DNA from: Chitinophaga ginsengisegetis | GTDB taxonomy: Bacteria; Bacteroidota; Bacteroidia; Chitinophagales; Chitinophagaceae | Length of the DNA stretch: 64,000 nucleotides | Direction of reading: 5' to 3' | Assembly: GCF_900168065.1 (NCBI RefSeq) | Contig: NZ_FUZZ01000001.1 | Span: 1 to 64,000 of the forward strand | Shown here: positions 1 to 64,000 of the stretch, piece after piece | Numbering within the stretch: the first letter of the stretch is position 1 | Layout of the letters: every line of letters begins with the position of its first letter | Program-made: the position numbers and the translations under genes | The notes under the pieces: model-generated | Told to the model about the DNA's origin: nothing | Database searches by the model: none | The model's input: the letters and a program-made list of their open reading frames with translations, nothing else

Positions 1-890
1 AACACCGCAGTGCAACTGATCTGGAAGATCACGAACGTAACATGTGCGGCCGATAATACGGACACCGTATTAATCACCAGCCTGCTCAAACCAATTATGC
101 GCAGCGCAGGTACCGATCAGATGGAGTGTGAGAAAACTACCTTTGCCCTCAACGCTACCGCTCCTACTGAGCTGGGCGCACAAGGTACCTGGTCGTTCCT
201 CCCTGCTACTGCCGCGGTGACCTTTGTGAATAAGAATGATCCGAAAACCAATGTAACGGTTCCTGCAAACACCGCAGTGCAGCTGATCTGGAAGATTACC
301 AACGCGAAATGCGCGGCTGATAACGTGGATACCGTGTCAATCACCAGCCTGCTCAAACCAATCATGCGCAACGCAGGCGCCGATCAGATGGAATGTGAGA
401 AAACTACCTTTACCCTCAACGCTACCGCCCCTACGGAGCTGGGCGCTAAAGGTACCTGGACCTTCTCACCAGCTACGGCTTCTGTGAAGATTACCAACAT
501 CAACGATCCTAAAACTACCGTTACCGTTCCGGGCGACAGCTCTATCCTGTTTACCTGGAAAATCACCAACGCGAAGTGTGCGGCCGACAACATCGATACC
601 GTAAGGATCACCAGTCTGAAAAAACCGGTAATGCGTGATGCCGGCACCAATAAAATAGCATGTGAGCAAACCAGCTTCACCATGAACGCAACTGCTCCTA
701 CAGAGCTGGGCGCCATTGGTACCTGGACCTTCTCACCGGCTACGGCTTCCGTGAAAATTACCAACATCAACGATCCTAAAACATCCGTTACTGTTCCGGC
801 AGACAGCTCCATCCTGTTTACCTGGAAGATCACCAACCCGAAATGCGCGGCAGACCTGGCAGATACCGTAAGGATCACCAGCTACAAAAC
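1..890 (+). repeat. 267-nt in-frame tandem repeats
   Basis: The same phase point recurs at 1, 268, 535 and 802, a strict 267-nt (89-codon) period. Neighbouring copies are close to identical in DNA, implying recent duplication or gene conversion. Farther downstream the repeats diverge. Such arrays can change copy number by recombination and can collapse in short-read assemblies. Confidence 0.9.
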
Positions 891-3800
891 ACCTGCTGCC
901 GCCACGGCTGGCCCCGACCAGGAACAATGTGATGATGTCAACTTTATCCTGAATGGCAGCAAACCTGCAGGTTTACATGTAACCGGTACCTGGACAAATC
1001 CTGCCGGTACCGCCGGGGTGAATATTTCATCTCCAAATCAATACAACACAACCGTAACTGTTGCAGCGGGTGTTAGCGTAAAACTGGTGTGGAAAATCAC
1101 CAATGGTACCTGCGCCGCTACTTATGATACGGTAATGCTTACCAACTACGCGAACGCCAATAAAGCAAACGCCGGTCCTGACCAGGCCCTCTGTAACAAT
1201 ACAGGCGACTTCATCATGGCGGCAAATGTGCCGGGCGTACCAACTGCAAAAGGCACCTGGACTGATATCAGCCCGGTACCTGGAAAAGCAAAGATCAAAT
1301 CACCAAATAGTCCGACTACCGCGGTAACAGTGCCTGTAGGCGATACCGTAATACTCCAGTGGGCTATCGCAAATGGTGTATGTGATACCAGCTTCAGCAG
1401 GGTAACGATCATCAACTATAAAGCAGCCATCACGGCAAATGCCGGTCCTGACCAGGAAAAATGTAACACCGCTGCCGACTTCATCATGAAAGCCAGTCAG
1501 CCTGGAGCCTCCAGTGCAACAGGCACCTGGACAGATGTAAGCCGTGTTCCCGGTAATGCCGTTATCAAATCGGTAAATGATCCGAATACCGCAGTAACCG
1601 TTCCGGTTGGCGATACCGTGATCCTGAAATGGACCGTAACAAACGGTAGCTGTACCAGCACCAGCAGCACAGTTACGCTTATTAACTACAAAACCGCTGC
1701 TGCTGCAAATGCAGGAACAGACATTGAAATGTGTAACAACACCGGCGACTTCACCCTGGCAGCAGATCCGGTATCTGTACCAAGTGCCAAAGGTTTCTGG
1801 TCTGTGATTAAAGGAAATGCGGCAATCAGGTCTATCAACAGTCCTACTTCCAATGTAAACATCAACGTAGGTGATACGGTTACTTTACGCTGGACTGTGA
1901 CCAACGGTGTGTGCAGCGCTACCTGGGATGATGTAACACTCATCAACTACAGATTACCGGTACCTGCCAATGCAGGTAGCGATCAGGAACATTGCGATAA
2001 TGCTACCTTTAACATGAATGCCAGCGATCCTGGTGTTGCAGGTGCAAAAGGTACCTGGATTGTAACCAGCAACAACGCGGCACTGATCAATATCAGTGAT
2101 ATAAACCGGAAAGATGCTACCATCACGGTTCCTGCCGGCGAAACAGCCCAATTAACGTGGGTAGTAAGCAACGGCGTATGCGACGCTTCCAGCTCCAGTG
2201 TCACCCTGATTAACCGTAAACCGATACTCGGTAACACCATCCAGGATGATCAGACAGTTTGCGTAACAGAAACGCCAATGGCTATACGTAGTATTGCACT
2301 GACCGGTGGTAATGGTACTTACACCTACCAGTGGCAACAAAGCACTGCCGGTGCAAACGGACCATTCACCAACATCACCGGCGCCACCAGCGCTACTTAC
2401 CAGCCTGGTTTGCTTGCAGCCAACACCTGGTACAGAAGAGTGGTAGCTTCCGGAGCTTGTATCAACAACATCAGCAACGTGGTGAAAATCACCGCTATCA
2501 CCATCAGCCCGATTGTTACTTTCACTCCTCCGGCTATTACAACGGAATGTGAAAGAGGTAAAGACTACACCACCCTCTTCGGAGATCCGGCGTTCAGTCA
2601 TGCGCCTTATAACAACGAGCCTCTGACCATTACTCACAATGATGTAACCGTGGTTACTTCGCCTTGCCTCAGTACCATTACCCGTACCTGGACAGCGACA
2701 GACAGATGCGGTCTTTCAGTAAGCGCTTCACAAACCATCACCGTGAAGGATACCAAAGCACCGGTATTCACTACACCGGCGCCTGCGGATACCACCGTAG
2801 ATTGTGATAAAGTGCCTGCTAAAACAGATCAGAAAGCCAACGACGACTGCGCAGGGGAAATCATTATCCCTGTAGTGGAAGTTCGCCAGGATCTGCCAGG
2901 CAACTGTTCCAACAACTACCTGCTGATCCGCACCTGGACTGCGAAAGACGAATGTAACACAGGCGTGACCCTGAAACAGGTGATCACCGTGAAAGACATG
3001 ACCGCACCGGTATTCAACATGGCAGCACCTGCTGATACCACCGTGGATTGCGATAAGATCCCGGCCGGATTTAATCTCACGGCTTCCGATAACTGTACGC
3101 CAGGCGTAATTACAGTAGTGCCGAAAGACTCTGCGGCCCGCAATACTAACAACTGTAATAACAACTACGTGATCTATCGTAAGTGGACCGCCTTTGATGA
3201 ATGTGGTAATGCACGTGCAGTACAACAGATCATCAGGGTACAGGATACTACCAGACCGGTATTCAGCATGCCTGCTCCAAAAGATACCGTAGTAGATTGC
3301 GATAAGGTACCGGCATGGCCTGCGATCACCGCCACCGATAATTGCAGCGGCAGCATCCAGGTATTCACCAGTACCAAAACCGTGAAATTACCAGGCAACT
3401 GCGCCAGGAACTTCCAGGAAACCAGAACCTGGACCGCTACCGACGAATGCGGCAATAAATCAGTGATGCAGCAGATCATCACCGTTCAGGATACCACTAA
3501 ACCGGTATTCACCGTAATGCCTCCTGCCGACACAACAGTGAGCTGTGATAACATCCCTGCTCCTGCTACCGATGTACAGGTGTCTGATAACTGCAGCAGC
3601 ATCGGAAATGGTCTTACCGTATCACGCAGGATCACTACAGAAAGAACACCAGGCGAATGTGCCGGTAACTACCGCATCATCAGAACCTGGATTGCTAAAG
3701 ATGCCTGTGGTAATACCGCTACCATTACACAGGTGGTAACTGTAAAAGATACAACCAGACCTGTGATCATGCCTGCACCTGCAGATGTGGAAATCTACTG

Positions 3801-5598
3801 TCAGGATAAAATCCCGGCAGCACCGGTATTAACCGCAACAGACAACTGTGATAACAGCTTCCCGAAAAGAGCTATCTATACAGAAGATCCATATGTGGAA
3901 GATATCTGTAACGGATATACGATTGTAAGAAGATGGACTATCATGGATGCCTGCGGCAATAAAGCCAACGACGTAATCCAACGTGTAATTATTAAGCCTT
4001 GCGATAAACCGCAACTGGAAGCCACCCTGCCATCCAACTGTTCCGACAACGGCAGGATCGCTTTACGCAAAGTTGGCAATGTATACCTGCCTAGCTATAC
4101 GCTGGTAGCAGTTACGCCGGCCAACGCGGTAACAGGATTACCAAGAACACAAAGCAACAACGTGTTCAACCTGAACGGCGCTACTTCTGCTTCCTTTATT
4201 ATTACAGATGGCAGAACAGGTTGCTCTTCCGATACCGTGACTTATAACCTGAACTACATTCAGAAACCAATGGTGAACCTGGGTAACGATACCACTATCT
4301 GTGGCGGCAACAACCTGGTACTGGATGCTGGTCCTGCTAACTTCGCCTACCAGATTAAATGGTCTACCGGCGCAACCACGCAGCGGATCAATATTAACCA
4401 GGCAGGCACCTACTGGGTAAATGTAAGCAACGGCGAATGTGCCACTACCGATACCATTCATGTAGGTCTGGTACCAACGCCACTGGTCGATATCCCTGAT
4501 ACGACCATCTGCCGCGGCCAAACCGTGAAACTGGATGCTTATGTAAATGGTGGCTCCTATCTCTGGAGTAACGGTTCTACCGAACCTTCTATCCTGGTAG
4601 GAACACAGGAACAATTCTGGGTGAAAGTGATGAAGTCAGGATGTATCACCATCGATACCGTGAAAGTGAGCGTGAATCCTCCACCGGATATTAGCCTGAG
4701 CCGCGACACCTCTATCTGTCCTGACCAGTCCATTATGCTCACCGTTAATTCAAACGGCGGCCGCATCAAATGGCAGACAGGTGAAACCAGCAACTCTATC
4801 GTGGTAAACAAACCAGGCGGATACTGGGTAGCTGTAAGCAGGGATAATTGTGTGGTAAGAGATACCGTAAACGTGAGAATGAAACCAGCGCTCACAATGG
4901 AGCTGGGACCCGACAGGAACATCTGCCCTGGTGGCACCATTACCCTGGACGGTACCAACCCGGATGCAGTTTCTTATCTCTGGAACGACGGCGATCCTAA
5001 CCCGGTTAAACAAATTTCTCAGGCCGGCAGCTATAAACTGGCTGTGATGGATAAATACTGTCAACGTGTGTTCATGGACAGCGTGAAAGTAAACATCACC
5101 GGTTTGCCGGTTATCAACCTGGGAAGAGATACTACCCTGTGTAAAGGTGAAACACTCATACTGCGCGCTGAAGGTGGTGGTATTACCGGTGTACGCTGGG
5201 ATAACGGTTCCGGCGGACCATCCCTCACCGTTACCAACGGAGGTACTTATACCGTAACTGTATTCAACGATTGCGGATCGGCTACCGACGACATCACAGT
5301 AGGCTTTATAGAATGTGAACCTAAACCAACCTTGCCAAACGCCTTCTCACCAAACGGCGACGGACGTAACGATGTGTTCAGACCAGTAGTAAGAGGACAA
5401 ATGTTCGACTACGAATTGCGGATCTTTAACCGCTGGGGCGAATTGATCTTTATGTCGTCCGACAACCATAAAGGATGGGATGGTAAATACAAGGGAGTTC
5501 CGGTGGATGTTGGTACATACGTATGGTGGCTTTCTTACAAGAAAGTAGCCGGCGGATCCTCCAACGTACTGAAAGGAGAAGTTACCGTTATCCGGTAA
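1..5598 (+). CDS. Giant repeat adhesin with CHU_C type IX sorting domain (5' partial)
   Basis: The frame is open from base 1, so the gene starts outside the window; 1865 residues are visible. Residues 1 to about 300 are 89-residue Ig-like repeats almost identical at DNA level (267-nt period). Related but diverged copies run to about 740, followed by an Ig-like segment. HYR-like modules with paired cysteines and the recurring phrase DTTVDCDK occupy about 843-1337. From about 1426 come modules beginning LGNDTTIC. The last 90 residues (from LPNAFSPNGDG, near 1778) are the gliding-motility-associated CHU_C domain, a type IX (type B) secretion signal. The seen architecture indicates a secreted, cell-surface adhesin or gliding-associated protein; the ligand is unknown. 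A hairpin terminator follows directly. Confidence 0.9.
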   Translation, partial: NTAVQLIWKITNVTCAADNTDTVLITSLLKPIMRSAGTDQMECEKTTFALNATAPTELGAQGTWSFLPATAAVTFVNKNDPKTNVTVPANTAVQLIWKITNAKCAADNVDTVSITSLLKPIMRNAGADQMECEKTTFTLNATAPTELGAKGTWTFSPATASVKITNINDPKTTVTVPGDSSILFTWKITNAKCAADNIDTVRITSLKKPVMRDAGTNKIACEQTSFTMNATAPTELGAIGTWTFSPATASVKITNINDPKTSVTVPADSSILFTWKITNPKCAADLADTVRITSYKTPAAATAGPDQEQCDDVNFILNGSKPAGLHVTGTWTNPAGTAGVNISSPNQYNTTVTVAAGVSVKLVWKITNGTCAATYDTVMLTNYANANKANAGPDQALCNNTGDFIMAANVPGVPTAKGTWTDISPVPGKAKIKSPNSPTTAVTVPVGDTVILQWAIANGVCDTSFSRVTIINYKAAITANAGPDQEKCNTAADFIMKASQPGASSATGTWTDVSRVPGNAVIKSVNDPNTAVTVPVGDTVILKWTVTNGSCTSTSSTVTLINYKTAAAANAGTDIEMCNNTGDFTLAADPVSVPSAKGFWSVIKGNAAIRSINSPTSNVNINVGDTVTLRWTVTNGVCSATWDDVTLINYRLPVPANAGSDQEHCDNATFNMNASDPGVAGAKGTWIVTSNNAALINISDINRKDATITVPAGETAQLTWVVSNGVCDASSSSVTLINRKPILGNTIQDDQTVCVTETPMAIRSIALTGGNGTYTYQWQQSTAGANGPFTNITGATSATYQPGLLAANTWYRRVVASGACINNISNVVKITAITISPIVTFTPPAITTECERGKDYTTLFGDPAFSHAPYNNEPLTITHNDVTVVTSPCLSTITRTWTATDRCGLSVSASQTITVKDTKAPVFTTPAPADTTVDCDKVPAKTDQKANDDCAGEIIIPVVEVRQDLPGNCSNNYLLIRTWTAKDECNTGVTLKQVITVKDMTAPVFNMAAPADTTVDCDKIPAGFNLTASDNCTPGVITVVPKDSAARNTNNCNNNYVIYRKWTAFDECGNARAVQQIIRVQDTTRPVFSMPAPKDTVVDCDKVPAWPAITATDNCSGSIQVFTSTKTVKLPGNCARNFQETRTWTATDECGNKSVMQQIITVQDTTKPVFTVMPPADTTVSCDNIPAPATDVQVSDNCSSIGNGLTVSRRITTERTPGECAGNYRIIRTWIAKDACGNTATITQVVTVKDTTRPVIMPAPADVEIYCQDKIPAAPVLTATDNCDNSFPKRAIYTEDPYVEDICNGYTIVRRWTIMDACGNKANDVIQRVIIKPCDKPQLEATLPSNCSDNGRIALRKVGNVYLPSYTLVAVTPANAVTGLPRTQSNNVFNLNGATSASFIITDGRTGCSSDTVTYNLNYIQKPMVNLGNDTTICGGNNLVLDAGPANFAYQIKWSTGATTQRININQAGTYWVNVSNGECATTDTIHVGLVPTPLVDIPDTTICRGQTVKLDAYVNGGSYLWSNGSTEPSILVGTQEQFWVKVMKSGCITIDTVKVSVNPPPDISLSRDTSICPDQSIMLTVNSNGGRIKWQTGETSNSIVVNKPGGYWVAVSRDNCVVRDTVNVRMKPALTMELGPDRNICPGGTITLDGTNPDAVSYLWNDGDPNPVKQISQAGSYKLAVMDKYCQRVFMDSVKVNITGLPVINLGRDTTLCKGETLILRAEGGGITGVRWDNGSGGPSLTVTNGGTYTVTVFNDCGSATDDITVGFIECEPKPTLPNAFSPNGDGRNDVFRPVVRGQMFDYELRIFNRWGELIFMSSDNHKGWDGKYKGVPVDVGTYVWWLSYKKVAGGSSNVLKGEVTVIR

Positions 5599-5615
5599 TA
5601 ACGGATACAATCATA

Positions 5616-5657
5616 AAACAAAAAGCATAAGGCCACCCGGCTTTATGCTTTTTGTTT
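5616..5657 (+). terminator. Intrinsic terminator after the adhesin gene
   Basis: Hairpin with arms AAAAGCATAA and TTATGCTTTT around a short GC-containing loop, followed by a T-rich run. It lies 20 bases after the adhesin stop codon. Its 3' side overlaps the -33 element proposed for the next gene. Confidence 0.85.
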
Positions 5658-5681
5658 TATAACTTAGTACCGTTTCATTTG
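5651..5681 (+). promoter_or_regulatory. Bacteroidota-type promoter for the small gene at 5703
   Basis: TTTG at 5651-5654, a 19-base spacer, and TTCATTTG at 5674-5681 (one mismatch to TAnnTTTG). A start of transcription near 5687 leaves a leader of about 16 bases before the ATG at 5703 and rules out an earlier in-frame start at 5652. Confidence 0.5.
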
Positions 5682-5702
5682 CAAACCGGAAATTGTTTTT
5701 AT

Positions 5703-5996
5703 ATGAAAGTGTTCGACACCGTAACAGCGGCCATGGAAGATCTGCGCAAACGCGGATACACCACCGATTTCAATCTTGTTTTCGACAGTATTCAGTGTAA
5801 CAGCGGGAATGTGCGTCCAGAGGATTTTGAAATTACAGAAACCTATCGTTTTGAAGGAGATACTGACCCCGGCGATGAGGCAGTAGTGTATGCCATTGAA
5901 ACCAAATCAGGACTCAAAGGCGTATTGATGTACGGGTATGGTGTTTATTCAGAAGATATGGCTGAAGATATGATCCGTAAACTGGGTCACCGCTGA
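5703..5996 (+). CDS. Small conserved Bacteroidota protein (labelled phosphoribosylpyrophosphate synthetase in databases)
   Basis: 97 residues, acidic, with no signal peptide or membrane segment. The sequence (MKVFDTVTAAMEDLRKRGYT, later DPGDEAVVYAIE) matches a short family widespread in Bacteroidota that is often named phosphoribosylpyrophosphate synthetase. At under 100 residues it cannot be that enzyme: it lacks the PRPP-binding loop and is about one third of the true length, so the name is best treated as a propagated error. The ATG at 5703 is chosen because it matches the family N-terminus and the promoter just upstream. It is a single-gene unit with a terminator 25 bases after the stop. 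The function is unknown. Confidence 0.75.
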   Translation: MKVFDTVTAAMEDLRKRGYTTDFNLVFDSIQCNSGNVRPEDFEITETYRFEGDTDPGDEAVVYAIETKSGLKGVLMYGYGVYSEDMAEDMIRKLGHR

Positions 5997-6021
5997 TACA
6001 TCTTCTTTAATCAACTAACGG

Positions 6022-6049
6022 GTCCGGGTATACGTACCCGGACTTTTTT
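6022..6049 (+). terminator. Intrinsic terminator of the small gene at 5703
   Basis: Near-perfect hairpin GTCCGGGTA / TACCCGGAC with a very short loop, followed by TTTTTT. It sits about 25 bases after the stop codon. Confidence 0.9.
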
Positions 6050-6066
6050 ATTATCTCCAAAAACAG

Positions 6067-6104
6067 AAAAGCCGCGTAGATCTTTCGATCTGCGCGGCTT
6101 TTAA
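6067..6104. terminator. Second, bidirectional terminator hairpin
   Basis: AAAAGCCGCG-T-AGATC, a four-base loop, then the complementary arm ending CGCGGCTTTT. A-tract and T-tract flank the stem symmetrically, so it can end transcription from either side. It most likely serves the minus-strand peptidase gene ending at 6133. Confidence 0.85.
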
Positions 6105-6132
6105 TTAACCAGCTAACGCTAAAGGTTATATG

Positions 6133-7710
6133 TTATTGAAGTCCTGCTACTTTCTTGCTCAGCCTAAAGTCAACCATTCCGTTAAACCCTCTGGCGGGCG
6201 TGATATTGGGAATCGCCTCACGTAAATCATTACCGGCCGCAGCACTGATCCTCGCGCTGCTGCGAAGGTTCAGGTAACTGCCTGTTGAAATATAGTTCAT
6301 GGCCTGTTGCAGGTTCTGATCTGAAGTAGTGTTACCCCATGCGATATTTACATAGTCAACAGCTTCTGCATCCACCGGGATACCGGTGTAGTAGCCGCCG
6401 TTTCCGTTGGCATTCGTGGTTTCAAAGTTGATGGCATACAGGTCCGCGAGGTATACCGGCTTATGATCATTATCATACATCGTAATATTGAAATCAATAA
6501 AGCCAACTGGTTTCCCATATGTTTTCTTGCCGATGAGCCTTACATTCATGTAGGGTTTAAGATTATTCAGCGTTAATTCGCTGGCAGAAGCAGTTTCGCC
6601 GGATACAATAAAAAATATATTATCCAGTCCCATGCCGCCTGTGGCAGCGGCATAGTTCACCTGTGCATCCAGTTTGGTAGCGGCCAGGTTCTGCATGATC
6701 TTATCGTTATACTTGTAGGTATACATCACTTTACCCGCAGCAGCGGAAGGAGCAAAGGCATTGTCGAGGTACTCCGCTGTAGACGTAGCTCCACCGCCGT
6801 TATACCGGAAATCCACGATCAGCTGCTTTATGCCCTGTGCCTTGAATTTGGCGATTGTCTGATCCAAAGCCGTTTTCGTGGCAGTAGCATTGCCCGCATC
6901 GTTGGTCACACTTGAAAAAGTATACATCACAAAATAGCCCACCTTGATATCTATGTTGGCGGTATTTTTAACGGTATAAACCGTATCAAACAGCACCGGG
7001 TTGATGTTATAGGTAGCTGCATTGAGCGTAAGGGTAACCGCGGTCTGGTCCTGTTTTTTGAATCCCAGCGTGATAGTGGATGCCGTTGAAATAGTATTAT
7101 AAAGCGAGTTAATGGCAGATGAGGCGCTGGAGAAATTGGTATTGCCGTTTACGGAAGTGATCTCCCACCCTCTTAAAACCCCTGCTTTACCGGCCGGGCT
7201 GTTCTTATCTGCATACTTTACAAACAATCTCACTTTACTGGCGTCTGCTCCTGCGGCGAACCCGATGTCAAATCCCAGTTTAGAGGGATTGGCGGCGGCA
7301 TTCTGTTCCGATACACCGTTCATGAGCTGATTGGTGATAGTGCCATCTTCATCGAGGAAGCTGTAATGATCGTATGCTGCATTGGTAGCCGGATTAATGG
7401 CATACCCCTTCATCTCTGTCAGCAGGGCATTTGCATCCGTATACTTGCTGGCCAGGGGATCCAGCTGCGGTACGCTGGAATACCAATAGTAAGTAGGCAG
7501 TCCTTTGCTGGCGGTTCGTCCGCCATCGCCGTAGGTTACCTGCATAATCTGGTACATCAGGTATTTCAGGGAATCCTTCTTCAGGGCGTCTGTAATGTCA
7601 ACAGGTGGCGGAGAGGCGGCTTTATCTTTGTGACAGGACATAAAAGCGCCTGAACACAAGGCACCCGCCAATATCGTTGTAGTTCCCGCAGAAAACAGTT
7701 TTTTATACAT
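6133..7710 (-). CDS. S41-family C-terminal processing peptidase, lipoprotein
   Basis: 525 residues. The N-terminus is a lipoprotein signal with Cys26 (AFMSC), so the mature protein is membrane-anchored. Residues about 140-220 form a PDZ-like segment (SPAGKAGVLRGWEITSVNG). The S41 protease core follows: LIVDFRYNGGG near 297-307, the nucleophile motif with Ser375 in GETASASE, and Lys400 in KTYGK, matching the Ser/Lys dyad of CtpA-type enzymes. It probably cleaves periplasmic or surface proteins; the substrate is not evident. It lies 33 bases downstream of the secreted-protein gene at 7744 on the same strand, so the two probably form an operon. It ends before a bidirectional terminator. Confidence 0.9.
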   Translation of the reverse strand: MYKKLFSAGTTTILAGALCSGAFMSCHKDKAASPPPVDITDALKKDSLKYLMYQIMQVTYGDGGRTASKGLPTYYWYSSVPQLDPLASKYTDANALLTEMKGYAINPATNAAYDHYSFLDEDGTITNQLMNGVSEQNAAANPSKLGFDIGFAAGADASKVRLFVKYADKNSPAGKAGVLRGWEITSVNGNTNFSSASSAINSLYNTISTASTITLGFKKQDQTAVTLTLNAATYNINPVLFDTVYTVKNTANIDIKVGYFVMYTFSSVTNDAGNATATKTALDQTIAKFKAQGIKQLIVDFRYNGGGATSTAEYLDNAFAPSAAAGKVMYTYKYNDKIMQNLAATKLDAQVNYAAATGGMGLDNIFFIVSGETASASELTLNNLKPYMNVRLIGKKTYGKPVGFIDFNITMYDNDHKPVYLADLYAINFETTNANGNGGYYTGIPVDAEAVDYVNIAWGNTTSDQNLQQAMNYISTGSYLNLRSSARISAAAGNDLREAIPNITPARGFNGMVDFRLSKKVAGLQ

Positions 7711-7743
7711 AAAAACAGTTAAGACGATGGTAGTCAGACTGGC

Positions 7744-8508
7744 TTACTTTTGGGTGGCCAGTGTTTGGCGTGTCCAGAAGTCGGCTGAATAGTACAAGGC
7801 GAAATTATCCGCATACTCACCCGGCATTGGGGGCTTTTCTCCTTTGGCCCGTTTAGCCTCCAGTTCTTTTTTATCCTCTCTCTTCATGGCATTTACCTTG
7901 AAATGATAGGCAATGGGCTTATCACTTCCGGCGGGGATGCCCAGCACTTTCAATGGGATTCCCAGTTCACATACCAGGTTACCGGCGGCATCATAAGAAG
8001 AGGTGGTTTGAATACCAAACGTATTCTTCACCGGAATATTGCCATCCGGGATGCTGTCGAATCCTTCTACTTTAATCTCCTTTACGTTCGCCAGGAGTTG
8101 TTTCTTTAATTCGCCTGCGATGAGCGCCCTGGATTCTTCCGGCACATCGGGCGCGCCGGTATTTATATTATAGGTGAGCGGAAATGTAATCCCCGCGCCG
8201 CCTTTTTTCTTCCCGGTAGCGTTGATGGAAACAGTAAGGCCGGAACGCATAATTTTCATCTGGCTCTGCAGATCAGGAACACTAACGATTACGTATAAAT
8301 TCTCCTGATCGTTGGCTATGGTGTAAAATAACTTGGTTACGTTGTTATAGAACTGCAGGGGTTTGGGCCATTCAGTAGCCTGTCCGTCGATTTTAATATT
8401 GGCTGGCGCCCATTTATTTGGTTCACTATCTTGTGCGGAAGCATTTACATACAACAAAAGACCGGCTATTACCCCTGCTCCTGCCGTCAGTGCCCTGTTC
8501 ATTTTCAT
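7744..8508 (-). CDS. Secreted protein, CBM9/DOMON-like
   Basis: 254 residues with an N-terminal signal peptide (MKMNRALTAGAGVIAG, cleavage after NASAQ). The mature N-terminus reads IKIDGQATEWPKP and LYVIVSVPD, a pattern typical of beta-sandwich CBM9-like domains in Bacteroidota secreted proteins. No catalytic motif is visible. The C-terminal part has a charged KREDKKELEAKRAKGEKPP stretch. It is probably co-transcribed with the downstream S41 peptidase, 33 bases away. Assignment to the CBM9-like fold rests on general pattern only. It could equally be a substrate or partner of the peptidase. Confidence 0.65.
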   Translation of the reverse strand: MKMNRALTAGAGVIAGLLLYVNASAQDSEPNKWAPANIKIDGQATEWPKPLQFYNNVTKLFYTIANDQENLYVIVSVPDLQSQMKIMRSGLTVSINATGKKKGGAGITFPLTYNINTGAPDVPEESRALIAGELKKQLLANVKEIKVEGFDSIPDGNIPVKNTFGIQTTSSYDAAGNLVCELGIPLKVLGIPAGSDKPIAYHFKVNAMKREDKKELEAKRAKGEKPPMPGEYADNFALYYSADFWTRQTLATQK

Positions 8509-8677
8509 GTGCTATTTTTTTCAGTTGCACTACAAGGTTAACAAAGAATTTTGAAAATACGGGCAGAAAAAATGTATATGAGCAAAAAGAATCGGTGAAC
8601 GGGGGGATATGGCGGGTGAGCATGGCGGGTTTGCGGGGAACTGAAACTGTTCACCCGCAAATCCGTTGTTGCTTTTA

Positions 8678-9913
8678 TTAATACAATAATCTCGTTTTAA
8701 TCGTATGCTCTACTTCCTTCAGCAAAGCCAACGCTTCCTGTGATAACCTGGTATCCACATCCAGTACCACATAACCGATCTGGTCATTGGTTTTCAGGTA
8801 CTGCCCCAGGATATTGATTTTGTTGGCAGATAAAGCCGTATTGATAGCAGACAATACTCCCGGCACGTTCTGATGAATATGCAGGATACGGTGTGTGTTT
8901 TCAATAGGCGGCACGCTGATAGCCGGCACCGTATGGGAACCAAAGCTGGCGCCCTTCTCCAGGTAGTTGAGCATTTTACTGCTCACGTCCAGGCCGATGT
9001 TATGCTGCGCTTCTTCTGTGCTTCCGCCGATATGCGGCGTCAGGATTACGTTGGATAATTTTTGCAGCGGCGTACTGAATGCGGCGCCATTCTTCTCCGG
9101 TTCTACGGGGAATACGTCGATGGCGGCGCCGGACAGGCGGCCACTTTCCAGTGCATCTTTCAGCGCTTCCAGGTCTACTACTTCACCGCGGGCATAGTTA
9201 ATAAAGATAGCGCCGGGTTTTGCATCTGCCAGCACTTCTGCGGTGATCATATTCGCCGTGGTTTTGCTGGAAGGTACGTGCAGGGAAACAATATCGGCCT
9301 TGTTGAAGAGTTCTTTCAGGGTGCGTTGCTGTTCTGCATTACCGAGTGGCAGTTTGGTTTCTGCATCGTAATAGATCACGTTCATCCCCATCCCTTCTGC
9401 CAGTACGCTCACCTGGCTACCGATGTTGCCGTAACCTACAATCCCCAGTGTTTTACCTCTTAGCTCATAGCTGCCGGTGGCTTCTTTCAGCCAGATGCCG
9501 TTATGTGCGGCATTGTTTTTATCCACGATACGGCGGATGAGGATAATAGACAAGCCTATTACCAGCTCAGCCACTGAACGGGTATTGGAATAAGGTGCGT
9601 TAAAAACGGTTACACCATGTTCTGTAGCAGCTTTCAGGTCAACCTGGTTGGTACCGATACAGAAACAACCAATGGCCTGCAGTTTTCTGGCCGATTCCAG
9701 CACTTTACGGGTAACTTTGGTTTTGGATCGGATGCCCAGTAGATGAACGTCCTTGATTTCATTGATAAGATCCTCTTCACTCAGTGCGCCCGATAGTTTG
9801 CGCACCTGGTATCCTGCCGTGGTAAATTCTGCCACCGCAGCATCGCTGATGTTCTCTAATAATAAAATGCTGATCTTCTCTTTCGGATAACTTGTCGACT
9901 TTTGCTGGTCCAT
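8678..9913 (-). CDS. serA: D-3-phosphoglycerate dehydrogenase
   Basis: 411 residues, about the length of the E. coli enzyme. It oxidises 3-phosphoglycerate with NAD to 3-phosphohydroxypyruvate, the first step of serine synthesis, in the cytoplasm. Visible motifs are GCFCIGTNQVDL in the substrate domain, the NAD-binding LGIVGYGNIGSQ, the catalytic Arg in INYARGEVVD, and the catalytic His in LTPHIGGST. The last 75 residues are an ACT domain (IHQNVPGVLSAINTAL), the serine-sensing module of the short allosteric class. It is a single-gene unit with a clear promoter (9990-10020) and a leader of about 70 bases. The ATG at 9911-9913 gives the expected N-terminus. Confidence 0.95.
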   Translation of the reverse strand: MDQQKSTSYPKEKISILLLENISDAAVAEFTTAGYQVRKLSGALSEEDLINEIKDVHLLGIRSKTKVTRKVLESARKLQAIGCFCIGTNQVDLKAATEHGVTVFNAPYSNTRSVAELVIGLSIILIRRIVDKNNAAHNGIWLKEATGSYELRGKTLGIVGYGNIGSQVSVLAEGMGMNVIYYDAETKLPLGNAEQQRTLKELFNKADIVSLHVPSSKTTANMITAEVLADAKPGAIFINYARGEVVDLEALKDALESGRLSGAAIDVFPVEPEKNGAAFSTPLQKLSNVILTPHIGGSTEEAQHNIGLDVSSKMLNYLEKGASFGSHTVPAISVPPIENTHRILHIHQNVPGVLSAINTALSANKINILGQYLKTNDQIGYVVLDVDTRLSQEALALLKEVEHTIKTRLLY

Positions 9914-9989
9914 AATATTATACTAAGTTATATGTGTATCTCTGTGTTGCAATTGGCTTAATAATTGCTGATAGCGGGGAAACAGGGCA

Positions 9990-10020
9990 CAAACCTACTC
10001 GAAGTTGAGGAATATTCAAA
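9990..10020 (-). promoter_or_regulatory. serA promoter and the 315-base gap around it
   Basis: Read on the minus strand: TTTG (10020-10017), a 19-base spacer, then TAGGTTTG (9997-9990), a perfect fit to the Bacteroidota consensus. It explains serA expression. The rest of the gap from 9914 to 10228 is AT-rich. An open frame at 9965-10201 crosses this promoter and has no recognisable family, so I see no gene in it. Confidence 0.75.
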
Positions 10021-10228
10021 TAGCAGGGGAATCAAATTCGATTTTATCAAAAAAACAGAACAATCAGAGCTGATTTTTAAAGTTTTTCTCGCTTTTTTGC
10101 TTAAAAATCAATTAAAAGAATCACAAATCACTGTTTTTATTTGGCAGTCTTTTACTTTGAGTCTAAATTTAGCGCTTTGTATTTTTTGGGTAGAAAATTG
10201 AATTAAGAAAGTAGTCACAACTCCTCTA

Positions 10229-11440
10229 ATGAAGCGATTGAAAGCATTAAGTATTATCTTAACCATATCGGGTATTGCAATTATCTCCAGCTGTCAGAGC
10301 AATGCAGCAAGAAGGGAAGAAAGTAAAAGGAAAGCAGCAGCAGATTCAGTACGCTTTACTATAGGACTATCAGCCGCGGAAAAAGAAGCCATCCTTAAAT
10401 CACCGCGTACGAAACAAATGCAACAGGAACTGGAAGCGTTTTACAACGGGAAGCTGCTACGCAGCGGCTTTAACGGCTCCATCATAGTGGCAAGAAAAGG
10501 GGTGGTTATCTTTGAAAAATATCATGGCTATGAAAACTCCCGGACTAAAACACCGGTGATAGATAGTTCTTCTTTTCAGCTGGCTTCTGTAACAAAAACC
10601 TTTACCGGCGCAGCAGTGATGTGGCTGGTACAAAATGAGAAGCTGAGCCTGGAAGATTCCCTGCAAAAATTCTTTCCCGAATTTCCTTATAAAGGAATCA
10701 ATGTCCGTATGCTCCTGAACCACCGGAGCGGCCTGCCTAACTATCTTTATTTCTGCGATAGCTTATGGAAAGAGGAAGCCAACTTTATTACCAATGGTGA
10801 GGTGATCAAATTAATGGAACAACATAAGCCCGCCATGCAACATTTGCCGGGTACGCATTTCCAGTATTGCAACACCAACTATCTCCTCCTTGCTTCTATT
10901 ATTGAAAAGGTAAGTGGACAAAAATATGCCGACTTCATGCAGCAAACCATTTTCGGGCCACTGCATATGACCAGCACTTTTGTATACGACCCCTCCTCTG
11001 CTGTGCGCGTACATCAAACCCAGAGCCATAAATATAACGGACAGTTTGAACCGGATACTTATTTCGACGGCGTAATGGGCGATAAAGGCATTTACAGTAG
11101 TGCCAGGGATATGCTCAAATGGGACCAGGCGCTTTATTCCGGCCAGTTCCTGAATGAAGCAACCTTAAAGGCCGCCTACACGCCTTACAGCAATGAAAAA
11201 CCAGGTGTCCGCAATTACGGACTGGGATGGCGGCTCATGGTGTATCCCGACAGTACAAAAAATATCATTTATCACAATGGCTGGTGGCATGGTAACAATA
11301 CAGTGTTCTATCGTTTCATACAGGATTCTACCACCCTTGTTATCTTAGGAAACAAATACAACCGCGGTATTTACCAGGCAGTAAAACCTATACGCGATAT
11401 CATTGGTCATGGTGATGGTGAAGAAGCGGGAGAAGAATAA
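10229..11440 (+). CDS. Serine hydrolase of the class C beta-lactamase / penicillin-binding fold, lipoprotein
   Basis: 403 residues. It has a lipoprotein signal with Cys22 (AIISSC) and then a basic linker. The three signature motifs of the family are present: SVTK with Ser120 and Lys123, YCN at 213-215 replacing the usual YxN, and HNG near residue 350. This fold covers penicillin-binding proteins, esterases and D-aminopeptidases, and the motifs do not settle which. It is unlikely to be a resistance enzyme, because the periplasmic lipoprotein form and the HNG triad are typical of the house-keeping esterase/peptidase branch. It is a monocistronic gene with its own terminator. Confidence 0.85.
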   Translation: MKRLKALSIILTISGIAIISSCQSNAARREESKRKAAADSVRFTIGLSAAEKEAILKSPRTKQMQQELEAFYNGKLLRSGFNGSIIVARKGVVIFEKYHGYENSRTKTPVIDSSSFQLASVTKTFTGAAVMWLVQNEKLSLEDSLQKFFPEFPYKGINVRMLLNHRSGLPNYLYFCDSLWKEEANFITNGEVIKLMEQHKPAMQHLPGTHFQYCNTNYLLLASIIEKVSGQKYADFMQQTIFGPLHMTSTFVYDPSSAVRVHQTQSHKYNGQFEPDTYFDGVMGDKGIYSSARDMLKWDQALYSGQFLNEATLKAAYTPYSNEKPGVRNYGLGWRLMVYPDSTKNIIYHNGWWHGNNTVFYRFIQDSTTLVILGNKYNRGIYQAVKPIRDIIGHGDGEEAGEE

Positions 11441-11461
11441 ACAGTTAAACATCTTACTATA

Positions 11462-11503
11462 AAAAAACCAGCATAGCTTGTATAAGTTATGCTGGTTTTT
11501 TTT
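11462..11503 (+). terminator. Intrinsic terminator between convergent genes
   Basis: AACCAGCATA / TATGCTGGTT-like hairpin with one imperfect pair, flanked by A7 and T8 runs. It can serve both the hydrolase on the plus strand and the CDF gene ending at 11518 on the minus strand. Confidence 0.9.
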
Positions 11504-11517
11504 AGTGAGATGTGTTA

Positions 11518-12495
11518 CTATCCATGCTTTCTGTTGGGTAGCACGTTATCGCGGGTCCATATTATTTCGCCGGTAAATGCATGGCTCCGGACCGGGCATG
11601 CTTCTTTCAGGCAATAGTGGCAGCAGGAAGGAATACAGGGATCCATATGAATAAAAAATTCCACCTCGCTGCCCGCAAACCCTTCATTCACGAGCTTTTC
11701 AATCTTCTTCATTTCATCGTGCGCATCATTCAGCTCCAGGTAGTAAGGCAGCGTTACATGGCAATCAATATGATAGTTGTTACCATATTGCTGTACACGC
11801 ATATTATGAATATCAATCCAGTTCTCCCTGCGGTGGGCCGATAAAATAGTGATCACTTTGTCTACTATTTTCATATCCGTTTCATCCATTAACCCGGAAA
11901 TAGAACGGCGTAACAACTGGTATCCCTTGCCGAGGATCAATCCGCCCATCACCAGTGATACTGCCGGGTCCAGCCAGGTCCAGCCGGTGAAATGAATAAC
12001 AATCAACGCTGCAATCAACCCGGCGCTGCTGTATACATCGGTCATGATATGCTGGCCATTTCCCGAAATAGTAATAGAAGAAAGCTGCTTGCCGGAGCGC
12101 ACCAAATACAGTCCCAGCAGCAGGTTGGCCAGAGTGGTAGCACTTAATACCCATAAACCGCTTTCTATCCGGTGCAGTTCACGTGGCAGGATAAAATACT
12201 GGAACGTTTTCACGAGGATCAACACACCGGCGATAAAGATCATAGCGCCTTCAAAGCCGATCGAAAAGAACTCCACTTTGCCATGCCCGTAAGGATGATT
12301 GGCATCTTTCGGCTGACTGGCGAGGTAAATACTATAGCAGGCAAAACCTCCCGCCACTACGTTGATAATGGATTCCAGGGCATCAGAAAGGATGGCCACC
12401 GAATGGGTCATAAAGTACGCCGAGAATTTCGCCACCGTTAGAATAAAGCTAACAATCAGCGACACCAGTATGACGCGCAGTTCTTTTTTTAGCAA
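11518..12495 (-). CDS. Cation diffusion facilitator (CDF) metal transporter
   Basis: 325 residues. An N-terminal domain of about six membrane helices carries HSVAILSDALESIIN and the HPYGHGK motif between helices 2 and 3, as in FieF/CzcD-type Zn(II)/Fe(II)/proton antiporters. A cytoplasmic domain with the ferredoxin-like fold (HRRENWIDIHNMRVQQYG, IDCHVTLPY) follows. Unusually, the C-terminus ends in a cysteine-rich tail, MDPCIPSCCHYCLKEACPVR, with six Cys and one His after a His in the domain proper. This could bind a soft metal. The exporter role is inferred from the family; the metal is unknown. The gene stands alone next to the convergent hydrolase. Confidence 0.9.
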   Translation of the reverse strand: MLKKELRVILVSLIVSFILTVAKFSAYFMTHSVAILSDALESIINVVAGGFACYSIYLASQPKDANHPYGHGKVEFFSIGFEGAMIFIAGVLILVKTFQYFILPRELHRIESGLWVLSATTLANLLLGLYLVRSGKQLSSITISGNGQHIMTDVYSSAGLIAALIVIHFTGWTWLDPAVSLVMGGLILGKGYQLLRRSISGLMDETDMKIVDKVITILSAHRRENWIDIHNMRVQQYGNNYHIDCHVTLPYYLELNDAHDEMKKIEKLVNEGFAGSEVEFFIHMDPCIPSCCHYCLKEACPVRSHAFTGEIIWTRDNVLPNRKHG

Positions 12496-12591
12496 AGGTT
12501 CAGTTTTGTGTAATAGTAAAGGGCAAAGGTAAAGGATTATTGGCGTTTGAAAACCACTCCGGGTATTAATAAAAACATAACATAAGGCATG

Positions 12592-12621
12592 CTGATAAAG
12601 CAGTTGCAGCTATTACATTTG
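12592..12621 (+). promoter_or_regulatory. Promoter for the PhnZ-like gene
   Basis: CTG at 12592-12594 (TTG with one mismatch), 19 bases, then TACATTTG at 12614-12621. It gives a leader of about 50 bases before the ATG at 12679 and lies in the divergent gap to the CDF gene. Confidence 0.55.
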
Positions 12622-12678
12622 CGATAATGCCACGGCATACTATGAAAAAACTGTACTAACCCTTATAAACGTACGAAA

Positions 12679-13269
12679 ATGACCGGTAGTGAATCACATG
12701 CCCAATCTGTAATCAATAAAATTTTCGACCTGTATAATACATATGGCCACCAGGAATACGGTGAGCAGGTAACGATGCTGATGCATATGATGCAAGCGGC
12801 GCTCATAGCAGAAAGCACCGGCTTTGACGATGAAATGATCGTCGCCGCATTCCTGCACGACATTGGTCACTTTTTTGAAAATGCCCCCCAGATGGGCGGT
12901 CTCGGTACCCGCGCACACGACGACCTGGGCAGCGCTTTCCTGCTGGAATGCGGCTTTCCGGAGCGGATGGCACAGCTGGTAGGCAGTCATGTTGCAGCGA
13001 AACGCTACCTCACCTGGTCCGACAGCGCCTATTACGACACACTCTCTGAAGCCAGCAAACAAACCCTGGAATACCAGGGTGGCCCCATGAGCGAAGAAGA
13101 GGCGCTGGCATTCCGCAGTGATCCTTTATTTCATCAATACATCCAGATCAGGATCTGGGATGATATGGGCAAGGAAACGGATATGCCGGTAAATCCCGAA
13201 GACGTAGAGCGGATGCGCGAGAAAACGCTTGCTTACCTGCTGGCAAACAGTACTTCTGATAATAATTAG
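12679..13269 (+). CDS. PhnZ-like HD-domain mixed-valence diiron oxygenase
   Basis: 196 residues, cytoplasmic. Conserved positions are His36, the HD pair His60-Asp61 with His64, His80, His104, Lys108 and Asp161. They occur with YGEQ near residue 27 and EYQGGPMS near 132. Their spacing is that of PhnZ and TmpB, HD-fold enzymes that use a diiron centre and O2 to cleave hydroxylated phosphonates, rather than hydrolyse phosphates. A partner 2-oxoglutarate dioxygenase (PhnY/TmpA) is not in the window, so the substrate is uncertain. Other possibilities are a myo-inositol-oxygenase-like or simple HD hydrolase role. The next gene starts 25 bases downstream and is probably co-transcribed. Confidence 0.75.
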   Translation: MTGSESHAQSVINKIFDLYNTYGHQEYGEQVTMLMHMMQAALIAESTGFDDEMIVAAFLHDIGHFFENAPQMGGLGTRAHDDLGSAFLLECGFPERMAQLVGSHVAAKRYLTWSDSAYYDTLSEASKQTLEYQGGPMSEEEALAFRSDPLFHQYIQIRIWDDMGKETDMPVNPEDVERMREKTLAYLLANSTSDNN

Positions 13270-13294
13270 CACCTGTGTATTAAATTGCAGGTCT

Positions 13295-13810
13295 ATGGAT
13301 CTGCGCGCTGAAATTTTATCGGAGCACTCCCGTGCCCAATCACTCCACATTGCTGCATGGATAGGCCCTCATCCGGAGCGGTTTGCCGCATTGATACATT
13401 TATTCCTGCACGACGAATACCGCGTGGTACAGCGGGCGGCGTGGATTGTGAGCTTTGTGGCAGAAAGGCACCCGGAGTTGCTTACCCCTCACCTGCCGGC
13501 GATGGTAGCCAGGATGGAGGAAACAGGTATGCCTGTAGCAGTGAGGAGGAATGTATTAAGGGTATTGCAATACCTGCGCATCCCTGAGTCCCTGCAAGGG
13601 CCGGTGATGAACAGTTGTTTTGCCTTCCTGGAAGATCCGCTGGAAACCGTAGCGGTGAAAGCATTTTCCATGACGATACTGGCTAACCTGGCAAAAGATT
13701 ATCCCGACATCAAAAACGAGATCCGGCTGCTGATAGCAGCAGAGCTGGAAAATAATCCCACGCCTGGCATCCGTTCCAGGGCGCGGAGAGTGTTGAAAGA
13801 AATACAATAG
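13295..13810 (+). CDS. HEAT-repeat-like protein of unknown function
   Basis: 171 residues, all-helical in character, with alternating pairs of amphipathic helices (RFAALIHLFLHDEYRVVQRA, then a similar VRRNVLRVLQYLR) as in HEAT/PBS-type scaffolds. No catalytic motif, signal peptide or membrane segment is visible. The start is placed at ATG 13295, because the upstream frame overlaps the preceding gene and starts with an unlikely hydrophobic leader. It follows the PhnZ-like gene by 25 bases on the same strand, which suggests a joint role. It could be a general protein-protein scaffold. The function is not known. Confidence 0.65.
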   Translation: MDLRAEILSEHSRAQSLHIAAWIGPHPERFAALIHLFLHDEYRVVQRAAWIVSFVAERHPELLTPHLPAMVARMEETGMPVAVRRNVLRVLQYLRIPESLQGPVMNSCFAFLEDPLETVAVKAFSMTILANLAKDYPDIKNEIRLLIAAELENNPTPGIRSRARRVLKEIQ

Positions 13811-13830
13811 CGGGTTACACGCTAAAAGCA

Positions 13831-13875
13831 AAAGCAGCGCAACAAGGTATAATACCCTGCTGTGCTGCTTTTTTA
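13831..13875. terminator. Bidirectional terminator between the HEAT-like gene and infC
   Basis: AAAGCAGC arm, inner GGTAT/ATACC stem, and GCTGCTTTTTT arm. It ends the plus-strand unit and, with its A-tract, probably also infC on the minus strand. Confidence 0.85.
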
Positions 13876-13893
13876 ATGTGATATAACCATCGG

Positions 13894-14601
13894 CTATGCG
13901 TTAGCATCTCCTGCTGCGTCAGCGGCTGGAGGCGTAACGGGCGCCTTTGCTTCTCTTGGTTCTCTTGGCTCCCTCGGTTCCTTGGGTTCTCTTGGTTCCT
14001 TAGGTTCTTTTTCCTTCTTTTTCGCTGCTTTAGGAGCAAAGATGGCGATCATACGCTTACCTTCCATGGTAGGCATACTTTCCAGACCACCTACTTCTGC
14101 CAGCCTTTCAGCAAACTTCAGGAGAATCAATTCACCACGTTCCTTAAACATGATAGCACGTCCTTTAAACTGTACATAGGTTTTTACCTTGTTACCGTCT
14201 TTCAGGAAGCTTTCAGCATGTTTCGCTTTAAAATCGAAGTCATGGTCGTCGGTGTTAGGCGTAAAGCGAATTTCTTTCACTTCACTTTTGTGCGCCTTCG
14301 CCTTCATTTCCTTTTCCTTCTTTTTCTTTTCGTAGAGGAATTTATTGTAGTCGATGATACGACAAACGGGAGGCACAGCATTAGGGGAAATCTCCACCAG
14401 GTCTAAACCCTGTTCCTCAGCCATACGCAGCGCATCCTCTGTTTTGTAGACACCTACCTCAATATTTTCACCTACAAGTCGTACCTCAGGAACGCGTATC
14501 ATCCTGTTAGTACGATGTTCTTGTTGTTGTTCCCTGCGGAAGTTGGGGTTTCTTCCCCGGTTGTTGCCGCCAAAACTGCTTGGTCTGGGTCTTTGTTGCA
14601 T
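13894..14601 (-). CDS. infC: Translation initiation factor IF-3
   Basis: 235 residues. IF-3 binds the 30S subunit and governs initiator tRNA and start-codon selection. The N-domain starts around residue 33 (IRVPEVRLVGENIEVGVYKT), the linker contains the typical KKKKEKEMKAK, and the C-domain has EIRFTPNTDDHDF and FKGRAIMF. Two additions are seen: a basic, glycine/asparagine-rich N-terminal 30 residues and a C-terminal tail of about 40 residues built from KEPREP repeats ending in a short alanine-rich segment. It starts with ATG, not the rare AUU start of E. coli. It follows thrS by 170 bases but is not followed by rpmI and rplT. The repeated tail is probably disordered. Confidence 0.95.
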   Translation of the reverse strand: MQQRPRPSSFGGNNRGRNPNFRREQQQEHRTNRMIRVPEVRLVGENIEVGVYKTEDALRMAEEQGLDLVEISPNAVPPVCRIIDYNKFLYEKKKKEKEMKAKAHKSEVKEIRFTPNTDDHDFDFKAKHAESFLKDGNKVKTYVQFKGRAIMFKERGELILLKFAERLAEVGGLESMPTMEGKRMIAIFAPKAAKKKEKEPKEPREPKEPREPREPREAKAPVTPPAADAAGDANA

Positions 14602-14771
14602 TAAGAAAAATAAAATTAATTAATTAATTGTCCATTTAGTCCGTGGTCCACATATCGTCCAGGGACCAAAAACAATCTTTACAAAAATACGGGGAAAATT
14701 ACAGCAATTAACATACCTCAATCGAGTAATGTTCATTGTTTTATATACCTTTTTTCCACATTTATGCGATG

Positions 14772-16733
14772 TTATTCAATTGGCTTCCGGTTTGCTACCT
14801 CTTCGTTTATCATAGTGGTAAACTGCCCGAGTTGCATAGTTCCCAAATCACCTTTTGACTGACGACGAACGGCTACTACATTATCAGCTGCTTCTTTTTC
14901 ACCGAGTACGAGCATGTACGGAATCTTTGCCAGCTCTGCTTCCCGGATCTTCTTACCTATTTTTTCGCTTCTGTCATCTATTTCAGCGCGAATTTCCGCT
15001 TTTTTTAGCAATTCTGCTACTTTTTCTGCATACGCCTGGCTTTTATCACTGATAGGCAGGATCTTCACCTGTGTTGGCGCTAACCACAACGGGAATTTAC
15101 CGGCACAGTGTTCGATCAGTACAGCAATAAAGCGTTCCAGTGAACCAAATGGCGCACGGTGGATCATTACCGGGCGGTGTTTCTGGTTGTCTGCCCCGAT
15201 GTACTCCAGCTCAAAGCGTTCCGGCAGGTTATAATCCACCTGGATGGTACCAAGCTGCCATTTGCGGCCCAGCGCATCCTTCACCATGAAGTCGAGCTTA
15301 GGACCATAGAAGGCCGCTTCGCCATATTCCACTACGGTGTTAAGGCCCTTTTCTGCTGCAGACTCAATAATGGCCTGCTCCGCCAGATCCCAGTTTTCAT
15401 CGGTTCCGATGTACTTGCTGCGATCATCTTTATCGCGCAGCGAGATCTGGGCAGTGAAATCCGTAAAGCTAAGGCTGTTGAATACATACATCACCAGGTC
15501 TATCACTTTCTGGAATTCTTCCTTCACCTGGTCCGGACGGCAAAACAGATGCGCATCATCCTGGGTAAATCCTCTTACACGGGTAAGGCCATGCAGTTCA
15601 CCATGCTGCTCATAACGGTATACGGTACCGAATTCGGCAAAACGCACGGGTAAGTCTTTGTACGACTTTGGCGATACCTTATACAGCTCGCAGTGATGCG
15701 GGCAGTTCATGGGTTTCAGCATAAACTCCTCACCTTCTTCCGGTGTATGGATCGGCTGAAAACTGTCTTTACCATATTTTTCGTAGTGACCAGAAGTCAC
15801 GTACAGATTTTTATTCCCGATATGCGGTGTTACTACCGGCAGGTAACCGCTGGCCAGCTGGGCTTCCTGGAGGAAACGCTGCAGGCGTTCGCGCAACATG
15901 GCGCCTTTGGGTAACCACATCGGTAAACCCAAACCTACTTTTTCAGAGAAGGCAAACAGTTCCAGTTCCTTACCCAGTTTGCGGTGATCACGTTTCTTGG
16001 CTTCCTCTATCAGGGCCAGGTATTCATCCAGCTCTTTCTGATTAGGGAAGGTAATGCCGTAGATGCGGGTAAGCATCTTATTTTTTTCACTGCCGCGCCA
16101 GTAAGCGCCTGCAATGCTGGTAAGCTTGATGGATTTGATAAAGCCGGTATTCGGAATATGCGGTCCGCGGCAAAGATCTGTGAATCCGCCCTGGGTATAG
16201 AAAGTGATGCTTCCGTCAGGTAATTCATTGATCGTTTCTATTTTATACGGATCGCCTTTTTCAGTAAAATAAGTCAGTGCATCTGCCTTACTTACTTCTT
16301 TGCGCACGTATTCGCTGTTGTGTTTAGACAGCTCCACCATTTTTGCTTCGATCGCTTTCAGATCTTCTTCAGAAATGGTGCGGTCGCCCAAATCAATATC
16401 GTAATAGAATCCGTTTTCAATTGAAGGGCCATAGCCGAGTTTTACGCCGGGGTACAGGGCTTCCAGTGCTTCGGCCATCAGATGCGCCGAGGAATGCCAC
16501 ATTGTTGCTTTACCATCCTTATCCACCCACGTCAGCAGCTGCAGCGTGCTATCCGTCAAAATCGGGCGTGTAGCATCCACTACCTGCCCGTTAACATTTG
16601 CTGCCAATACTTTGCGTGCCAATCCTTCGCTGATGGATTTGGCAATGTCCAATGCAGTTACTCCTGATTCATACTGACGAACTGCGCCATCCGGAAAAGT
16701 GATATTTATCATACGTTTTGCTGTTAGCGCCAT
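14772..16733 (-). CDS. thrS: Threonyl-tRNA synthetase
   Basis: 653 residues, the usual length. It charges tRNA-Thr with threonine in the cytoplasm. It has an N-terminal TGS domain (MINITFPDG onwards), the editing domain with [11 protein letters not shown], a class II core with the zinc-ligand motif [27 protein letters not shown] and a C-terminal anticodon-binding domain. The reading frame also has an in-frame ATG seven residues later (MINITFPDG), the more standard N-terminus. A leader of about 165 bases from the promoter at 16903-16932 is unusually long. The infC gene follows on the same strand. Confidence 0.97.
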
Positions 16734-16902
16734 ACTTTTTCATATGGGCTATATTTCCTTTATAAAATGTTTGCGAAGTTAAGAAATAGTTTGTTAGCAT
16801 TTAGATAACCATGTCCTTGAACTTAAGGATTTTAAAAATAAATATTTATACAGCGGTGTGAACACAGTTGAATTATACATTTATAATTACAAATCATTAC
16901 AA

Positions 16903-16932
16903 CAAAGGTACTATTACTTATCGCTGCCGCAA
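16903..16932 (-). promoter_or_regulatory. thrS promoter with long leader
   Basis: On the minus strand: TTG (16932-16930), a 19-base spacer, then TACCTTTG (16910-16903), a perfect fit. Transcription would begin near 16897, giving a leader of about 165 bases before the thrS start at 16733. Confidence 0.7.
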
Positions 16933-16955
16933 TACCCAGGCATCCGTCCTTATAG

Positions 16956-17042
16956 GATAAGCCGTAGATAACCCGTATATAAGCCGTAGTTAAGCCGTAT
17001 ATAAGCCATACCTATAAGATACGGTTTATCTATGGTTTATCA
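16956..17042. repeat. 11-bp iteron-like array with inverted copies
   Basis: Five direct copies of an 11-base unit, consensus GATAAGCCGTA, start at 16956, 16967, 16978, 16989 and 17000. Two copies in inverted orientation (TACGGTTTATC and TATGGTTTATC) follow. The unit is not a multiple of three, so it is not coding. One helical turn per unit places every copy on nearly the same DNA face. The array lies upstream of thrS and 300 bases before the coiled-coil gene. Confidence 0.75.
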
Positions 17043-17051
17043 GTGTCTGTA

Positions 17052-17216
17052 TTATAAGTGTAATATAAGGTTTGTAAAGGTCTCCTCTGCGTAGAACCAG
17101 TTCCATAGTCGGGTAACATCTGCAGAATCATCGGGCATATGAGGCTCAAAATCCTTTCGGGAGTACAATCCAGGCAATAATCCAAGTGCTGTTCTTAGCT
17201 CATTTATTTCAAAATA
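17052..17216 (-). pseudogene. Degenerate open frame, possible gene remnant
   Basis: An uninterrupted frame of 54 codons and a stop, read right to left, encodes a protein-like stretch with LGLLPGLYSRKDFEPHMPDD followed by WNWFYAEETF. It has an in-frame stop just upstream, no start codon near its beginning and no promoter. The composition (Trp, Phe, Pro, acidic) looks like a real coding remnant, but I do not recognise the family. It is either a decayed gene end or a chance frame. Confidence 0.25.
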
Positions 17217-17343
17217 TCATTCGTACTTAGAAGATAATAATGGGAAATCGCATTTGATATATTTAAAAGAAATATCTGTAATAACTGCGATATCGGAATA
17301 AAGAATAAATTAATTTTAATCCTGTAATAAAAAAACATTACAT

Positions 17344-17913
17344 ATGACAATTGGAAACTTAAAACTGTATGACATCTTCCGCAAGGATTTGCATTTGTCG
17401 GACGACAAAGCCCTGGAAGTTGTAAACGCAATGGATGATCATTATGAGAGGAAATCATCCGCGAAAATTGAGCAACTGGCTAATAAAGGCGAGTTGTTGG
17501 CCGTTAAAAACGAACTAAAGCAGGACATCCACACGCTCGCCACCAGGATGGATCTGATGGCCACTAAAGAGGAGTTATCAGAGGTTAAAAATGAACTTAA
17601 GCAGGAAATCCACACGCTGGCTACCCGCATGGATCTGATGGCCACTAAAGAGGAGCTGTCGGCTGTTAAAACAGGGTTAACGCTGGATATCCAGAAGGTC
17701 AAATCAGAATTGACTGTGGACATCCAAAAAGTTAAAACGGACTTGACAATGGATATCCAGAAGGTTAAATCAGAATTGACTGACACGATCAACCATGTCA
17801 AAGCAGAGCTGATCAACACGATTCACAAATCGGTACACTACGCCGCCATTGCCCAGTTTATTGCTATAGTGGCTGCTTTGGTAGGAATCATCAGGTACTG
17901 CCTGGTGAGATAA
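17344..17913 (+). CDS. Coiled-coil protein with C-terminal membrane anchor
   Basis: 189 residues. The centre holds two near-identical 27-residue repeats (ELLAVKNELKQDIHTLATRM and its second copy) followed by four to five 11-residue units of the form LTxDIQKVKSE, a hendecad pattern for a long coiled coil. The last 23 residues (IAQFIAIVAALVGIIRYC) are one hydrophobic membrane segment, so the protein is probably tail-anchored with the coil in the cytoplasm. It resembles DUF1640-type coiled-coil proteins in outline only. Copies 17491-17571 and 17572-17652 also match as DNA. The function is unknown. The start is the ATG at 17344. Confidence 0.75.
   Translation: MTIGNLKLYDIFRKDLHLSDDKALEVVNAMDDHYERKSSAKIEQLANKGELLAVKNELKQDIHTLATRMDLMATKEELSEVKNELKQEIHTLATRMDLMATKEELSAVKTGLTLDIQKVKSELTVDIQKVKTDLTMDIQKVKSELTDTINHVKAELINTIHKSVHYAAIAQFIAIVAALVGIIRYCLVR
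17491..17670 (+). repeat. 81-nt tandem repeat within the coiled-coil gene
   Basis: Two nearly identical 81-base copies (17491-17571, 17572-17652) and a truncated third copy to about 17670. Each encodes one 27-residue coiled-coil segment, so the coil has grown by in-frame duplication. Confidence 0.8.
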
Positions 17914-17921
17914 TGCCCCGC

Positions 17922-17979
17922 TACTATCACCCCATTTGTATGTACTATCACCCTTCCTGAATTCACTGTACTATCACCC
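17922..17979. repeat. Three TACTATCACCC direct repeats between convergent genes
   Basis: The 11-mer TACTATCACCC occurs at 17922, 17943 and 17969. The last two lie in longer copies that also share TGTACTATCACCC and GAATTC about 17 bases on. The motif fills the short gap between the coiled-coil gene and the TonB receptor. No terminator is visible there. Confidence 0.7.
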
Positions 17980-17993
17980 CTTTGAATTCCGGA

Positions 17994-20369
17994 TCAGAAC
18001 TTAAAATTATACGTCACCGACGGTAACACCGGAAACAACGATACCTGCTTCGCACTCACCTTCAACGTGCCATCTATCGCACTCCCCTCCTGGTCAAAGT
18101 AAATGAAATAAGGATTTTTCCTGCTGTAAACATTATACACAGAAAACGTCCAGCTGCCTTTAACACGCTTATTGGGCCTTTTAGACACCGGCGTGTATAT
18201 AGCCGACAGGTCCAGCCGGTGATAGGCATCCAGCCTGTAAGAGTTAATGCTGCCGTAACCCTGTACCAGCGTGCCTTCTATAAAATAGAACTTTTCCGGT
18301 AACGTAGTGGTATTACCGCTGCCGTAAATAAACACAGCCGACACAGTCCACCGTTTACTCAGGTCGTAAGTGCCTACCAGCGACAAATCATGACGGCGAT
18401 CGTACTTTGCGGGATAACGGTTGCCATCATTCAGCGCAGGAAATTGCCGCCACGTCCAGGCCAGCGTATAGCCCAGCCAGCCCGTAAACCGCCCCTTCTT
18501 TTTGTTTACAAATAATTCCATACCGTAAGCCTCGCCTTTCCCAAAAACGAAGTCCAGTTCCGGATCATTCAAGGAAGGCGTATATCCTTCCCGGTATTCA
18601 ATCTGGTTTTGCAGGCTCTTGTAGTATACCTCTGCAGAGGCTTCATACATATTGTTGTTGAAGTTGCGGAAGTACCCGGCGGAATATTGCCAGGAAATCT
18701 GCGGCTGCACCACGTAAGTGCTGGGCACCCAAACGTCCGTAGGCAAAGTAGTTCCGGCATTGGATACGAGGTGAATAAACTGGTAATTACGGGTGGCAGA
18801 AGCTTTTACGGAGCTTTCCTCGTTCCACGACCATCGCAGGAGGACCCGCGGCTCAAAGCCACCATGACGGGATATCGGCTGCCAGCGCCGGTACACGATG
18901 CTATCTGTTTTATTCCCTGCGGCATCACGGGTGTAGCGGGTATAGGGGCCTATCTGCATAAAGCCGCTGTAGCGCACGCCCACGTTCAGTTGCAGCCGGG
19001 GAGATATTTCCCAGTCGTCCATCAGGTACAACGCCACCTCATGGGCATATTTCTTAAACACGTTCTCCGGGGAGAACCTGGTGGAATCCTGCTCCCCGCT
19101 GATGGTAGACGGCGTAAAAGTGTGATAGATATAGTTGCCGCCAAAACGGATGTGGTGCTTTACATGCGCATAGTAATCGAAATCTGTTTTCAGGTTCATA
19201 TCGCTGATGCCGGAAGACAACCTGATATCAAAATTATTCTGCAGCGCGCTGAACTGAAATTTATAATCATTGTAGATGAGGGAAGTATTGGCAAACAGCT
19301 TCTGACTGAATACATGATTCCACCGCAAAGTAGCCGTGGTATTGCCCCAGGGAATCTTTACATCAAAGGAACGGTCCTGGTTATTAAAGCTGAATACATC
19401 TTTCCCAAGATAACCGCTCAGGTAAATACGGTCTTTATCAGAAATAGCGTAGTTCATCTTTACATTCAGATCGTAGAAGTAATAACCCGAACCCTTATAC
19501 GAAGTATTATTAATGAATGGTTTTGTAACGAGGTCGATATAAGTTCGGCGGCCGCTGACGATAAAGGAGGCTTTATCTTTTTTCAGCGGTCCCTGGAAAG
19601 ACAGCCGGGAAGAGATCAGCCCTATTCCCCCTTCTCCCTGGAAATTTTTATTATTCCCCTCCTTCATGGCGATATCCGCCACAGACGACAACCGGCCGCC
19701 ATAATTGGCTGGCATACCACCTTTGATGAGGGTGGTGCTCCGGATGGCATCTGCATTGAAGACAGAGAAAAAGCCAAAGAGATGGCCTGTATTATACACC
19801 GGGGCTTCATCGAGCAGGATAAGATTTTGATCGGCTCCGCCACCACGCACATAAAAACCGGCATTCCCTTCACCGGCGGCCTGTACGCCCGGCATAAGCT
19901 GCAGGGCTTTGAGCACGTCCACCTCTCCCATTAATGCGGGCAGTTTCTTTATCTGTACCGCCGTTAACTCCGCCTTGCCCATGTCGGTACTTTTTACATT
20001 GGCGTCTTTTCTTTTGTCGGTGACCACCACTTCCTTTGCCTGGTACGAACGTGGGTACAGTTGCAGGTGCTGGGTGGTATTCCCATCCAGGGTAAGCGCT
20101 ACTGCTTTGGATTCATAGCCCAGAAAAGAATACAGCAGGATGTAATTGCCGGCCGGCAGGGTGATAGAATAAAATCCGTAGTTATTGGTATGTACCCCGT
20201 TGGTGGAGTGCAGCACCTGCACGGTGGCGCCGGGGAGTGATTCACCATTGGTACTGTCTTTAATAAAACCGCTTACGGTAAATTGTTGTCCCGCTGTTTC
20301 ATTAAAGAAACATAGCAAAAAGAAGAACAATAAAAAGGGACTATATCGTGTGAACATACCGTAAATCAT
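17994..20369 (-). CDS. TonB-dependent outer-membrane receptor with CarboxypepD_reg-like domain
   Basis: 791 residues. It has a signal peptide (LLFFFLLCFFNETAGQQ), then a carboxypeptidase-regulatory-like domain (SGFIKDSTNGESLPGATVQV) of about 80 residues, a plug domain with LPALMGEVDVLKALQLMPGV and GGGADQNLILLDEAPV, and a beta-barrel ending in an aromatic residue (VTYNFKF). It imports an iron-complex or other ligand with TonB energy; no specific substrate motif is seen. Start at ATG 20369, since the longest frame would begin with a TTG. The DUF3347 lipoprotein lies 57 bases upstream on the same strand and may share its transcript. Confidence 0.9.
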   Translation of the reverse strand: MIYGMFTRYSPFLLFFFLLCFFNETAGQQFTVSGFIKDSTNGESLPGATVQVLHSTNGVHTNNYGFYSITLPAGNYILLYSFLGYESKAVALTLDGNTTQHLQLYPRSYQAKEVVVTDKRKDANVKSTDMGKAELTAVQIKKLPALMGEVDVLKALQLMPGVQAAGEGNAGFYVRGGGADQNLILLDEAPVYNTGHLFGFFSVFNADAIRSTTLIKGGMPANYGGRLSSVADIAMKEGNNKNFQGEGGIGLISSRLSFQGPLKKDKASFIVSGRRTYIDLVTKPFINNTSYKGSGYYFYDLNVKMNYAISDKDRIYLSGYLGKDVFSFNNQDRSFDVKIPWGNTTATLRWNHVFSQKLFANTSLIYNDYKFQFSALQNNFDIRLSSGISDMNLKTDFDYYAHVKHHIRFGGNYIYHTFTPSTISGEQDSTRFSPENVFKKYAHEVALYLMDDWEISPRLQLNVGVRYSGFMQIGPYTRYTRDAAGNKTDSIVYRRWQPISRHGGFEPRVLLRWSWNEESSVKASATRNYQFIHLVSNAGTTLPTDVWVPSTYVVQPQISWQYSAGYFRNFNNNMYEASAEVYYKSLQNQIEYREGYTPSLNDPELDFVFGKGEAYGMELFVNKKKGRFTGWLGYTLAWTWRQFPALNDGNRYPAKYDRRHDLSLVGTYDLSKRWTVSAVFIYGSGNTTTLPEKFYFIEGTLVQGYGSINSYRLDAYHRLDLSAIYTPVSKRPNKRVKGSWTFSVYNVYSRKNPYFIYFDQEGSAIDGTLKVSAKQVSLFPVLPSVTYNFKF

Positions 20370-20426
20370 GAGCAGCAAATGCAAAAGTAATTTACGATTT
20401 ACTGCGCACGATCCAACGATTACTTA

Positions 20427-21017
20427 TTATTTATAGCTCAGGCTATCTTTGGTTTCACCGCAGGTGAGCATCTTATGACCGAAGTAAGGATTCTGTATGT
20501 CTGCCTTGTCGCTGAGCCAGTAAGCGCCTTTGTCATCAAAGGCCATCGGGCAGTATTGGTGATAAATAGTATGACCTTTCAGGCCTGTATTCTTCACAAG
20601 GTCGAACAGCATATCGGATACCATCTGGAAAGCCGCTCTTTTACCATCGAGTTCCGTTTCTCCTGCCAGCCCGGCTAATTCGGCGCTTACGCTGCCGGTG
20701 ATGCCGGTAATATTGGCCAGGTGGCTGCTATCCATCTGTAAAAGGTTCACCGGGAGACTGTCCACATGCCCTTTGAGCGCCGCAGCAGCGGTGTTGGCAG
20801 CGGTGCTATCGGCCTGTACCAGCGCATCCGAAAGTTTATAATACGATTGCATAGTGGCGCCGAGTGAGTCGTAAAATACGTGGCTATATGGCGCCTGTAA
20901 CGCGGTAGAAGCGCCTGCCGCTGCTGCCTCCTCCTTCGGGGCGGCCTGCTGGTTGCAGGCAAACAGGGCCGCACTCAGCATCAGTAAGCCAACCGGAACG
21001 CATACTTTAAAATTCAT
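20427..21017 (-). CDS. DUF3347-containing lipoprotein, probable metal-binding
   Basis: 196 residues with a lipoprotein signal (LSAALFACNQQ). The mature part contains the DUF3347 signature: YYKLSDALVQADS near the start, and HTIYHQYCPMAFDDKGAYW with NPYFGHKMLTCG near the end. In other Bacteroidota this domain occurs in copper and silver efflux adaptors. The conserved His, Cys and Met (HQYCPMAF, KMLTCG) are plausible metal ligands. The start is placed at ATG 21017, because the longer frame has a non-signal leader. A -7 box TAGTTTTG at 21035-21042 lies just upstream. It sits with the TonB receptor in a metal cluster. The role as a metallochaperone is inferred. Confidence 0.8.
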   Translation of the reverse strand: MNFKVCVPVGLLMLSAALFACNQQAAPKEEAAAAGASTALQAPYSHVFYDSLGATMQSYYKLSDALVQADSTAANTAAAALKGHVDSLPVNLLQMDSSHLANITGITGSVSAELAGLAGETELDGKRAAFQMVSDMLFDLVKNTGLKGHTIYHQYCPMAFDDKGAYWLSDKADIQNPYFGHKMLTCGETKDSLSYK

Positions 21018-21034
21018 AATCTTACACTTTGCAA

Positions 21035-21042
21035 CAAAACTA
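21035..21042 (-). promoter_or_regulatory. -7 element for the DUF3347-TonB unit
   Basis: Minus-strand TAGTTTTG, a perfect TAnnTTTG, 18 bases before the DUF3347 ATG. No convincing TTG was found at the expected distance upstream. Confidence 0.4.
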
Positions 21043-21108
21043 AATAAAATGACCGGATTGTTTCTCAGGAGTACTGAATTTGAGTAGGTTAAAGTCCGCA
21101 TTTTTCCT

Positions 21109-21117
21109 TAACTTTGC
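21109..21117 (+). promoter_or_regulatory. -7 element that fixes the ABC-F start codon
   Basis: TAACTTTGC is a perfect TAnnTTTGC. A TTG start codon in the longest reading frame (21114) lies inside it, so that start cannot be transcribed from here. The ATG at 21147 is the first usable start. No TTG sits 19-21 bases upstream. Confidence 0.55.
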
Positions 21118-21146
21118 ACGTTTTTTATCCAATTTTTTTATTTTTT

Positions 21147-23114
21147 ATGTTGATCGCATTACAGGACATTACGTTTGAGTTTGGGTCCAGGGTTATTCTG
21201 GAAAATTCCTCGTGGCATATAGAACCGGGCGACCGTGTGGGGCTTATCGGGTTGAATGGTACCGGCAAATCTACCCTGTTGCGCATTATCAATGGGGAAT
21301 ATTCCATTTCCAAAGGAAGTGTTAATAAAAGTAAAAGTCTGACGATTGGCTTCTTTAACCAGGACCTGCTCAGCTTTGAAACCGATGAATCTATCCTTAC
21401 CGTAGGCATGATGGCCTTTGGCAAAGCGCTGGAGCTGGAGAAAGACATTGAGCGTATTACCCGGGAACTGGAAGACAGCCAGACAGAAGAACTGTTGCAC
21501 GAATTCAGCGATAAACTGCATGAATTTGAAGCGCTCGACGGCTACAACATGAAACACAAAACGGCACAGGTGCTGGAAGGTCTTGGTTTTACCACCTCCG
21601 ACCTGGAACGGCCATACAGCCAGTTTTCCGGTGGATGGCGTATGCGTGTGCTCCTGGCCCGTCTTATCCTGCAGCAACCGGATGTGCTGATGCTCGATGA
21701 GCCCACGAACCACCTGGATCTTCCCTCCATCGAATGGCTGGAAAGGTACCTGGTAGGGTACAACGGCGCCGTGATCATTGTATCGCATGACCGTTTCTTC
21801 CTGGATCGTATGGTGAACAAGATCGTGGAAGTATACCAGCAGCAGCTGCACCACTACGCCGGTTCTTACGCCGACTATGAAGTGGAAAAGGAACTGCGCC
21901 GCGAAATGCAGCAACGTGCTTACGAAAACCAGCAGGACTATATCCGCCAGCAGGAACGTTTTATTGAGCGCTTTAAAGCCAAAGCATCCAAAGCAGCCCA
22001 GGCACAGAGTATCGCCAAAAGGCTCGATAAACTGGAGCGTGTGGAACAAACCGATAACGGTCCCTCTAAAATTAAAATCAACTTCACCGTAGATAAAACG
22101 CCTGGTAAGATCTTATGTACCCTGAATAATATCAGTAAAAGCTTCGGCAAGATAGAGATCTTAAAAAATACCAGCGCTGAAATCAACCGTGGTGATAAAA
22201 TAGCCTTAATCGGCGCCAATGGTAAGGGTAAGTCTACCCTGCTGCGGATCATCTTTGGTATGGAGCCGATGGAAGGTGAACGGGTACCCGGTCATAACGT
22301 GGTAACCAGCTTCTATGCACAGCACCAGCTGGAATCACTGGACATGAACAGCGAAATACTGGATGAACTGAAAAACTTTGGCAGCGGCCGTACAGAGCTG
22401 GAACTACGCCAGTTGTTAGGCTGCTTCCTCTTTACCGGCGATGATGTATTTAAAAAGATCAAGATCCTGTCCGGAGGTGAAAAGGCCCGTGTGGCGCTGG
22501 CAAAAACCATTATCAGCCAGGCCAACTTCCTGATGCTGGATGAGCCCACGAACCACCTGGACATGAACTCCGTGCAAATGCTGATAGATGCCCTTAACAA
22601 ATACGACGGCAGCCTGGTACTGGTATCGCACGACCGTTACTTCGTAAGCCAGACCGCCAACAAGATCTGGGAAATCGTTGACGGTGAAATCAAGGAGTTC
22701 AAAGGTACCTACAACGAATACGAAGAGTGGAAAAAGAGAATGGCTGCCCAGCAACAGCCCGGCAATGCCAAAGCCACTAACAATAACGCAGATACGAAAA
22801 AAGAAAGCCGCCAGCAAGCCTCCGCCCCTGCTGCAGATGCAGGCAAAGGCGCTATCAACAAAGACGTACAGCGTGAACTGCAGAAACAACAAAAACAGTT
22901 TTCACAGGTAGAAGGCCAGGTGGCCAGCCTGAAGGAACGTAAAGCCGGCCTGGAAGCCAGCCTGGGTTCTCCTGAAATCTATAACGATAAAGCTAAATTT
23001 GCCCAGGTAGAAAGCGAATACCAGGATGTTCAGAAATACCTGGACAGGGCCAATCAGCAATATGAGCAGTTATTTGAGAAAATAATGCAGCTGGAAGCGA
23101 ACCTTATCAGTTAG
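21147..23114 (+). CDS. ABC-F family ATPase (Uup/EttA-like)
   Basis: 655 residues, cytoplasmic, without membrane segments. Two ABC cassettes are visible: Walker A GLNGTGKST and GANGKGKST, signature motifs SGGWRMR and SGGEKARV, and Walker B LMLDEPTNH in each half. Between them lies the ABC-F linker rich in charged residues. A C-terminal region of about 100 residues (KDVQRELQKQQKQF, QQYEQLFEKIMQLE) forms a coiled coil, as in Uup/YfmR types. These proteins act on the ribosome to relieve stalls or rescue translation, or give antibiotic protection; which one cannot be told here. It starts at ATG 21147. It is followed by a long perfect hairpin and the two-component genes. Confidence 0.92.
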   Translation: MLIALQDITFEFGSRVILENSSWHIEPGDRVGLIGLNGTGKSTLLRIINGEYSISKGSVNKSKSLTIGFFNQDLLSFETDESILTVGMMAFGKALELEKDIERITRELEDSQTEELLHEFSDKLHEFEALDGYNMKHKTAQVLEGLGFTTSDLERPYSQFSGGWRMRVLLARLILQQPDVLMLDEPTNHLDLPSIEWLERYLVGYNGAVIIVSHDRFFLDRMVNKIVEVYQQQLHHYAGSYADYEVEKELRREMQQRAYENQQDYIRQQERFIERFKAKASKAAQAQSIAKRLDKLERVEQTDNGPSKIKINFTVDKTPGKILCTLNNISKSFGKIEILKNTSAEINRGDKIALIGANGKGKSTLLRIIFGMEPMEGERVPGHNVVTSFYAQHQLESLDMNSEILDELKNFGSGRTELELRQLLGCFLFTGDDVFKKIKILSGGEKARVALAKTIISQANFLMLDEPTNHLDMNSVQMLIDALNKYDGSLVLVSHDRYFVSQTANKIWEIVDGEIKEFKGTYNEYEEWKKRMAAQQQPGNAKATNNNADTKKESRQQASAPAADAGKGAINKDVQRELQKQQKQFSQVEGQVASLKERKAGLEASLGSPEIYNDKAKFAQVESEYQDVQKYLDRANQQYEQLFEKIMQLEANLIS

Positions 23115-23119
23115 TAATT

Positions 23120-23157
23120 TTGTTATACAGGTATCTTTCGGGATACCTGTATAACAA
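23120..23157. repeat. Perfect 16-bp inverted repeat with short loop
   Basis: Arms at 23120-23135 and 23142-23157 (TTGTTATACAGGTATC and its complement), loop of six bases. Neither side carries a T-run, so it is not a standard terminator. It lies between the ABC-F stop and the response regulator start, 21 bases before the latter. Confidence 0.7.
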
Positions 23158-23178
23158 CACTTAAACCCTTTCTGAAGT

Positions 23179-23865
23179 ATGCAAAAAATACTGGTTGTTG
23201 AAGACGAAGTTAAAGTAGCCAATGCCGTGAAGAAAGGACTGGAAGAAAACGGTTTTGATGTAGATGTGGCCTACGACGGACGTATAGGCAAAGGATTGGC
23301 CACCAGCAACGATTACGACCTGGTGATCCTGGACCTCAACCTGCCCCACAACAACGGCTACGAGCTGTGTGAAGTAATCCGCCATAAAAACAACCGCGTT
23401 CCCGTGATCATGCTCACTGCACTTGGGGGCATGGAAGACAAAATGCAGGCTTTTGAGCTGGGTGCGGACGACTACCTCGTTAAGCCTTTCGACTTCCGCG
23501 AACTGCTGGCGCGTATCCGGGTATTCCTGAAAAGAGCCGGCTCCGATGCCACTCACGGTACCCAATACAAAATCAGCATCGCCGACCTGGAAATAGACCG
23601 GGAGAAAAAAGACGTAACCCGTGGCGGCAAAAAAATTGCCCTCACCGCCAAAGAATACCAGCTGCTGGAATTTCTGGCCATGCATAAAGGCAAGGTTATC
23701 TCCAAAATCACCATCGCCGAAAAAGTATGGGATATCGACTTCGATACCGGTACCAACGTGATTGAAGTGTACATGAACTTCCTCCGCAAAAAAATTGACA
23801 AGGATTTTGATCAGAAACTCCTGCACACCAAAACAGGTATGGGTTATTATCTTTCTGAAGAATAA
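23179..23865 (+). CDS. OmpR-family response regulator
   Basis: 228 residues. Receiver domain with the phospho-acceptor Asp52 (VILDLNLP), acidic pocket Glu8-Asp9, the conserved Thr (MLTAL) and Lys (LVKPFD). The C-terminal winged-helix DNA-binding domain is of the OmpR/PhoB type (LTAKEYQLLEFLAMHKGKVI). It probably regulates transcription of the efflux operon starting at 25313 with the kinase encoded next to it. Nothing in the sequence shows the signal. The kinase gene begins nine bases after the stop. CopR/CusR-like annotation is likely but not proven. Confidence 0.92.
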   Translation: MQKILVVEDEVKVANAVKKGLEENGFDVDVAYDGRIGKGLATSNDYDLVILDLNLPHNNGYELCEVIRHKNNRVPVIMLTALGGMEDKMQAFELGADDYLVKPFDFRELLARIRVFLKRAGSDATHGTQYKISIADLEIDREKKDVTRGGKKIALTAKEYQLLEFLAMHKGKVISKITIAEKVWDIDFDTGTNVIEVYMNFLRKKIDKDFDQKLLHTKTGMGYYLSEE

Positions 23866-23874
23866 CACGCCCGG

Positions 23875-25245
23875 TTGAAAATCAAATATAAAATAGCGCT
23901 CTATTATACCCTCTCGGCCACGCTGATGCTCGTTGCATTTGCCGTGCTGGCGTATTATTTCTCCGCCAAATCACGGAAGGCGGAATACCTGGAAAGGCTG
24001 GAATACCGCGCCCGCTCCATTGCCAACGTGATTATTGAAGACGGCAACGTAAAGGTGGATTTGCTGCGGAAACTGGACCGGACCACCTTCCAGGATCTTT
24101 ATAAAGAAACGATCCTCGTATACAACCCCAGTTACGACCTGCTGTACAGCAATCTGAAAGACACCACCATCCGCACACATCCCAGTTTACTCGACTACAT
24201 CAAAGAAAATAAACTGTACAGCTACGACAAAGGCAGCGGTGAAGTTGTAGGCGTTTATTATACAGAAGGCAATGTGTCTGTCATCGTAATTGTATCTTCC
24301 TTTGATAAATATGGTTTTCAAAACCTGCAGAACCTCAGCCAGATCCTGCTGCTGGAGCTGATTACCGCCGTGATAGTGCTGGTGGGCGTAGGTTACTTTT
24401 TTGCCCGTAAAATGGTGCAGCCTATCGATCAGCTGGTACAGCAGGTAGATAGTATCAATGCCAACAACATGCAGGATACGCAGGTAGCCGTGAAAGGGAA
24501 AGATGAAATAGCTAAGCTGGGCGCCAACTTCAACACCATGCTGCAACGCCTCAGCGAGTCGTTCCATCTGCAAAAAAGCTTTGTGAGCAACGCCTCCCAT
24601 GAGCTGCGTACTCCCCTGGCAGCCATCATCAGCCAGTTACAGGTGGCACTATCCAAAGACCGTAGCAAAGAAGAATACCTGGTACTACTTACTTCCGTGC
24701 TGGAAGATGCAGAAAACCTCTCCGACCTTTCCAATGGCCTGCTGCAACTGGCGCAGTCGGAAATGCGGCAACAGGAATTTGTATTGGGTAATGTAAGGAT
24801 CGATGAATTACTGATGGAGATGACCACCCTGATCCGGCTGAAACAAAAAACCTCCAGCAAAGTAGAGATCCAGTTTATGAAGGTGCCCGATAATGATTTG
24901 CTGGTAACCTGTTATGGAAACGAGAATTTATTAAAGGTACTTTTCCTGAACCTGATTGATAATGCGTGTAAGTTTTCCGAAAATAACACGGCGCATGTGT
25001 CGATAGATTTTTACACGAAGCATATCCTCGTACAGATAAAAGATTCTGGCATCGGTATTCCACCGGACGACATTAACAAAATATTTGAACCCTTTTACCG
25101 TGGTCAGAATGCCCTTCAGATCCGCGGTCATGGCCTGGGTTTATCTATCTGTAAAAAAATTGTGCAGATCCATAACGGGCATATCACTGTTACTTCCAAT
25201 CCCGAAGGCGGCACCACTTTCTCCGTGATCCTCCCACATGTTTAA
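23875..25245 (+). CDS. Sensor histidine kinase, partner of the response regulator
   Basis: 456 residues. A membrane helix near residue 10-30 and a second near 160-180 flank an extracytoplasmic sensing region. A HAMP linker follows (MVQPIDQLVQQVDSI), then a HisKA domain with the phospho-acceptor His in NASHELRTPLAAI, and a HATPase_c domain with NLIDNACKFSEN, DSGIGIP and GHGLGLSICKKI. The start codon is TTG at 23875, because the first in-frame ATG lies inside the first membrane helix. A -10 to -20 spacing from the regulator stop (nine bases) indicates translational coupling. It sits directly before the metal efflux operon, so it may sense a metal ion. Confidence 0.9.
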   Translation: MKIKYKIALYYTLSATLMLVAFAVLAYYFSAKSRKAEYLERLEYRARSIANVIIEDGNVKVDLLRKLDRTTFQDLYKETILVYNPSYDLLYSNLKDTTIRTHPSLLDYIKENKLYSYDKGSGEVVGVYYTEGNVSVIVIVSSFDKYGFQNLQNLSQILLLELITAVIVLVGVGYFFARKMVQPIDQLVQQVDSINANNMQDTQVAVKGKDEIAKLGANFNTMLQRLSESFHLQKSFVSNASHELRTPLAAIISQLQVALSKDRSKEEYLVLLTSVLEDAENLSDLSNGLLQLAQSEMRQQEFVLGNVRIDELLMEMTTLIRLKQKTSSKVEIQFMKVPDNDLLVTCYGNENLLKVLFLNLIDNACKFSENNTAHVSIDFYTKHILVQIKDSGIGIPPDDINKIFEPFYRGQNALQIRGHGLGLSICKKIVQIHNGHITVTSNPEGGTTFSVILPHV

Positions 25246-25312
25246 ATTTCTTTTAAGTTTTTTTTAATCTTCCTTAAAGGCCGCTTTAATTCACCTTTCT
25301 GAGCTTTGTGCC

Positions 25313-26605
25313 ATGAAATCTGGCATTATGCGAACTATCAGGATGCTGTTCCTAACAGCGTGTATTTCCGGCCTGGGCTATATTCAACATGTGCAGGCGC
25401 AAATCACTTCTCAACCTGTCACCTTGCAGGCAGTGGAAGATTCATTTCTTACAAAAAACTATTTATTACTGGCGCAGCGCTACCAGGTAGACGCTTCCAA
25501 AGCGCTGATCCGGCAGGCGAAGATGTGGAACAACCCCTCCTTCAGCACCGTACTGGGTTTTGGCAGCACCAATAATTTCAAGCCGTTTAATGTGGGCGCC
25601 GGTGGCGAAACACAATACAACCTGGATCAGCTGATCCAGCTGGCAGGCAAACGGAATAAAACCATACAACTGGCGGCAGCAGCAGCTAAAATGAGCGAAG
25701 CCAACTTCGATGAACTCGTGCGTACCCTCCGCTTACAACTCCGGGAAAACTTCTACAATGTATACTACCAGCAACAGAGCGAAACCGTGTTGAAAGAACA
25801 GCTGGATAACCTGCAGAAAATTGTGGATGCATATGTAACGGCAGATAAAAAAGGAAGCGTGGCCCACGCGGATCTCGTAAGGCTGCAGGCATTGCAGGTA
25901 GGCATTGAAAACGACTTTGCCGATCTGAAACAACAGGAATTGGAATCACAGAAAAACCTGCAACAGTTGTTACATACCAGTGTTTTTTATGAAGCCCGGC
26001 TGCAACCTGCGGACCTGGCTTCATATAACCTGGATAAAATCCAGCTGCAACCGCTGCTCGACAGCGTAGCGCAGAACAGGCCGGATGTACGGATGGCCGA
26101 CATGCAGTATCAAACCGCACAGCTGAACTACCGCCTCCAGAAATCAATGGCAGTACCGGACCTTCATGTAGGCGCTACCTACGACAAACAAGGCAGTTAC
26201 ACGCCAAATTTCGTTGGTTTAACACTGGGCATTGACTTACCCACCTGGAACCGTAACCAGGGAAATATCCGCGCGGCGCAGCTCCAGATCGGGTCAGAGC
26301 AACAGCAACTGCTGCAGCAACAATCCATCGCACAATCGGAAGTGCTGAATGCTTATCAGCGCATATTAGCACTGGAAAAGCGTTACAAAGGATTTGACCT
26401 GCACCAGTTCCAGGGAGAATTTGATACCCTGATTGCAGAAGTGGCCAAGAATTTCAGCAAAGGAAATATCTCCCTTCTTCAATTCATCGATTACTTCAAC
26501 AGTTACAGCGATAACGCAAAAAATATCAACAAGTTTTTATCCAACCGGGTAAATGCCTACGAAGAACTCAACTATGCAACAGGACAAGAATTATTTAAAA
26601 ATTAA
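25313..26605 (+). CDS. Outer-membrane efflux protein (TolC/CusC family)
   Basis: 430 residues with signal peptide cleaved after VQAQ. The mature sequence has the TolC pattern of long helices (KLRLQLRENFYNVYYQQQSETV, then a repeat of similar form) that build the trimeric channel. It exports substrates delivered by the periplasmic adaptor and inner-membrane RND pump. It is the first gene of the four-gene operon: adaptor, porin and pump follow within a few bases. A second ATG at 25328 would trim five residues and fits the position of the weak -7-like sequence GAGCTTTG (25301-25308), so the true start may be there. Confidence 0.9.
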   Translation: MKSGIMRTIRMLFLTACISGLGYIQHVQAQITSQPVTLQAVEDSFLTKNYLLLAQRYQVDASKALIRQAKMWNNPSFSTVLGFGSTNNFKPFNVGAGGETQYNLDQLIQLAGKRNKTIQLAAAAAKMSEANFDELVRTLRLQLRENFYNVYYQQQSETVLKEQLDNLQKIVDAYVTADKKGSVAHADLVRLQALQVGIENDFADLKQQELESQKNLQQLLHTSVFYEARLQPADLASYNLDKIQLQPLLDSVAQNRPDVRMADMQYQTAQLNYRLQKSMAVPDLHVGATYDKQGSYTPNFVGLTLGIDLPTWNRNQGNIRAAQLQIGSEQQQLLQQQSIAQSEVLNAYQRILALEKRYKGFDLHQFQGEFDTLIAEVAKNFSKGNISLLQFIDYFNSYSDNAKNINKFLSNRVNAYEELNYATGQELFKN

Positions 26606-26609
26606 GCGC

Positions 26610-27701
26610 ATGAAACAGCCTTTCCTTTTTATTGGCTTTTCGCTGCTGGCAACCATTCTATGGAGTGGTTGTAAACACAGCCAGGCAGAAGATCAGGAGA
26701 AAACCACCTTTGTGCTCAGCGATACCATGCTGAAAAATATCCGTATCGATACCGCACATCTGCAACCGGTGGTGAATGAAGTTCGTTTATCCGGTAAGGT
26801 TACTCCCAACGGCGGTAAGGTGTTGAAAGTATATCCACTGGTGAGCGGGTATGTGGAAGATATCAAAGTTCAGCTGGGCGACTATGTACAGAAAGGCCAG
26901 GTACTGGCCGTTATACACAGTGCTGAAATTGCTGATTACGAAAAGCAGCTGGCACAGGCTAAGTCGGACCGCAATGTGGCAGACAAAAACCTCAAAGTAG
27001 CCCAGGACCTGTTCGACAGCCGTTTGAACACAGATAAAGATGTAGTAAATGCCAAAGGAGAAGTACAGAAATCTGATGCAGAAATTAACCGGCTCAACGA
27101 CCTGTTTAAAATATACCGTAAAGGTAAAGGCGCTACCTACCTGGTAACCGCCCCTATTTCCGGTTATATTATTGAGAAGAATATCAATAATAACATGGAG
27201 ATACGTACCGATAACAGTTCCAATATTTTCACCATCTCCGAGCTGGACGATGTGTGGGTGATGGCCAATGTTTTTGAAACAGATATCGCACGCATCAAAG
27301 AAGGCTATGAAGCAGACGTGGTAACAGTAAGTTACCCTGATCAGCCTTTCCGTGGCAAAATCGACAAGATCTACAACTTCCTGGACCCCGCTACCAAAAC
27401 CATGCAGGTAAGGATCAGCATCGATAATAAAAACATGCTGCTGAAGCCGGAAATGTTTGCCACGGTATATGTAAAATACCAGGATAACGACCAGAAAATA
27501 GCCGTCCCTTCTGCCGCCGTCATCTTTGATAACAGCAAAAATTACGTGCTGGTATTTAAAGACAAATTTAATATAGCCGTACGCGAGGTGGAAGTAGATA
27601 AAACAGCTGGTGATATTACTTATATCTCCTCCGGCTTAGCAGCAGAAGAGAAAGTGATCTCCAAAAACCAATTGCTCATTTACGATGCACTTAAAGATTA
27701 A
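26610..27701 (+). CDS. Periplasmic adaptor of the RND pump (membrane fusion protein), lipoprotein
   Basis: 363 residues. Lipoprotein signal with the Cys in ILWSGC. HlyD/CusB-type layout: a barrel-sandwich lipoyl-like hairpin (VEDIKVQLGDYVQKGQVLAVI), a helical hairpin and a beta-barrel domain (DPATKTMQVRISIDN). It bridges the inner-membrane pump and the outer-membrane channel. Start at ATG 26610, four bases after the stop of the preceding gene, and the longer frame has no sensible N-terminus. The metal or compound exported is not decided by this protein alone. Confidence 0.92.
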   Translation: MKQPFLFIGFSLLATILWSGCKHSQAEDQEKTTFVLSDTMLKNIRIDTAHLQPVVNEVRLSGKVTPNGGKVLKVYPLVSGYVEDIKVQLGDYVQKGQVLAVIHSAEIADYEKQLAQAKSDRNVADKNLKVAQDLFDSRLNTDKDVVNAKGEVQKSDAEINRLNDLFKIYRKGKGATYLVTAPISGYIIEKNINNNMEIRTDNSSNIFTISELDDVWVMANVFETDIARIKEGYEADVVTVSYPDQPFRGKIDKIYNFLDPATKTMQVRISIDNKNMLLKPEMFATVYVKYQDNDQKIAVPSAAVIFDNSKNYVLVFKDKFNIAVREVEVDKTAGDITYISSGLAAEEKVISKNQLLIYDALKD

Positions 27702-27708
27702 TCCGGCA

Positions 27709-29022
27709 ATGAAGCAGTTGTTCTCCATAGGAATACTGGCACTGGGCAGTACCCGCCTGCTGGCACAGGAAAAGAAAACGGATAGCATTATCCCGTACAC
27801 GTTCCATTTTCAGCAAACGCTGGTAACGCAATGGCATCCTGATTTCTCCGCGAAGTACTCAGGCGCCAACAGTTTCCGCACCCATGAAAAAGGGGCTACG
27901 TCTATTACCAGTACAGTTTATGCCGGTATCCGTCCGTGGAAGAACTTTGAATTATACGTGAACCCGGAACTCGCCGGTGGTGAAGGTCTCAGCCATGCCA
28001 CCGGCATTGCGGGTTTCCCGAACGGAGAAACCTTTCGTGTGGGCGATCCTAAACCAAAAATTTACCTGGCCCGCGCTTATGGCGTATATACGTTACCGTT
28101 AACTTCTGCTACAGAAGCGGATGGCGATGATCTGAATCATGTAGGCGGCGTCACTCCTACTCATTATCTGCGGTTTATTGGCGGGAAATACTGCCTCGCG
28201 GATTTCTTTGATCAGAATGCGTATAGTCATGATCCCCGCACCCAGTTTATGAACTGGTCGCTGATGAGTAACGCCGCGTGGGACTATCCCGCAGATGTAC
28301 GCGGTTATACGATGGCACTGACCGTTCAGTACCGGAAAGATAACTGGCTGTTGCAGGCAGCTACCTCTCTGGAGCCGGAAGAAGCCAACGGACCGAAGCT
28401 GAACTACCACTACGGTAAATCCAACGGCGAAGTAGTGGAAGTAACACACACGCATACGCTAAATAAGCATGAAGGAAATGTGCGGTTAATGGCATTTATT
28501 AACCAGGCCCCTATGGGCAATTATAACGAAGCGGTGAGCGTGGCAAAAGACACACCCGACATCAATTCCGTAAGAAGAGATGGACGCACCAAATATGGTT
28601 TCGGTATCAATATAGACCAGGAGCTGACCAACAGCGGCGGCGCTTTCCTGAAAGCATCGTGGAATGATGGTCGTAATGAAACCTGGGCCTATACAGAAAT
28701 CGACCGTTCCATCAGCGCCGGATGGCTGCAAAACGGCCAGTGCTGGCACCGGGCGCAAGACAATGCCGGCGTAGCGGTGGTGGTAAACGGATTATCAGCA
28801 GAACACCGCAACTACCTGGCGGCAGGCGGCACCGGCTTCATGATCGGCGACGGCCAGCTGAACTACGCACCGGAAATGATCGCCGAAGTTTTCTATCAAT
28901 GTAACATTACCAGGCTACATATAGCCTTAAGCCCTGACTACCAGTTTGTGATGCACCCTGCCTATAACAGGGACCGCGGACCGGTAAATATCATCGGGTT
29001 AAGGACCAGAGTGGCATTCTAA
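27709..29022 (+). CDS. Carbohydrate porin (OprB-like) inside the efflux operon
   Basis: 437 residues with signal peptide (MKQLFSIGILALGSTRLLAQ). The mature protein shows beta-barrel character and matches Bacteroidota carbohydrate porins: STVYAGIRPWKNFELYVNPE, GEGLSHATGIAGFPNGETF and KPKIYLARAYGVYTLPL. It spans the outer membrane; its normal role is passive uptake of small solutes. It starts seven bases after the adaptor stop, and the pump starts 12 bases after its own stop, so it is tightly embedded in the RND operon. A link to metal efflux is not established for this family and is inferred from position. Confidence 0.85.
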   Translation: MKQLFSIGILALGSTRLLAQEKKTDSIIPYTFHFQQTLVTQWHPDFSAKYSGANSFRTHEKGATSITSTVYAGIRPWKNFELYVNPELAGGEGLSHATGIAGFPNGETFRVGDPKPKIYLARAYGVYTLPLTSATEADGDDLNHVGGVTPTHYLRFIGGKYCLADFFDQNAYSHDPRTQFMNWSLMSNAAWDYPADVRGYTMALTVQYRKDNWLLQAATSLEPEEANGPKLNYHYGKSNGEVVEVTHTHTLNKHEGNVRLMAFINQAPMGNYNEAVSVAKDTPDINSVRRDGRTKYGFGINIDQELTNSGGAFLKASWNDGRNETWAYTEIDRSISAGWLQNGQCWHRAQDNAGVAVVVNGLSAEHRNYLAAGGTGFMIGDGQLNYAPEMIAEVFYQCNITRLHIALSPDYQFVMHPAYNRDRGPVNIIGLRTRVAF

Positions 29023-29034
29023 AGAACAGGACTT

Positions 29035-32000
29035 ATGAATAAATTCATTAGAAATATTGTCGCTTTTTCGCTGAGAAACAAACTGTTTGTTTTTATCAGT
29101 GTGGCTACGCTGATCGCAGCAGGCATATTCTCATTTTTGCATACGCCCATTGAAGCCTTCCCCGACGTTACCAATACACAGATCGTGATTGTAACCAAAT
29201 GGAACGGCCGCAGCGCGCAGGAAGTGGAACGCTTTGTAACGCTGCCCATAGAAGTATCTATGAATGCGGTACAGAAGAAAACCAGCGTACGCTCTGTTAC
29301 CATGTTCGGATTATCTGTAGTAAAGATCATGTTTGACGATGACGTAGAAGATTTCTTCGCCCGGCAACAGGTCAACAACATGTTGCAGAGTATCAGTTTG
29401 CCGGAGGGCGCCGATCCCGAAGTACAGCCCCCCTATGGCCCTACCGGTGAGATATTCCGGTACTACCTGAAAAGCAGCAAACGCGACTCCCGCGACCTGC
29501 TCACCTGGCAAAACTGGGTGATAGACCGGCAGATCCGCAGCGTGCCCGGCGTTGCCGACGTAGTGGCCTTCGGCGGACAGGAAAAGATCTATGAGATCTC
29601 CGCTGACCCGGTAAGACTTGCCAAATACGATATCACGCCACTGGAATTATACCAGGCCGTTACCAAAAGTAATGTGAATGTAGGCGGCGACGTAATTGAA
29701 AAGAACGGACAGGCATATGTAGTGCGTGGTATCGGCCTGTTGAACAGTATTCCCGATATCAATAACATCATTGTTCAGAATATCAATGGCGTGCCCCTCC
29801 TGGTGAAGGACCTGGCTAACGTACACGAAGCCTCGGCGCCGCGTGTAGGCCAGGTAGGCATAGGCAGCAACGACGACCTGGTAGAAGGGATTGTGGTAAT
29901 GCGTAAAGGAGAAAATCCGACAGAAGTGCTCGCCCGCCTGAAAGAGAAGCTGAAAGAGCTGAATGAAACCATTTTGCCCGATGATATTAAAATGGAAACG
30001 TTCTACGACCGTGATAACCTCATGGAGTTCTGCACCCATACGGTGATGCACAACCTTGCTGAAGGGATCATTTTTGTAACGGTGATCGTATTCCTGTTCA
30101 TGGCCGACTGGCGCACTACCGTGATTGTATCCATCATTATTCCGCTGGCCCTGTTGTTTGCCTTTATGTGCTTACGCCTGAAAGGCATGAGCGCCAACCT
30201 GCTGTCGATGGGGGCGATCGACTTCGGTATCATCATAGATGGCGCCGTGGTAATGGTGGAGGGCATCTTCGTGATGCTGGACCATAAGGCCCACAAGTTT
30301 GGCATGGAGCGGTTCAACAAAATGGCGAAGTTGGGCTGGATCAAGCAAACCGGTGGAGAACTGGCCAAAGCCATCTTCTTCTCTAAACTCATTATCATCA
30401 TCTCCCTGATCCCCATATTTTCTTTCCAGAAAGTAGAAGGTAAAATGTTTTCGCCACTGGCCTGGACGCTGGGATTTGCTTTACTGGGCGCATTACTGTT
30501 CACCTTAACACTGGTGCCTGTACTGTGTTCTATACTGCTCAATAAAAACGTGAAAGAGAAAAACAACCCGTTGGTGAATTTCTTTGACCGTTTTGTAATG
30601 AAAGGATTCGGATGGACCTACCGGAATAAACGCCTGAGTCTTACGCTGGCACTGGCTTTCATGGTGCTCACCTTTGTTTCGGCCAAATTCCTGGGAACAG
30701 AGTTCCTTCCGCAACTGAATGAAGGCTCCCTGTGGGTAACCACGGAACTGCCCATGAGTATGTCGCTCACAGAAAGCACCAAAATGGCGCATGATATCCG
30801 CCAGGACCTCGGCGGGTTCCCTGAAGTAAAAAGGGTATTATCGCAGGTAGGCCGCTCCAATGATGGTACAGATCCCAACGGTTTCTACTTTGTACAATAC
30901 CAGGTAGACCTGGCGCCGAAGGATGAATGGAAACGCAAGATTACGCAGGACGAACTGATTTCCCAGATGGAACAGCGCCTGAAGAAATACCCGGGTATCA
31001 TCCTGAACTTCTCACAACCTATCAGCGACAACGTTTCTGAAGCAGTAGCCGGATTCAAGGCCGCCAACGGTGTAAAGATCTTTGGAGATGACCTCGTGAA
31101 GCTGGAATCGCTCTCACAACAGGTAGTAGCGCAATTGAAAACAGTGCAGGGTATTAAAGATCTTGGGGTGATCCGGAATATTGGTCAGCCTGAAATGAGT
31201 ATCAATCTCGACGACAACAAAATGGCCCAGTATGGCGTAGCCACCGGTGACGCACAGGCAGTTATTGAAATGGCTATTGGCGGTAAAACGGCTACCCAGC
31301 TGTATGAAGGCGAGAAAAAATTCGATATCCGTATCCGTTATGATGAGAACTATCGCAAAACGGAAGATGACCTGGCCAACCTGATGGTGCCTACAATCAA
31401 CAACAATAAAATACCGCTGAAAGAGATCGCAGAGATCAAAACCATTACCGGACCGGCTTTCATTTACCGCGACAGTAACAAACGTTTTATCGGCGTGAAG
31501 TTCTCTGTTCGTGACCGCGACCTCGGCAGCACCATTGCTGAAGCGCAGGCGAAAATCAACCGGGTGGTGAAACTACCGAAAGGCTACAGCATTGGCTGGA
31601 CGGGTGAATTTGAAAACCAGGTGCGCGCCACACAACGACTGGGACAGGTAGTGCCTATCAGTATCATTGCCATCTTTATGGTGTTGTTTATTATGCTGGG
31701 CAGTGTAAAGGATGCAGGGCTGGTGTTAATGAACGTGCCGTTTGCACTGATAGGTGGTATCCTGGCATTGCATGTTACCAATATGAACTTTGGCATCTCC
31801 GCAGGTGTGGGTTTCATTGCATTGTTTGGTATCTGTATTCAGAATGGAGTGATCCTCATTTCCGTATTCCATAAAAACCTGGAGGCAAAACTATCGTTGA
31901 ATGAATCGATTAAACTGGGTGTGCAGAGCCGTATACGGCCGGTGGTGATGACAGCCATGATGGCCGCCATAGGCTTGATTCCGGCAGCTATATCACATGG

Positions 32001-32133
32001 TATCGGATCTGAAACACAGAAGCCACTGGCCATCGTAGTAATTGGCGGGCTTATTACCGCAACGGTACTTACGCTGTTGGTATTCCCGATCATTTTCTAC
32101 GGTGCTTATAAAAATAAGAAGGATCAGATGTAA
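29035..32133 (+). CDS. Heavy-metal efflux RND pump, CzcA class
   Basis: 1032 residues. The usual two sets of helices and large periplasmic loops of a trimeric inner-membrane pump that uses the proton gradient. The fourth transmembrane helix carries D396-F-G-x3-D402-G-x5-E409, the signature of divalent-metal (Co/Zn/Cd/Ni) HME pumps. Monovalent Cu/Ag pumps lack it. One departure is VEG instead of the usual VEN at the end of the motif. It is the last gene of the operon (25313-32133) and is followed by hairpins at 32244-32325. With the preceding two-component system it forms a metal-response unit. Confidence 0.93.
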   Translation: MNKFIRNIVAFSLRNKLFVFISVATLIAAGIFSFLHTPIEAFPDVTNTQIVIVTKWNGRSAQEVERFVTLPIEVSMNAVQKKTSVRSVTMFGLSVVKIMFDDDVEDFFARQQVNNMLQSISLPEGADPEVQPPYGPTGEIFRYYLKSSKRDSRDLLTWQNWVIDRQIRSVPGVADVVAFGGQEKIYEISADPVRLAKYDITPLELYQAVTKSNVNVGGDVIEKNGQAYVVRGIGLLNSIPDINNIIVQNINGVPLLVKDLANVHEASAPRVGQVGIGSNDDLVEGIVVMRKGENPTEVLARLKEKLKELNETILPDDIKMETFYDRDNLMEFCTHTVMHNLAEGIIFVTVIVFLFMADWRTTVIVSIIIPLALLFAFMCLRLKGMSANLLSMGAIDFGIIIDGAVVMVEGIFVMLDHKAHKFGMERFNKMAKLGWIKQTGGELAKAIFFSKLIIIISLIPIFSFQKVEGKMFSPLAWTLGFALLGALLFTLTLVPVLCSILLNKNVKEKNNPLVNFFDRFVMKGFGWTYRNKRLSLTLALAFMVLTFVSAKFLGTEFLPQLNEGSLWVTTELPMSMSLTESTKMAHDIRQDLGGFPEVKRVLSQVGRSNDGTDPNGFYFVQYQVDLAPKDEWKRKITQDELISQMEQRLKKYPGIILNFSQPISDNVSEAVAGFKAANGVKIFGDDLVKLESLSQQVVAQLKTVQGIKDLGVIRNIGQPEMSINLDDNKMAQYGVATGDAQAVIEMAIGGKTATQLYEGEKKFDIRIRYDENYRKTEDDLANLMVPTINNNKIPLKEIAEIKTITGPAFIYRDSNKRFIGVKFSVRDRDLGSTIAEAQAKINRVVKLPKGYSIGWTGEFENQVRATQRLGQVVPISIIAIFMVLFIMLGSVKDAGLVLMNVPFALIGGILALHVTNMNFGISAGVGFIALFGICIQNGVILISVFHKNLEAKLSLNESIKLGVQSRIRPVVMTAMMAAIGLIPAAISHGIGSETQKPLAIVVIGGLITATVLTLLVFPIIFYGAYKNKKDQM

Positions 32134-32243
32134 TGGATTGAATGGCGTGTAGTCGTTTCATTTAGTACTTTATAACGCAGAGGGCTACACGCTTACATTT
32201 TTAGTTCGCATATAGGTTGATAGAATGGTCATAGAAAAGAAAA

Positions 32244-32261
32244 GGCCGGAGTGATCCGGCC
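32244..32261. terminator. Weak hairpin after the efflux operon
   Basis: Perfect stem GGCCGGA / TCCGGCC with a four-base loop, A-rich on the left and AT-rich with a TTTT stretch a few bases to the right. It lies 110 bases after the pump stop codon and precedes a stronger hairpin. Confidence 0.5.
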
Positions 32262-32284
32262 GATTCAATTTTATGGTCAGCTAC

Positions 32285-32325
32285 TCCGCCCTGCCGAGAA
32301 GAAACAACGCGGGGCGGATTTTTTT
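32285..32325 (+). terminator. Terminator of the efflux operon
   Basis: TCCGCCC / GGGCGGA stem around a 20-base loop followed by seven Ts. The T-run overlaps the stop codon region of the convergent trhO gene. Confidence 0.8.
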
Positions 32326-33340
32326 ATTCTATTTTTCTTCTCCTGGATTTGTTGAACATCAGTCCTTTTTCCACTCCCTTGCGCAGTTCCGCCTGTTGTT
32401 CCGGAGGTAATGCGTGGGTGGTTTGGCAGGATTCGCTGCAGCAGCCATCATACTTTTTTGCGCAGGATTCGCATTGAATAAACAGCAGGTGGCAGCCATC
32501 ATTCAGGCAGTTGGTATGTGTGTCGCAGGGCGCTCCGCACTGGTGGCATTGACTGATAATATCATCGCTGATGCGTTCCCCGAGCCTGTCGTCGAATACA
32601 AAGTTTTTGCCTTTGAACTTAATGGGAAGTCCTTGCTGACGGGCCTTGTTAGTATATTCAATGATACCGCCTTCGAGGTGGAATACATTTTTAAAGCCGT
32701 TGTGCAGCATGTAAGCCGATGCTTTTTCACAGCGGATTCCCCCGGTGCAGTACATGATGATATTCTTGTCTTTTTTATCTGCGAGCATGTCCACCGCCAT
32801 CGGCAGCTGGTCACGGAAAGTATCTGAGGGCACTTCTATGGCGCCTTCAAAATGTCCGACTTCATACTCATAGTGGTTTCTCATGTCCACGATCACGGTA
32901 TCCGGATCGGCGGTGAGTTCGTTGAAGGTACCGGCATCCACATAACGGCCACGGTTGGCCATATCGAAGGTGGGATCTTCAATGCCGTCGGCCACGATCT
33001 TTTCACGGACTTTGATTTTCAGCACAAAAAAGGATTTGCCGTCATCATCCACGGCAATGTTGAGCCGGATGCCATTGAGGAAGTCGATAGCATACAGTTG
33101 TTGCTTAAATGCCTCAAAGTGATGCTCGGGAACGCTCACCTGGGCATTAATGCCTTCGTGTGCTACATAAATACGTCCGAAAGTGCCGAGTTGGAAAAGC
33201 GATTCGTACAGTTGATCACGGAATGCCTGTGGATCGGGGATTTTTGCGTACTGGTAGAAAGAAACAGTGACGCGTTTAAACGTTTCATTGGCCAGCCGTA
33301 CTTTCAGTTCGGCGGCAGATACTCTGTTGTGTAATGCCAT
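32324..33340 (-). CDS. trhO: tRNA uridine(34) hydroxylase (rhodanese family)
   Basis: 338 residues. N-terminal acylphosphatase-like region ([33 protein letters not shown]), central rhodanese domain with the catalytic Cys in [19 protein letters not shown], and a C-terminal cysteine-rich zinc-finger-like part ([18 protein letters not shown]). TrhO (YceA) hydroxylates U34 of several tRNAs using O2 in E. coli. The start is ATG at 33340; upstream frame residues are not conserved family sequence. It is monocistronic, convergent with the efflux operon. Confidence 0.9.
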
Positions 33341-33453
33341 AATTGCTTGAAATTTTAAGGACGCCTGCGTCGCGAACAAAACTCCAATCAACCCTCTTTA
33401 ATCGTAAAAGAACAATTGATTTAGGCCGCAAAGGTAGCAAAATTCACTGAATA

Positions 33454-33660
33454 TCAGTAGTGATAAGGATCTGATTTCTTCGCCCACTGGTAAAGAATAT
33501 GTAAGGAAAACCAGGCTATTGCGCTGATAATGAAGATGTAACCGATAAAGCCGGGAGTTCTCAGTTCTGCCGCACCGGGCAGGTCATTTGTTTCCGTAAT
33601 GTAGGCGGCTACCGCCAGGATAATTCCCGACAACAGCACAATGAGGGCGATTTTTCTCAT
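33454..33660 (-). CDS. Small two-helix membrane protein
   Basis: 68 residues. Two hydrophobic segments (ALIVLLSGIILAVAAYI and IGYIFIISAIAWFSLHIL) with a short loop and a charged C-terminus (AKKSDPYHY). No family is recognised. Length and start (ATG at 33660) are consistent with a real small gene. It stands alone between trhO and the microprotein locus. Confidence 0.6.
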   Translation of the reverse strand: MRKIALIVLLSGIILAVAAYITETNDLPGAAELRTPGFIGYIFIISAIAWFSLHILYQWAKKSDPYHY

Positions 33661-33830
33661 ACCGGATGGTTCAAAGGATGACGCTTCATTCTGGCACCAA
33701 CGTGTGAGTAAAATGTGTACTACGCTGGGCCAAAATATACTTACCTTACTAACGAATTAACTCAACCAAAGGTTCACCGGAGATCTAAAAAATATTTATC
33801 TTTTTATAACTATTTGATAATTATTGTATA

Positions 33831-33839
33831 TATCTTTGC
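33831..33839 (+). promoter_or_regulatory. -7 element for the microprotein transcript
   Basis: TATCTTTGC, a perfect TAnnTTTGC, 83 bases upstream of the ATG at 33922. No TTG occurs 19-21 bases before it, so the promoter is half supported. It drives a transcript into a region with no longer gene. Confidence 0.45.
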
Positions 33840-33921
33840 GGACACGTTACAACCCCAATTGGCACCCTTTTTGAAAATTGACTAAGAGAAGCAATATTGT
33901 TTAACCCGAAAATGTTATTTT

Positions 33922-34035
33922 ATGAGTATTTACATTACTTACTTTATTTATGCAGTTGTTGGTATCTGGATTTACAGGTTACTGGCATATTTCTTTGACG
34001 AAAAGAAAGAAATAAAGAGCAGGAAGAAATTTTAG
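33922..34035 (+). CDS. 37-residue single-pass membrane microprotein
   Basis: MSIYITYFIYAVVGIWIYRL, then LAYFFDEKKEIKSRKKF and a TAG stop. One hydrophobic helix of about 20 residues is followed by a strongly basic tail, which predicts the C-terminus in the cytoplasm. It has its own -7 element and is followed by a structured RNA element. It is too short for standard gene calls. The function is unknown. The amino-acid layout is that of small regulators of membrane complexes and of toxin-like small proteins; neither is proven. Confidence 0.55.
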   Translation: MSIYITYFIYAVVGIWIYRLLAYFFDEKKEIKSRKKF

Positions 34036-34129
34036 AACCGGTCTTGTGAATGATGAGATACGGGGATTTTGTTACCTGGCAAGCAATAACAGGTGGTAAC
34101 AGGTCCCCGGAATCAGTGCCGGTTAGTTT
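34036..34129 (+). ncRNA. Nested hairpin structure after the microprotein
   Basis: Three nested pairings: outer AACCGG (34036-34041) with CCGGTT (34119-34124), middle CGGGGA (34061-34066) with TCCCCG (34104-34109), inner GTTACC (34071-34076) with GGTAAC (34095-34100), ending at TAGTTTTT. It begins right after the microprotein stop and overlaps the stop of the convergent DUF5686 gene. It may be a large terminator-like 3' end or a small structured RNA. Confidence 0.4.
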
Positions 34130-36642
34130 TTAAACTTCACCATATTACCCAGGATACCACCAAAGCCAACCCGGACGCCTATACGGGTATCTTCTTTACT
34201 CTGATAACCCGCTACCACATCTACCCTGATCATCTTCAGAATATTTTCAATACCCCCGAAAACTTCTACATAGTTATTATCGCTGTTTACATAAAATGCG
34301 TTGGCGCCGGCTACCAGGTTCCATTTCAGGCGGTTGAACAATGGAATTTTATTGGTGAGTAAACCATTAAAATGATGTTCCACATTGGCGGTAGCATAAA
34401 ACGGAGCGGTAGTACTATACTGATAATACGGCGCCAGCTGAAAACTGTTCAGGTACTTCATGTTATAGAAGGTCTGGTTACCATTGAAGTGCTGGTAATC
34501 GGGTATTTGTACATTCCGGTCGTTCAGGAATCCACCTGCTCCGAGGCGGTAGCGGAATTCACCCAGCAACTTAAAGTTCATATTATCCTGCACGGAAAAA
34601 CTCCATTTATCGAAATCAACAATACTGTTTGCCACATTGGGTATCCCCTTGCTATAGCCCACTTTGAACGTGGGGTATTTGGAGCCAAAGGGAATTTTGC
34701 GGTCGGGCAATTCCACAAACTGTTGACCGGGCTGGAAGGTAAAATCCACATCCAGTATCAACGCCTGGTGCTTTTCAAAGGGCACATTGGCCAGCTCATA
34801 AGGATGATTGGGCGTAAACTGTTTACGGTCGTTTTTAAAGATTACAAAGTCGGTGGTATTTTCTACGGGGTTCCTGCTTTCATAGGTAGCGCCGAGCGAC
34901 AGGCGGTCATTGGTCTGGAATGTACGTGTGTAGCGTAGTTTACCAAACCAGTTTTCATACAGCTTCATATAGTTTTCCTTCAGGAACAGGGTATAAAACT
35001 CGTTGGCAATATTGTCGATGGGATTGTCCTGGTTGAATTGGGAAACGCGCTTCCCTCCTGCCAGCGACCAGTCGTTACGGCCATAACGCTTTTGTACTTT
35101 ACTCCTGTTACTATAGTCAATTTGCGTATAGGCATTGAAGTGAGTATTACTCAATCCGTACCGTAAAAAAGGGGTGATACGTAAACTGCTTTCTTCCCCG
35201 GTATAGATGTTGAGATCCGGTTCCAGTGCAATGACCAGTCCTTCCACGGTATTATACTTCAGCGATTTCAGCAGTCCTTTTACGCCGAGGGAATGATATT
35301 GTATGGAGCTGTCGCGGCGGAAATAGTATTTATGTTTTACGCCGTTCCAGAGTACATCCATTGCTTTCACCGGTTTCTGTTTGCGTTGCAGGGAGTCGAG
35401 GTGATAGCGGGAAAAAGAAGAGTCGCGCGCGGCTTTGGCGGTGCTGTCTTTTTCGTGGTAATCCTTTACCTCAGCGGTTTCCAGCGGCACCGGCCGGATG
35501 CTGTCCCAGTAGGTATGTCCCTGTTTATCAAAAGCGGAGTCATATTTAAGGAAAGTATTATCGAAAAACTTAGGAGGAAAATCAGGATGTACGTTATAAC
35601 CGGAATATACATTTACAAAGCTGCCACCCATGCGGAAACCAAACTTATTAAATGAGATGTGCATCACCTGGTCTTTTACGCGCCAGATGTCGGCAGTAAC
35701 GGGTACATGGGTTTGGCGGATCTCCAGTGTATCCATCAGTTCCAGCTGGTATTCGCTGGTGAGGATCAGGTCTGTGCTGTGAATGCGCCAGTCGTCGTCT
35801 GTAATAAAGATATAGCCTGAAAACAGGGGCTCCTGCTTCCGGCGGGGAATCACCTGTATTTTATTTACGGTTTTACCTTCTTCTGTAAAAGTGCCTTCCA
35901 ACCTGTATTTGTAATAGGCCAATGCGTTTTCTGCAATGGGAGAAATGTAGCCCCTGGGGCCCATTTGCGTGATAACGGCGGAAACATTGTTGTCATAGAA
36001 GCTGATGATGGCAGGGAAGCTTAAACCAAATCCGCCGCCACTTTTGCGGGAGGAAATTACTTCCAGTTTTATTTTATCCGGCAACCGTGCCGATATTTTA
36101 GTGACAGATTCCGACAGGAATATCATGCCTTGACCGGTACTGTCTACCCCCATTTCTTTCTTATCTATTTTCTGTCCCATGAATCTTCCCGGAACATTTT
36201 TCATCCCGATGGTGCCTTTGATATAAGACATACAGGTATATTCTTTCACCTGTTCCTGGTAGAAATGCCGTTTCTTAATGGCCTGCCGGATGATGGCATA
36301 GGCGGGATCTTCTCCGTTGGCTTTCACCACTACTTCTTTTATCTGCATATTAACGGGCTGCAGGTGAAAGTCGAGTATCTGCGTTGAGGCGTTTACGTTA
36401 AGTGGCAGTTCTGTTCTTTTAAAACCGATATACTGGCATACCACGGTATACTGGCCGGGTGCAAGGTCAAGCTGGTATTGGCCGGCAGCGTTGGTAGTAG
36501 TGCCGGTGGTGGTTCCTTTTATGAAAACGGTAGCAAATGGGAGCGGTTGATCTTTATCATCCGTTACGCGGCCTTTCACCGCAATAGCCTGGCAGTAGCT
36601 GGAAATGAAAATGCAAAACAGGGCAGACAGGTAATTCTTCAT
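34123..36642 (-). CDS. DUF5686 outer-membrane protein with CarboxypepD_reg-like domain
   Basis: 839 residues. Signal peptide (LSALFCIFISSYCQA), N-terminal carboxypeptidase-regulatory-like domain (VKGRVTDDKDQPLPFATVFI) to about residue 100, then the DUF5686 domain (AYAIIRQAIKKRHFYQEQVKEY onwards) and a barrel-like C-terminus ending NMVKFKN. DUF5686 proteins belong to the outer membrane of Bacteroidota; their job is not well defined. A perfect -7 box TACATTTG (36647-36654, minus strand) lies only four bases before the ATG, so the transcript may have almost no leader, or another promoter applies. Convergent with the microprotein. Confidence 0.85.
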   Translation of the reverse strand: MKNYLSALFCIFISSYCQAIAVKGRVTDDKDQPLPFATVFIKGTTTGTTTNAAGQYQLDLAPGQYTVVCQYIGFKRTELPLNVNASTQILDFHLQPVNMQIKEVVVKANGEDPAYAIIRQAIKKRHFYQEQVKEYTCMSYIKGTIGMKNVPGRFMGQKIDKKEMGVDSTGQGMIFLSESVTKISARLPDKIKLEVISSRKSGGGFGLSFPAIISFYDNNVSAVITQMGPRGYISPIAENALAYYKYRLEGTFTEEGKTVNKIQVIPRRKQEPLFSGYIFITDDDWRIHSTDLILTSEYQLELMDTLEIRQTHVPVTADIWRVKDQVMHISFNKFGFRMGGSFVNVYSGYNVHPDFPPKFFDNTFLKYDSAFDKQGHTYWDSIRPVPLETAEVKDYHEKDSTAKAARDSSFSRYHLDSLQRKQKPVKAMDVLWNGVKHKYYFRRDSSIQYHSLGVKGLLKSLKYNTVEGLVIALEPDLNIYTGEESSLRITPFLRYGLSNTHFNAYTQIDYSNRSKVQKRYGRNDWSLAGGKRVSQFNQDNPIDNIANEFYTLFLKENYMKLYENWFGKLRYTRTFQTNDRLSLGATYESRNPVENTTDFVIFKNDRKQFTPNHPYELANVPFEKHQALILDVDFTFQPGQQFVELPDRKIPFGSKYPTFKVGYSKGIPNVANSIVDFDKWSFSVQDNMNFKLLGEFRYRLGAGGFLNDRNVQIPDYQHFNGNQTFYNMKYLNSFQLAPYYQYSTTAPFYATANVEHHFNGLLTNKIPLFNRLKWNLVAGANAFYVNSDNNYVEVFGGIENILKMIRVDVVAGYQSKEDTRIGVRVGFGGILGNMVKFKN

Positions 36643-36722
36643 ATTCCAAATGTAACGGCGAACAGCTTACGGGGTATCTGCATAAACTGTTTTATCAGAA
36701 TTTTAACAGCCTGGATAAGTAA

Positions 36723-37076
36723 TCAGGCGGGCTTTTTTGCGGCACGGATAAACGCAGCAGAACTGGCGGCAAAGCCGGCTACGAGTCCGCCGATAAACGA
36801 ACCCACTACACCCATAAGCGGCGCGCTCCGTACCTTCAATATCATTTCACTCATCCGATTGGCCAGCAGGTGATCATTTCTTACATCCATATAAAAAGCC
36901 AGGATCATCCATAACACAAATATGCCCATGAAGGCGCTGAAGAATGATTTACCCGGTGATAAAGGCATCAGCAACGTTACCAGGAAGGCCACGAGCGCTA
37001 CGCTCCACCAGGGCAGCACCATACCTGCTACATAAGCCAGGAGAAGGATCAGGAGAAAATGGGCAAAGGATTTCAT
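36723..37076 (-). CDS. Small multi-pass membrane protein
   Basis: 117 residues with three to four hydrophobic segments (HFLLILLLAYVAGMVL, WWSVALVAFLVTLL, FMGIFVLWMILAFY, LMGVVGSFIGGLVAGFAASS) and a short basic C-terminus. The start ATG at 37076 is used; nine residues upstream look non-conserved. No family recognised. It lies 80 bases upstream of the DUF5686 gene on the same strand, so the two might share a transcript. Confidence 0.6.
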   Translation of the reverse strand: MKSFAHFLLILLLAYVAGMVLPWWSVALVAFLVTLLMPLSPGKSFFSAFMGIFVLWMILAFYMDVRNDHLLANRMSEMILKVRSAPLMGVVGSFIGGLVAGFAASSAAFIRAAKKPA

Positions 37077-37351
37077 GATTCTAATATAAGTAGAAAAGTT
37101 CAAAAATGAGGAGGGTTAGTTGCAATAAAGGAATTGTTTTCTGCACCTTTTAAAAATCCGTGGGGAAAGATGCTGTGTTCACAGTGATACTACAAACTAT
37201 TTATTCAAATGGTTGAAGGGGCTCTTTATTCACATGCCGGTGCATCGGGACATTCATGCCAGTACTGTGGGGGTTTTGCAACCGGAGCTGACTAAAAAGT
37301 TATACAGGATTGTTATCCCGTGTTCCCTTTCAGCCAGCTCCGTGATTATTT

Positions 37352-38539
37352 TTATTTACTCTTCTCTAATGCCTGTTCTATATCTTCCACGATATCCTTA
37401 ATATTTTCCAGTCCCACGGAAATGCGTATCAGCCCTGGCGTTATACCGGCAATTGCCCGTTCTTCCTCAGAAAGCTTTGCGTGGGTAGTGCTGGCAGGAT
37501 GGGAAGCAATACTGCGGCTGTCTCCCAGGTTAGCAGTAAGCGAAAGGAGTTGTAATGCATCCAGGAAACGAACGCCCTGTTGCAGACCGCCTTTCAGCTC
37601 AAAGCATACGATACCGCCACCGCCGCTCATTTGCTTCTTTGCAATGTTGTATTGCGGGTGACTGGTCAGCAAAGGATATTTCACCGACAGCAGGTGCGGG
37701 TTACTTTGCAGGCGCTCCGCCAGTTTCAGGGCGCTGGCCGAATGACGCTCCATCCTCACGTACAGGGTTTCCAGGCTTTTACTCAGCACCCAGGCGTTGA
37801 ATGGCGACATGGCCGGGCCGGTGCTTCTGCAAAAAGTATGGATTTCCTTAATCAGTTCTGCCTTTCCAACTACTACTCCACCCAGTACGCGTCCCTGCCC
37901 GTCGATCCATTTGGTAGCCGAATGGGTAACCAGGTGGGCGCCGTATTCAATAGGACGTTGCAATACAGGCGTTGCAAAGCAGTTGTCTACGTTCAGAATG
38001 ATATTGTGCTTGTTGGCAATGCCGGCCAGCAGTTCCAGGTCAATGATCTCAAGACCGGGATTGGACGGGGTTTCCACGAAGATCATCCGGGTATTGGGCT
38101 TTATCATGGCGGCAATACCGGCGGGATCGGTCATATCAAAATAAGAAGTTTCAATACCCCATTTTGGCAGGAACTTCGTGATCACAGTGTGGGTAGATCC
38201 AAAGATAGAGCGGGCCGACAGCAGGTGGTCGCCGGCTTTGAGCAGTGCCATAAAGCTGGCAAAAATAGCGCTCATCCCCGATGCGGTGGCATACCCGGCT
38301 TCTCCCCCTTCGAGGGCACACATCTTCTGTACAAATTCGTCTACATTGGGATTGCTGAAACGGCTGTAGATATTAAAGTCTGTTTCATCCGCGAAGGTAG
38401 CGCGCATTTCTTCTGCGTTATCAAAACAAAAACTGGAGGTCAGGAACATGGGTACGGAATGTTCCATCTGGTCCGTTTTTGGCGTCTGCATTCTTACCGC
38501 ATTGGTATCCGGTTGGTATTGATTTCTATCTTTGCTCAT
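37352..38539 (-). CDS. Homoserine sulfhydrylase / cystathionine gamma-synthase family PLP enzyme
   Basis: 395 residues. Cys/Met-metabolism PLP family: IYSRFSNPNVDEFV at the substrate site, SARSIFGSTHT, and the PLP-binding Lys in SATKWIDGQGR. It condenses activated homoserine with sulfide or cysteine in methionine synthesis. With a metX gene divergent to it, O-acetyl- or O-succinylhomoserine sulfhydrylase activity (MetY/MetZ) is the most likely. I cannot separate the two from motifs. The OsmC gene starts 21 bases before it on the same strand, and both probably form one transcript. Confidence 0.85.
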   Translation of the reverse strand: MSKDRNQYQPDTNAVRMQTPKTDQMEHSVPMFLTSSFCFDNAEEMRATFADETDFNIYSRFSNPNVDEFVQKMCALEGGEAGYATASGMSAIFASFMALLKAGDHLLSARSIFGSTHTVITKFLPKWGIETSYFDMTDPAGIAAMIKPNTRMIFVETPSNPGLEIIDLELLAGIANKHNIILNVDNCFATPVLQRPIEYGAHLVTHSATKWIDGQGRVLGGVVVGKAELIKEIHTFCRSTGPAMSPFNAWVLSKSLETLYVRMERHSASALKLAERLQSNPHLLSVKYPLLTSHPQYNIAKKQMSGGGGIVCFELKGGLQQGVRFLDALQLLSLTANLGDSRSIASHPASTTHAKLSEEERAIAGITPGLIRISVGLENIKDIVEDIEQALEKSK

Positions 38540-38560
38540 GGATATGGTAATTACAGCATT

Positions 38561-38980
38561 TTAAGCGTTCAGTTTCACTTCCCAGGTCAGTTTGGTATTA
38601 CCCTGACGCAGGGTTTCCGCTACAGAACAATATTTGTTCATAGACAATTCTACAGCGCGTGCTGCTTTATCGGGATCAATATTACCCTTGAGATGAAATA
38701 CCAGGTGAGCTGTTTCCCAGAGAGAAGGTTCTTTTCCTTTTTCTCTTTCTGCGTCTATTTCAATACGGAAATCTGTTACTTCCTGGCGTTGTTTCTTCAG
38801 GATCATCATCACATCAATGGCAGAGCAACCACCCAGGCCCATGATCACCATTTGCATAGGTCTTACTCCGTTATTCTTACCGCCATTTTCCAGAGATGAG
38901 TCCATCAGTACTTTGTGGCCGCCTTCATCTACTGCCTCCATATTAAATCCGTCATCTACTCTTTGTAATGCTATCTTCAT
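38561..38980 (-). CDS. OsmC/Ohr family peroxide-reducing protein
   Basis: 139 residues. Contains the two conserved cysteines of the family, in GLGGCSAIDVMM and in MNKYCSVAETL, and the Glu/Arg region (FRIEIDAEREK). OsmC/Ohr proteins reduce organic hydroperoxides with thiol cofactors in the cytoplasm. It lies upstream of the sulfhydrylase gene by 21 bases. A -7 box TATCTTTG (39001-39008, minus strand) precedes the ATG at 38980 by about 20 bases. The coupling with methionine genes is consistent with a sulfur-redox context. Confidence 0.85.
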   Translation of the reverse strand: MKIALQRVDDGFNMEAVDEGGHKVLMDSSLENGGKNNGVRPMQMVIMGLGGCSAIDVMMILKKQRQEVTDFRIEIDAEREKGKEPSLWETAHLVFHLKGNIDPDKAARAVELSMNKYCSVAETLRQGNTKLTWEVKLNA

Positions 38981-39000
38981 GATTATTAGGTTATCTTCAA

Positions 39001-39008
39001 CAAAGATA
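39001..39008 (-). promoter_or_regulatory. -7 element of the osmC-sulfhydrylase unit
   Basis: Minus-strand TATCTTTG, perfect TAnnTTTG, 20 bases before the OsmC start. The -33 element is not clear. It is back-to-back with the metX promoter. Confidence 0.5.
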
Positions 39009-39075
39009 AAATAAAACCATCAGGATTTATGCAGTGGCCGTCATTCCTCCCTAATTCGTAATTCATCGGCTGTAT

Positions 39076-39109
39076 TTTGTAATTTTTAATTCTGATATTG
39101 TAGTTTTGC
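39076..39109 (+). promoter_or_regulatory. metX promoter, deciding the start codon
   Basis: TTTG at 39076-39079, 21-base spacer, then TAGTTTTGC at 39101-39109, both elements perfect. The longest reading frame begins with TTG at 39106, inside the -7 box, so the transcript cannot contain it. The next in-frame start is TTG at 39127. Confidence 0.75.
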
Positions 39110-39126
39110 GCAAATTCGAAGAAGCA

Positions 39127-40143
39127 TTGTCGGCAAAGGTATTTCACAGTCAAACAGCATTCCGGTTAGAATCCGGGGAAGTATTACCGGGATTACATAT
39201 CGCGTACCATACATATGGTACGATGAAAGAAGATGGCAGTAACGTGGTTTGGGTATGTCATGCCTTAACCGCCAACAGTGATGTGGCTGACTGGTGGACC
39301 GGCTTAATTGGTTCCGGCAAAGCGATTGACCCTGCCAGGCACTTCATTGTGTGCGCCAATATCATTGGCTCCTGCTATGGCAGCAGCGGCCCTCATACTA
39401 TCAACCCGGAAACGGGCCATCCGTGGTACCGGCAGTTCCCTACCATCACTATCCGCGATATGGTACAGGCGCATATCCTGCTCAGGCAGCACCTGGAAAT
39501 TCCCCGTATCCACCTGCTGATCGGCGGTTCTATGGGCGGTTACCAGGCACTGGAATGGTCGTTGCAGGAGCCGGCTGTTATTGATCGCCTGTTCCTGTTA
39601 TGTACCGGAGCTGCAGAAAGCGCCTGGGGTATTGCCATTCATACGGCACAGCGACTGGCCATTGAAGCGGATGATACCTGGAAAGACAACTGCCACAGCG
39701 CAGGATCGAAAGGGCTGAAAGCCGCCAGGGCTATCGGTATGCTCACCTATCGCAACTACCGGACCTTTGTGCGCGCCCAATCCGATGAAGATAAAGAGAA
39801 GACCGATAATTTCAGGGCTTCTTCCTATATCATTTACCAGGGCGACAAACTCGTGAAACGCTTTAATGCACAGTCGTACTGGCTGCTCACAAAAGCAATG
39901 GACAGTCATAATATTGCCCGTGGCCGTCATGAAGATATTACCACTACCCTTTCGCACATTCAGCAACCTACCCTGCTGATAGGTATCAGCAGCGATATTC
40001 TGTGCCCGCCGGAAGAACAGCAGTTCATGGCCGCACATCTGCCACATGCTACTTATCATGAAATAGATTCTTCGTACGGGCATGATGGTTTCCTGATAGA
40101 ATTTGAAAAAATCGGGAACATATTACAGGAATGGATGCAATAA
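39127..40143 (+). CDS. metX: Homoserine O-acyltransferase
   Basis: 338 residues from a TTG at 39127. Alpha/beta-hydrolase fold: nucleophile Ser in IGGSMGGYQALEW, later Asp in SSDILCPPEEQ and His in SSYGHDGFL. It acylates homoserine with acetyl-CoA (or succinyl-CoA) to start methionine synthesis, in the cytoplasm. The N-terminus KVFHSQTAFRLESGEVLPG is typical. No ATG lies upstream in frame until residue 30 or so, and the promoter position excludes the earlier TTG at 39106. Divergent from the osmC-sulfhydrylase unit. A terminator follows at 40180. Confidence 0.9.
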   Translation: MSAKVFHSQTAFRLESGEVLPGLHIAYHTYGTMKEDGSNVVWVCHALTANSDVADWWTGLIGSGKAIDPARHFIVCANIIGSCYGSSGPHTINPETGHPWYRQFPTITIRDMVQAHILLRQHLEIPRIHLLIGGSMGGYQALEWSLQEPAVIDRLFLLCTGAAESAWGIAIHTAQRLAIEADDTWKDNCHSAGSKGLKAARAIGMLTYRNYRTFVRAQSDEDKEKTDNFRASSYIIYQGDKLVKRFNAQSYWLLTKAMDSHNIARGRHEDITTTLSHIQQPTLLIGISSDILCPPEEQQFMAAHLPHATYHEIDSSYGHDGFLIEFEKIGNILQEWMQ

Positions 40144-40179
40144 CAGCACATTGATTTTTAAGGTATTATAATAAGATAG

Positions 40180-40213
40180 ATGCAGCAGGATGCCCCTGCT
40201 GCATTATTATTTT
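40180..40213 (+). terminator. metX terminator
   Basis: Perfect 10-bp stem ATGCAGCAGG / CCTGCTGCAT with a five-base loop, followed by a T-rich tract. Confidence 0.85.
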
Positions 40214-40301
40214 AATCCCCTGCACTCCCGATGGCTATATGCGGTTTTTTTTCGTTATATTTATTTAAACCGAGTCTAAACCTTTTATAAATCCATCGTG
40301 T

Positions 40302-43163
40302 ATGAGAAGCATTCTAATCAAAGCCTTCATTGGCTGTCTGGTGCTTTTATTATCCCTAACCCAGATAATTTCGGCCCAAAACCCTGTCTCCATTAATGGT
40401 ACTGTACGCGAAAAAGGTTCCGGCAACGTCATGCCTGGTGTAACCGTAGCAGTTAAAGGCTCCAATACCGGTACGATCACCGGCAGCGGAGGCGCTTTCA
40501 CGCTCAGAACCACACATGCGTTCCCGTTAACACTGGTATTTTCCTACGTAGGCTTTAAAACGGAGGAACAGCAAATTTCTTCCGCTACTGATAAAGTGGC
40601 GATAGAACTCAGCTCCACCGAAATCCTCGGCCAGGAAGTAGTAGTTGCTGCCAGCCGTACACAGGAAAGCATCCTGCAATCACCGGTGTCTATCGAAAAG
40701 CTGGACACCCGCGCCCTGAAAGCCTCTCCCGCACCTTCTTATTACGATGCGCTGGCTAACCTCAAAGGCGTTGAAATGAGCACCCAGAGCTTAACATTTA
40801 AATCAGTGAACACCCGCGGCTTTAACAGCAATGGTAACACCCGCGTGCTGCAACTGAACGACGGAATGGACAACCAGGCGCCTGGCCTCAATTTCGCGGT
40901 GGGCAACATGGTGGGTATTCCTGAAGTGGACCTCGACAACATGGAACTCATTCCCGGCGCGGCTTCCGCACTGTATGGCCCCAATGCCCTCAACGGCATC
41001 CTGCTGATGAACAGCAAAAACCCTTTCCAGTACCAGGGATTAAGCGCCCTCGTAAAAACCGGCTTTCTGAACGATGCCGGCCGCTCCACCGCCACTACCG
41101 GCTATTACGATGTGTCTGTACGTTACGCACATGCCTTTAGTGATAAGGTGGCCTTTAAGCTGAACGTAGGCTATTTACAGGCGAAGGACTGGCAGGCATA
41201 TGACCACCGGGATCAGAGCCTGGCAAACGGTCATACCCTCGAAAACGGTACCCGCGCCAATAATGAAGGCTATAACGGGGTGAATGTGTATGGAGATGAG
41301 AATACGGTAAATATGTACACCGGCCTGAAACCTTCCCTGATGCCACAAATGATTGCATTATCACAGCAACTGGGAGGCGCCCTTACACCGGATCAATTAT
41401 ATAACGCTATCCTGCCTCCGCAGAATATGTCGAACGTAACCCGCACCGGTTACAATGAAGCGGACGTAGTAGATTATACCACCAAAAACCTGAAACTCAA
41501 CGCAGCATTGCATTACCGGCTAACCACCAATCTCGAAGCCATTTTGCAGGGCAGCTATGGTTCCGGTACCACCGTGTACACGGGAGCTGACCGCTATTCC
41601 CTGAAAAACTTCAACATGGGTCAGTATAAAGTGGAATTGAAGAGCCCTGACTTCTATGTAAGATTATATACTACGCAGGAAAGGGCGGGCGACAGCTACG
41701 CCGGTGGTACGCTGGCTTCCGGTATCAATGAAGCCTGGAAAACCAGCCAGCAATGGTATACTGAATACTTCGGTACTTACGGCCTTGCCGCAGGCAATCT
41801 TTTTAAAACAACTTTTACCAATAACCTCGGACAAGGAATTCCTGCCGCATTTGCTGCCGCCCAGGCCGCCGTTCAGTCGCAACAGGCCAATTTCATCGGC
41901 GCTGCCAGAACCAACGCCGACAAGGGCCGCCTGATTCCCGGCACACCGGAGTTTGATGCTGCCGCAGATAAGGTGAAGAACAAACCCATCCCCGGCGACG
42001 CTTCCGGCGTTGGCGCTAAGTTTACCGATAAAACCAACCTGTATCAGGCAGAGTTCATGTACAACTTTCATAACCTGATTCACTTTGCAGAAATACTGGT
42101 AGGCGGTAACTACCGCCGCTATGCGCTGAACTCCGAAAAAACACTGTTTGCAGTGGACGACAACGGCAAGGAATTCCGCATCAATGAATATGGCGGCTAT
42201 GTACAGATCATGAAAAAGCTGATAGACGATCACGTAAAACTGACCGGCTCCCTGCGTTATGACAAGAACATGAACTTCAAAGGCCAGTTCAGTCCGCGTT
42301 TGTCGGCAGTATATACTTTCCTCGGTACGCACAATATCCGCGCTTCCTATCAAACAGGTTTCCGCATCCCGCACAACCAGGATCAGTATATCGATCTCGT
42401 AACGCCGCAGGCACACCTCATCGGCGGATTACCTTTCCTCCGCGAACGTTATGGATTGGATAAAGGACCGGTGTTCTCCCTCCAGTCAGTACAGGCGGGC
42501 GCTCCTAAACAGTATGTTTTCCGTGAGTTCCTCCCGGAAAGGATCCAGGCATATGAAATAGGTTATAAAGCAGTGATCGCAAAACAATTGCTGGTGGATG
42601 CTTATATCTATAAAAATGATTTCAAAAATATGAATGGTACACAGGTGCTGGTACAACCAACCAACGATCCTGCCGTAAACAATATCTTCTCTGTGCCGGT
42701 AAGCGCCACAGAAGTAGTACATTCCTGGGGATGGGCATTGGGACTGGATTACAGCCTGCCGCTTAATTTCACCGCCGGTGGTAACATCTCTTATAATGAA
42801 CTCACCAATGAAAAGGACCTGGGTTCGTTCATGACCATGTACAACACACCAAAGGTGCGCTACAGCCTGAATTTCGGTAACCGCAACATTGCCAATTCCA
42901 ATTTTGCTTTTAATATATTATGGAAATGGCAGGAGTCCTTCATATGGCAATCGTCTTTTGTAGGACCTAATTTAAATGCTGCAGGTCTTAGTGAAATTCC
43001 TGCCTATGGCACACTGGATGCGATGGTGAGCAAGTTTTTCCCGAAGGCTAAAACCACGGTAAAACTGGGCGCCGCCAATATCCTGAACAAGAAATATGTG
43101 CAGTCGTGGGGTAATCCTACTGTTGGCATGCAAGGCTATATTTCTATCGGTTATAATTTATAA
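40302..43163 (+). CDS. TonB-dependent outer-membrane receptor
   Basis: 953 residues. Signal peptide (LLLSLTQIISAQ), then a CarboxypepD_reg-like domain (VSINGTVREKGSGNVMPGVT), plug (LDTRALKASPAPSYYDALAN, GAASALYGPNALNGILL) and barrel domain ending YISIGYNL. It imports an unknown ligand with TonB energy. No SusD partner is adjacent, so it is not a classical SusC glycan importer. Upstream of the start I see no clear promoter elements. A terminator shared with the retron operon follows. Confidence 0.9.
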   Translation: MRSILIKAFIGCLVLLLSLTQIISAQNPVSINGTVREKGSGNVMPGVTVAVKGSNTGTITGSGGAFTLRTTHAFPLTLVFSYVGFKTEEQQISSATDKVAIELSSTEILGQEVVVAASRTQESILQSPVSIEKLDTRALKASPAPSYYDALANLKGVEMSTQSLTFKSVNTRGFNSNGNTRVLQLNDGMDNQAPGLNFAVGNMVGIPEVDLDNMELIPGAASALYGPNALNGILLMNSKNPFQYQGLSALVKTGFLNDAGRSTATTGYYDVSVRYAHAFSDKVAFKLNVGYLQAKDWQAYDHRDQSLANGHTLENGTRANNEGYNGVNVYGDENTVNMYTGLKPSLMPQMIALSQQLGGALTPDQLYNAILPPQNMSNVTRTGYNEADVVDYTTKNLKLNAALHYRLTTNLEAILQGSYGSGTTVYTGADRYSLKNFNMGQYKVELKSPDFYVRLYTTQERAGDSYAGGTLASGINEAWKTSQQWYTEYFGTYGLAAGNLFKTTFTNNLGQGIPAAFAAAQAAVQSQQANFIGAARTNADKGRLIPGTPEFDAAADKVKNKPIPGDASGVGAKFTDKTNLYQAEFMYNFHNLIHFAEILVGGNYRRYALNSEKTLFAVDDNGKEFRINEYGGYVQIMKKLIDDHVKLTGSLRYDKNMNFKGQFSPRLSAVYTFLGTHNIRASYQTGFRIPHNQDQYIDLVTPQAHLIGGLPFLRERYGLDKGPVFSLQSVQAGAPKQYVFREFLPERIQAYEIGYKAVIAKQLLVDAYIYKNDFKNMNGTQVLVQPTNDPAVNNIFSVPVSATEVVHSWGWALGLDYSLPLNFTAGGNISYNELTNEKDLGSFMTMYNTPKVRYSLNFGNRNIANSNFAFNILWKWQESFIWQSSFVGPNLNAAGLSEIPAYGTLDAMVSKFFPKAKTTVKLGAANILNKKYVQSWGNPTVGMQGYISIGYNL

Positions 43164-43178
43164 ATTTATAAAAAGAAG

Positions 43179-43227
43179 AAGCCCCGGATACTGTTTTCTG
43201 ATCAGAAAATAATACCCGGGGCTTTTT
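43179..43227. terminator. Bidirectional terminator between TonB receptor and retron
   Basis: AAGCCCCGG / CCGGGGCTT outer stem with a second perfect hairpin TTTTCTGA/TCAGAAAA in its loop. T-rich on both sides, so it ends the plus-strand receptor and the minus-strand retron operon. Confidence 0.85.
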
Positions 43228-43245
43228 ATGTTTGTTAGTCAGTTG

Positions 43246-44763
43246 CTATACTACATCCCACCAGGGTTTGTCTGATGAGGCGGTTGGATTGTTGAGCGGT
43301 GTGATATTTACCAATGGCGTAATTTTTTTCGAGGTGCTTTCTCCGGTCCACAAACCACGGGCTTCTGCTTTAATATCTTCCCTTTGTAACAATGTGCCCA
43401 GCGTGGCTTTCAGCTTTGCGCCCAGCTCGGGTTTCACCATGTATACAAAGTTGGCGTAGCCTTCCATACTGCTGATAATATTTTTTCCTTTGCCCCAGCT
43501 TTTGTTAGCTAAACCTGTTTTTTCAACCTGGTGCAGCAGGGCACGGAATTTACGCAGGGTAGTACGGTCCAGGCTCAGCTTTTCATTTACCACGATGCCT
43601 GTTACTTCGTGCTTATCTCCTTTACGCATCACCTTTAATTTATCCGGGTGGATGGTAAAGCCTTCTTCCTTTACAAACATTTTCACCGCGCGCAGTAACT
43701 GCCCAGCTTTATCTGCAGCGGGTCCTTTGGCGGAAAAAGTCATATCGTCTGCATATCTCGTATAGGCGTACCCGTATTTTGCCGCCAAACCTGCAAAACG
43801 CCTGTCCAGCTTATAACAGATCAGGTTTGTAATAGCGGGGCTGGTAGGGGCTCCCTGCGGGAGATGCCTGGCTGTTTTAGCCACATAATATTTGCGGCCA
43901 TCGAGCAATACTTCATCTACTTCGGGTTCTGTACAAATAAGCGCCAGTATGGTAGCTACCTGTTCAGCGTATCCGAGTTTACAGAATAATCCTTTTACAC
44001 GTTTGTATGCGATGGATGGGAAGAAGTCGCGCAGATCGATGTTGATCACGATATCCTGACCGGTATGTGGCGCCGCGTTGGTAACAATGGATCTACCCGG
44101 TACGAAGCCGTGGGCAGATTCATCATTTTTTATTTTATAGAGAATATTTTCCAGGATCCAGTGTTGTGCGGCTTTCAGCTGTGGCATGGGCGCAGAAATG
44201 GTGCGGGCGCCGCCGGATTTTTTGGGGATCTGAAAACGTTGGTAGTGGGTATGGTGCCCCACTTTACGATTAAAAGATAAATACCTCAGTTTGCCGATGG
44301 TGATTCCCATTGCGGTGGCTAATGCAGTAGCGTCGGCCCATACAGGCAGTCCGAACTTTTGCAGTTGCGCTACATCCGGCGTCACTTTATTTAAGCCGGC
44401 AGATACCTCTTCACCGAGATATACAATCTGTTGCTCTTTGGTAATGGCCCATGCTGCAGCTCTTTCTTTCCGGGCAGCTTCGCGGCGTTGTTTTGTTTCT
44501 TCTCTTTTCAGTTTGGCTTTTGCCATGCGGGCTTTGCGCATGTCTTCCAGCATTGCCCGTTTGTTGCGGTATTTCTGCCGCTCGCTGAGAAGATCGTTCA
44601 GTTGCCGGCGCACCTCCTTTTCCTTCTGGATGAGCGTAGCCGCCGGTGAAGGCTGCGCAACGTTTTCGGCCCAGAAACCCAGGCGTGTCATTTCCTGTAA
44701 TATATATTCCTCTTTAGAGGATGCACGTATCTTATCGTACAGTTGTTGACGGGTTAAGGACAT
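43246..44763 (-). CDS. Retron reverse transcriptase
   Basis: 505 residues. Catalytic motif YADD with Asp339-Asp340, first metal Asp243 in NIDLRDFFPSI, and LPQGAPTSP at 301-309. It has both retron-specific motifs: NAxxH (NAAPH, 229-233, region X) and VTG (387-389, region Y), which separate retron RTs from group II introns and DGRs. Residues about 45-105 form a basic, Arg/Lys-rich coiled coil (KYRNKRAMLEDMRKARMAKA) ahead of the RT core, longer than in most retron RTs. The role is to prime from a G in the msr RNA and copy the msd to make branched msDNA. It follows the ncRNA by 138 bases and is last in a minus-strand operon with SWIM and WGR genes. Confidence 0.95.
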   Translation of the reverse strand: MSLTRQQLYDKIRASSKEEYILQEMTRLGFWAENVAQPSPAATLIQKEKEVRRQLNDLLSERQKYRNKRAMLEDMRKARMAKAKLKREETKQRREAARKERAAAWAITKEQQIVYLGEEVSAGLNKVTPDVAQLQKFGLPVWADATALATAMGITIGKLRYLSFNRKVGHHTHYQRFQIPKKSGGARTISAPMPQLKAAQHWILENILYKIKNDESAHGFVPGRSIVTNAAPHTGQDIVINIDLRDFFPSIAYKRVKGLFCKLGYAEQVATILALICTEPEVDEVLLDGRKYYVAKTARHLPQGAPTSPAITNLICYKLDRRFAGLAAKYGYAYTRYADDMTFSAKGPAADKAGQLLRAVKMFVKEEGFTIHPDKLKVMRKGDKHEVTGIVVNEKLSLDRTTLRKFRALLHQVEKTGLANKSWGKGKNIISSMEGYANFVYMVKPELGAKLKATLGTLLQREDIKAEARGLWTGESTSKKITPLVNITPLNNPTASSDKPWWDVV

Positions 44764-44901
44764 GATAAATATGTTTGTATTTATTCAGTTTCATGACTTT
44801 GATAACGGAGTATATCCGTAATAAATATCCGGGTGTATAAAATAAAAGGAGGTGGAAAATGGCCGGCGGTGCAGCCCTGCTGAGAGGGGAAAACAAAATT
44901 C

Positions 44902-45132
44902 TGTAAAGAGGAAAAGGCCTTCGTGCAAACCATTGACTAAATCAATCAACTCCAGGGAGGGGCCTACTGTACGCATATTTCAGCCCCCGGGGCTTCTACT
45001 GGAAATATGCGTACAGTAGGCCCCTCCCAAAGTAAAGATTGCATTTAGTGAAGCATGTATAGTCAGAATACCTGAATGACGAAACATCATTCGTCCCTTT
45101 TCGGGCGCAAGTGCAATCAATTCCTCTTTACA
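44902..45132 (-). ncRNA. Retron msr-msd non-coding RNA
   Basis: Read on the minus strand, 5' to 3'. The a1 segment TGTAAAGAGGAA (45132-45121) is perfectly complementary to a2 TTCCTCTTTACA (44913-44902), 12 bp. Within it the msr has GATTGCA/TGCAATC (45118-45112 with 45043-45037, 7 bp) around two small hairpins: CCC-GAAAA-GGG (45105-45095) and GAATGA-TGTTTCG-TCATTC (45092-45074). The msd is a perfect 27-bp stem (45028-45002 with 44981-44955) whose loop has a further AGCCCC/GGGGCT hairpin (44982-44994). This is the arrangement of retron RNAs: a1/a2 stem, small msr hairpins and a long msd hairpin. The branching G is not assigned. Confidence 0.9.
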
Positions 45133-45160
45133 AAGATCTTTGTTATTAACGAGTCAGCAA
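45131..45160 (-). promoter_or_regulatory. Possible internal promoter of the retron RNA
   Basis: Minus-strand TTG (45160-45158), a 19-base spacer, then GATCTTTG (45138-45131), one mismatch to TAnnTTTG. The predicted start near 45125 falls inside a1, shortening it to about five or six pairs, which is a problem for the assignment. The 12-base palindrome CAAAGATCTTTG lies at 45131-45142. The RNA may instead come from the operon transcript. Confidence 0.3.
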
Positions 45161-45199
45161 GGTAGAAAATAATTTCCGGAAATAAAACACCTCCTTAAA

Positions 45200-46852
45200 T
45201 TATTTTACCGCTTTATTTTCCGAATGCGCTATACGCAGTGCCAGCATGTGTTCGCACGGCCCCTTGTATAGTTTATTCGTACTATAAAAATTACAATCGC
45301 AGTGCGCATTACTCAATCTTTCATCCGCATCAATGGTAATAACGGGATGGTATATACGTTGCGCACCTTTTATAGTTCCTTTCAATTGCAAACCTACTCC
45401 CGGGATGTCGGTAGCCGTTAGCTCCACTTTTCCGGCCTGCACCAGTTTCGTGGCTTCCCCCTCCTGTGGATTGGCAAAGCGCAGCTGGTCCAGCGGCAAT
45501 GGTTCACGGCTCAGCTCACGAAGACGGTAAAAGCCCGTGTGCAGATCGTAAATTACTTTGCCTGCCTGGGTATAAATTCCCAGTGCGCCCAATACCGTAG
45601 CCCTGTCCAGACCAGTGGCGGCCACAATTGTTTCCGGTTTGGCCATCCACCTGGTTTTCAGGTCTTCATAAACGGTGAGCTTTGCCAGATCATTCACATC
45701 AGCTCTCGGCGCCATGAGGTCGAACTGCCCGGCGCGCGACCAGTCGTTGGCGGTCCATCCGCTGAGCCCCAGTGTAAACTGCATATCGCCGAGGTCCGCC
45801 ACATAAAAGGATGGCAACCCGTTGCCGGTAAGATGCACCGTGAATTTCTTTGCAATTGGAATCAGCCTTTCCAGGATCAGCAACCGTCTTCTCCCCCATA
45901 TCCTGATTTCCCTGCTTTGCGGGCCGGTGTATAACGATCTCGCACATACGATTTCCTGGTTCCACGGTTCAAACACGGCACGTACCGGCTTGCCTGGTTC
46001 CAGTATAAAACGGATGGAACGGGGACCGCGTTTTTCTTTGAACCGCCGCAGCCAGGAACAGAAATTATATACATCCATCGGGTGCAGGTCAAACGTTGCC
46101 GCGGGCAGCGTCATCGCAGAGCTTACCTGCAGAAATCCCCTCACCCAGCTATCGGGTAAGTCGATCTTTACTTCATGATACAGTTCTTCCTGCGAGGTTT
46201 GCACCTGGAAGCCTCCCGGATCAATCTTAAAATCTGTTTCCTTATAATCACGGATCTTCTGGAACTCGTTATATAAAGAAGCGGAATAATCAATGTTGGT
46301 AGTACCGCATTCAAATTCGTTCACTTCTTTAAAAACATTATAACTGGCACTCAGCTTTCCGTAGGTAGATTCATCCTGGCTGAAACATTCAAAGAACAGT
46401 TCATCCGGATGCACGCTGATTACCGGGTCCAGCACAAACCATGTGTCGCGGTCTTTCTGGTATAAATAATCGAAATAATGTTTGCGGGCTTTATAAAACG
46501 GAGCCATCACTTTATCCTGCTCCTGGTAAATACTGTTGAGCTCTCCCCTCAGGGCCTCTATCCGCTGATCAGCGGCCTGCATGTCATAGCCGTTCATGAA
46601 TTCCGCCAGCCACACCGTTTCCTGCTGGGCGGCCCATTCCTTATAGGCTGTTTTATCTTTCGGTTTAAAGCGCAGATCAGACACCACTACATCGTGCAGG
46701 GCGGAAATGGCTTCCCGGAAGGCTATTTTTTTATGCAGCTTGCCCACAAAAAAAGTGGGATCACGACGGGTATCCGGTGCAAAGGAAATGCCCGCAGCAG
46801 TGGCATTGCTGTACACGTTGGAGTTTCCGCTGTATCTGTAGTTGAATAACAT
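45200..46852 (-). CDS. Winged-helix SWIM zinc-finger protein, retron accessory
   Basis: 550 residues, no signal peptide. The C-terminus has the SWIM motif CxC-x12-CxH: Cys518, Cys520, Cys533 and His535. SWIM fingers bind nucleic acids or proteins. Before it (about 398-450) is a region with winged-helix character (KPETIVAATGLDRATVLGAL, then a wing-like IYTQAGKVIYDL). The first half has a coiled-coil stretch (AADQRIEALRGELNSIYQEQ) and no family I know. It ends 68 bases before the retron RNA and starts 14 bases after the WGR gene stop, so both are one operon. I recall WH-SWIM proteins as a partner of one retron type; the function is not known to me. Confidence 0.85.
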   Translation of the reverse strand: MLFNYRYSGNSNVYSNATAAGISFAPDTRRDPTFFVGKLHKKIAFREAISALHDVVVSDLRFKPKDKTAYKEWAAQQETVWLAEFMNGYDMQAADQRIEALRGELNSIYQEQDKVMAPFYKARKHYFDYLYQKDRDTWFVLDPVISVHPDELFFECFSQDESTYGKLSASYNVFKEVNEFECGTTNIDYSASLYNEFQKIRDYKETDFKIDPGGFQVQTSQEELYHEVKIDLPDSWVRGFLQVSSAMTLPAATFDLHPMDVYNFCSWLRRFKEKRGPRSIRFILEPGKPVRAVFEPWNQEIVCARSLYTGPQSREIRIWGRRRLLILERLIPIAKKFTVHLTGNGLPSFYVADLGDMQFTLGLSGWTANDWSRAGQFDLMAPRADVNDLAKLTVYEDLKTRWMAKPETIVAATGLDRATVLGALGIYTQAGKVIYDLHTGFYRLRELSREPLPLDQLRFANPQEGEATKLVQAGKVELTATDIPGVGLQLKGTIKGAQRIYHPVITIDADERLSNAHCDCNFYSTNKLYKGPCEHMLALRIAHSENKAVK

Positions 46853-46866
46853 AAATGGATTACTTT

Positions 46867-49800
46867 TTAGGATACTCTAATCGCTGTTGGCACTATTTCA
46901 ATAGGCAGCTCCACGGCATACCGTTCCTGTATACTGCGCATGATGGCGATACAGCGGGCTTTGTCGCCAATGGCTACTGTAGCAGATATATGCGCAATAA
47001 TATGACCGATGTAAGTGGCTGCCTCTGTGGATTTCATAGCTTCCTTCTCCAGGAATGCAAAGATCCGTTCCTTTGCAGCGCGGGCCTTATTTACCCGGCT
47101 CAGTACCACCCGGAAATAATGTTCCAGCTCCTGCAAAAACACCAGGTTGCCGGCGGCATATTGCTGCAGGTAGTTGGTGGCAAATAACTGCATGCTTTCA
47201 CTTGGATGCTGGCTAAGTTTCAACAGGTAAGTTTGCCCGTCCTGTTCGCGGAAGAAGCGCAGCAGCAGTTCCCTGCCAAATGCCTGTATATCTGGGCGTA
47301 CACTGTCCGCCACTGCCACCAGTGTTTCCGGCGACCAGTCGTTATCTGTAAACTGCGTCCGGAAAAACTCCATGGCCTCCTGCCGGGTGTCGTCCCATTT
47401 TGCATCGAGCATACCGATGGCGGCATCCCTTTCAAAACGGATACGCGCCGCGTTGTTGTAATAGAAATGCCAGCTCCACTCCCTTACTTTCAGCAACTCG
47501 TGGTTACCGGCGGCAATCACCTGTTTCAGGGATAAAGCCGATGCCGGGATATATTTATCCAGCACCAGCAATCCGAACTGCTGTGCCGACCTGTAGTTGG
47601 CGTACAGCAGGCGTAAAGCAGTAGCCGTGTCGATGTCCTGTAAATAGTCTACCAGCTCATTGCTGAGGGTGGCTTCAATATCCGCATGCATGCCCTCGGC
47701 AGTTTCCTTACGCATGAGCAACGGCACCAGTTCATTTACCAGGTAAACAGCGAGGCGTTTATCCTGCTGCACCAACCGGCTGATGAGGGGACGCACCGCG
47801 TTTCGTACATCTGTGTACGTACTTAATAATATATGGAGTACCAGTTCCGGTCTTCTCAACAATTCATCCGTGCCGATTGCTTCCAGCACTTTCACACCAG
47901 CGGTTCTTACCGGCTGGAACTCGTTGCTGATGAGGCGCTTCAGCATAGCGTCAGATACTTCGCTGAAGTTAAACTGTCCCTGTTTCAGGAGCAGCAACCT
48001 CGCAGCGAAAGCCTGACCGGCTGGCACGGGGCTTTGCAGCAATGCTTCTATATCCGGCATACCCGTTTCCGTTAGTGCCTCGCGGCAATATTGTTCCAGG
48101 ATATCGCAGCCGTCGTTGAGGTTTTCATTACCCGCTGGTGTGGATGTTTTCAGCGCCAGCAGTGCAGTAATTGCTTTTGCGCTGAGAACCCGCATCTTAT
48201 CCAGTGGCAAGTGCACCGGTTTGAGTTGTTTACGGACATAATTACGCACCTCTTTATATGGTGAGAATACCAGCTGCATGAGGAAGTCCATGTCTGCAAA
48301 GCAAACGGCTTCATTGTCGTTGATCCACTGCAAACCCTGCAGGCGGGCCAGATCCAGTGGGCTCATCACCAGTATATATAATAACCGCAACGACGGATTG
48401 GCGGGATCATATCTTTCTTTGGCCAGTTCCAGACCAAACATAGATGGAATGGAGAATGCGTTGGCGAGGAGTCCGGCAATCACGCCTTCATCCATTTTAT
48501 CTTTCAGGGCATTGTAATCCGGGTGGGCTTTCAGTTGCTCCATCGCAAAGATGTGGATCACTTCCATGCGGGCAGATACCAGCAGCTGAATAAAAGCCTG
48601 TGGTAACTTTTGCCATAGCGGCAGAAAAGGTACATCGCTCACCGGTTTTGCAGGTGAAGATGCCTGTGTGGCTTTATATTCGGGCGGTACGGCGGATGCG
48701 GTGAGGTTCTTCTCCCCACCCAGCCAGCCGAAGAGTTTTTTCAGCAGGCCGCCTTTGTCCTTCGCAGCGTCGGGGTTGGCACCGAGTACCGGTTTCGTTT
48801 GTCCCTGTGCGTTAGGTGCTCCTTCGTCTTTGAAAACCCATTCCTTACGATCAGGCGTTAGTTGCAGGTTGGCGGCGTTTCCGCGAAGGATATAGTTGAG
48901 GTATACCAACTTCGAGTTAGCCGGGAACTGGCGGTAGAAGCTCACGTAGCGGCCATTCACCCAGGTATGTTCCCGGGTCTGGTATTCTTTGGCTGCATCC
49001 CTGCTTTCTTCATATTGCAGCAACAGGGCCGTGGCGAGGCGAACGTAATGGTCGTCGTTTTGTTCCCCGAACTGGCGCAGGTTACGGAATACACGGTAGT
49101 GAAGGTAATTACGGGTTCTGTCTGAAAATGCTACCCTGCTGGTGGGCTTTTTCAGTTCCTTATCTGCCTGTACAGATTCTTCCAGTTCGTGTATGTAAGT
49201 GGCAGGAACAAACGGTTTATCGTTATAATCTATTCTTGTACCCGGATTCTTAAACATGGCGTTTTCCCTTTCAAAACGGGCGGCCAGGATGGCAACGATT
49301 CCCTGATCGCCTCGTAGTTCCGCCTGTTTGAAGATATGACGGATATGCTGGAACCAGGATGGCCTCAAAGGCAGGTGCATAAGGAGATTGCCAATGGCAA
49401 TCCTTACTGCGGGCTGTTCAAAGGCTACGATGTATAAGTCTTCCAGCAAAGGATAACTTTGCTCCTGTTGTGTGATCACCCGTTGCTGCAGCAGTGCCAG
49501 CAGTTCTTCTGTATTTCCTTTGGCAACCGCCTGCTGGAAAACTTCGGGTAGCCGTTGGAGGTAGGAACGCACATGTTCTGCGCGTTCTTCCGCCGGCAGT
49601 ACCAGTAACAGGCCGTTGGCGGCCAGCATCCGGATGTTCAGCGGGCGGGAGCTGTTATCGGCATAAGAGCGGAGCACCGGTGCTGCGGCGGGATCGGCCG
49701 ACTTGCCCAGCGCCCAAAGGGCTGCATAGCGTTGCAGTCCGTCGCCTTTTTCCACGAGCTTGATCAGGTAGGGCACTGCTTCCTTTATCTTTTCTTCACC

Positions 49801-50193
49801 GGCCCGCCATATTACGCGGGAGGTTCTCCAGGCAGTTTTAAAGCTGCTTTTCCCTTCTACCGCATCCTGTAATCTTTTCAGGATGGCACGGTGCTTCACA
49901 TTTTCCACGAGGGTAGTGTCTACCGGTGTAAACGACAGATCCTGAACGGCTTCCTGTTCTCCCAGATAACCTTTACTTCTTTTTTCTTTTTCAAGACCAT
50001 CGAATATAGTGGTGGCGGCAGATAGTGTTACGGGGCTTACTGTTTTGGTGCCGTCTTTCAGCGTACCAAAGCGTTTACCATATCTGAAGTTAACAATATA
50101 CTGTTCCGGGCCAACTTCACAAAGATCGATTTCATAGGTCTTATCCGAGTTTCCTTCCCGGAAAAAAAGTTTTACGTTCCTGACAATACGCAT
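46867..50193 (-). CDS. WGR-domain HEAT/ARM-repeat protein, retron accessory (MolR-like)
   Basis: 1108 residues. The first 75 residues are a WGR domain (KTYEIDLCEVGPEQYIVNFR then YGKRFGTLKDG), a nucleic-acid-associated fold also found in PARPs and E. coli MolR; the motif reads YGK instead of WGR. The rest is a long all-helical solenoid with HEAT/ARM-like repeats (LQRYAALWALGKSADPAAAP near 150, several later copies such as RNAVRPLISRLVQ). Around 500-520 is a Ser/Pro-rich linker. No enzyme motif is visible. It is the first gene of the minus-strand operon. In E. coli the yeh locus has a MolR-like WGR protein and a SWIM protein near each other, without an RT. The presumed role is as effector or scaffold of the retron. 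Confidence 0.85.
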   Translation of the reverse strand: MRIVRNVKLFFREGNSDKTYEIDLCEVGPEQYIVNFRYGKRFGTLKDGTKTVSPVTLSAATTIFDGLEKEKRSKGYLGEQEAVQDLSFTPVDTTLVENVKHRAILKRLQDAVEGKSSFKTAWRTSRVIWRAGEEKIKEAVPYLIKLVEKGDGLQRYAALWALGKSADPAAAPVLRSYADNSSRPLNIRMLAANGLLLVLPAEERAEHVRSYLQRLPEVFQQAVAKGNTEELLALLQQRVITQQEQSYPLLEDLYIVAFEQPAVRIAIGNLLMHLPLRPSWFQHIRHIFKQAELRGDQGIVAILAARFERENAMFKNPGTRIDYNDKPFVPATYIHELEESVQADKELKKPTSRVAFSDRTRNYLHYRVFRNLRQFGEQNDDHYVRLATALLLQYEESRDAAKEYQTREHTWVNGRYVSFYRQFPANSKLVYLNYILRGNAANLQLTPDRKEWVFKDEGAPNAQGQTKPVLGANPDAAKDKGGLLKKLFGWLGGEKNLTASAVPPEYKATQASSPAKPVSDVPFLPLWQKLPQAFIQLLVSARMEVIHIFAMEQLKAHPDYNALKDKMDEGVIAGLLANAFSIPSMFGLELAKERYDPANPSLRLLYILVMSPLDLARLQGLQWINDNEAVCFADMDFLMQLVFSPYKEVRNYVRKQLKPVHLPLDKMRVLSAKAITALLALKTSTPAGNENLNDGCDILEQYCREALTETGMPDIEALLQSPVPAGQAFAARLLLLKQGQFNFSEVSDAMLKRLISNEFQPVRTAGVKVLEAIGTDELLRRPELVLHILLSTYTDVRNAVRPLISRLVQQDKRLAVYLVNELVPLLMRKETAEGMHADIEATLSNELVDYLQDIDTATALRLLYANYRSAQQFGLLVLDKYIPASALSLKQVIAAGNHELLKVREWSWHFYYNNAARIRFERDAAIGMLDAKWDDTRQEAMEFFRTQFTDNDWSPETLVAVADSVRPDIQAFGRELLLRFFREQDGQTYLLKLSQHPSESMQLFATNYLQQYAAGNLVFLQELEHYFRVVLSRVNKARAAKERIFAFLEKEAMKSTEAATYIGHIIAHISATVAIGDKARCIAIMRSIQERYAVELPIEIVPTAIRVS

Positions 50194-50298
50194 GAGCTAA
50201 CATTAAAAATAGGTGGCTAAGCTAATAAAAGAATTTTGAATTCGGAGCGCGGGGGTTATATAATTAATATATGCATATACGTTAGGGATAACATAGCA

Positions 50299-50326
50299 AC
50301 GGGCCGGAAGGCCGGCCCGTCTTTTT
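50299..50326. terminator. Hairpin between the retron operon and ychF
   Basis: Perfect ACGGGCCGG / CCGGCCCGT stem with a four-base loop. A five-T run lies only on the plus-strand side, while both neighbours are on the minus strand, so termination after ychF is plausible but not clear. The rest of the gap (50194-50361) has no promoter I can recognise for the retron operon. Confidence 0.45.
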
Positions 50327-50361
50327 GTTGTAACCTTCGTGGATCTTATCCAGAAGTATTT

Positions 50362-51465
50362 TTAAACGTTGAAACGGAAGTGCATTACATCTCCGTCGGC
50401 AACGATGTATTCTTTACCTTCAATACGCAGGCGGCCGTTATCACGGGCAGCAGCTTCAGATCCGTATTTCACGTAATCTTCGTAGGCAATTACTTCGGCT
50501 TTAATAAAGCCTTTTTCAAAATCGGTGTGGATTACGCTGGCGGCCTGTGGTGCTTTCCAGCCTTTGTGGATCGTCCAGGCACGTACTTCCTGCACGCCGG
50601 CAGTGAAGTAAGTGATCAGTTCCAGCAGGTTATAGGCAGAACGGATTAAGCGGTTCAATCCAGGTTCAGTGAGACCATATTCTCCCAGGAACAATTCTTT
50701 ATCGGCCGGATCTTCCATTTCGGAGATCTGTGCTTCGATGGTGTTGTTCATGATAATTACCTGTGCATTTTCTGCTTTTACAGATTCCTGGAGGGCCTGT
50801 GAAAATTTGTTACCGGTATGAAGGGAGGCTTCATCTACGTTGGCAACGTACAGTACCGGCTTTTCGGTGAGCAGGAACAGGTCGGCAATGGCTACCCGTT
50901 CTTCTTTACTAAGACCGAGCTCGCGGATGTTACGGCCTTTCTCCAGGTGTTCCTGGCATCTTTTCAGTATTTCAAATTCGATCTTTGCTTTTGGATCGCC
51001 ACCGGTTTTAGCCATTTTTTCGGTGCGGGCTACTTTACGCTCCACGCTGTCGAGGTCTTTCAGCTGTAATTCGGTGTCAATGATTTCCTTATCGCTGACA
51101 GGGTTGATGTCGCCTTCTTCGCGAAGAATGTTTTCATCTTCAAAACAGCGGATCACGTGCACGATAGCATCTACCTCACGGATATTGGCCAGGAACTTGT
51201 TTCCCAGACCTTCTCCTTTGCTGGCGCCTTTTACCAGGCCGGCAATGTCCACAAACTCGATGGTAGTAGGCACCACACGGTCAGGCTTTACCAGCTCTGC
51301 CAGTTTATGCATACGTTCGTCAGGTACGTCCACCTGGCCAACGTTAGGTTCTATAGTACAGAAGCGGTAGTTACTGGCCTGCGCCTTAGCGCTGTTGCTC
51401 ACCGCATTAAATAAAGTCGATTTTCCTACATTCGGCAATCCTACAATTCCAACTTGCAAAGCCAT
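50362..51465 (-). CDS. ychF: Redox-regulated ATPase YchF (OBG-family)
   Basis: 367 residues. G1 motif GLPNVGKSTLFNAV, G3-like DIAGLVKGASKGEG, MNNT in place of the usual G4, and a C-terminal TGS domain (VRAWTIHKGWKAPQAASVIH). YchF hydrolyses ATP in preference to GTP and binds ribosomes; it is a universally conserved housekeeping gene. The ATG at 51465 gives the standard N-terminus MALQVGIVGLPNVG. A -7 box TATCTTTG (51481-51488, minus strand) lies 16 bases upstream. Confidence 0.97.
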   Translation of the reverse strand: MALQVGIVGLPNVGKSTLFNAVSNSAKAQASNYRFCTIEPNVGQVDVPDERMHKLAELVKPDRVVPTTIEFVDIAGLVKGASKGEGLGNKFLANIREVDAIVHVIRCFEDENILREEGDINPVSDKEIIDTELQLKDLDSVERKVARTEKMAKTGGDPKAKIEFEILKRCQEHLEKGRNIRELGLSKEERVAIADLFLLTEKPVLYVANVDEASLHTGNKFSQALQESVKAENAQVIIMNNTIEAQISEMEDPADKELFLGEYGLTEPGLNRLIRSAYNLLELITYFTAGVQEVRAWTIHKGWKAPQAASVIHTDFEKGFIKAEVIAYEDYVKYGSEAAARDNGRLRIEGKEYIVADGDVMHFRFNV

Positions 51466-51480
51466 TTTTTAAAATTTGCG

Positions 51481-51488
51481 CAAAGATA
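51481..51488 (-). promoter_or_regulatory. -7 element of ychF
   Basis: Minus-strand TATCTTTG, perfect TAnnTTTG, 16 bases before the ychF ATG. No matching TTG 19-21 bases upstream was seen. Confidence 0.4.
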
Positions 51489-51532
51489 GGTTTATTTTAG
51501 TTTATTTGTTGATTGAATAAACCAATAATCTA

Positions 51533-52765
51533 ATGGCATTAAACTACGTATGGCTGGGATTTTTTCTTATTGCATTTGTTGTAGCACTTTTCAAGTCAGT
51601 AGTTTTACATGATGCGTCTATTTTCGGGGAGATCATGAATGGCATGTTTGCCAGCGCCAAAACCGGTGCGGAGATCTCACTGGGACTGGCTGGTATCATG
51701 ACTTTGTGGCTGGGCATCATGCGGGTTGGCGAGGTAGCCGGGATGATCAACCGGTTTTCCAGGCTGGTAAACCCTTTCTTTTCCAAGTTGTTCCCGGAAG
51801 TGCCCAAAGGGCATCCGGCGATGGGGTCCATGATGATGAACTTCTCCGCCACCATGCTGGGGCTGGACAACGCCGCCACGCCAATGGGACTGAAAGCCAT
51901 GAAAGAGCTGCAGGAAATCAATCCTAAGCCCGAAGAAGCGAGTAATCCGCAGATCATGTTCCTGGTACTGAATACTGCCGGCGTGGTATTGATCCCGACT
52001 TCTGTTATTGCCATACGGCTGGCAGCAGGCGCGGCTAACCCGGCAGACATCTTCATCCCTACCCTGATATCCACGTTCATGGCTTTTATCATGGGGATGT
52101 TTGTGGTTTCCATCTACCAAAAAATCAATCTCTTTAAATTACCTGTGCTGGTATTCCTGACCCTGTTTGCGGGGATCATGGCTGCTTTATATTTTTGGGT
52201 ACGTAGTTTACCTCCTGCGGAGATAGGCCCAAAGACGGCTTCCCTCGGTGGCGCGATCATTTTCAGCATCGTCATTATTTTCCTGGTGGCGGGAATCGTG
52301 AAAAAGATCAATGTATATGATGCCTTTATTGAAGGGGCGAAAGAGGGATTCCAGGTATCTGTGAGAATCATTCCTTACCTGGTGGGTATGCTGGTAGCGA
52401 TCAGCGTATTCCGGACCACCGGTTGCCTGGACTATATCACCAACGGAATCGGGCTGCTGTTTGCGGCAATGGGGTTCAATACGGATTTTGTGCCTGCCCT
52501 GCCTGTAGCTTTCATGAAGCCGCTGAGTGGCGGAGGCGCCCGCGCGCTGATGGTGGATATCCTGAAAACGCACGGACCGGATTCTTTCGCGGGCAAACTG
52601 GCCAGCATTATACAGGGTACCACGGAAACCACCTTTTATGTACTGGCAGTGTACTTCGGCTCGGTAAACATCAAGCTTACACGTTATGCCCTGGCCGCCG
52701 GGCTGATTGCCGACTTCTTTGGCATGCTCTGCGCAATATTACTCGGATATCTCTTCTTCCATTAA
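51533..52765 (+). CDS. Nucleoside-recognition (gate) membrane protein, fused SpmA/SpmB-like
   Basis: 410 residues with around ten hydrophobic segments. Two gate domains are visible: first half WLGIMRVGEVAGMI and LGLDNAATPMGLKAM, second half FRTTGCLDYI and PLSGGGARALMVDIL. In Gram-positives, separate SpmA and SpmB proteins share this layout; here they are joined, as is usual in Bacteroidota. The transported or recognised substrate is unknown. It starts with ATG at 51533, divergent from ychF, and has a strong terminator at 52788. Confidence 0.9.
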   Translation: MALNYVWLGFFLIAFVVALFKSVVLHDASIFGEIMNGMFASAKTGAEISLGLAGIMTLWLGIMRVGEVAGMINRFSRLVNPFFSKLFPEVPKGHPAMGSMMMNFSATMLGLDNAATPMGLKAMKELQEINPKPEEASNPQIMFLVLNTAGVVLIPTSVIAIRLAAGAANPADIFIPTLISTFMAFIMGMFVVSIYQKINLFKLPVLVFLTLFAGIMAALYFWVRSLPPAEIGPKTASLGGAIIFSIVIIFLVAGIVKKINVYDAFIEGAKEGFQVSVRIIPYLVGMLVAISVFRTTGCLDYITNGIGLLFAAMGFNTDFVPALPVAFMKPLSGGGARALMVDILKTHGPDSFAGKLASIIQGTTETTFYVLAVYFGSVNIKLTRYALAAGLIADFFGMLCAILLGYLFFH

Positions 52766-52787
52766 ATAATATGATAAGGAGTATTGC

Positions 52788-52838
52788 AGCGGCTGATCCA
52801 AAAGTCAAATGAGGCTTGAGGGTCAGCCGCTCTTTTTT
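52788..52838 (+). terminator. Terminator of the gate-domain gene
   Basis: AGCGGCTGA / TCAGCCGCT stem with a GC-closed loop, then six Ts. It lies 22 bases after the stop codon. Confidence 0.85.
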
Positions 52839-52847
52839 ACGCTATTT

Positions 52848-52946
52848 GCATGGATAGTGCATGGATAGTGCATGAGGAGTCCATGAGGAGTGCATTAATA
52901 GTGCATGAGGAGTGTATGGATAGTGCATGGATGATCCATGATATAC
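52848..52946. repeat. Nine-copy 11-bp tandem array
   Basis: Nine consecutive 11-base units, consensus GCATGGATAGT alternating with GCATGAGGAGT, starting at 52848 and ending at 52946 (unit starts every 11 bases). Some units differ by one or two bases (CCATGAGGAGT, GCATTAATAGT, GTATGGATAGT). Many have the palindromic core ATGCAT-like or CATG. It lies just after the gate-domain terminator. It cannot be a coding repeat and is too short for CRISPR. Confidence 0.85.
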
Positions 52947-53049
52947 GCAAGTCCGGGGCACTGGAGAAGCATTCGGCAAGTAAGGGCGGTCCCACTCCCG
53001 GGTAGCCAGGTGATGGCGCCGGAACCCTTTTCAGTTCAGCCCGGCTATT

Positions 53050-53547
53050 TTAAGCAGGTACATTAATAGTGGCATTCACCCGCTTTACAAAATCATCTGC
53101 ACCGGTAGGGCTGATCAGCCATTTCCTGTTGAGTGATTCTATCAGCACCAGGTTTTCCCGGCTGGTACACCAGCGCTGGTACTTCCCTATTTCACTGGAA
53201 CGGTAGGTACCGAGGTACCCGAAAATACCTCCTATTCCCAGTAAGCGGGAGCTTGTGCCGAGATCTTCTTCCGTAACGCTTCTCAATCTTACCACATCTT
53301 CCAGCTGGATAGTGATGCTATGCAGCGGTCGCTTGATAAGTATAGTCGTAGCCGTTAGAATATAATACCGGGGGCTCAGACACCAGGCCACCAGGATGGC
53401 TGGTACCAGGATAAACAAAAACATGGTAGTGGTAACGGCATCATGCGAAACATCCGTCATCTGTCTGCATAAAAACACTAGCGTGATAATGATGACCAGG
53501 TTCGTTACAATCTTCGAGTTATCATCCAACGGGGCGGCGTATCTCAT
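53050..53547 (-). CDS. Bacterial PH-domain membrane protein
   Basis: 165 residues. Two close hydrophobic segments near the N-terminus (IVTNLVIIITLVFLC and MFLFILVPAILVAWCL), followed by a beta-rich PH-like domain (YYILTATTILIKRPLHSITI, LVLIESLNRKWLISP). PH-like domain-containing proteins of this size are common in Bacteroidota, with unknown roles. Start ATG at 53547. It ends near a GC-rich stretch after the tandem array. Confidence 0.65.
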   Translation of the reverse strand: MRYAAPLDDNSKIVTNLVIIITLVFLCRQMTDVSHDAVTTTMFLFILVPAILVAWCLSPRYYILTATTILIKRPLHSITIQLEDVVRLRSVTEEDLGTSSRLLGIGGIFGYLGTYRSSEIGKYQRWCTSRENLVLIESLNRKWLISPTGADDFVKRVNATINVPA

Positions 53548-53592
53548 ATTATGGCTCTCCTTTAGTTCGGTGAGTAAGATAAAAAAAAATGG

Positions 53593-53892
53593 TTATATGC
53601 TGTCATACTTCCCTGTTTTTTCTTCAATGGTAACATCCCCGTCTTTTCTTATCTGCATTTTTATATACACTAATAACTGGGATGCACCGGCCTTAAAACA
53701 TACTTCCTGGGTTTTACGCACTACTTCCATCAGCTCATCATAGGTTCCTTCCATCACCGTTTCAAAAGGACATACCCTGTATTTTACACCGGAATCTTTA
53801 ATCACTGCAATTGCTTCGTCAACTACCGCGTATACCTGTTCTGAAGGCACTGAAGGAATGATTTGCAGTGCTAAATTGATCTTATGGCTCAT
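53593..53892 (-). CDS. Thiamine-binding protein, MTH1187/YkoF-like (DUF77)
   Basis: 99 residues. Ferredoxin-like fold: INLALQIIPSVPSEQVYAVV at the N-terminus and VKYRVCPFETVMEGTYDELM in the middle. This family binds thiamine or related compounds; its exact role is uncertain. It lies 45 bases from the PH-domain gene on the same strand, possibly in a two-gene unit. Start ATG at 53892. Confidence 0.8.
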   Translation of the reverse strand: MSHKINLALQIIPSVPSEQVYAVVDEAIAVIKDSGVKYRVCPFETVMEGTYDELMEVVRKTQEVCFKAGASQLLVYIKMQIRKDGDVTIEEKTGKYDSI

Positions 53893-54232
53893 CTTTTTAC
53901 TATTTTTTAATTTTATGGTTATCAGCTGATTAAAACAATATATCTACAGTGATGGTTCAATTAAAACCTACATTTTCCAGGTGTAATTTATTACAAACAA
54001 TGGAAAACAGGTTGTTTTAGTTATAGCGTTCATTTAATTAAATCTCTCAATTTATTAATTATCAATAACTAAAGAAGAAATGTTTTACATGATTTTCATT
54101 ATTTAAAATCATTGTATGTTTCATTATACATAACAAATAAAAAATATCTGTTTAACGCCTATAAGGTGGTAAAACTACGAAAGGCAATACACAAATGAAC
54201 ATGTATTGCCCTTATCATCCTAAAGAAACTGA
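53893..54232. other. 340-base AT-rich gap
   Basis: Strongly AT-rich, with no reading frame beyond chance and no clear promoter elements. It includes the terminator hairpin of the FkbM gene at 54182-54209. I see nothing else in it. Confidence 0.6.
54182..54209 (-). terminator. Terminator of the FkbM gene
   Basis: Perfect GGCAATACA / TGTATTGCC stem with a ten-base loop. The minus-strand read continues with TTTC. The T-run is short. Confidence 0.6.
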
Positions 54233-55030
54233 TTATATTTTTGTAGCCAGGTAGTTAAACTGGTCTATCCGGTCGAAAGTAAAATTGGCCAGTGAGCTCA
54301 ACTTATCATTTACAGTATTGTCACCTTCATAGCGCTCAAAAATGATACGCAGGTGTTCAGCTTTGCTGATAAAATTCCGTGCTCCTTCCAGCACTTCTGT
54401 CTCCATTCCTTCCACATCCAGCTTTACAATGATCTTACCGCGCAGGTCAAATCCCAGTTCGGGGATCAGGTCATCGAGTTTTTCGATAGGAATATTACCT
54501 TCCTTGTCACAATCCCTGTCGATATAACTTGACCCGGTAACGGTGCTCATAATATTGAAGTTCACCTTTTCCTGCTTGCTGCCAAGACCGCAGGCATAAA
54601 GTTTCACCTTGCCTTCCACATGATTGAGCCCGATGTTTTCCTGAACGGCTTTATAATTTACAGGTTCAAAGGCAACGCAGGGGATTCCTTTTCCGGCGAG
54701 CCAGACATCATACTCCCCGATGCAGGCGCCAATATCAATGAACCCGTCGATGTTCCTGTTTTCCACCTGCTCCTTGAGGAAGTCGCGTACCCGCTTCTCG
54801 TAGGCGTAATTAATAAACTGAAAGTCGGTAGTACCTCCGCGGATCCGGAAAAGTCCCATCGCTGATTTTGCCTTCCACTCGCTCAGAGAGGGTTTGTTTA
54901 ATAAAACGAGTTTAAGGGACGCCTGAAGGGATTTCCAGTCGTTATACCGGATATACTCACTAAAATAGGCAAGATACTGCCTGTACTTGGATACATTCTT
55001 CCAGGAAGGATAATAGGCTTGATCTTTCAT
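54233..55030 (-). CDS. FkbM-family methyltransferase
   Basis: 265 residues. SAM-binding core with FIDIGACIGEYDVWLAGKG, the later VAFEPVNYKAVQENIGLN and the acidic LKLDVEGMETEVLEG-like stretch (VKLDVEGMETEVLEGA) of FkbM. These methylate hydroxyls of sugars or other molecules. It lies near the polysaccharide locus, so methylation of a surface glycan is likely. No direct proof. Start ATG at 55030. Confidence 0.8.
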   Translation of the reverse strand: MKDQAYYPSWKNVSKYRQYLAYFSEYIRYNDWKSLQASLKLVLLNKPSLSEWKAKSAMGLFRIRGGTTDFQFINYAYEKRVRDFLKEQVENRNIDGFIDIGACIGEYDVWLAGKGIPCVAFEPVNYKAVQENIGLNHVEGKVKLYACGLGSKQEKVNFNIMSTVTGSSYIDRDCDKEGNIPIEKLDDLIPELGFDLRGKIIVKLDVEGMETEVLEGARNFISKAEHLRIIFERYEGDNTVNDKLSSLANFTFDRIDQFNYLATKI

Positions 55031-55169
55031 AACTTAGGGGTTTTACACTGAATTTAAAACTAAAAAAGGATAACAGCAAGCCTCCGCAAGCCGTTACCCT
55101 ATTTATTTTCAGGACTCAAATTACATCCATTTATAATTCAAAAATCCTCCTTATTTATATATCTAATTA

Positions 55170-56690
55170 TCACTTCTTTTTATAATTCACTTCATACAAA
55201 TCCCGCCGGATATCCTTTTTAGTTTGTACGCTTCCAAAGGCGTGTAATTCTTTCAGCAATACCAGGTCCACGTCAGCGATAACCACCATTTCGGTGTTTG
55301 GCGTTGATTCTGCTTTTATACCGGTTACGGGAAACGCAAAATCCGATGGGGTAAACACGCAGGATTGCGCATACTGCAGGTCCATATTATTTACCTTCGG
55401 CAAATTACCGATACAGCCGGCTATAGCAACATAGCACTCATTTTCAACGGCCCTTGCCTGTGCGCAGAACCGCACCCGGTTATAGGCATGCTGCGTATCG
55501 GTCATAAAAGGAACGAACAGGATCTGCATACCCTGTTCCGCCAGGATACGGGAGGGCTCCGGGAACTCCACATCATAACAGATCTGGATCCCTATTTTGC
55601 CGCAATCCGTATCAAACACCTTGATATCACTTCCCCCCTTGATTCCCCAGGCAGCTACCTCACCGGGAGTTGGATGGATCTTGATATATTGCTCGTAAGT
55701 ACCATCCCGGCGGCAGAGGTAGGAAATGTTGTAGAGTACCTCATCGATCACAATGGGCATGCTCCCCGAAATGATATTTACATTATAGGCTACTGCATGC
55801 TGCTGGAATATTTCCCTTAACTGCTCCGTGTATTGGGCCACTCCCCTGATAGCCCCGGCGGGGTCCATCTGGTTAAACTCTTTCATCAGCGGGGAGTTGA
55901 AGAGTTCCGGGAAAACAACAAAGTCTGATCCATAGTCGCTTACCGCGTCAATGAAATACTCCACCTGTTGCAGGAAACCATCCAGGCTGCCATAATCGCG
56001 CATCTGCCATTGTACCAGCCCTATGCGTACCGTTGATTTGTTGTACCGGATAGTGTCCTGGTCCTTTTCATAATAGATATTGAACCACTGCAGCAGCGTG
56101 GCAAAGCCTTTGGAGGCCTCGTCGTTGGGCAGGTAGTTCTTCAGGATCTTCTTTACGGTGAAATCATTCGAAAACTGGAAAGTGAGCGTGGGATCATAAA
56201 TTTCCCGGTCCTGTACCTTCTCGATATACTCCCTGGGCGACATCCGGTCGGAGAACTTTTCAAAATTGGGTATGCGTCCACCGGCCACTATCCCCTGCAG
56301 GTTTAATTGTTCACAGAGATTTTTACGGGCATCGTATAACCGGCGGGCCAGTCTTTTCCCCCGATAATCGGGATGTACGAAAACTTCGATTCCATACAAC
56401 GTATCCCCTTTGGGGTTGTGTGTGTTAAAAGTATAGTACCCGGTGATCTGCTCATAGGTATGACTATCCCCGAATTTTTCATAGTCCACTATAATAGCCA
56501 GCGCGCAACCTACTACTTTATCATTGACCGTAACCGCTATCTGCCCTTCCGGGAAAAGCTTGATGAGCCGCTGTATAGTTGGCTCCCGCCAGTAACTGCC
56601 AGCCATATCGGCATAAGCGGACACCATAGATTCTTTCAGGTCCAGGTAATCCTCGACGGTCAATGTTCTTATTTCTACTGTTTCTGACAT
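55170..56690 (-). CDS. GNAT acetyltransferase - carbon-nitrogen hydrolase (nitrilase) fusion
   Basis: 506 residues. N-terminal GNAT acetyltransferase domain (residues about 5-150; HPDYRGKRLARRLYDARK for acetyl-CoA). C-terminal nitrilase domain with the Glu in FVVFPELFNSPL, Lys in YIKIHPTPGE and Cys in IGIQICYDVEFPEP, the Glu-Lys-Cys triad. The fusion occurs in other bacteria; its reaction is uncertain (amidase or deacetylase-type on acylated amines). The start at ATG 56690 follows the MSETVEIRTLT N-terminus; the longer frame has a basic leader. Its relation to the glycan locus is not known. Confidence 0.85.
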   Translation of the reverse strand: MSETVEIRTLTVEDYLDLKESMVSAYADMAGSYWREPTIQRLIKLFPEGQIAVTVNDKVVGCALAIIVDYEKFGDSHTYEQITGYYTFNTHNPKGDTLYGIEVFVHPDYRGKRLARRLYDARKNLCEQLNLQGIVAGGRIPNFEKFSDRMSPREYIEKVQDREIYDPTLTFQFSNDFTVKKILKNYLPNDEASKGFATLLQWFNIYYEKDQDTIRYNKSTVRIGLVQWQMRDYGSLDGFLQQVEYFIDAVSDYGSDFVVFPELFNSPLMKEFNQMDPAGAIRGVAQYTEQLREIFQQHAVAYNVNIISGSMPIVIDEVLYNISYLCRRDGTYEQYIKIHPTPGEVAAWGIKGGSDIKVFDTDCGKIGIQICYDVEFPEPSRILAEQGMQILFVPFMTDTQHAYNRVRFCAQARAVENECYVAIAGCIGNLPKVNNMDLQYAQSCVFTPSDFAFPVTGIKAESTPNTEMVVIADVDLVLLKELHAFGSVQTKKDIRRDLYEVNYKKK

Positions 56691-56856
56691 AGCCTCTTTT
56701 TTTATAGAACGATTCTTATCGTAATACTTCAATAATATCGATTTTTTTTATTTACTTTGTATTTAAGTTAGCAACTTCAATATTTAACCATCCCCAACGG
56801 CAGACCTGCACATTTAATTCAAGAAACCGTTATACATCATCTACACCTTTGCTATC

Positions 56857-58062
56857 GTGCCTTTAATTCAAAACAGAGATATCGTTGTAATAGGGCTGCA
56901 ACAATGGTACACCACTATTGGAAGCAACTGTAAAAATATTGCGCTGGAATTTGCCCGGCATAACAGGGTATTATATGTTAATGCTCCGCTGGACAGAAAT
57001 ACCCTTATGACGGGGAGACAAGATCCGCATGTGCAATACCAGCTGAATGCCATCCATAAAAAAGTTCCGGGTATTGTTCCCATCAGTGACAACCTCTGGA
57101 ACTATTATCCATCTGCCATACTGGAGTCTATTAACTGGCTCCCTTTTACACCATTATTTTCCTGGTTTAACAAGCGGAATAACAGAAAGTTTGCAGACAG
57201 TATTATGGAGGCTGTCCGGGAAATGAATTTCAAAGACATCATTTTATTTAATGATAACGACATCTTCCGGGGCTTTTATCTCAAAGAAATGCTACGGCCT
57301 TCCAGTTATGTATACTACAGCAGGGACTACCTCCTGGGCGTGCCTTACTGGAAAAAGCACGGGCTCCGGCTTGAACCACAACACATCGCCAAGGCCGATG
57401 CCGCGGTAGCCAATTCCTTATATCTCAAAGAAATGCTGCAGCAGTATAATCCTTCCAGCTATTATGTTGGACAGGGATGTGACCTCCGGCTTTTCAATGC
57501 GGCCGACAAACATCCTGTTCCGGATGATGTGCCAACAGGAAAAGGCCCCATCATTGGTTATGTGGGCGCGCTTAAATCGCTGCGGCTGGATATCTCCGTT
57601 TTGGTAAAGATAGCCAGTGAAAGACCGGGATGGCAGCTGGTACTGGTTGGTCCGGAAGATGACGACTTCAAAGCCTCCGAACTCCACCACCTTCCCAACG
57701 TTTATTTTACAGGACATAAAGATCTGTCGCAGCTTCCTTCGTATGTACAGTCTTTTGATGTATGCCTTAATCCACAGGTGATCAATGAAGTAACGGCAGG
57801 TAATTACCCGTTGAAAATTGACGAGTACCTGGCAATGGGTAAGCCGGTAGTAGCAACCGCCACTAAAACCATGGAGTTGTTCAGGGAACATGTTTACCTG
57901 GCTGCTACACCGGACGACTATGTTCCACTGATTGAAAAAGCACTGTCAGAAAATGCTGATCCGGGATTGGCCACTGAACGTATCCGCTTTGCCGGTACAC
58001 ATACCTGGGAGAATTCCGTTGCGGCCATTTATCAGGCGATTTTAAATTCCAGCGGTAATTGA
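56857..58062 (+). CDS. Glycosyltransferase (GT-B fold)
   Basis: 401 residues. The C-terminal half has the GT-B nucleotide-binding pattern (GPIIGYVGALKSLRLDISVLV, VLVGPEDDDF, LPSYVQSFDVCLNPQ, DEYLAMGKPVVATATKTM). The start is GTG at 56857; no ATG lies nearby in frame. It starts a plus-strand unit with the acyltransferase whose ATG lies only two bases after its stop. It probably adds a sugar to a surface polysaccharide. Donor and acceptor are not evident. Confidence 0.85.
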   Translation: MPLIQNRDIVVIGLQQWYTTIGSNCKNIALEFARHNRVLYVNAPLDRNTLMTGRQDPHVQYQLNAIHKKVPGIVPISDNLWNYYPSAILESINWLPFTPLFSWFNKRNNRKFADSIMEAVREMNFKDIILFNDNDIFRGFYLKEMLRPSSYVYYSRDYLLGVPYWKKHGLRLEPQHIAKADAAVANSLYLKEMLQQYNPSSYYVGQGCDLRLFNAADKHPVPDDVPTGKGPIIGYVGALKSLRLDISVLVKIASERPGWQLVLVGPEDDDFKASELHHLPNVYFTGHKDLSQLPSYVQSFDVCLNPQVINEVTAGNYPLKIDEYLAMGKPVVATATKTMELFREHVYLAATPDDYVPLIEKALSENADPGLATERIRFAGTHTWENSVAAIYQAILNSSGN

Positions 58063-58064
58063 TT

Positions 58065-58679
58065 ATGAGTATAAAAGACAAACTGAAACAACACCCGGGT
58101 TTGAAGAAACTGGCTTTGTACCTGCTGATGCCAAAGCATCAGGCCCGTCCACGCCTGTGGGTGCGGTTGTTTATCAACCCCTTCATCCATAAAAAGGGAA
58201 AGGGTTCCCTCATAAGAAGACGCACACGGATGGACGTGTTGCCATTTAATACGTTTACCCTCGGAAGTTACTCCACGATAGAAGATTTTGCTACGGTAAA
58301 TAATGGTATGGGAGCGGTGATTATTGGCAACCATGTAAGGATCGGGATAGGTAATGTGTTGATTGGCCCGGTTCGTATAGGCGACAATGTTATACTGGCG
58401 CAGAACATTGTGTTATCCGGTTTAAATCATGGATACCAGGATCCTGATGTTCCTATTGCGTTGCAGCCCTGCACCGTTGGAGAAATAGTTGTAGAAGCAG
58501 ATTGCTGGATTGGCGCCAACAGCGTTATTACCGCAGGAGTAACCATCGGACGCCATGCTGTAGTAGCAGGCGGCAGTGTGGTTACCAAAGACGTTCCTCC
58601 TTTTACAATAGTGGCGGGCAACCCTGCCCGCCCTATACGTCAATATCAGCCATCCAGTGGTACCTGGGAAAAAATCTAG
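58065..58679 (+). CDS. Hexapeptide-repeat acyltransferase
   Basis: 204 residues. Left-handed beta-helix pattern of hexapeptide repeats (VIIGNHVRIGIGNVLIGPV, GDNVILAQNIVLSGLNHGYQ, ADCWIGANSVITAGVTIGRH) and a cationic N-terminus. WcaF/NodL-like O-acetyltransferases of polysaccharide clusters look like this. The ATG at 58065 follows the glycosyltransferase by two bases. The stop codon shares two bases with the stop of the convergent gene (58676-58678). Confidence 0.88.
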   Translation: MSIKDKLKQHPGLKKLALYLLMPKHQARPRLWVRLFINPFIHKKGKGSLIRRRTRMDVLPFNTFTLGSYSTIEDFATVNNGMGAVIIGNHVRIGIGNVLIGPVRIGDNVILAQNIVLSGLNHGYQDPDVPIALQPCTVGEIVVEADCWIGANSVITAGVTIGRHAVVAGGSVVTKDVPPFTIVAGNPARPIRQYQPSSGTWEKI

Positions 58680-61600
58680 TTGGTTACTTTTATAAAACGT
58701 CCTTTCTTATTATAGCTGCTGTCTTCCGACTTCACATCCACTATAAAATGTCCGTTTGATAAATTGCTGATGTTTACTTCTGTCTGGAATGAATCCGGAG
58801 TAGTATACCTCATCTGTTGCTGCATACGGCCATTCATGTCGAAAATCCGCACCTGCAAAGGCGTTGCGCCGCTCCTCACAATCCGTAAGCGGATGTATTG
58901 CGTGGCCGGATTCGGGAATATACCTAATGAATCTTCCGTATGACTAACGATGTCGTTGCCAAGTACAGTTAAGTTAAAGGTAGTGGTAGCGGTAGCGCCC
59001 CTGTCGTCCGTAACGGTAAGCCTGAACTGGTATTTACCGGCATTGAGGCTGTTGATCAGTGTTTGCACCTGATCCGGGCTTTTTAAATTTGCGGTGGCGG
59101 GTCCTTCTACCTGTGACCATTCATACTTCACAATATTACCATCTGGATCATAAGAAGAGCTGCCATCTGCGATGAATGAATTCATTGGCTGCTGAATGCT
59201 TCTGTCGCCCTGCGTTTGGGCTACCGGCGCCTTATTTTCCAGGGGCAATACAGTGATGTTTACTGAAGCGGTAGCAGTGGCGCCGTTGTTATCGGTTACC
59301 GTTAACCGGAACGTATAAGTTCCCGTCTGCAGGTTGGCTGCATTTGTTTTTGAAGCGTTGGCGGCGGAAAGATTGCCCCCGGCAGGACCGGCGGTCTTTT
59401 CCCACAACCAGGTAACTATTTGTCCGTCGGCATCGCTGGAGGCACTGCCATCCAGGGCGGCGCTGCTTACCGGCAGCTGAATCTGTATGTCGCTGCCTAC
59501 AACAGCCACTGGTGGCTTATTAACGGCGGCCGCGGTTACCGTAATGTTTACGGAGGCGTTGCTGGTGGCGCCGTTGTTATCGGTTACTGTTAACCGGAAG
59601 GTATAAGTTCCTGCCTGTAGATTGGTAACATTTGTTTTTGCGGCATTGGCAGCGGAAAGATTGCCCCCGGCAGGACCGGCGGTCTTTTCCCACAACCAGG
59701 TAACTATTTGTCCGTCGGCATCGCTGGAGGCGCTGCCATCCAATGCGGCGCTGCTTACCGGCAGCTGAATCTGTATGTCACTGCCTGCAATGGCTACAGG
59801 CGGATTATTAACCGGAGCCGCTGTTACCGTAATGTTTACAGTAGCTGTGCTGGTGGCGCCGTTGTTATCAGTTACCGTTAATCTGAACGTATAAGTTCCT
59901 GCCTGTAGATTGGTAACATTTGTTTTTGCGGCATTGGCAGCGGAAAGATTGCCCCCGGCAGGACCGGCGGTCTTTTCCCACAACCAGGTAACTATTTGTC
60001 CGTCGGCATCGCTGGAGGCGCTGCCATCCAGGGCGGCGCTGCTTACCGGCAGCTGAATCTGTATGTCGCTGCCTGCAACCGCTACGGGCGGATTATTAAC
60101 CGGAGCCGCTGTTACCGTAATGTTTACAGTAGCTGTGCTGGTGGCGCCGTTGTTATCGGTTACCGTTAATCTGAACGTATAAGTTCCTGCCTGTAGATTG
60201 GTAACATTTGTTTTTGCGGCGTTGGCGGCGGAGAGGTTTCCTCCTGCAGGACCGGCAGTTTTTTCCCATAGCCAGGTAACTATTTGTCCGTCGGCATCAG
60301 CGGAGGCGCTGCCATCCAATGCAGCGCTGCTTACCGGCAGCTGAATAGCTATATCATTTCCTGCGTCTGCTACCGGCGATTGATTGGGCGCTGCGGCCAG
60401 TACCAGGACAGTTACGGTGGCGGTAGCGGTGGCGTTACTATTGTCGGTAACTGTAAGCTGATAGGTATATGTACCGGCAGACAGGTTACTCACAGTTGTT
60501 TTAGCAGCTCCGGCACTTGCCAGGTCGCCACCTGCGGGACCGGCAGTTTTTTGCCATAACCAGCTAACGATCTGCCCATCGGTGTCTGCGGAACTGCTGC
60601 CATCAAGCGCAGTAGTATTTACCGGCAACTGGATCTGTATATTTTTCCCGGCATTGGCTACCGGCGGTTTATTGGCGGCTGCCAATACGGTAATGTTTAC
60701 CGAGGCGGTATCCTTTGCACCTGTGTTATCGGTGATGATGAGGCGGTAGGTATAGTTACCTGCTACCAGGTTGCTTACATTTGTTTTCGCGGCATTCGCG
60801 GCGGAAAGGTCTCCCCCGGAAGGACCCGCAGTTTTGGCCCAGGCCCATGTGGTTATTTGTCCGTCGGCATCAGTAGAGGCGCTGCCATCCAGTGAAGTAC
60901 TGTTTACAGGTAATTGCACCTGGATATTGCTCCCTGCATTGGCCACCGGTGGCTTATTGGCAGCGGGTTTCACGGTAACGGTGATGCTGTCGCTATCAGT
61001 CAGCCCTTTATCATCGGTGATGGTTAAGGCATAAACGTAGGTTCCCGCAGTTAGACCCGTTACATTTGTTTTAACCACATTGGGGCTCACGATGGTTCCC
61101 GCGGTGGGGCCACTGATCTTCTTCCACGCATAGCTTTGAATGGTGCTGCCACCGGAAGCGGCAGACGAGGCGCCATCCAGCGTTACATAATCTATGGGTA
61201 AGGTAATGGTAACATCGCCACCGGCATTTGAAACGGGCGGTGAGGTGGTACTGGTTTTCAATTCAAAGGCGCCCACATCATATTTACTTTGCTGCGGCCG
61301 CGCGGTATTATCAAAATCTGTTTTCAGGGTGAAGTCAGACATATCCCTGCCGGTATTCACCGCTGTTGAAGTAGATAGCAGCCGGTAATTTTTCGCGGCG
61401 CCGTCTACAAATTTAGCGGAAGCAACATCTGTATAACAGATGTTATTGCTGGCAGTTAATTTAATAGGCAGATCCCCTTTAATATACATCCCCTTTGAAG
61501 GATAATCGTAGGCTGTTCCTGTTTCCACCAGCAGGTTGTTATATACCTGGTGCCCGATGGGTGTCTGGTAAGCAAATATTTTTATACCATTCTTACCTGC

Positions 61601-63448
61601 GTCTGTATTAACGATAGTGTTATTATAGATAATAGCGGCAGGCGGAGGAAATACATCCGGGGTGGTATTATCCGGAATTTTATCTGCCACATTAATCCCT
61701 TCATAAAAAATATCAGAGATCACATTGTTATATATCTCGCTTACTCCTGAACCGAAAACCGTAACACCAGGCATATAGCCGGTAGTGATGGTATTGTTAT
61801 ACACTTTCAGGGCGGAGCCGGAACCAATGAGGATTCCATAACCATGTGCGGAGTTCTTTGAAGTGGCGTAGTTTACGAGGCGGTTATTGAATACACGGTT
61901 GTCACCATTTTTAGTCATGGAGATCTGTAATCCGTCGCTGCCAATATTTTCCAGGTCGTTGTCGTATACCCAGAGGTTTTCAATCCAGTGCGACTTCATA
62001 TCAACACAGGTACCTTCCGTCCAGTAATAGTGTGTGTTACCGATATAGAAACCTTCGCCGGTGGAGTTGCGGCATTTAATGTGATGGAGTTTCACATTCT
62101 TCATTACAAAGCTGCCTTCCAGGTATTGCGGCTGGGCGCAGGTTTGCAGGGTTTTAGCCTGTAACAGGATGTTGCCGTCATGGATATAAATATTATGCAC
62201 ATCAAAATCGGAAGCGCCTACACCCAGTGTAAGACCGAATATTTTAAGGCCGTTGATATTTGTACCATTCAGGTCGAAACCAAATTCATAATTTTTATCC
62301 CCGCTCCCGCTTATCTCTACAAACCGGCAGGTAGGTGCATTAAACACGGCTGCTGTACCCTGGTTCTTTACCCCGAGCTTTACCTGTCCGCCGCAGTTGA
62401 TGATAACAATGGGTTTCGCGGCTGTTCCGGTCAGGTTACCGAGATGCAGATACTCATATTCTCCTGCAGGAATACACAACGTGTCACCGGGACTTACGTT
62501 AAATGTTTTCATGGCATCCGGATAATATATTTCTGCGCGTCCGTTGGCGGTGTTGCTCATTGGCACTACAATACGCTTGCCTCCTGTAACGGGTGGCGGT
62601 GTTACCACTCCTCCCTGCGTGTACTGGAGCATCCACTCATACATATTTTTACCATCTTCCTTTGTGGCGGGGTCGTAGGCTTTAGTCCATGCATCGTGTG
62701 AAGTGGAACTATAAATAGACAATTTAGCCAGCGGATTGGGAGCCGGCACGGTGGCGTTGATATATTTTATCCAGTTCTTTGAATAATCGGAAGGTACAGT
62801 GGGATCGCCATCGTTATGGAATGCCCATACAGGTGTATTATTGGAGGCCACTACACCGGCATAGGCGGTAGTGGGTGGATACATGCCGCAAACCGGAGCT
62901 GCAGCTGCAAATGCTTTTGCTTTTGTTTTATCTTCACAGAGTGCGCCCCATGTTAATCCACCTCCCATGCTTAAACCTGTGATATAAATGCGGGAAGGAT
63001 CAATATCATATTTTGTAAGAAGATAATTCTTAAACAGCGTCACATCTCCGGAACCCGGCCATGTGTTGAACTGAGGGGATATTACTATAAATGAAAAAGT
63101 TTGATTGTTTACGGTGAAGGTGGTGGGAAATCTACCATCATTGATTACCCGGGGAAGACCATTTCTCAACACAGAAGATAAGGGAGATCCATAGCTGGCC
63201 AGTTCGCCGTTGCCATGAAAGAAAATGATCAGGGGATATTTCTTACCACTTCCGGGCGTATAGCCGGCGGGAAGGTATTCATAGAAGCCTTTGATATTGG
63301 ACATCGAAGGATCATTGAAAGAACGCGCCGTTTGCACCTGGCCTGAAACAGGGACTAATCCAAAACAGGATACTAACAATATAGCAGCGCCTAGCCTATA
63401 AATACTGCGGCAAAAAAATTGCCTTAGCAATAGCAGATGGTTTATCAT
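58676..63448 (-). CDS. Secreted esterase / beta-helix / PKD-repeat protein with type IX sorting domain
   Basis: 1590 residues. Signal peptide (LLVSCFGLVPVSGQ), then an alpha/beta-hydrolase esterase of the PHB-depolymerase-like family (about 45-285): Ser in GLSMGGG, Asp in HNDGDPTVP, His in TSHDAW. A right-handed beta-helix region (about 300-740; FEISGSGDKNYEFG, VYNNTITTGYMPGVTVFGSG) follows, then eight PKD domains (about 750-1500), then a type A type IX C-terminal domain (IFPNPATQYIRLRI to KGRFIKVTN). It is exported to the surface or medium and probably acts on acylated polysaccharides; the exact substrate is not known. The start is ATG 63448, since a TTG 21 bases earlier is less likely. Confidence 0.9.
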   Translation of the reverse strand: MINHLLLLRQFFCRSIYRLGAAILLVSCFGLVPVSGQVQTARSFNDPSMSNIKGFYEYLPAGYTPGSGKKYPLIIFFHGNGELASYGSPLSSVLRNGLPRVINDGRFPTTFTVNNQTFSFIVISPQFNTWPGSGDVTLFKNYLLTKYDIDPSRIYITGLSMGGGLTWGALCEDKTKAKAFAAAAPVCGMYPPTTAYAGVVASNNTPVWAFHNDGDPTVPSDYSKNWIKYINATVPAPNPLAKLSIYSSTSHDAWTKAYDPATKEDGKNMYEWMLQYTQGGVVTPPPVTGGKRIVVPMSNTANGRAEIYYPDAMKTFNVSPGDTLCIPAGEYEYLHLGNLTGTAAKPIVIINCGGQVKLGVKNQGTAAVFNAPTCRFVEISGSGDKNYEFGFDLNGTNINGLKIFGLTLGVGASDFDVHNIYIHDGNILLQAKTLQTCAQPQYLEGSFVMKNVKLHHIKCRNSTGEGFYIGNTHYYWTEGTCVDMKSHWIENLWVYDNDLENIGSDGLQISMTKNGDNRVFNNRLVNYATSKNSAHGYGILIGSGSALKVYNNTITTGYMPGVTVFGSGVSEIYNNVISDIFYEGINVADKIPDNTTPDVFPPPAAIIYNNTIVNTDAGKNGIKIFAYQTPIGHQVYNNLLVETGTAYDYPSKGMYIKGDLPIKLTASNNICYTDVASAKFVDGAAKNYRLLSTSTAVNTGRDMSDFTLKTDFDNTARPQQSKYDVGAFELKTSTTSPPVSNAGGDVTITLPIDYVTLDGASSAASGGSTIQSYAWKKISGPTAGTIVSPNVVKTNVTGLTAGTYVYALTITDDKGLTDSDSITVTVKPAANKPPVANAGSNIQVQLPVNSTSLDGSASTDADGQITTWAWAKTAGPSGGDLSAANAAKTNVSNLVAGNYTYRLIITDNTGAKDTASVNITVLAAANKPPVANAGKNIQIQLPVNTTALDGSSSADTDGQIVSWLWQKTAGPAGGDLASAGAAKTTVSNLSAGTYTYQLTVTDNSNATATATVTVLVLAAAPNQSPVADAGNDIAIQLPVSSAALDGSASADADGQIVTWLWEKTAGPAGGNLSAANAAKTNVTNLQAGTYTFRLTVTDNNGATSTATVNITVTAAPVNNPPVAVAGSDIQIQLPVSSAALDGSASSDADGQIVTWLWEKTAGPAGGNLSAANAAKTNVTNLQAGTYTFRLTVTDNNGATSTATVNITVTAAPVNNPPVAIAGSDIQIQLPVSSAALDGSASSDADGQIVTWLWEKTAGPAGGNLSAANAAKTNVTNLQAGTYTFRLTVTDNNGATSNASVNITVTAAAVNKPPVAVVGSDIQIQLPVSSAALDGSASSDADGQIVTWLWEKTAGPAGGNLSAANASKTNAANLQTGTYTFRLTVTDNNGATATASVNITVLPLENKAPVAQTQGDRSIQQPMNSFIADGSSSYDPDGNIVKYEWSQVEGPATANLKSPDQVQTLINSLNAGKYQFRLTVTDDRGATATTTFNLTVLGNDIVSHTEDSLGIFPNPATQYIRLRIVRSGATPLQVRIFDMNGRMQQQMRYTTPDSFQTEVNISNLSNGHFIVDVKSEDSSYNKKGRFIKVTN
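59290..60370 (-). repeat. 288-nt in-frame PKD repeats
   Basis: The same motif (for example TGTCCGTCGG on the plus strand) recurs at 59421, 59709, 59997 and 60285: a strict 288-base, 96-codon period. The central copies are almost identical in DNA, pointing to recent amplification. Flanking copies, to about 61230, are diverged. Confidence 0.85.
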
Positions 63449-63782
63449 ATAAATATATGGCTTGTGCAATGGTTTTAAAAGTCTATCCTCATAGTCATTA
63501 CTTAAAAGTTCCCGGAAAAAGGGTTTTTATTATTGCAAAGAAAGCTTTTTTTTAATTCACATAATGAAAAAAAATAACATATATCACTACAATAAATAAA
63601 GTATAAATATTTTATATCTATATTTATTTGTTTATTTTCAATCTATCCTCCATTGCGATGCTAATAATTCTAAATAAAAAAACTACCTTTGTTATTCCAG
63701 GCATTGAATATTCCTCCTTTTTTAACCTCATCCTGTAAAAAGACCATTATTTTTCATACAATTTGACTGTAATTAATGGTTC
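63449..63782. other. 334-base AT-rich divergent gap
   Basis: The divergent gap between the esterase gene and the flippase gene is AT-rich. It contains a -7 element (63684-63691) for the plus-strand gene. No minus-strand promoter elements for the esterase gene were seen. Confidence 0.6.
63684..63691 (+). promoter_or_regulatory. -7 element of the flippase gene
   Basis: TACCTTTG, perfect TAnnTTTG, giving a leader of about 86 bases before ATG 63783. No TTG lies at the standard distance upstream. Confidence 0.4.
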
Positions 63783-64000
63783 ATGGCATTTAGACTTTTA
63801 GCTGTTGTCCGAAACAGGCATTTCCATTCCCTTCTTGGAAATGTAATAATGGCCTTTTTCAACGTACTTTCCTTTGCATTACTGGTTAGAATGCTTTCCC
63901 TGAGCGCATTTGGGGAATGGGTATTATTTCTGGCCACTTATAATATCCTGGATCAGATACGCACCGCCATGCTGCAATCCGGCATTATCAAGTTCAGCGC
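63783..64000 (+). CDS. Wzx-like polysaccharide flippase, N-terminus (3' partial)
   Basis: 72 codons visible before the window ends. The sequence MAFRLLAVVRNRHFHSLLGN, then a helix NVIMAFFNVLSFALLVRML and LSAFGEWVLFLATYNILDQI, matches the N-terminal helices of Wzx/MATE-type oligosaccharide flippases (RfbX, polysaccharide biosynthesis family). It would move lipid-linked repeat units across the inner membrane. The rest lies outside the window. It fits the glycan locus that starts at 56857. Confidence 0.75.
   Translation, partial: MAFRLLAVVRNRHFHSLLGNVIMAFFNVLSFALLVRMLSLSAFGEWVLFLATYNILDQIRTAMLQSGIIKFS

Follow-up and report, generated by a model that had tools for sequence, protein, structure and literature searches.

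Retrons are bacterial reverse-transcriptase (RT) elements that likely guard against phages. Three of them are treated in PMC13158370 and differ in their effectors; Eco8 uses an OLD nuclease, Ec86 acts by NAD+ degradation and Ec83 has been linked to ssDNA cleavage. According to the same source, the stem-loop of the msDNA is the point of contact with the phage, through a Dcm-like methyltransferase for Ec86, SSB for Eco8 and degradation for Ec83, and the msDNA sequence can vary while defence persists. The known type XIII retrons combine an RT with a SWIM and a WGR/HEAT protein; among relatives, an RNA ahead of the RT is likewise conserved. A search of the open-licence literature, covering titles and the starts of abstracts, returned nothing on the type XIII mechanism, on a clamp-like retron partner or on natural tandem msr-msd RNAs, which is weak evidence of absence.

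The locus described here lies in a 64,000-nucleotide stretch of DNA from Chitinophaga ginsengisegetis, hereafter the window. On its minus strand, in order of transcription, we find a WGR/HEAT gene (46867..50193), a SWIM gene (45200..46852), a noncoding RNA (44902..45132) and an RT gene (43246..44763), and 14 bases separate the SWIM and WGR/HEAT genes, just as the first-pass annotation had described their direction and spacing. The three proteins cover the PADLOC models RT_XIII, SWIM_XIII and WGR_XIII at nearly full length. The 505-aa RT matches RT_XIII at 8e-192 and RVT_1 at 2e-26, the 550-aa SWIM protein matches SWIM_XIII at 1.2e-242, and the 1108-aa protein, an N-terminal WGR domain followed by a HEAT/ARM solenoid, matches WGR_XIII at E=0 along with HEAT-ARM_XIII at 4.2e-27. 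It should be mentioned that, of 14 control genomes, one (Methanosarcina acetivorans) likewise gave a WGR_XIII match, and the model is thus not retron-specific. Because of these scores, with RT_XIII at 636 bits almost double the runner-up RT_other at 330 bits, the locus is by profile a type XIII retron. This agrees with the class named in the first-pass annotation and with its placing of the RT among the retrons, here by profile ranking and not by a tree. In NCBIfam the RT matches retron RTs under every curated cut-off, the nearest being retron_St85_RT at 227.6 versus 235 bits. The RT has an N-terminal extension of about 140 aa, and the YADD (337-340), NAxxH (229-233) and VTG (387-389) motifs, all pointed out earlier, were located and are invariant in 26 of 26 aligned RTs, the window's included. 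The type XIII features that can be read from sequence are present, namely an RT with intact catalytic motif, an adjoining SWIM protein, a HEAT/ARM partner and an msr-msd RNA with a1/a2 arms and hairpin, and the feature is real, far beyond chance. The accessory genes were called unusual, which was an overstatement as SWIM and WGR/HEAT proteins are the standard type XIII partners.

The proposed msr-msd RNA, 231 nt long, was found where it had been placed, just upstream of the RT. It is supported by its fold and by a covariance-model match at 44905-45125 of 174 bits, a score obtained with the window sequence among the model's own building sequences. The a1 arm (45121..45132) and the a2 arm (44902..44913), both on the minus strand and 12 nt long, are 100% complementary. 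After a1 comes a CTTGC box (45107..45111, minus strand), invariant in 32 of 32 aligned RNAs, in which the G at 45108 is the probable branching guanosine; in the same alignment a CGAAG is invariant ahead of a2. The msd hairpin (44955..45028, minus strand) has a perfect 27-bp stem (arms 45002-45028 and 44955-44981) and a 20-nt loop. The 436 nt gap between the SWIM and RT genes folds with -158.9 kcal/mol (z = -10.3), equalled by none of 100 shuffles, and 33 of the 41 consensus pairs in the 32-RNA alignment have at least one sequence changed on both sides with pairing kept. The covariance model gave 78 matches (E up to 0.01) in 95 sources, its own sequences included. Among the loci fetched by RT, which are the best 80 of at least 577 confirmed matches, 55 contain an RNA match, which in 48 spans the whole model and scores 34.8 bits or more, model-building sequences again included; the 48 omit weak or partial matches (L071, L075, L080, L083, L086, L097 and L103). 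The window's own genome contains a single occurrence by this model, and no Rfam family reached its threshold there. In seven distant SWIM-RT loci the two genes are only 0-10 bases apart and the RNA model finds nothing, and these count against our best explanation.

Conservation of SWIM and WGR/HEAT genes next to the RT in relatives, which the first-pass annotation had set as a check, was borne out. RT_XIII (E up to 1e-100) was detected in 12 of 195 family genomes and WGR_XIII (up to 1e-5) in the identical 12; SWIM_XIII (up to 1e-10) was found in those 12 along with G013, a genome having a distant SWIM protein and no RT_XIII match. The 80 fetched loci span Bacteroidota, cyanobacteria, proteobacteria, myxobacteria and others, and tblastn (E up to 1e-4) revealed SWIM in 65 and WGR in 47 of these best 80. 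Where more than 2.5 kb was available upstream of the RT, SWIM was present in 62 of 67 loci. The five loci lacking it despite this room (L034, L060, L066, L095 and L097) also count against our best explanation; in L034 a WGR plus beta-propeller protein adjoins the RT in place of SWIM. In L102 the partner is a 2128-aa WD40-HEAT protein. The order WGR-SWIM-RNA-RT was seen in 40 of the 80 loci, including five that carry two or three RNAs, while the order RNA-RT-WGR-SWIM occurs in L033, L039, L072, L078, L087 and also L105, and SWIM-RNA-RNA-RT-WGR in L059. Distances for RT, SWIM and WGR go together across the 47 complete sets, with correlations of 0.83 to 0.91 that none of 2000 permutations reached. 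SWIM is the most conserved of the three, with a median pairwise identity of 56% versus 48% for RT and 31% for WGR.

For the genus alignment of the RNA, 25 of 39 sources were kept, as the search pattern needed near-exact flanks, and these gave 18 distinct RNAs. Among them the arms of the stem core (5' side 45006..45020, minus strand; partner 44963-44977) show mean pairwise differences of 0.386 and 0.389. The corresponding values are 0.147 for the loop, 0.065 for the msr, 0.042 for the stem base and 0.034 for the 3' part, which makes the core about 6 times as variable as the msr and about 11 times as variable as the 3' part. Watson-Crick pairing is nevertheless kept in 206 of 216 stem cells (18 distinct RNAs, 12 positions per row). 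Rapid change with pairing preserved would suit a bait, and the stem would be the part exposed to an arms race. As the msDNA sequence may vary without loss of defence, according to PMC13158370, drift is also compatible with the variable stem.

Two or three copies of the RNA were found in 7 of the 48 loci with full RNA, L030 and L037 having three and L031, L032, L045, L056 and L059 two; as the seven all come from metagenome assemblies, we treat these as candidate arrays. The copies in L045 and in L031 hardly differ outside the stem, and the stems differ, each being complementary in itself. In L030, L032, L037, L056 and L059 the copies differ in the stem plus other parts. A search of 395 phylum genomes, in which six candidates were scored per genome, gave two RNA copies in none of the seven matching genomes among the matches listed.

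As a side observation, CTA/TAG occurs in 49 of 59 msd stem arms, where shuffles gave an expectation of 20.6, with related sequences counted repeatedly. In a set of 61 arms, likewise counting kin repeatedly and including the mis-cut arm of L009, 57 contain 4-bp palindromes against 48.1 expected (2 of 500 shuffles as high), 25 contain 6-bp palindromes against 18.3 (20 of 500) and 6 contain 8-bp palindromes against 4.8 (164 of 500). We regard these stem motifs as a weak lead.

The SWIM protein was earlier described as a zinc finger with a winged helix. The finger is there and a winged helix is predicted, but the description is incomplete, since a PCNA-like clamp is predicted for most of the N-terminal two thirds. 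This putative sliding-clamp domain, from the predicted structure and fold comparison, covers residues 34-368 (45749..46753, minus strand) and is interrupted by a helical hairpin of low model confidence at residues 68-138 (46439..46651, minus strand). By secondary structure a winged helix is predicted at residues 388-445 (45518..45691, minus strand), and winged-helix Pfam matches are weak and occur in few of the 64 SWIM relatives. The zinc finger at residues 506-539 (45236..45337, minus strand) is recognised by its CxC...CxH, invariant at 518/520/533/535 in 64 aligned SWIM sequences, and by Pfam SWIM, which matches 60 of the 64 relatives (E up to 10) and the window's own protein with 17.6 bits, below the curated cut-off of 19.6. 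The structural model has pLDDT 79.6 and pTM 0.76, with residues 1-27 and 213-231 mostly below 50 and the 68-138 insertion poor. In it a two-domain clamp fold is recognised, and phage DnaN is among the fold matches. The Foldseek superpositions are loose (target TM-score 0.20 to 0.74), and the identity to PCNA clamps is 5 to 12% among the matches listed. PCNA is absent from the 25 families listed of the 51 Pfam families matched by the 64 relatives, and from the seven chains returned by a profile search of solved structures (E up to 1), both searches having filters that hide weak matches. With PCNA in neither of these lists, the clamp assignment rests on one predicted structure. If it is right, retrons would gain a new kind of partner in the PCNA-like clamp.

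In proteins of the PARP type, WGR domains bind DNA. The model of the WGR/HEAT protein (pLDDT 87.9, pTM 0.67) shows a WGR domain and a long HEAT/ARM solenoid, the window's WGR domain scoring 17.3 bits against a Pfam cut-off of 22. Its structural matches are generic solenoids with large rmsd. Among 45 relatives Pfam finds HEAT_2 in 39 and WGR in 38, and neither fold comparison nor Pfam over these relatives recognised an enzyme domain with confidence.

SWIM genes with a large partner also occur apart from a known RT. In G013 (locus L104) the SWIM protein is homologous along its length to the type XIII profile (hhalign probability 99.7, 431 columns), lacks the 68-138 helical-hairpin insertion and is followed by a 1013-aa DUF6493/DUF7824/DUF7825 protein, which gave no alignment with WGR_XIII. 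The same gene order, SWIM and then DUF6493, is found on plasmids of Diaphorobacter and Asticcacaulis, and in all three cases the next gene is the large DUF6493 protein in a frame overlapping SWIM. By tblastn the window RT has no match on the whole L104 contig, and the incomplete gene table of the two plasmid stretches lists no RT. By homology these RT-less SWIM proteins may contain the clamp as well. The pairs resemble type XIII in having a homologous SWIM protein (L104) and a large partner, and are unlike it in being without a known RT. We take them to suggest that the clamp-SWIM protein and its partner could form an effector module, and the RT and msDNA a regulatory module.

The set sits between a ychF GTPase gene (50362..51465, minus strand) and a TonB-dependent-receptor-like gene (40302..43163, plus strand), the latter label coming from reading the sequence, and the same site is used in L024, L025 and L150. 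These flanks, along with a nucleoside-transporter-like protein and an alpha/beta hydrolase, make the neighbourhood look housekeeping-like. The RNA is present in 35 of 60 genus genomes. Seven of the 25 RNA-less genus genomes were fetched, and in six of them ychF and the TonB-type gene are adjacent with 97-127 bases between aligned ends, and in G177, the seventh, the site is taken up by an open frame of 945 aa. In four genus loci (L026, L027, L028 and L035) the set lacks these flanks in the stretches covered. With the RNA in part of the genus and the set beside differing flanks, the element is patchy and occupies more than one site.

Our preferred explanation, to which we give a little less than even confidence, is that hairpin msDNA of this type XIII retron holds the clamp-SWIM and WGR/HEAT proteins inactive until phage infection. 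The RT would copy the neighbouring RNA into a hairpin msDNA, and the long duplex with its free hairpin end might dock on or thread the predicted clamp protein, so restraining it together with its WGR/HEAT partner. Binding, methylation, unwinding or cutting of the variable stem by a phage factor would then release the clamp protein, and the freed pair might bind DNA, most likely replicating DNA, and stop replication, giving defence by abortive infection. Further, and more tentatively, we speculate that type XIII retrons in general are clamp retrons, where the msDNA hairpin locks the access of a PCNA-like central partner to DNA. The stem would be a bait that changes quickly and is sometimes multiplexed, letting a single clamp effector be wired to several msDNA sensors of different sequence; the pair would kill or stall cells by a non-enzymatic route not recognised before, with and without the retron.

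The clamp-SWIM protein might instead be a sensor that mimics or samples sliding clamps or replication factors, leaving the harm to the WGR/HEAT protein. The partner is swapped more freely than SWIM, being WGR/HEAT in near loci, WD40-HEAT in L102 and DUF6493 in the RT-less pairs, and phage clamps share the fold, as the DnaN match illustrates; both points speak for such a sensor. We consider it unlikely all the same, as the WGR/HEAT protein contains no confidently recognised enzyme domain, and as SWIM is more conserved than the RT, which is unlike what we would expect of an arms-race sensor. Less probable again is an enzyme new to the libraries hidden in the WGR/HEAT protein, for example at residues 310-455 or as a HEAT-repeat DNA-repair-like activity, with SWIM only tying that protein to the msDNA. 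The model does place strands outside the helical repeats at 310-455, the second-look fold comparison covers mainly residues 573-1103, and one of the 45 relatives has a weak Pfam match (0.0057) to DNA alkylation repair enzymes, a HEAT-like family. Against this, the invariant polar residues are few and scattered along the protein (R126, K289, D296, R904 and D963), and nuclease, NADase and protease families are absent from the 10 Pfam families matched by the relatives.

The housekeeping-like immediate neighbours could also point to a role outside defence, in genome maintenance or regulation, for a DNA-binding, clamp-like pair that msDNA tunes. We find this quite improbable given the presence in 35 of the 60 genus genomes and the adjacent flanks in six of the seven RNA-less genomes fetched, and retrons tested elsewhere are anti-phage systems according to PMC13158370.

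If the partner is a PCNA-like clamp, as our preferred explanation has it, retrons would include an effector or sensor that holds DNA, and does not cut it or drain NAD. A bacterial defence element would then contain a clamp fold known chiefly from eukaryotes and archaea. The variable paired stem and the tandem RNAs raise the question of whether the stem sequence of the msDNA decides which phage is sensed. The clamp prediction, the behaviour of the stem and the RNA arrays would all surprise a specialist.

Among other systems, the E. coli yehI-L-M-P-Q genes (DUF4132, MoxR, VWA, SWIM) likewise include a SWIM finger, in YehQ. Membership in such a MoxR-VWA-SWIM group was rejected; in a comparison of single E. 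coli sequences with our profiles, the finger is the only part of YehQ that aligns (hhalign probability 3.4), and YehI is unaligned (0.1). The window's SWIM protein departs from PCNA sliding clamps by the helical hairpin inserted at 68-138 and by the predicted winged helix and the SWIM finger fused to the clamp, and ring formation is hypothetical. Eco8, Ec86 and Ec83, as described in PMC13158370, are like the locus here in having an RT, a noncoding RNA with inverted repeats and a hairpin msDNA, here predicted, and in that the partners are expected to be restrained via the stem-loop. Unlike these three, the locus has no such recognised effector domain and carries a predicted clamp-like protein instead. 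With the known type XIII retrons it shares its whole composition, and what is new here, by prediction or comparison, is the PCNA-like fold, the variable stem, the tandem RNAs and the RT-less SWIM-DUF6493 pairs.

At L034 (8101-9657), a locus fetched for comparison, a relative of the reverse transcriptase (RT) with 56% identity adjoins a protein in which WGR and beta-propeller parts are fused, and no SWIM match was found within this locus. In seven distant loci (L090, L093, L094, L096, L098, L099 and L102) the spacing from the SWIM gene to the RT is 0 to 10 bases, and the covariance model of the msr-msd RNA gave no match in any of them. The partner in L102 is a WD40-HEAT protein of 2128 aa.

Three cyanobacterial loci carry an RNase III-like gene 5' of the RT (L041, 8285-9945; L061, 8255-9945; L066, 8921-9622), a label assigned by Pfam for L041 and read from similar sequence for L061 and L066. 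In two of these loci a NYN-like gene also lies between RNA and RT, labelled so by Pfam in L041 and by reading in L061.

Several retron loci hold two or three msr-msd copies each, with msd stems unlike one another (L030, L031, L032, L037, L045, L056 and L059), and all seven are from metagenome assemblies. Genome G248 has a second, partial match to the RNA model (C11:1158634-1158768, 40 bits), with the full copy elsewhere in the same genome.

In a genome of the same genus without the retron, the site between ychF and the TonB-type gene is occupied by an open frame of 945 aa (L145, 5114-7951).

We also found SWIM and DUF6493 proteins paired without a known RT on Diaphorobacter and Asticcacaulis plasmid stretches (L153, 7752-14085; L154, 7893-12181) and on a contig of genome G013 (L104, 5898-10311); RT absence was judged by tblastn for L104 and by incomplete annotation for the plasmid stretches. 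Two of the three pairs are plasmid-borne, and one of these two lies close to an integrase and to a toxin-antitoxin pair of the VapC type.
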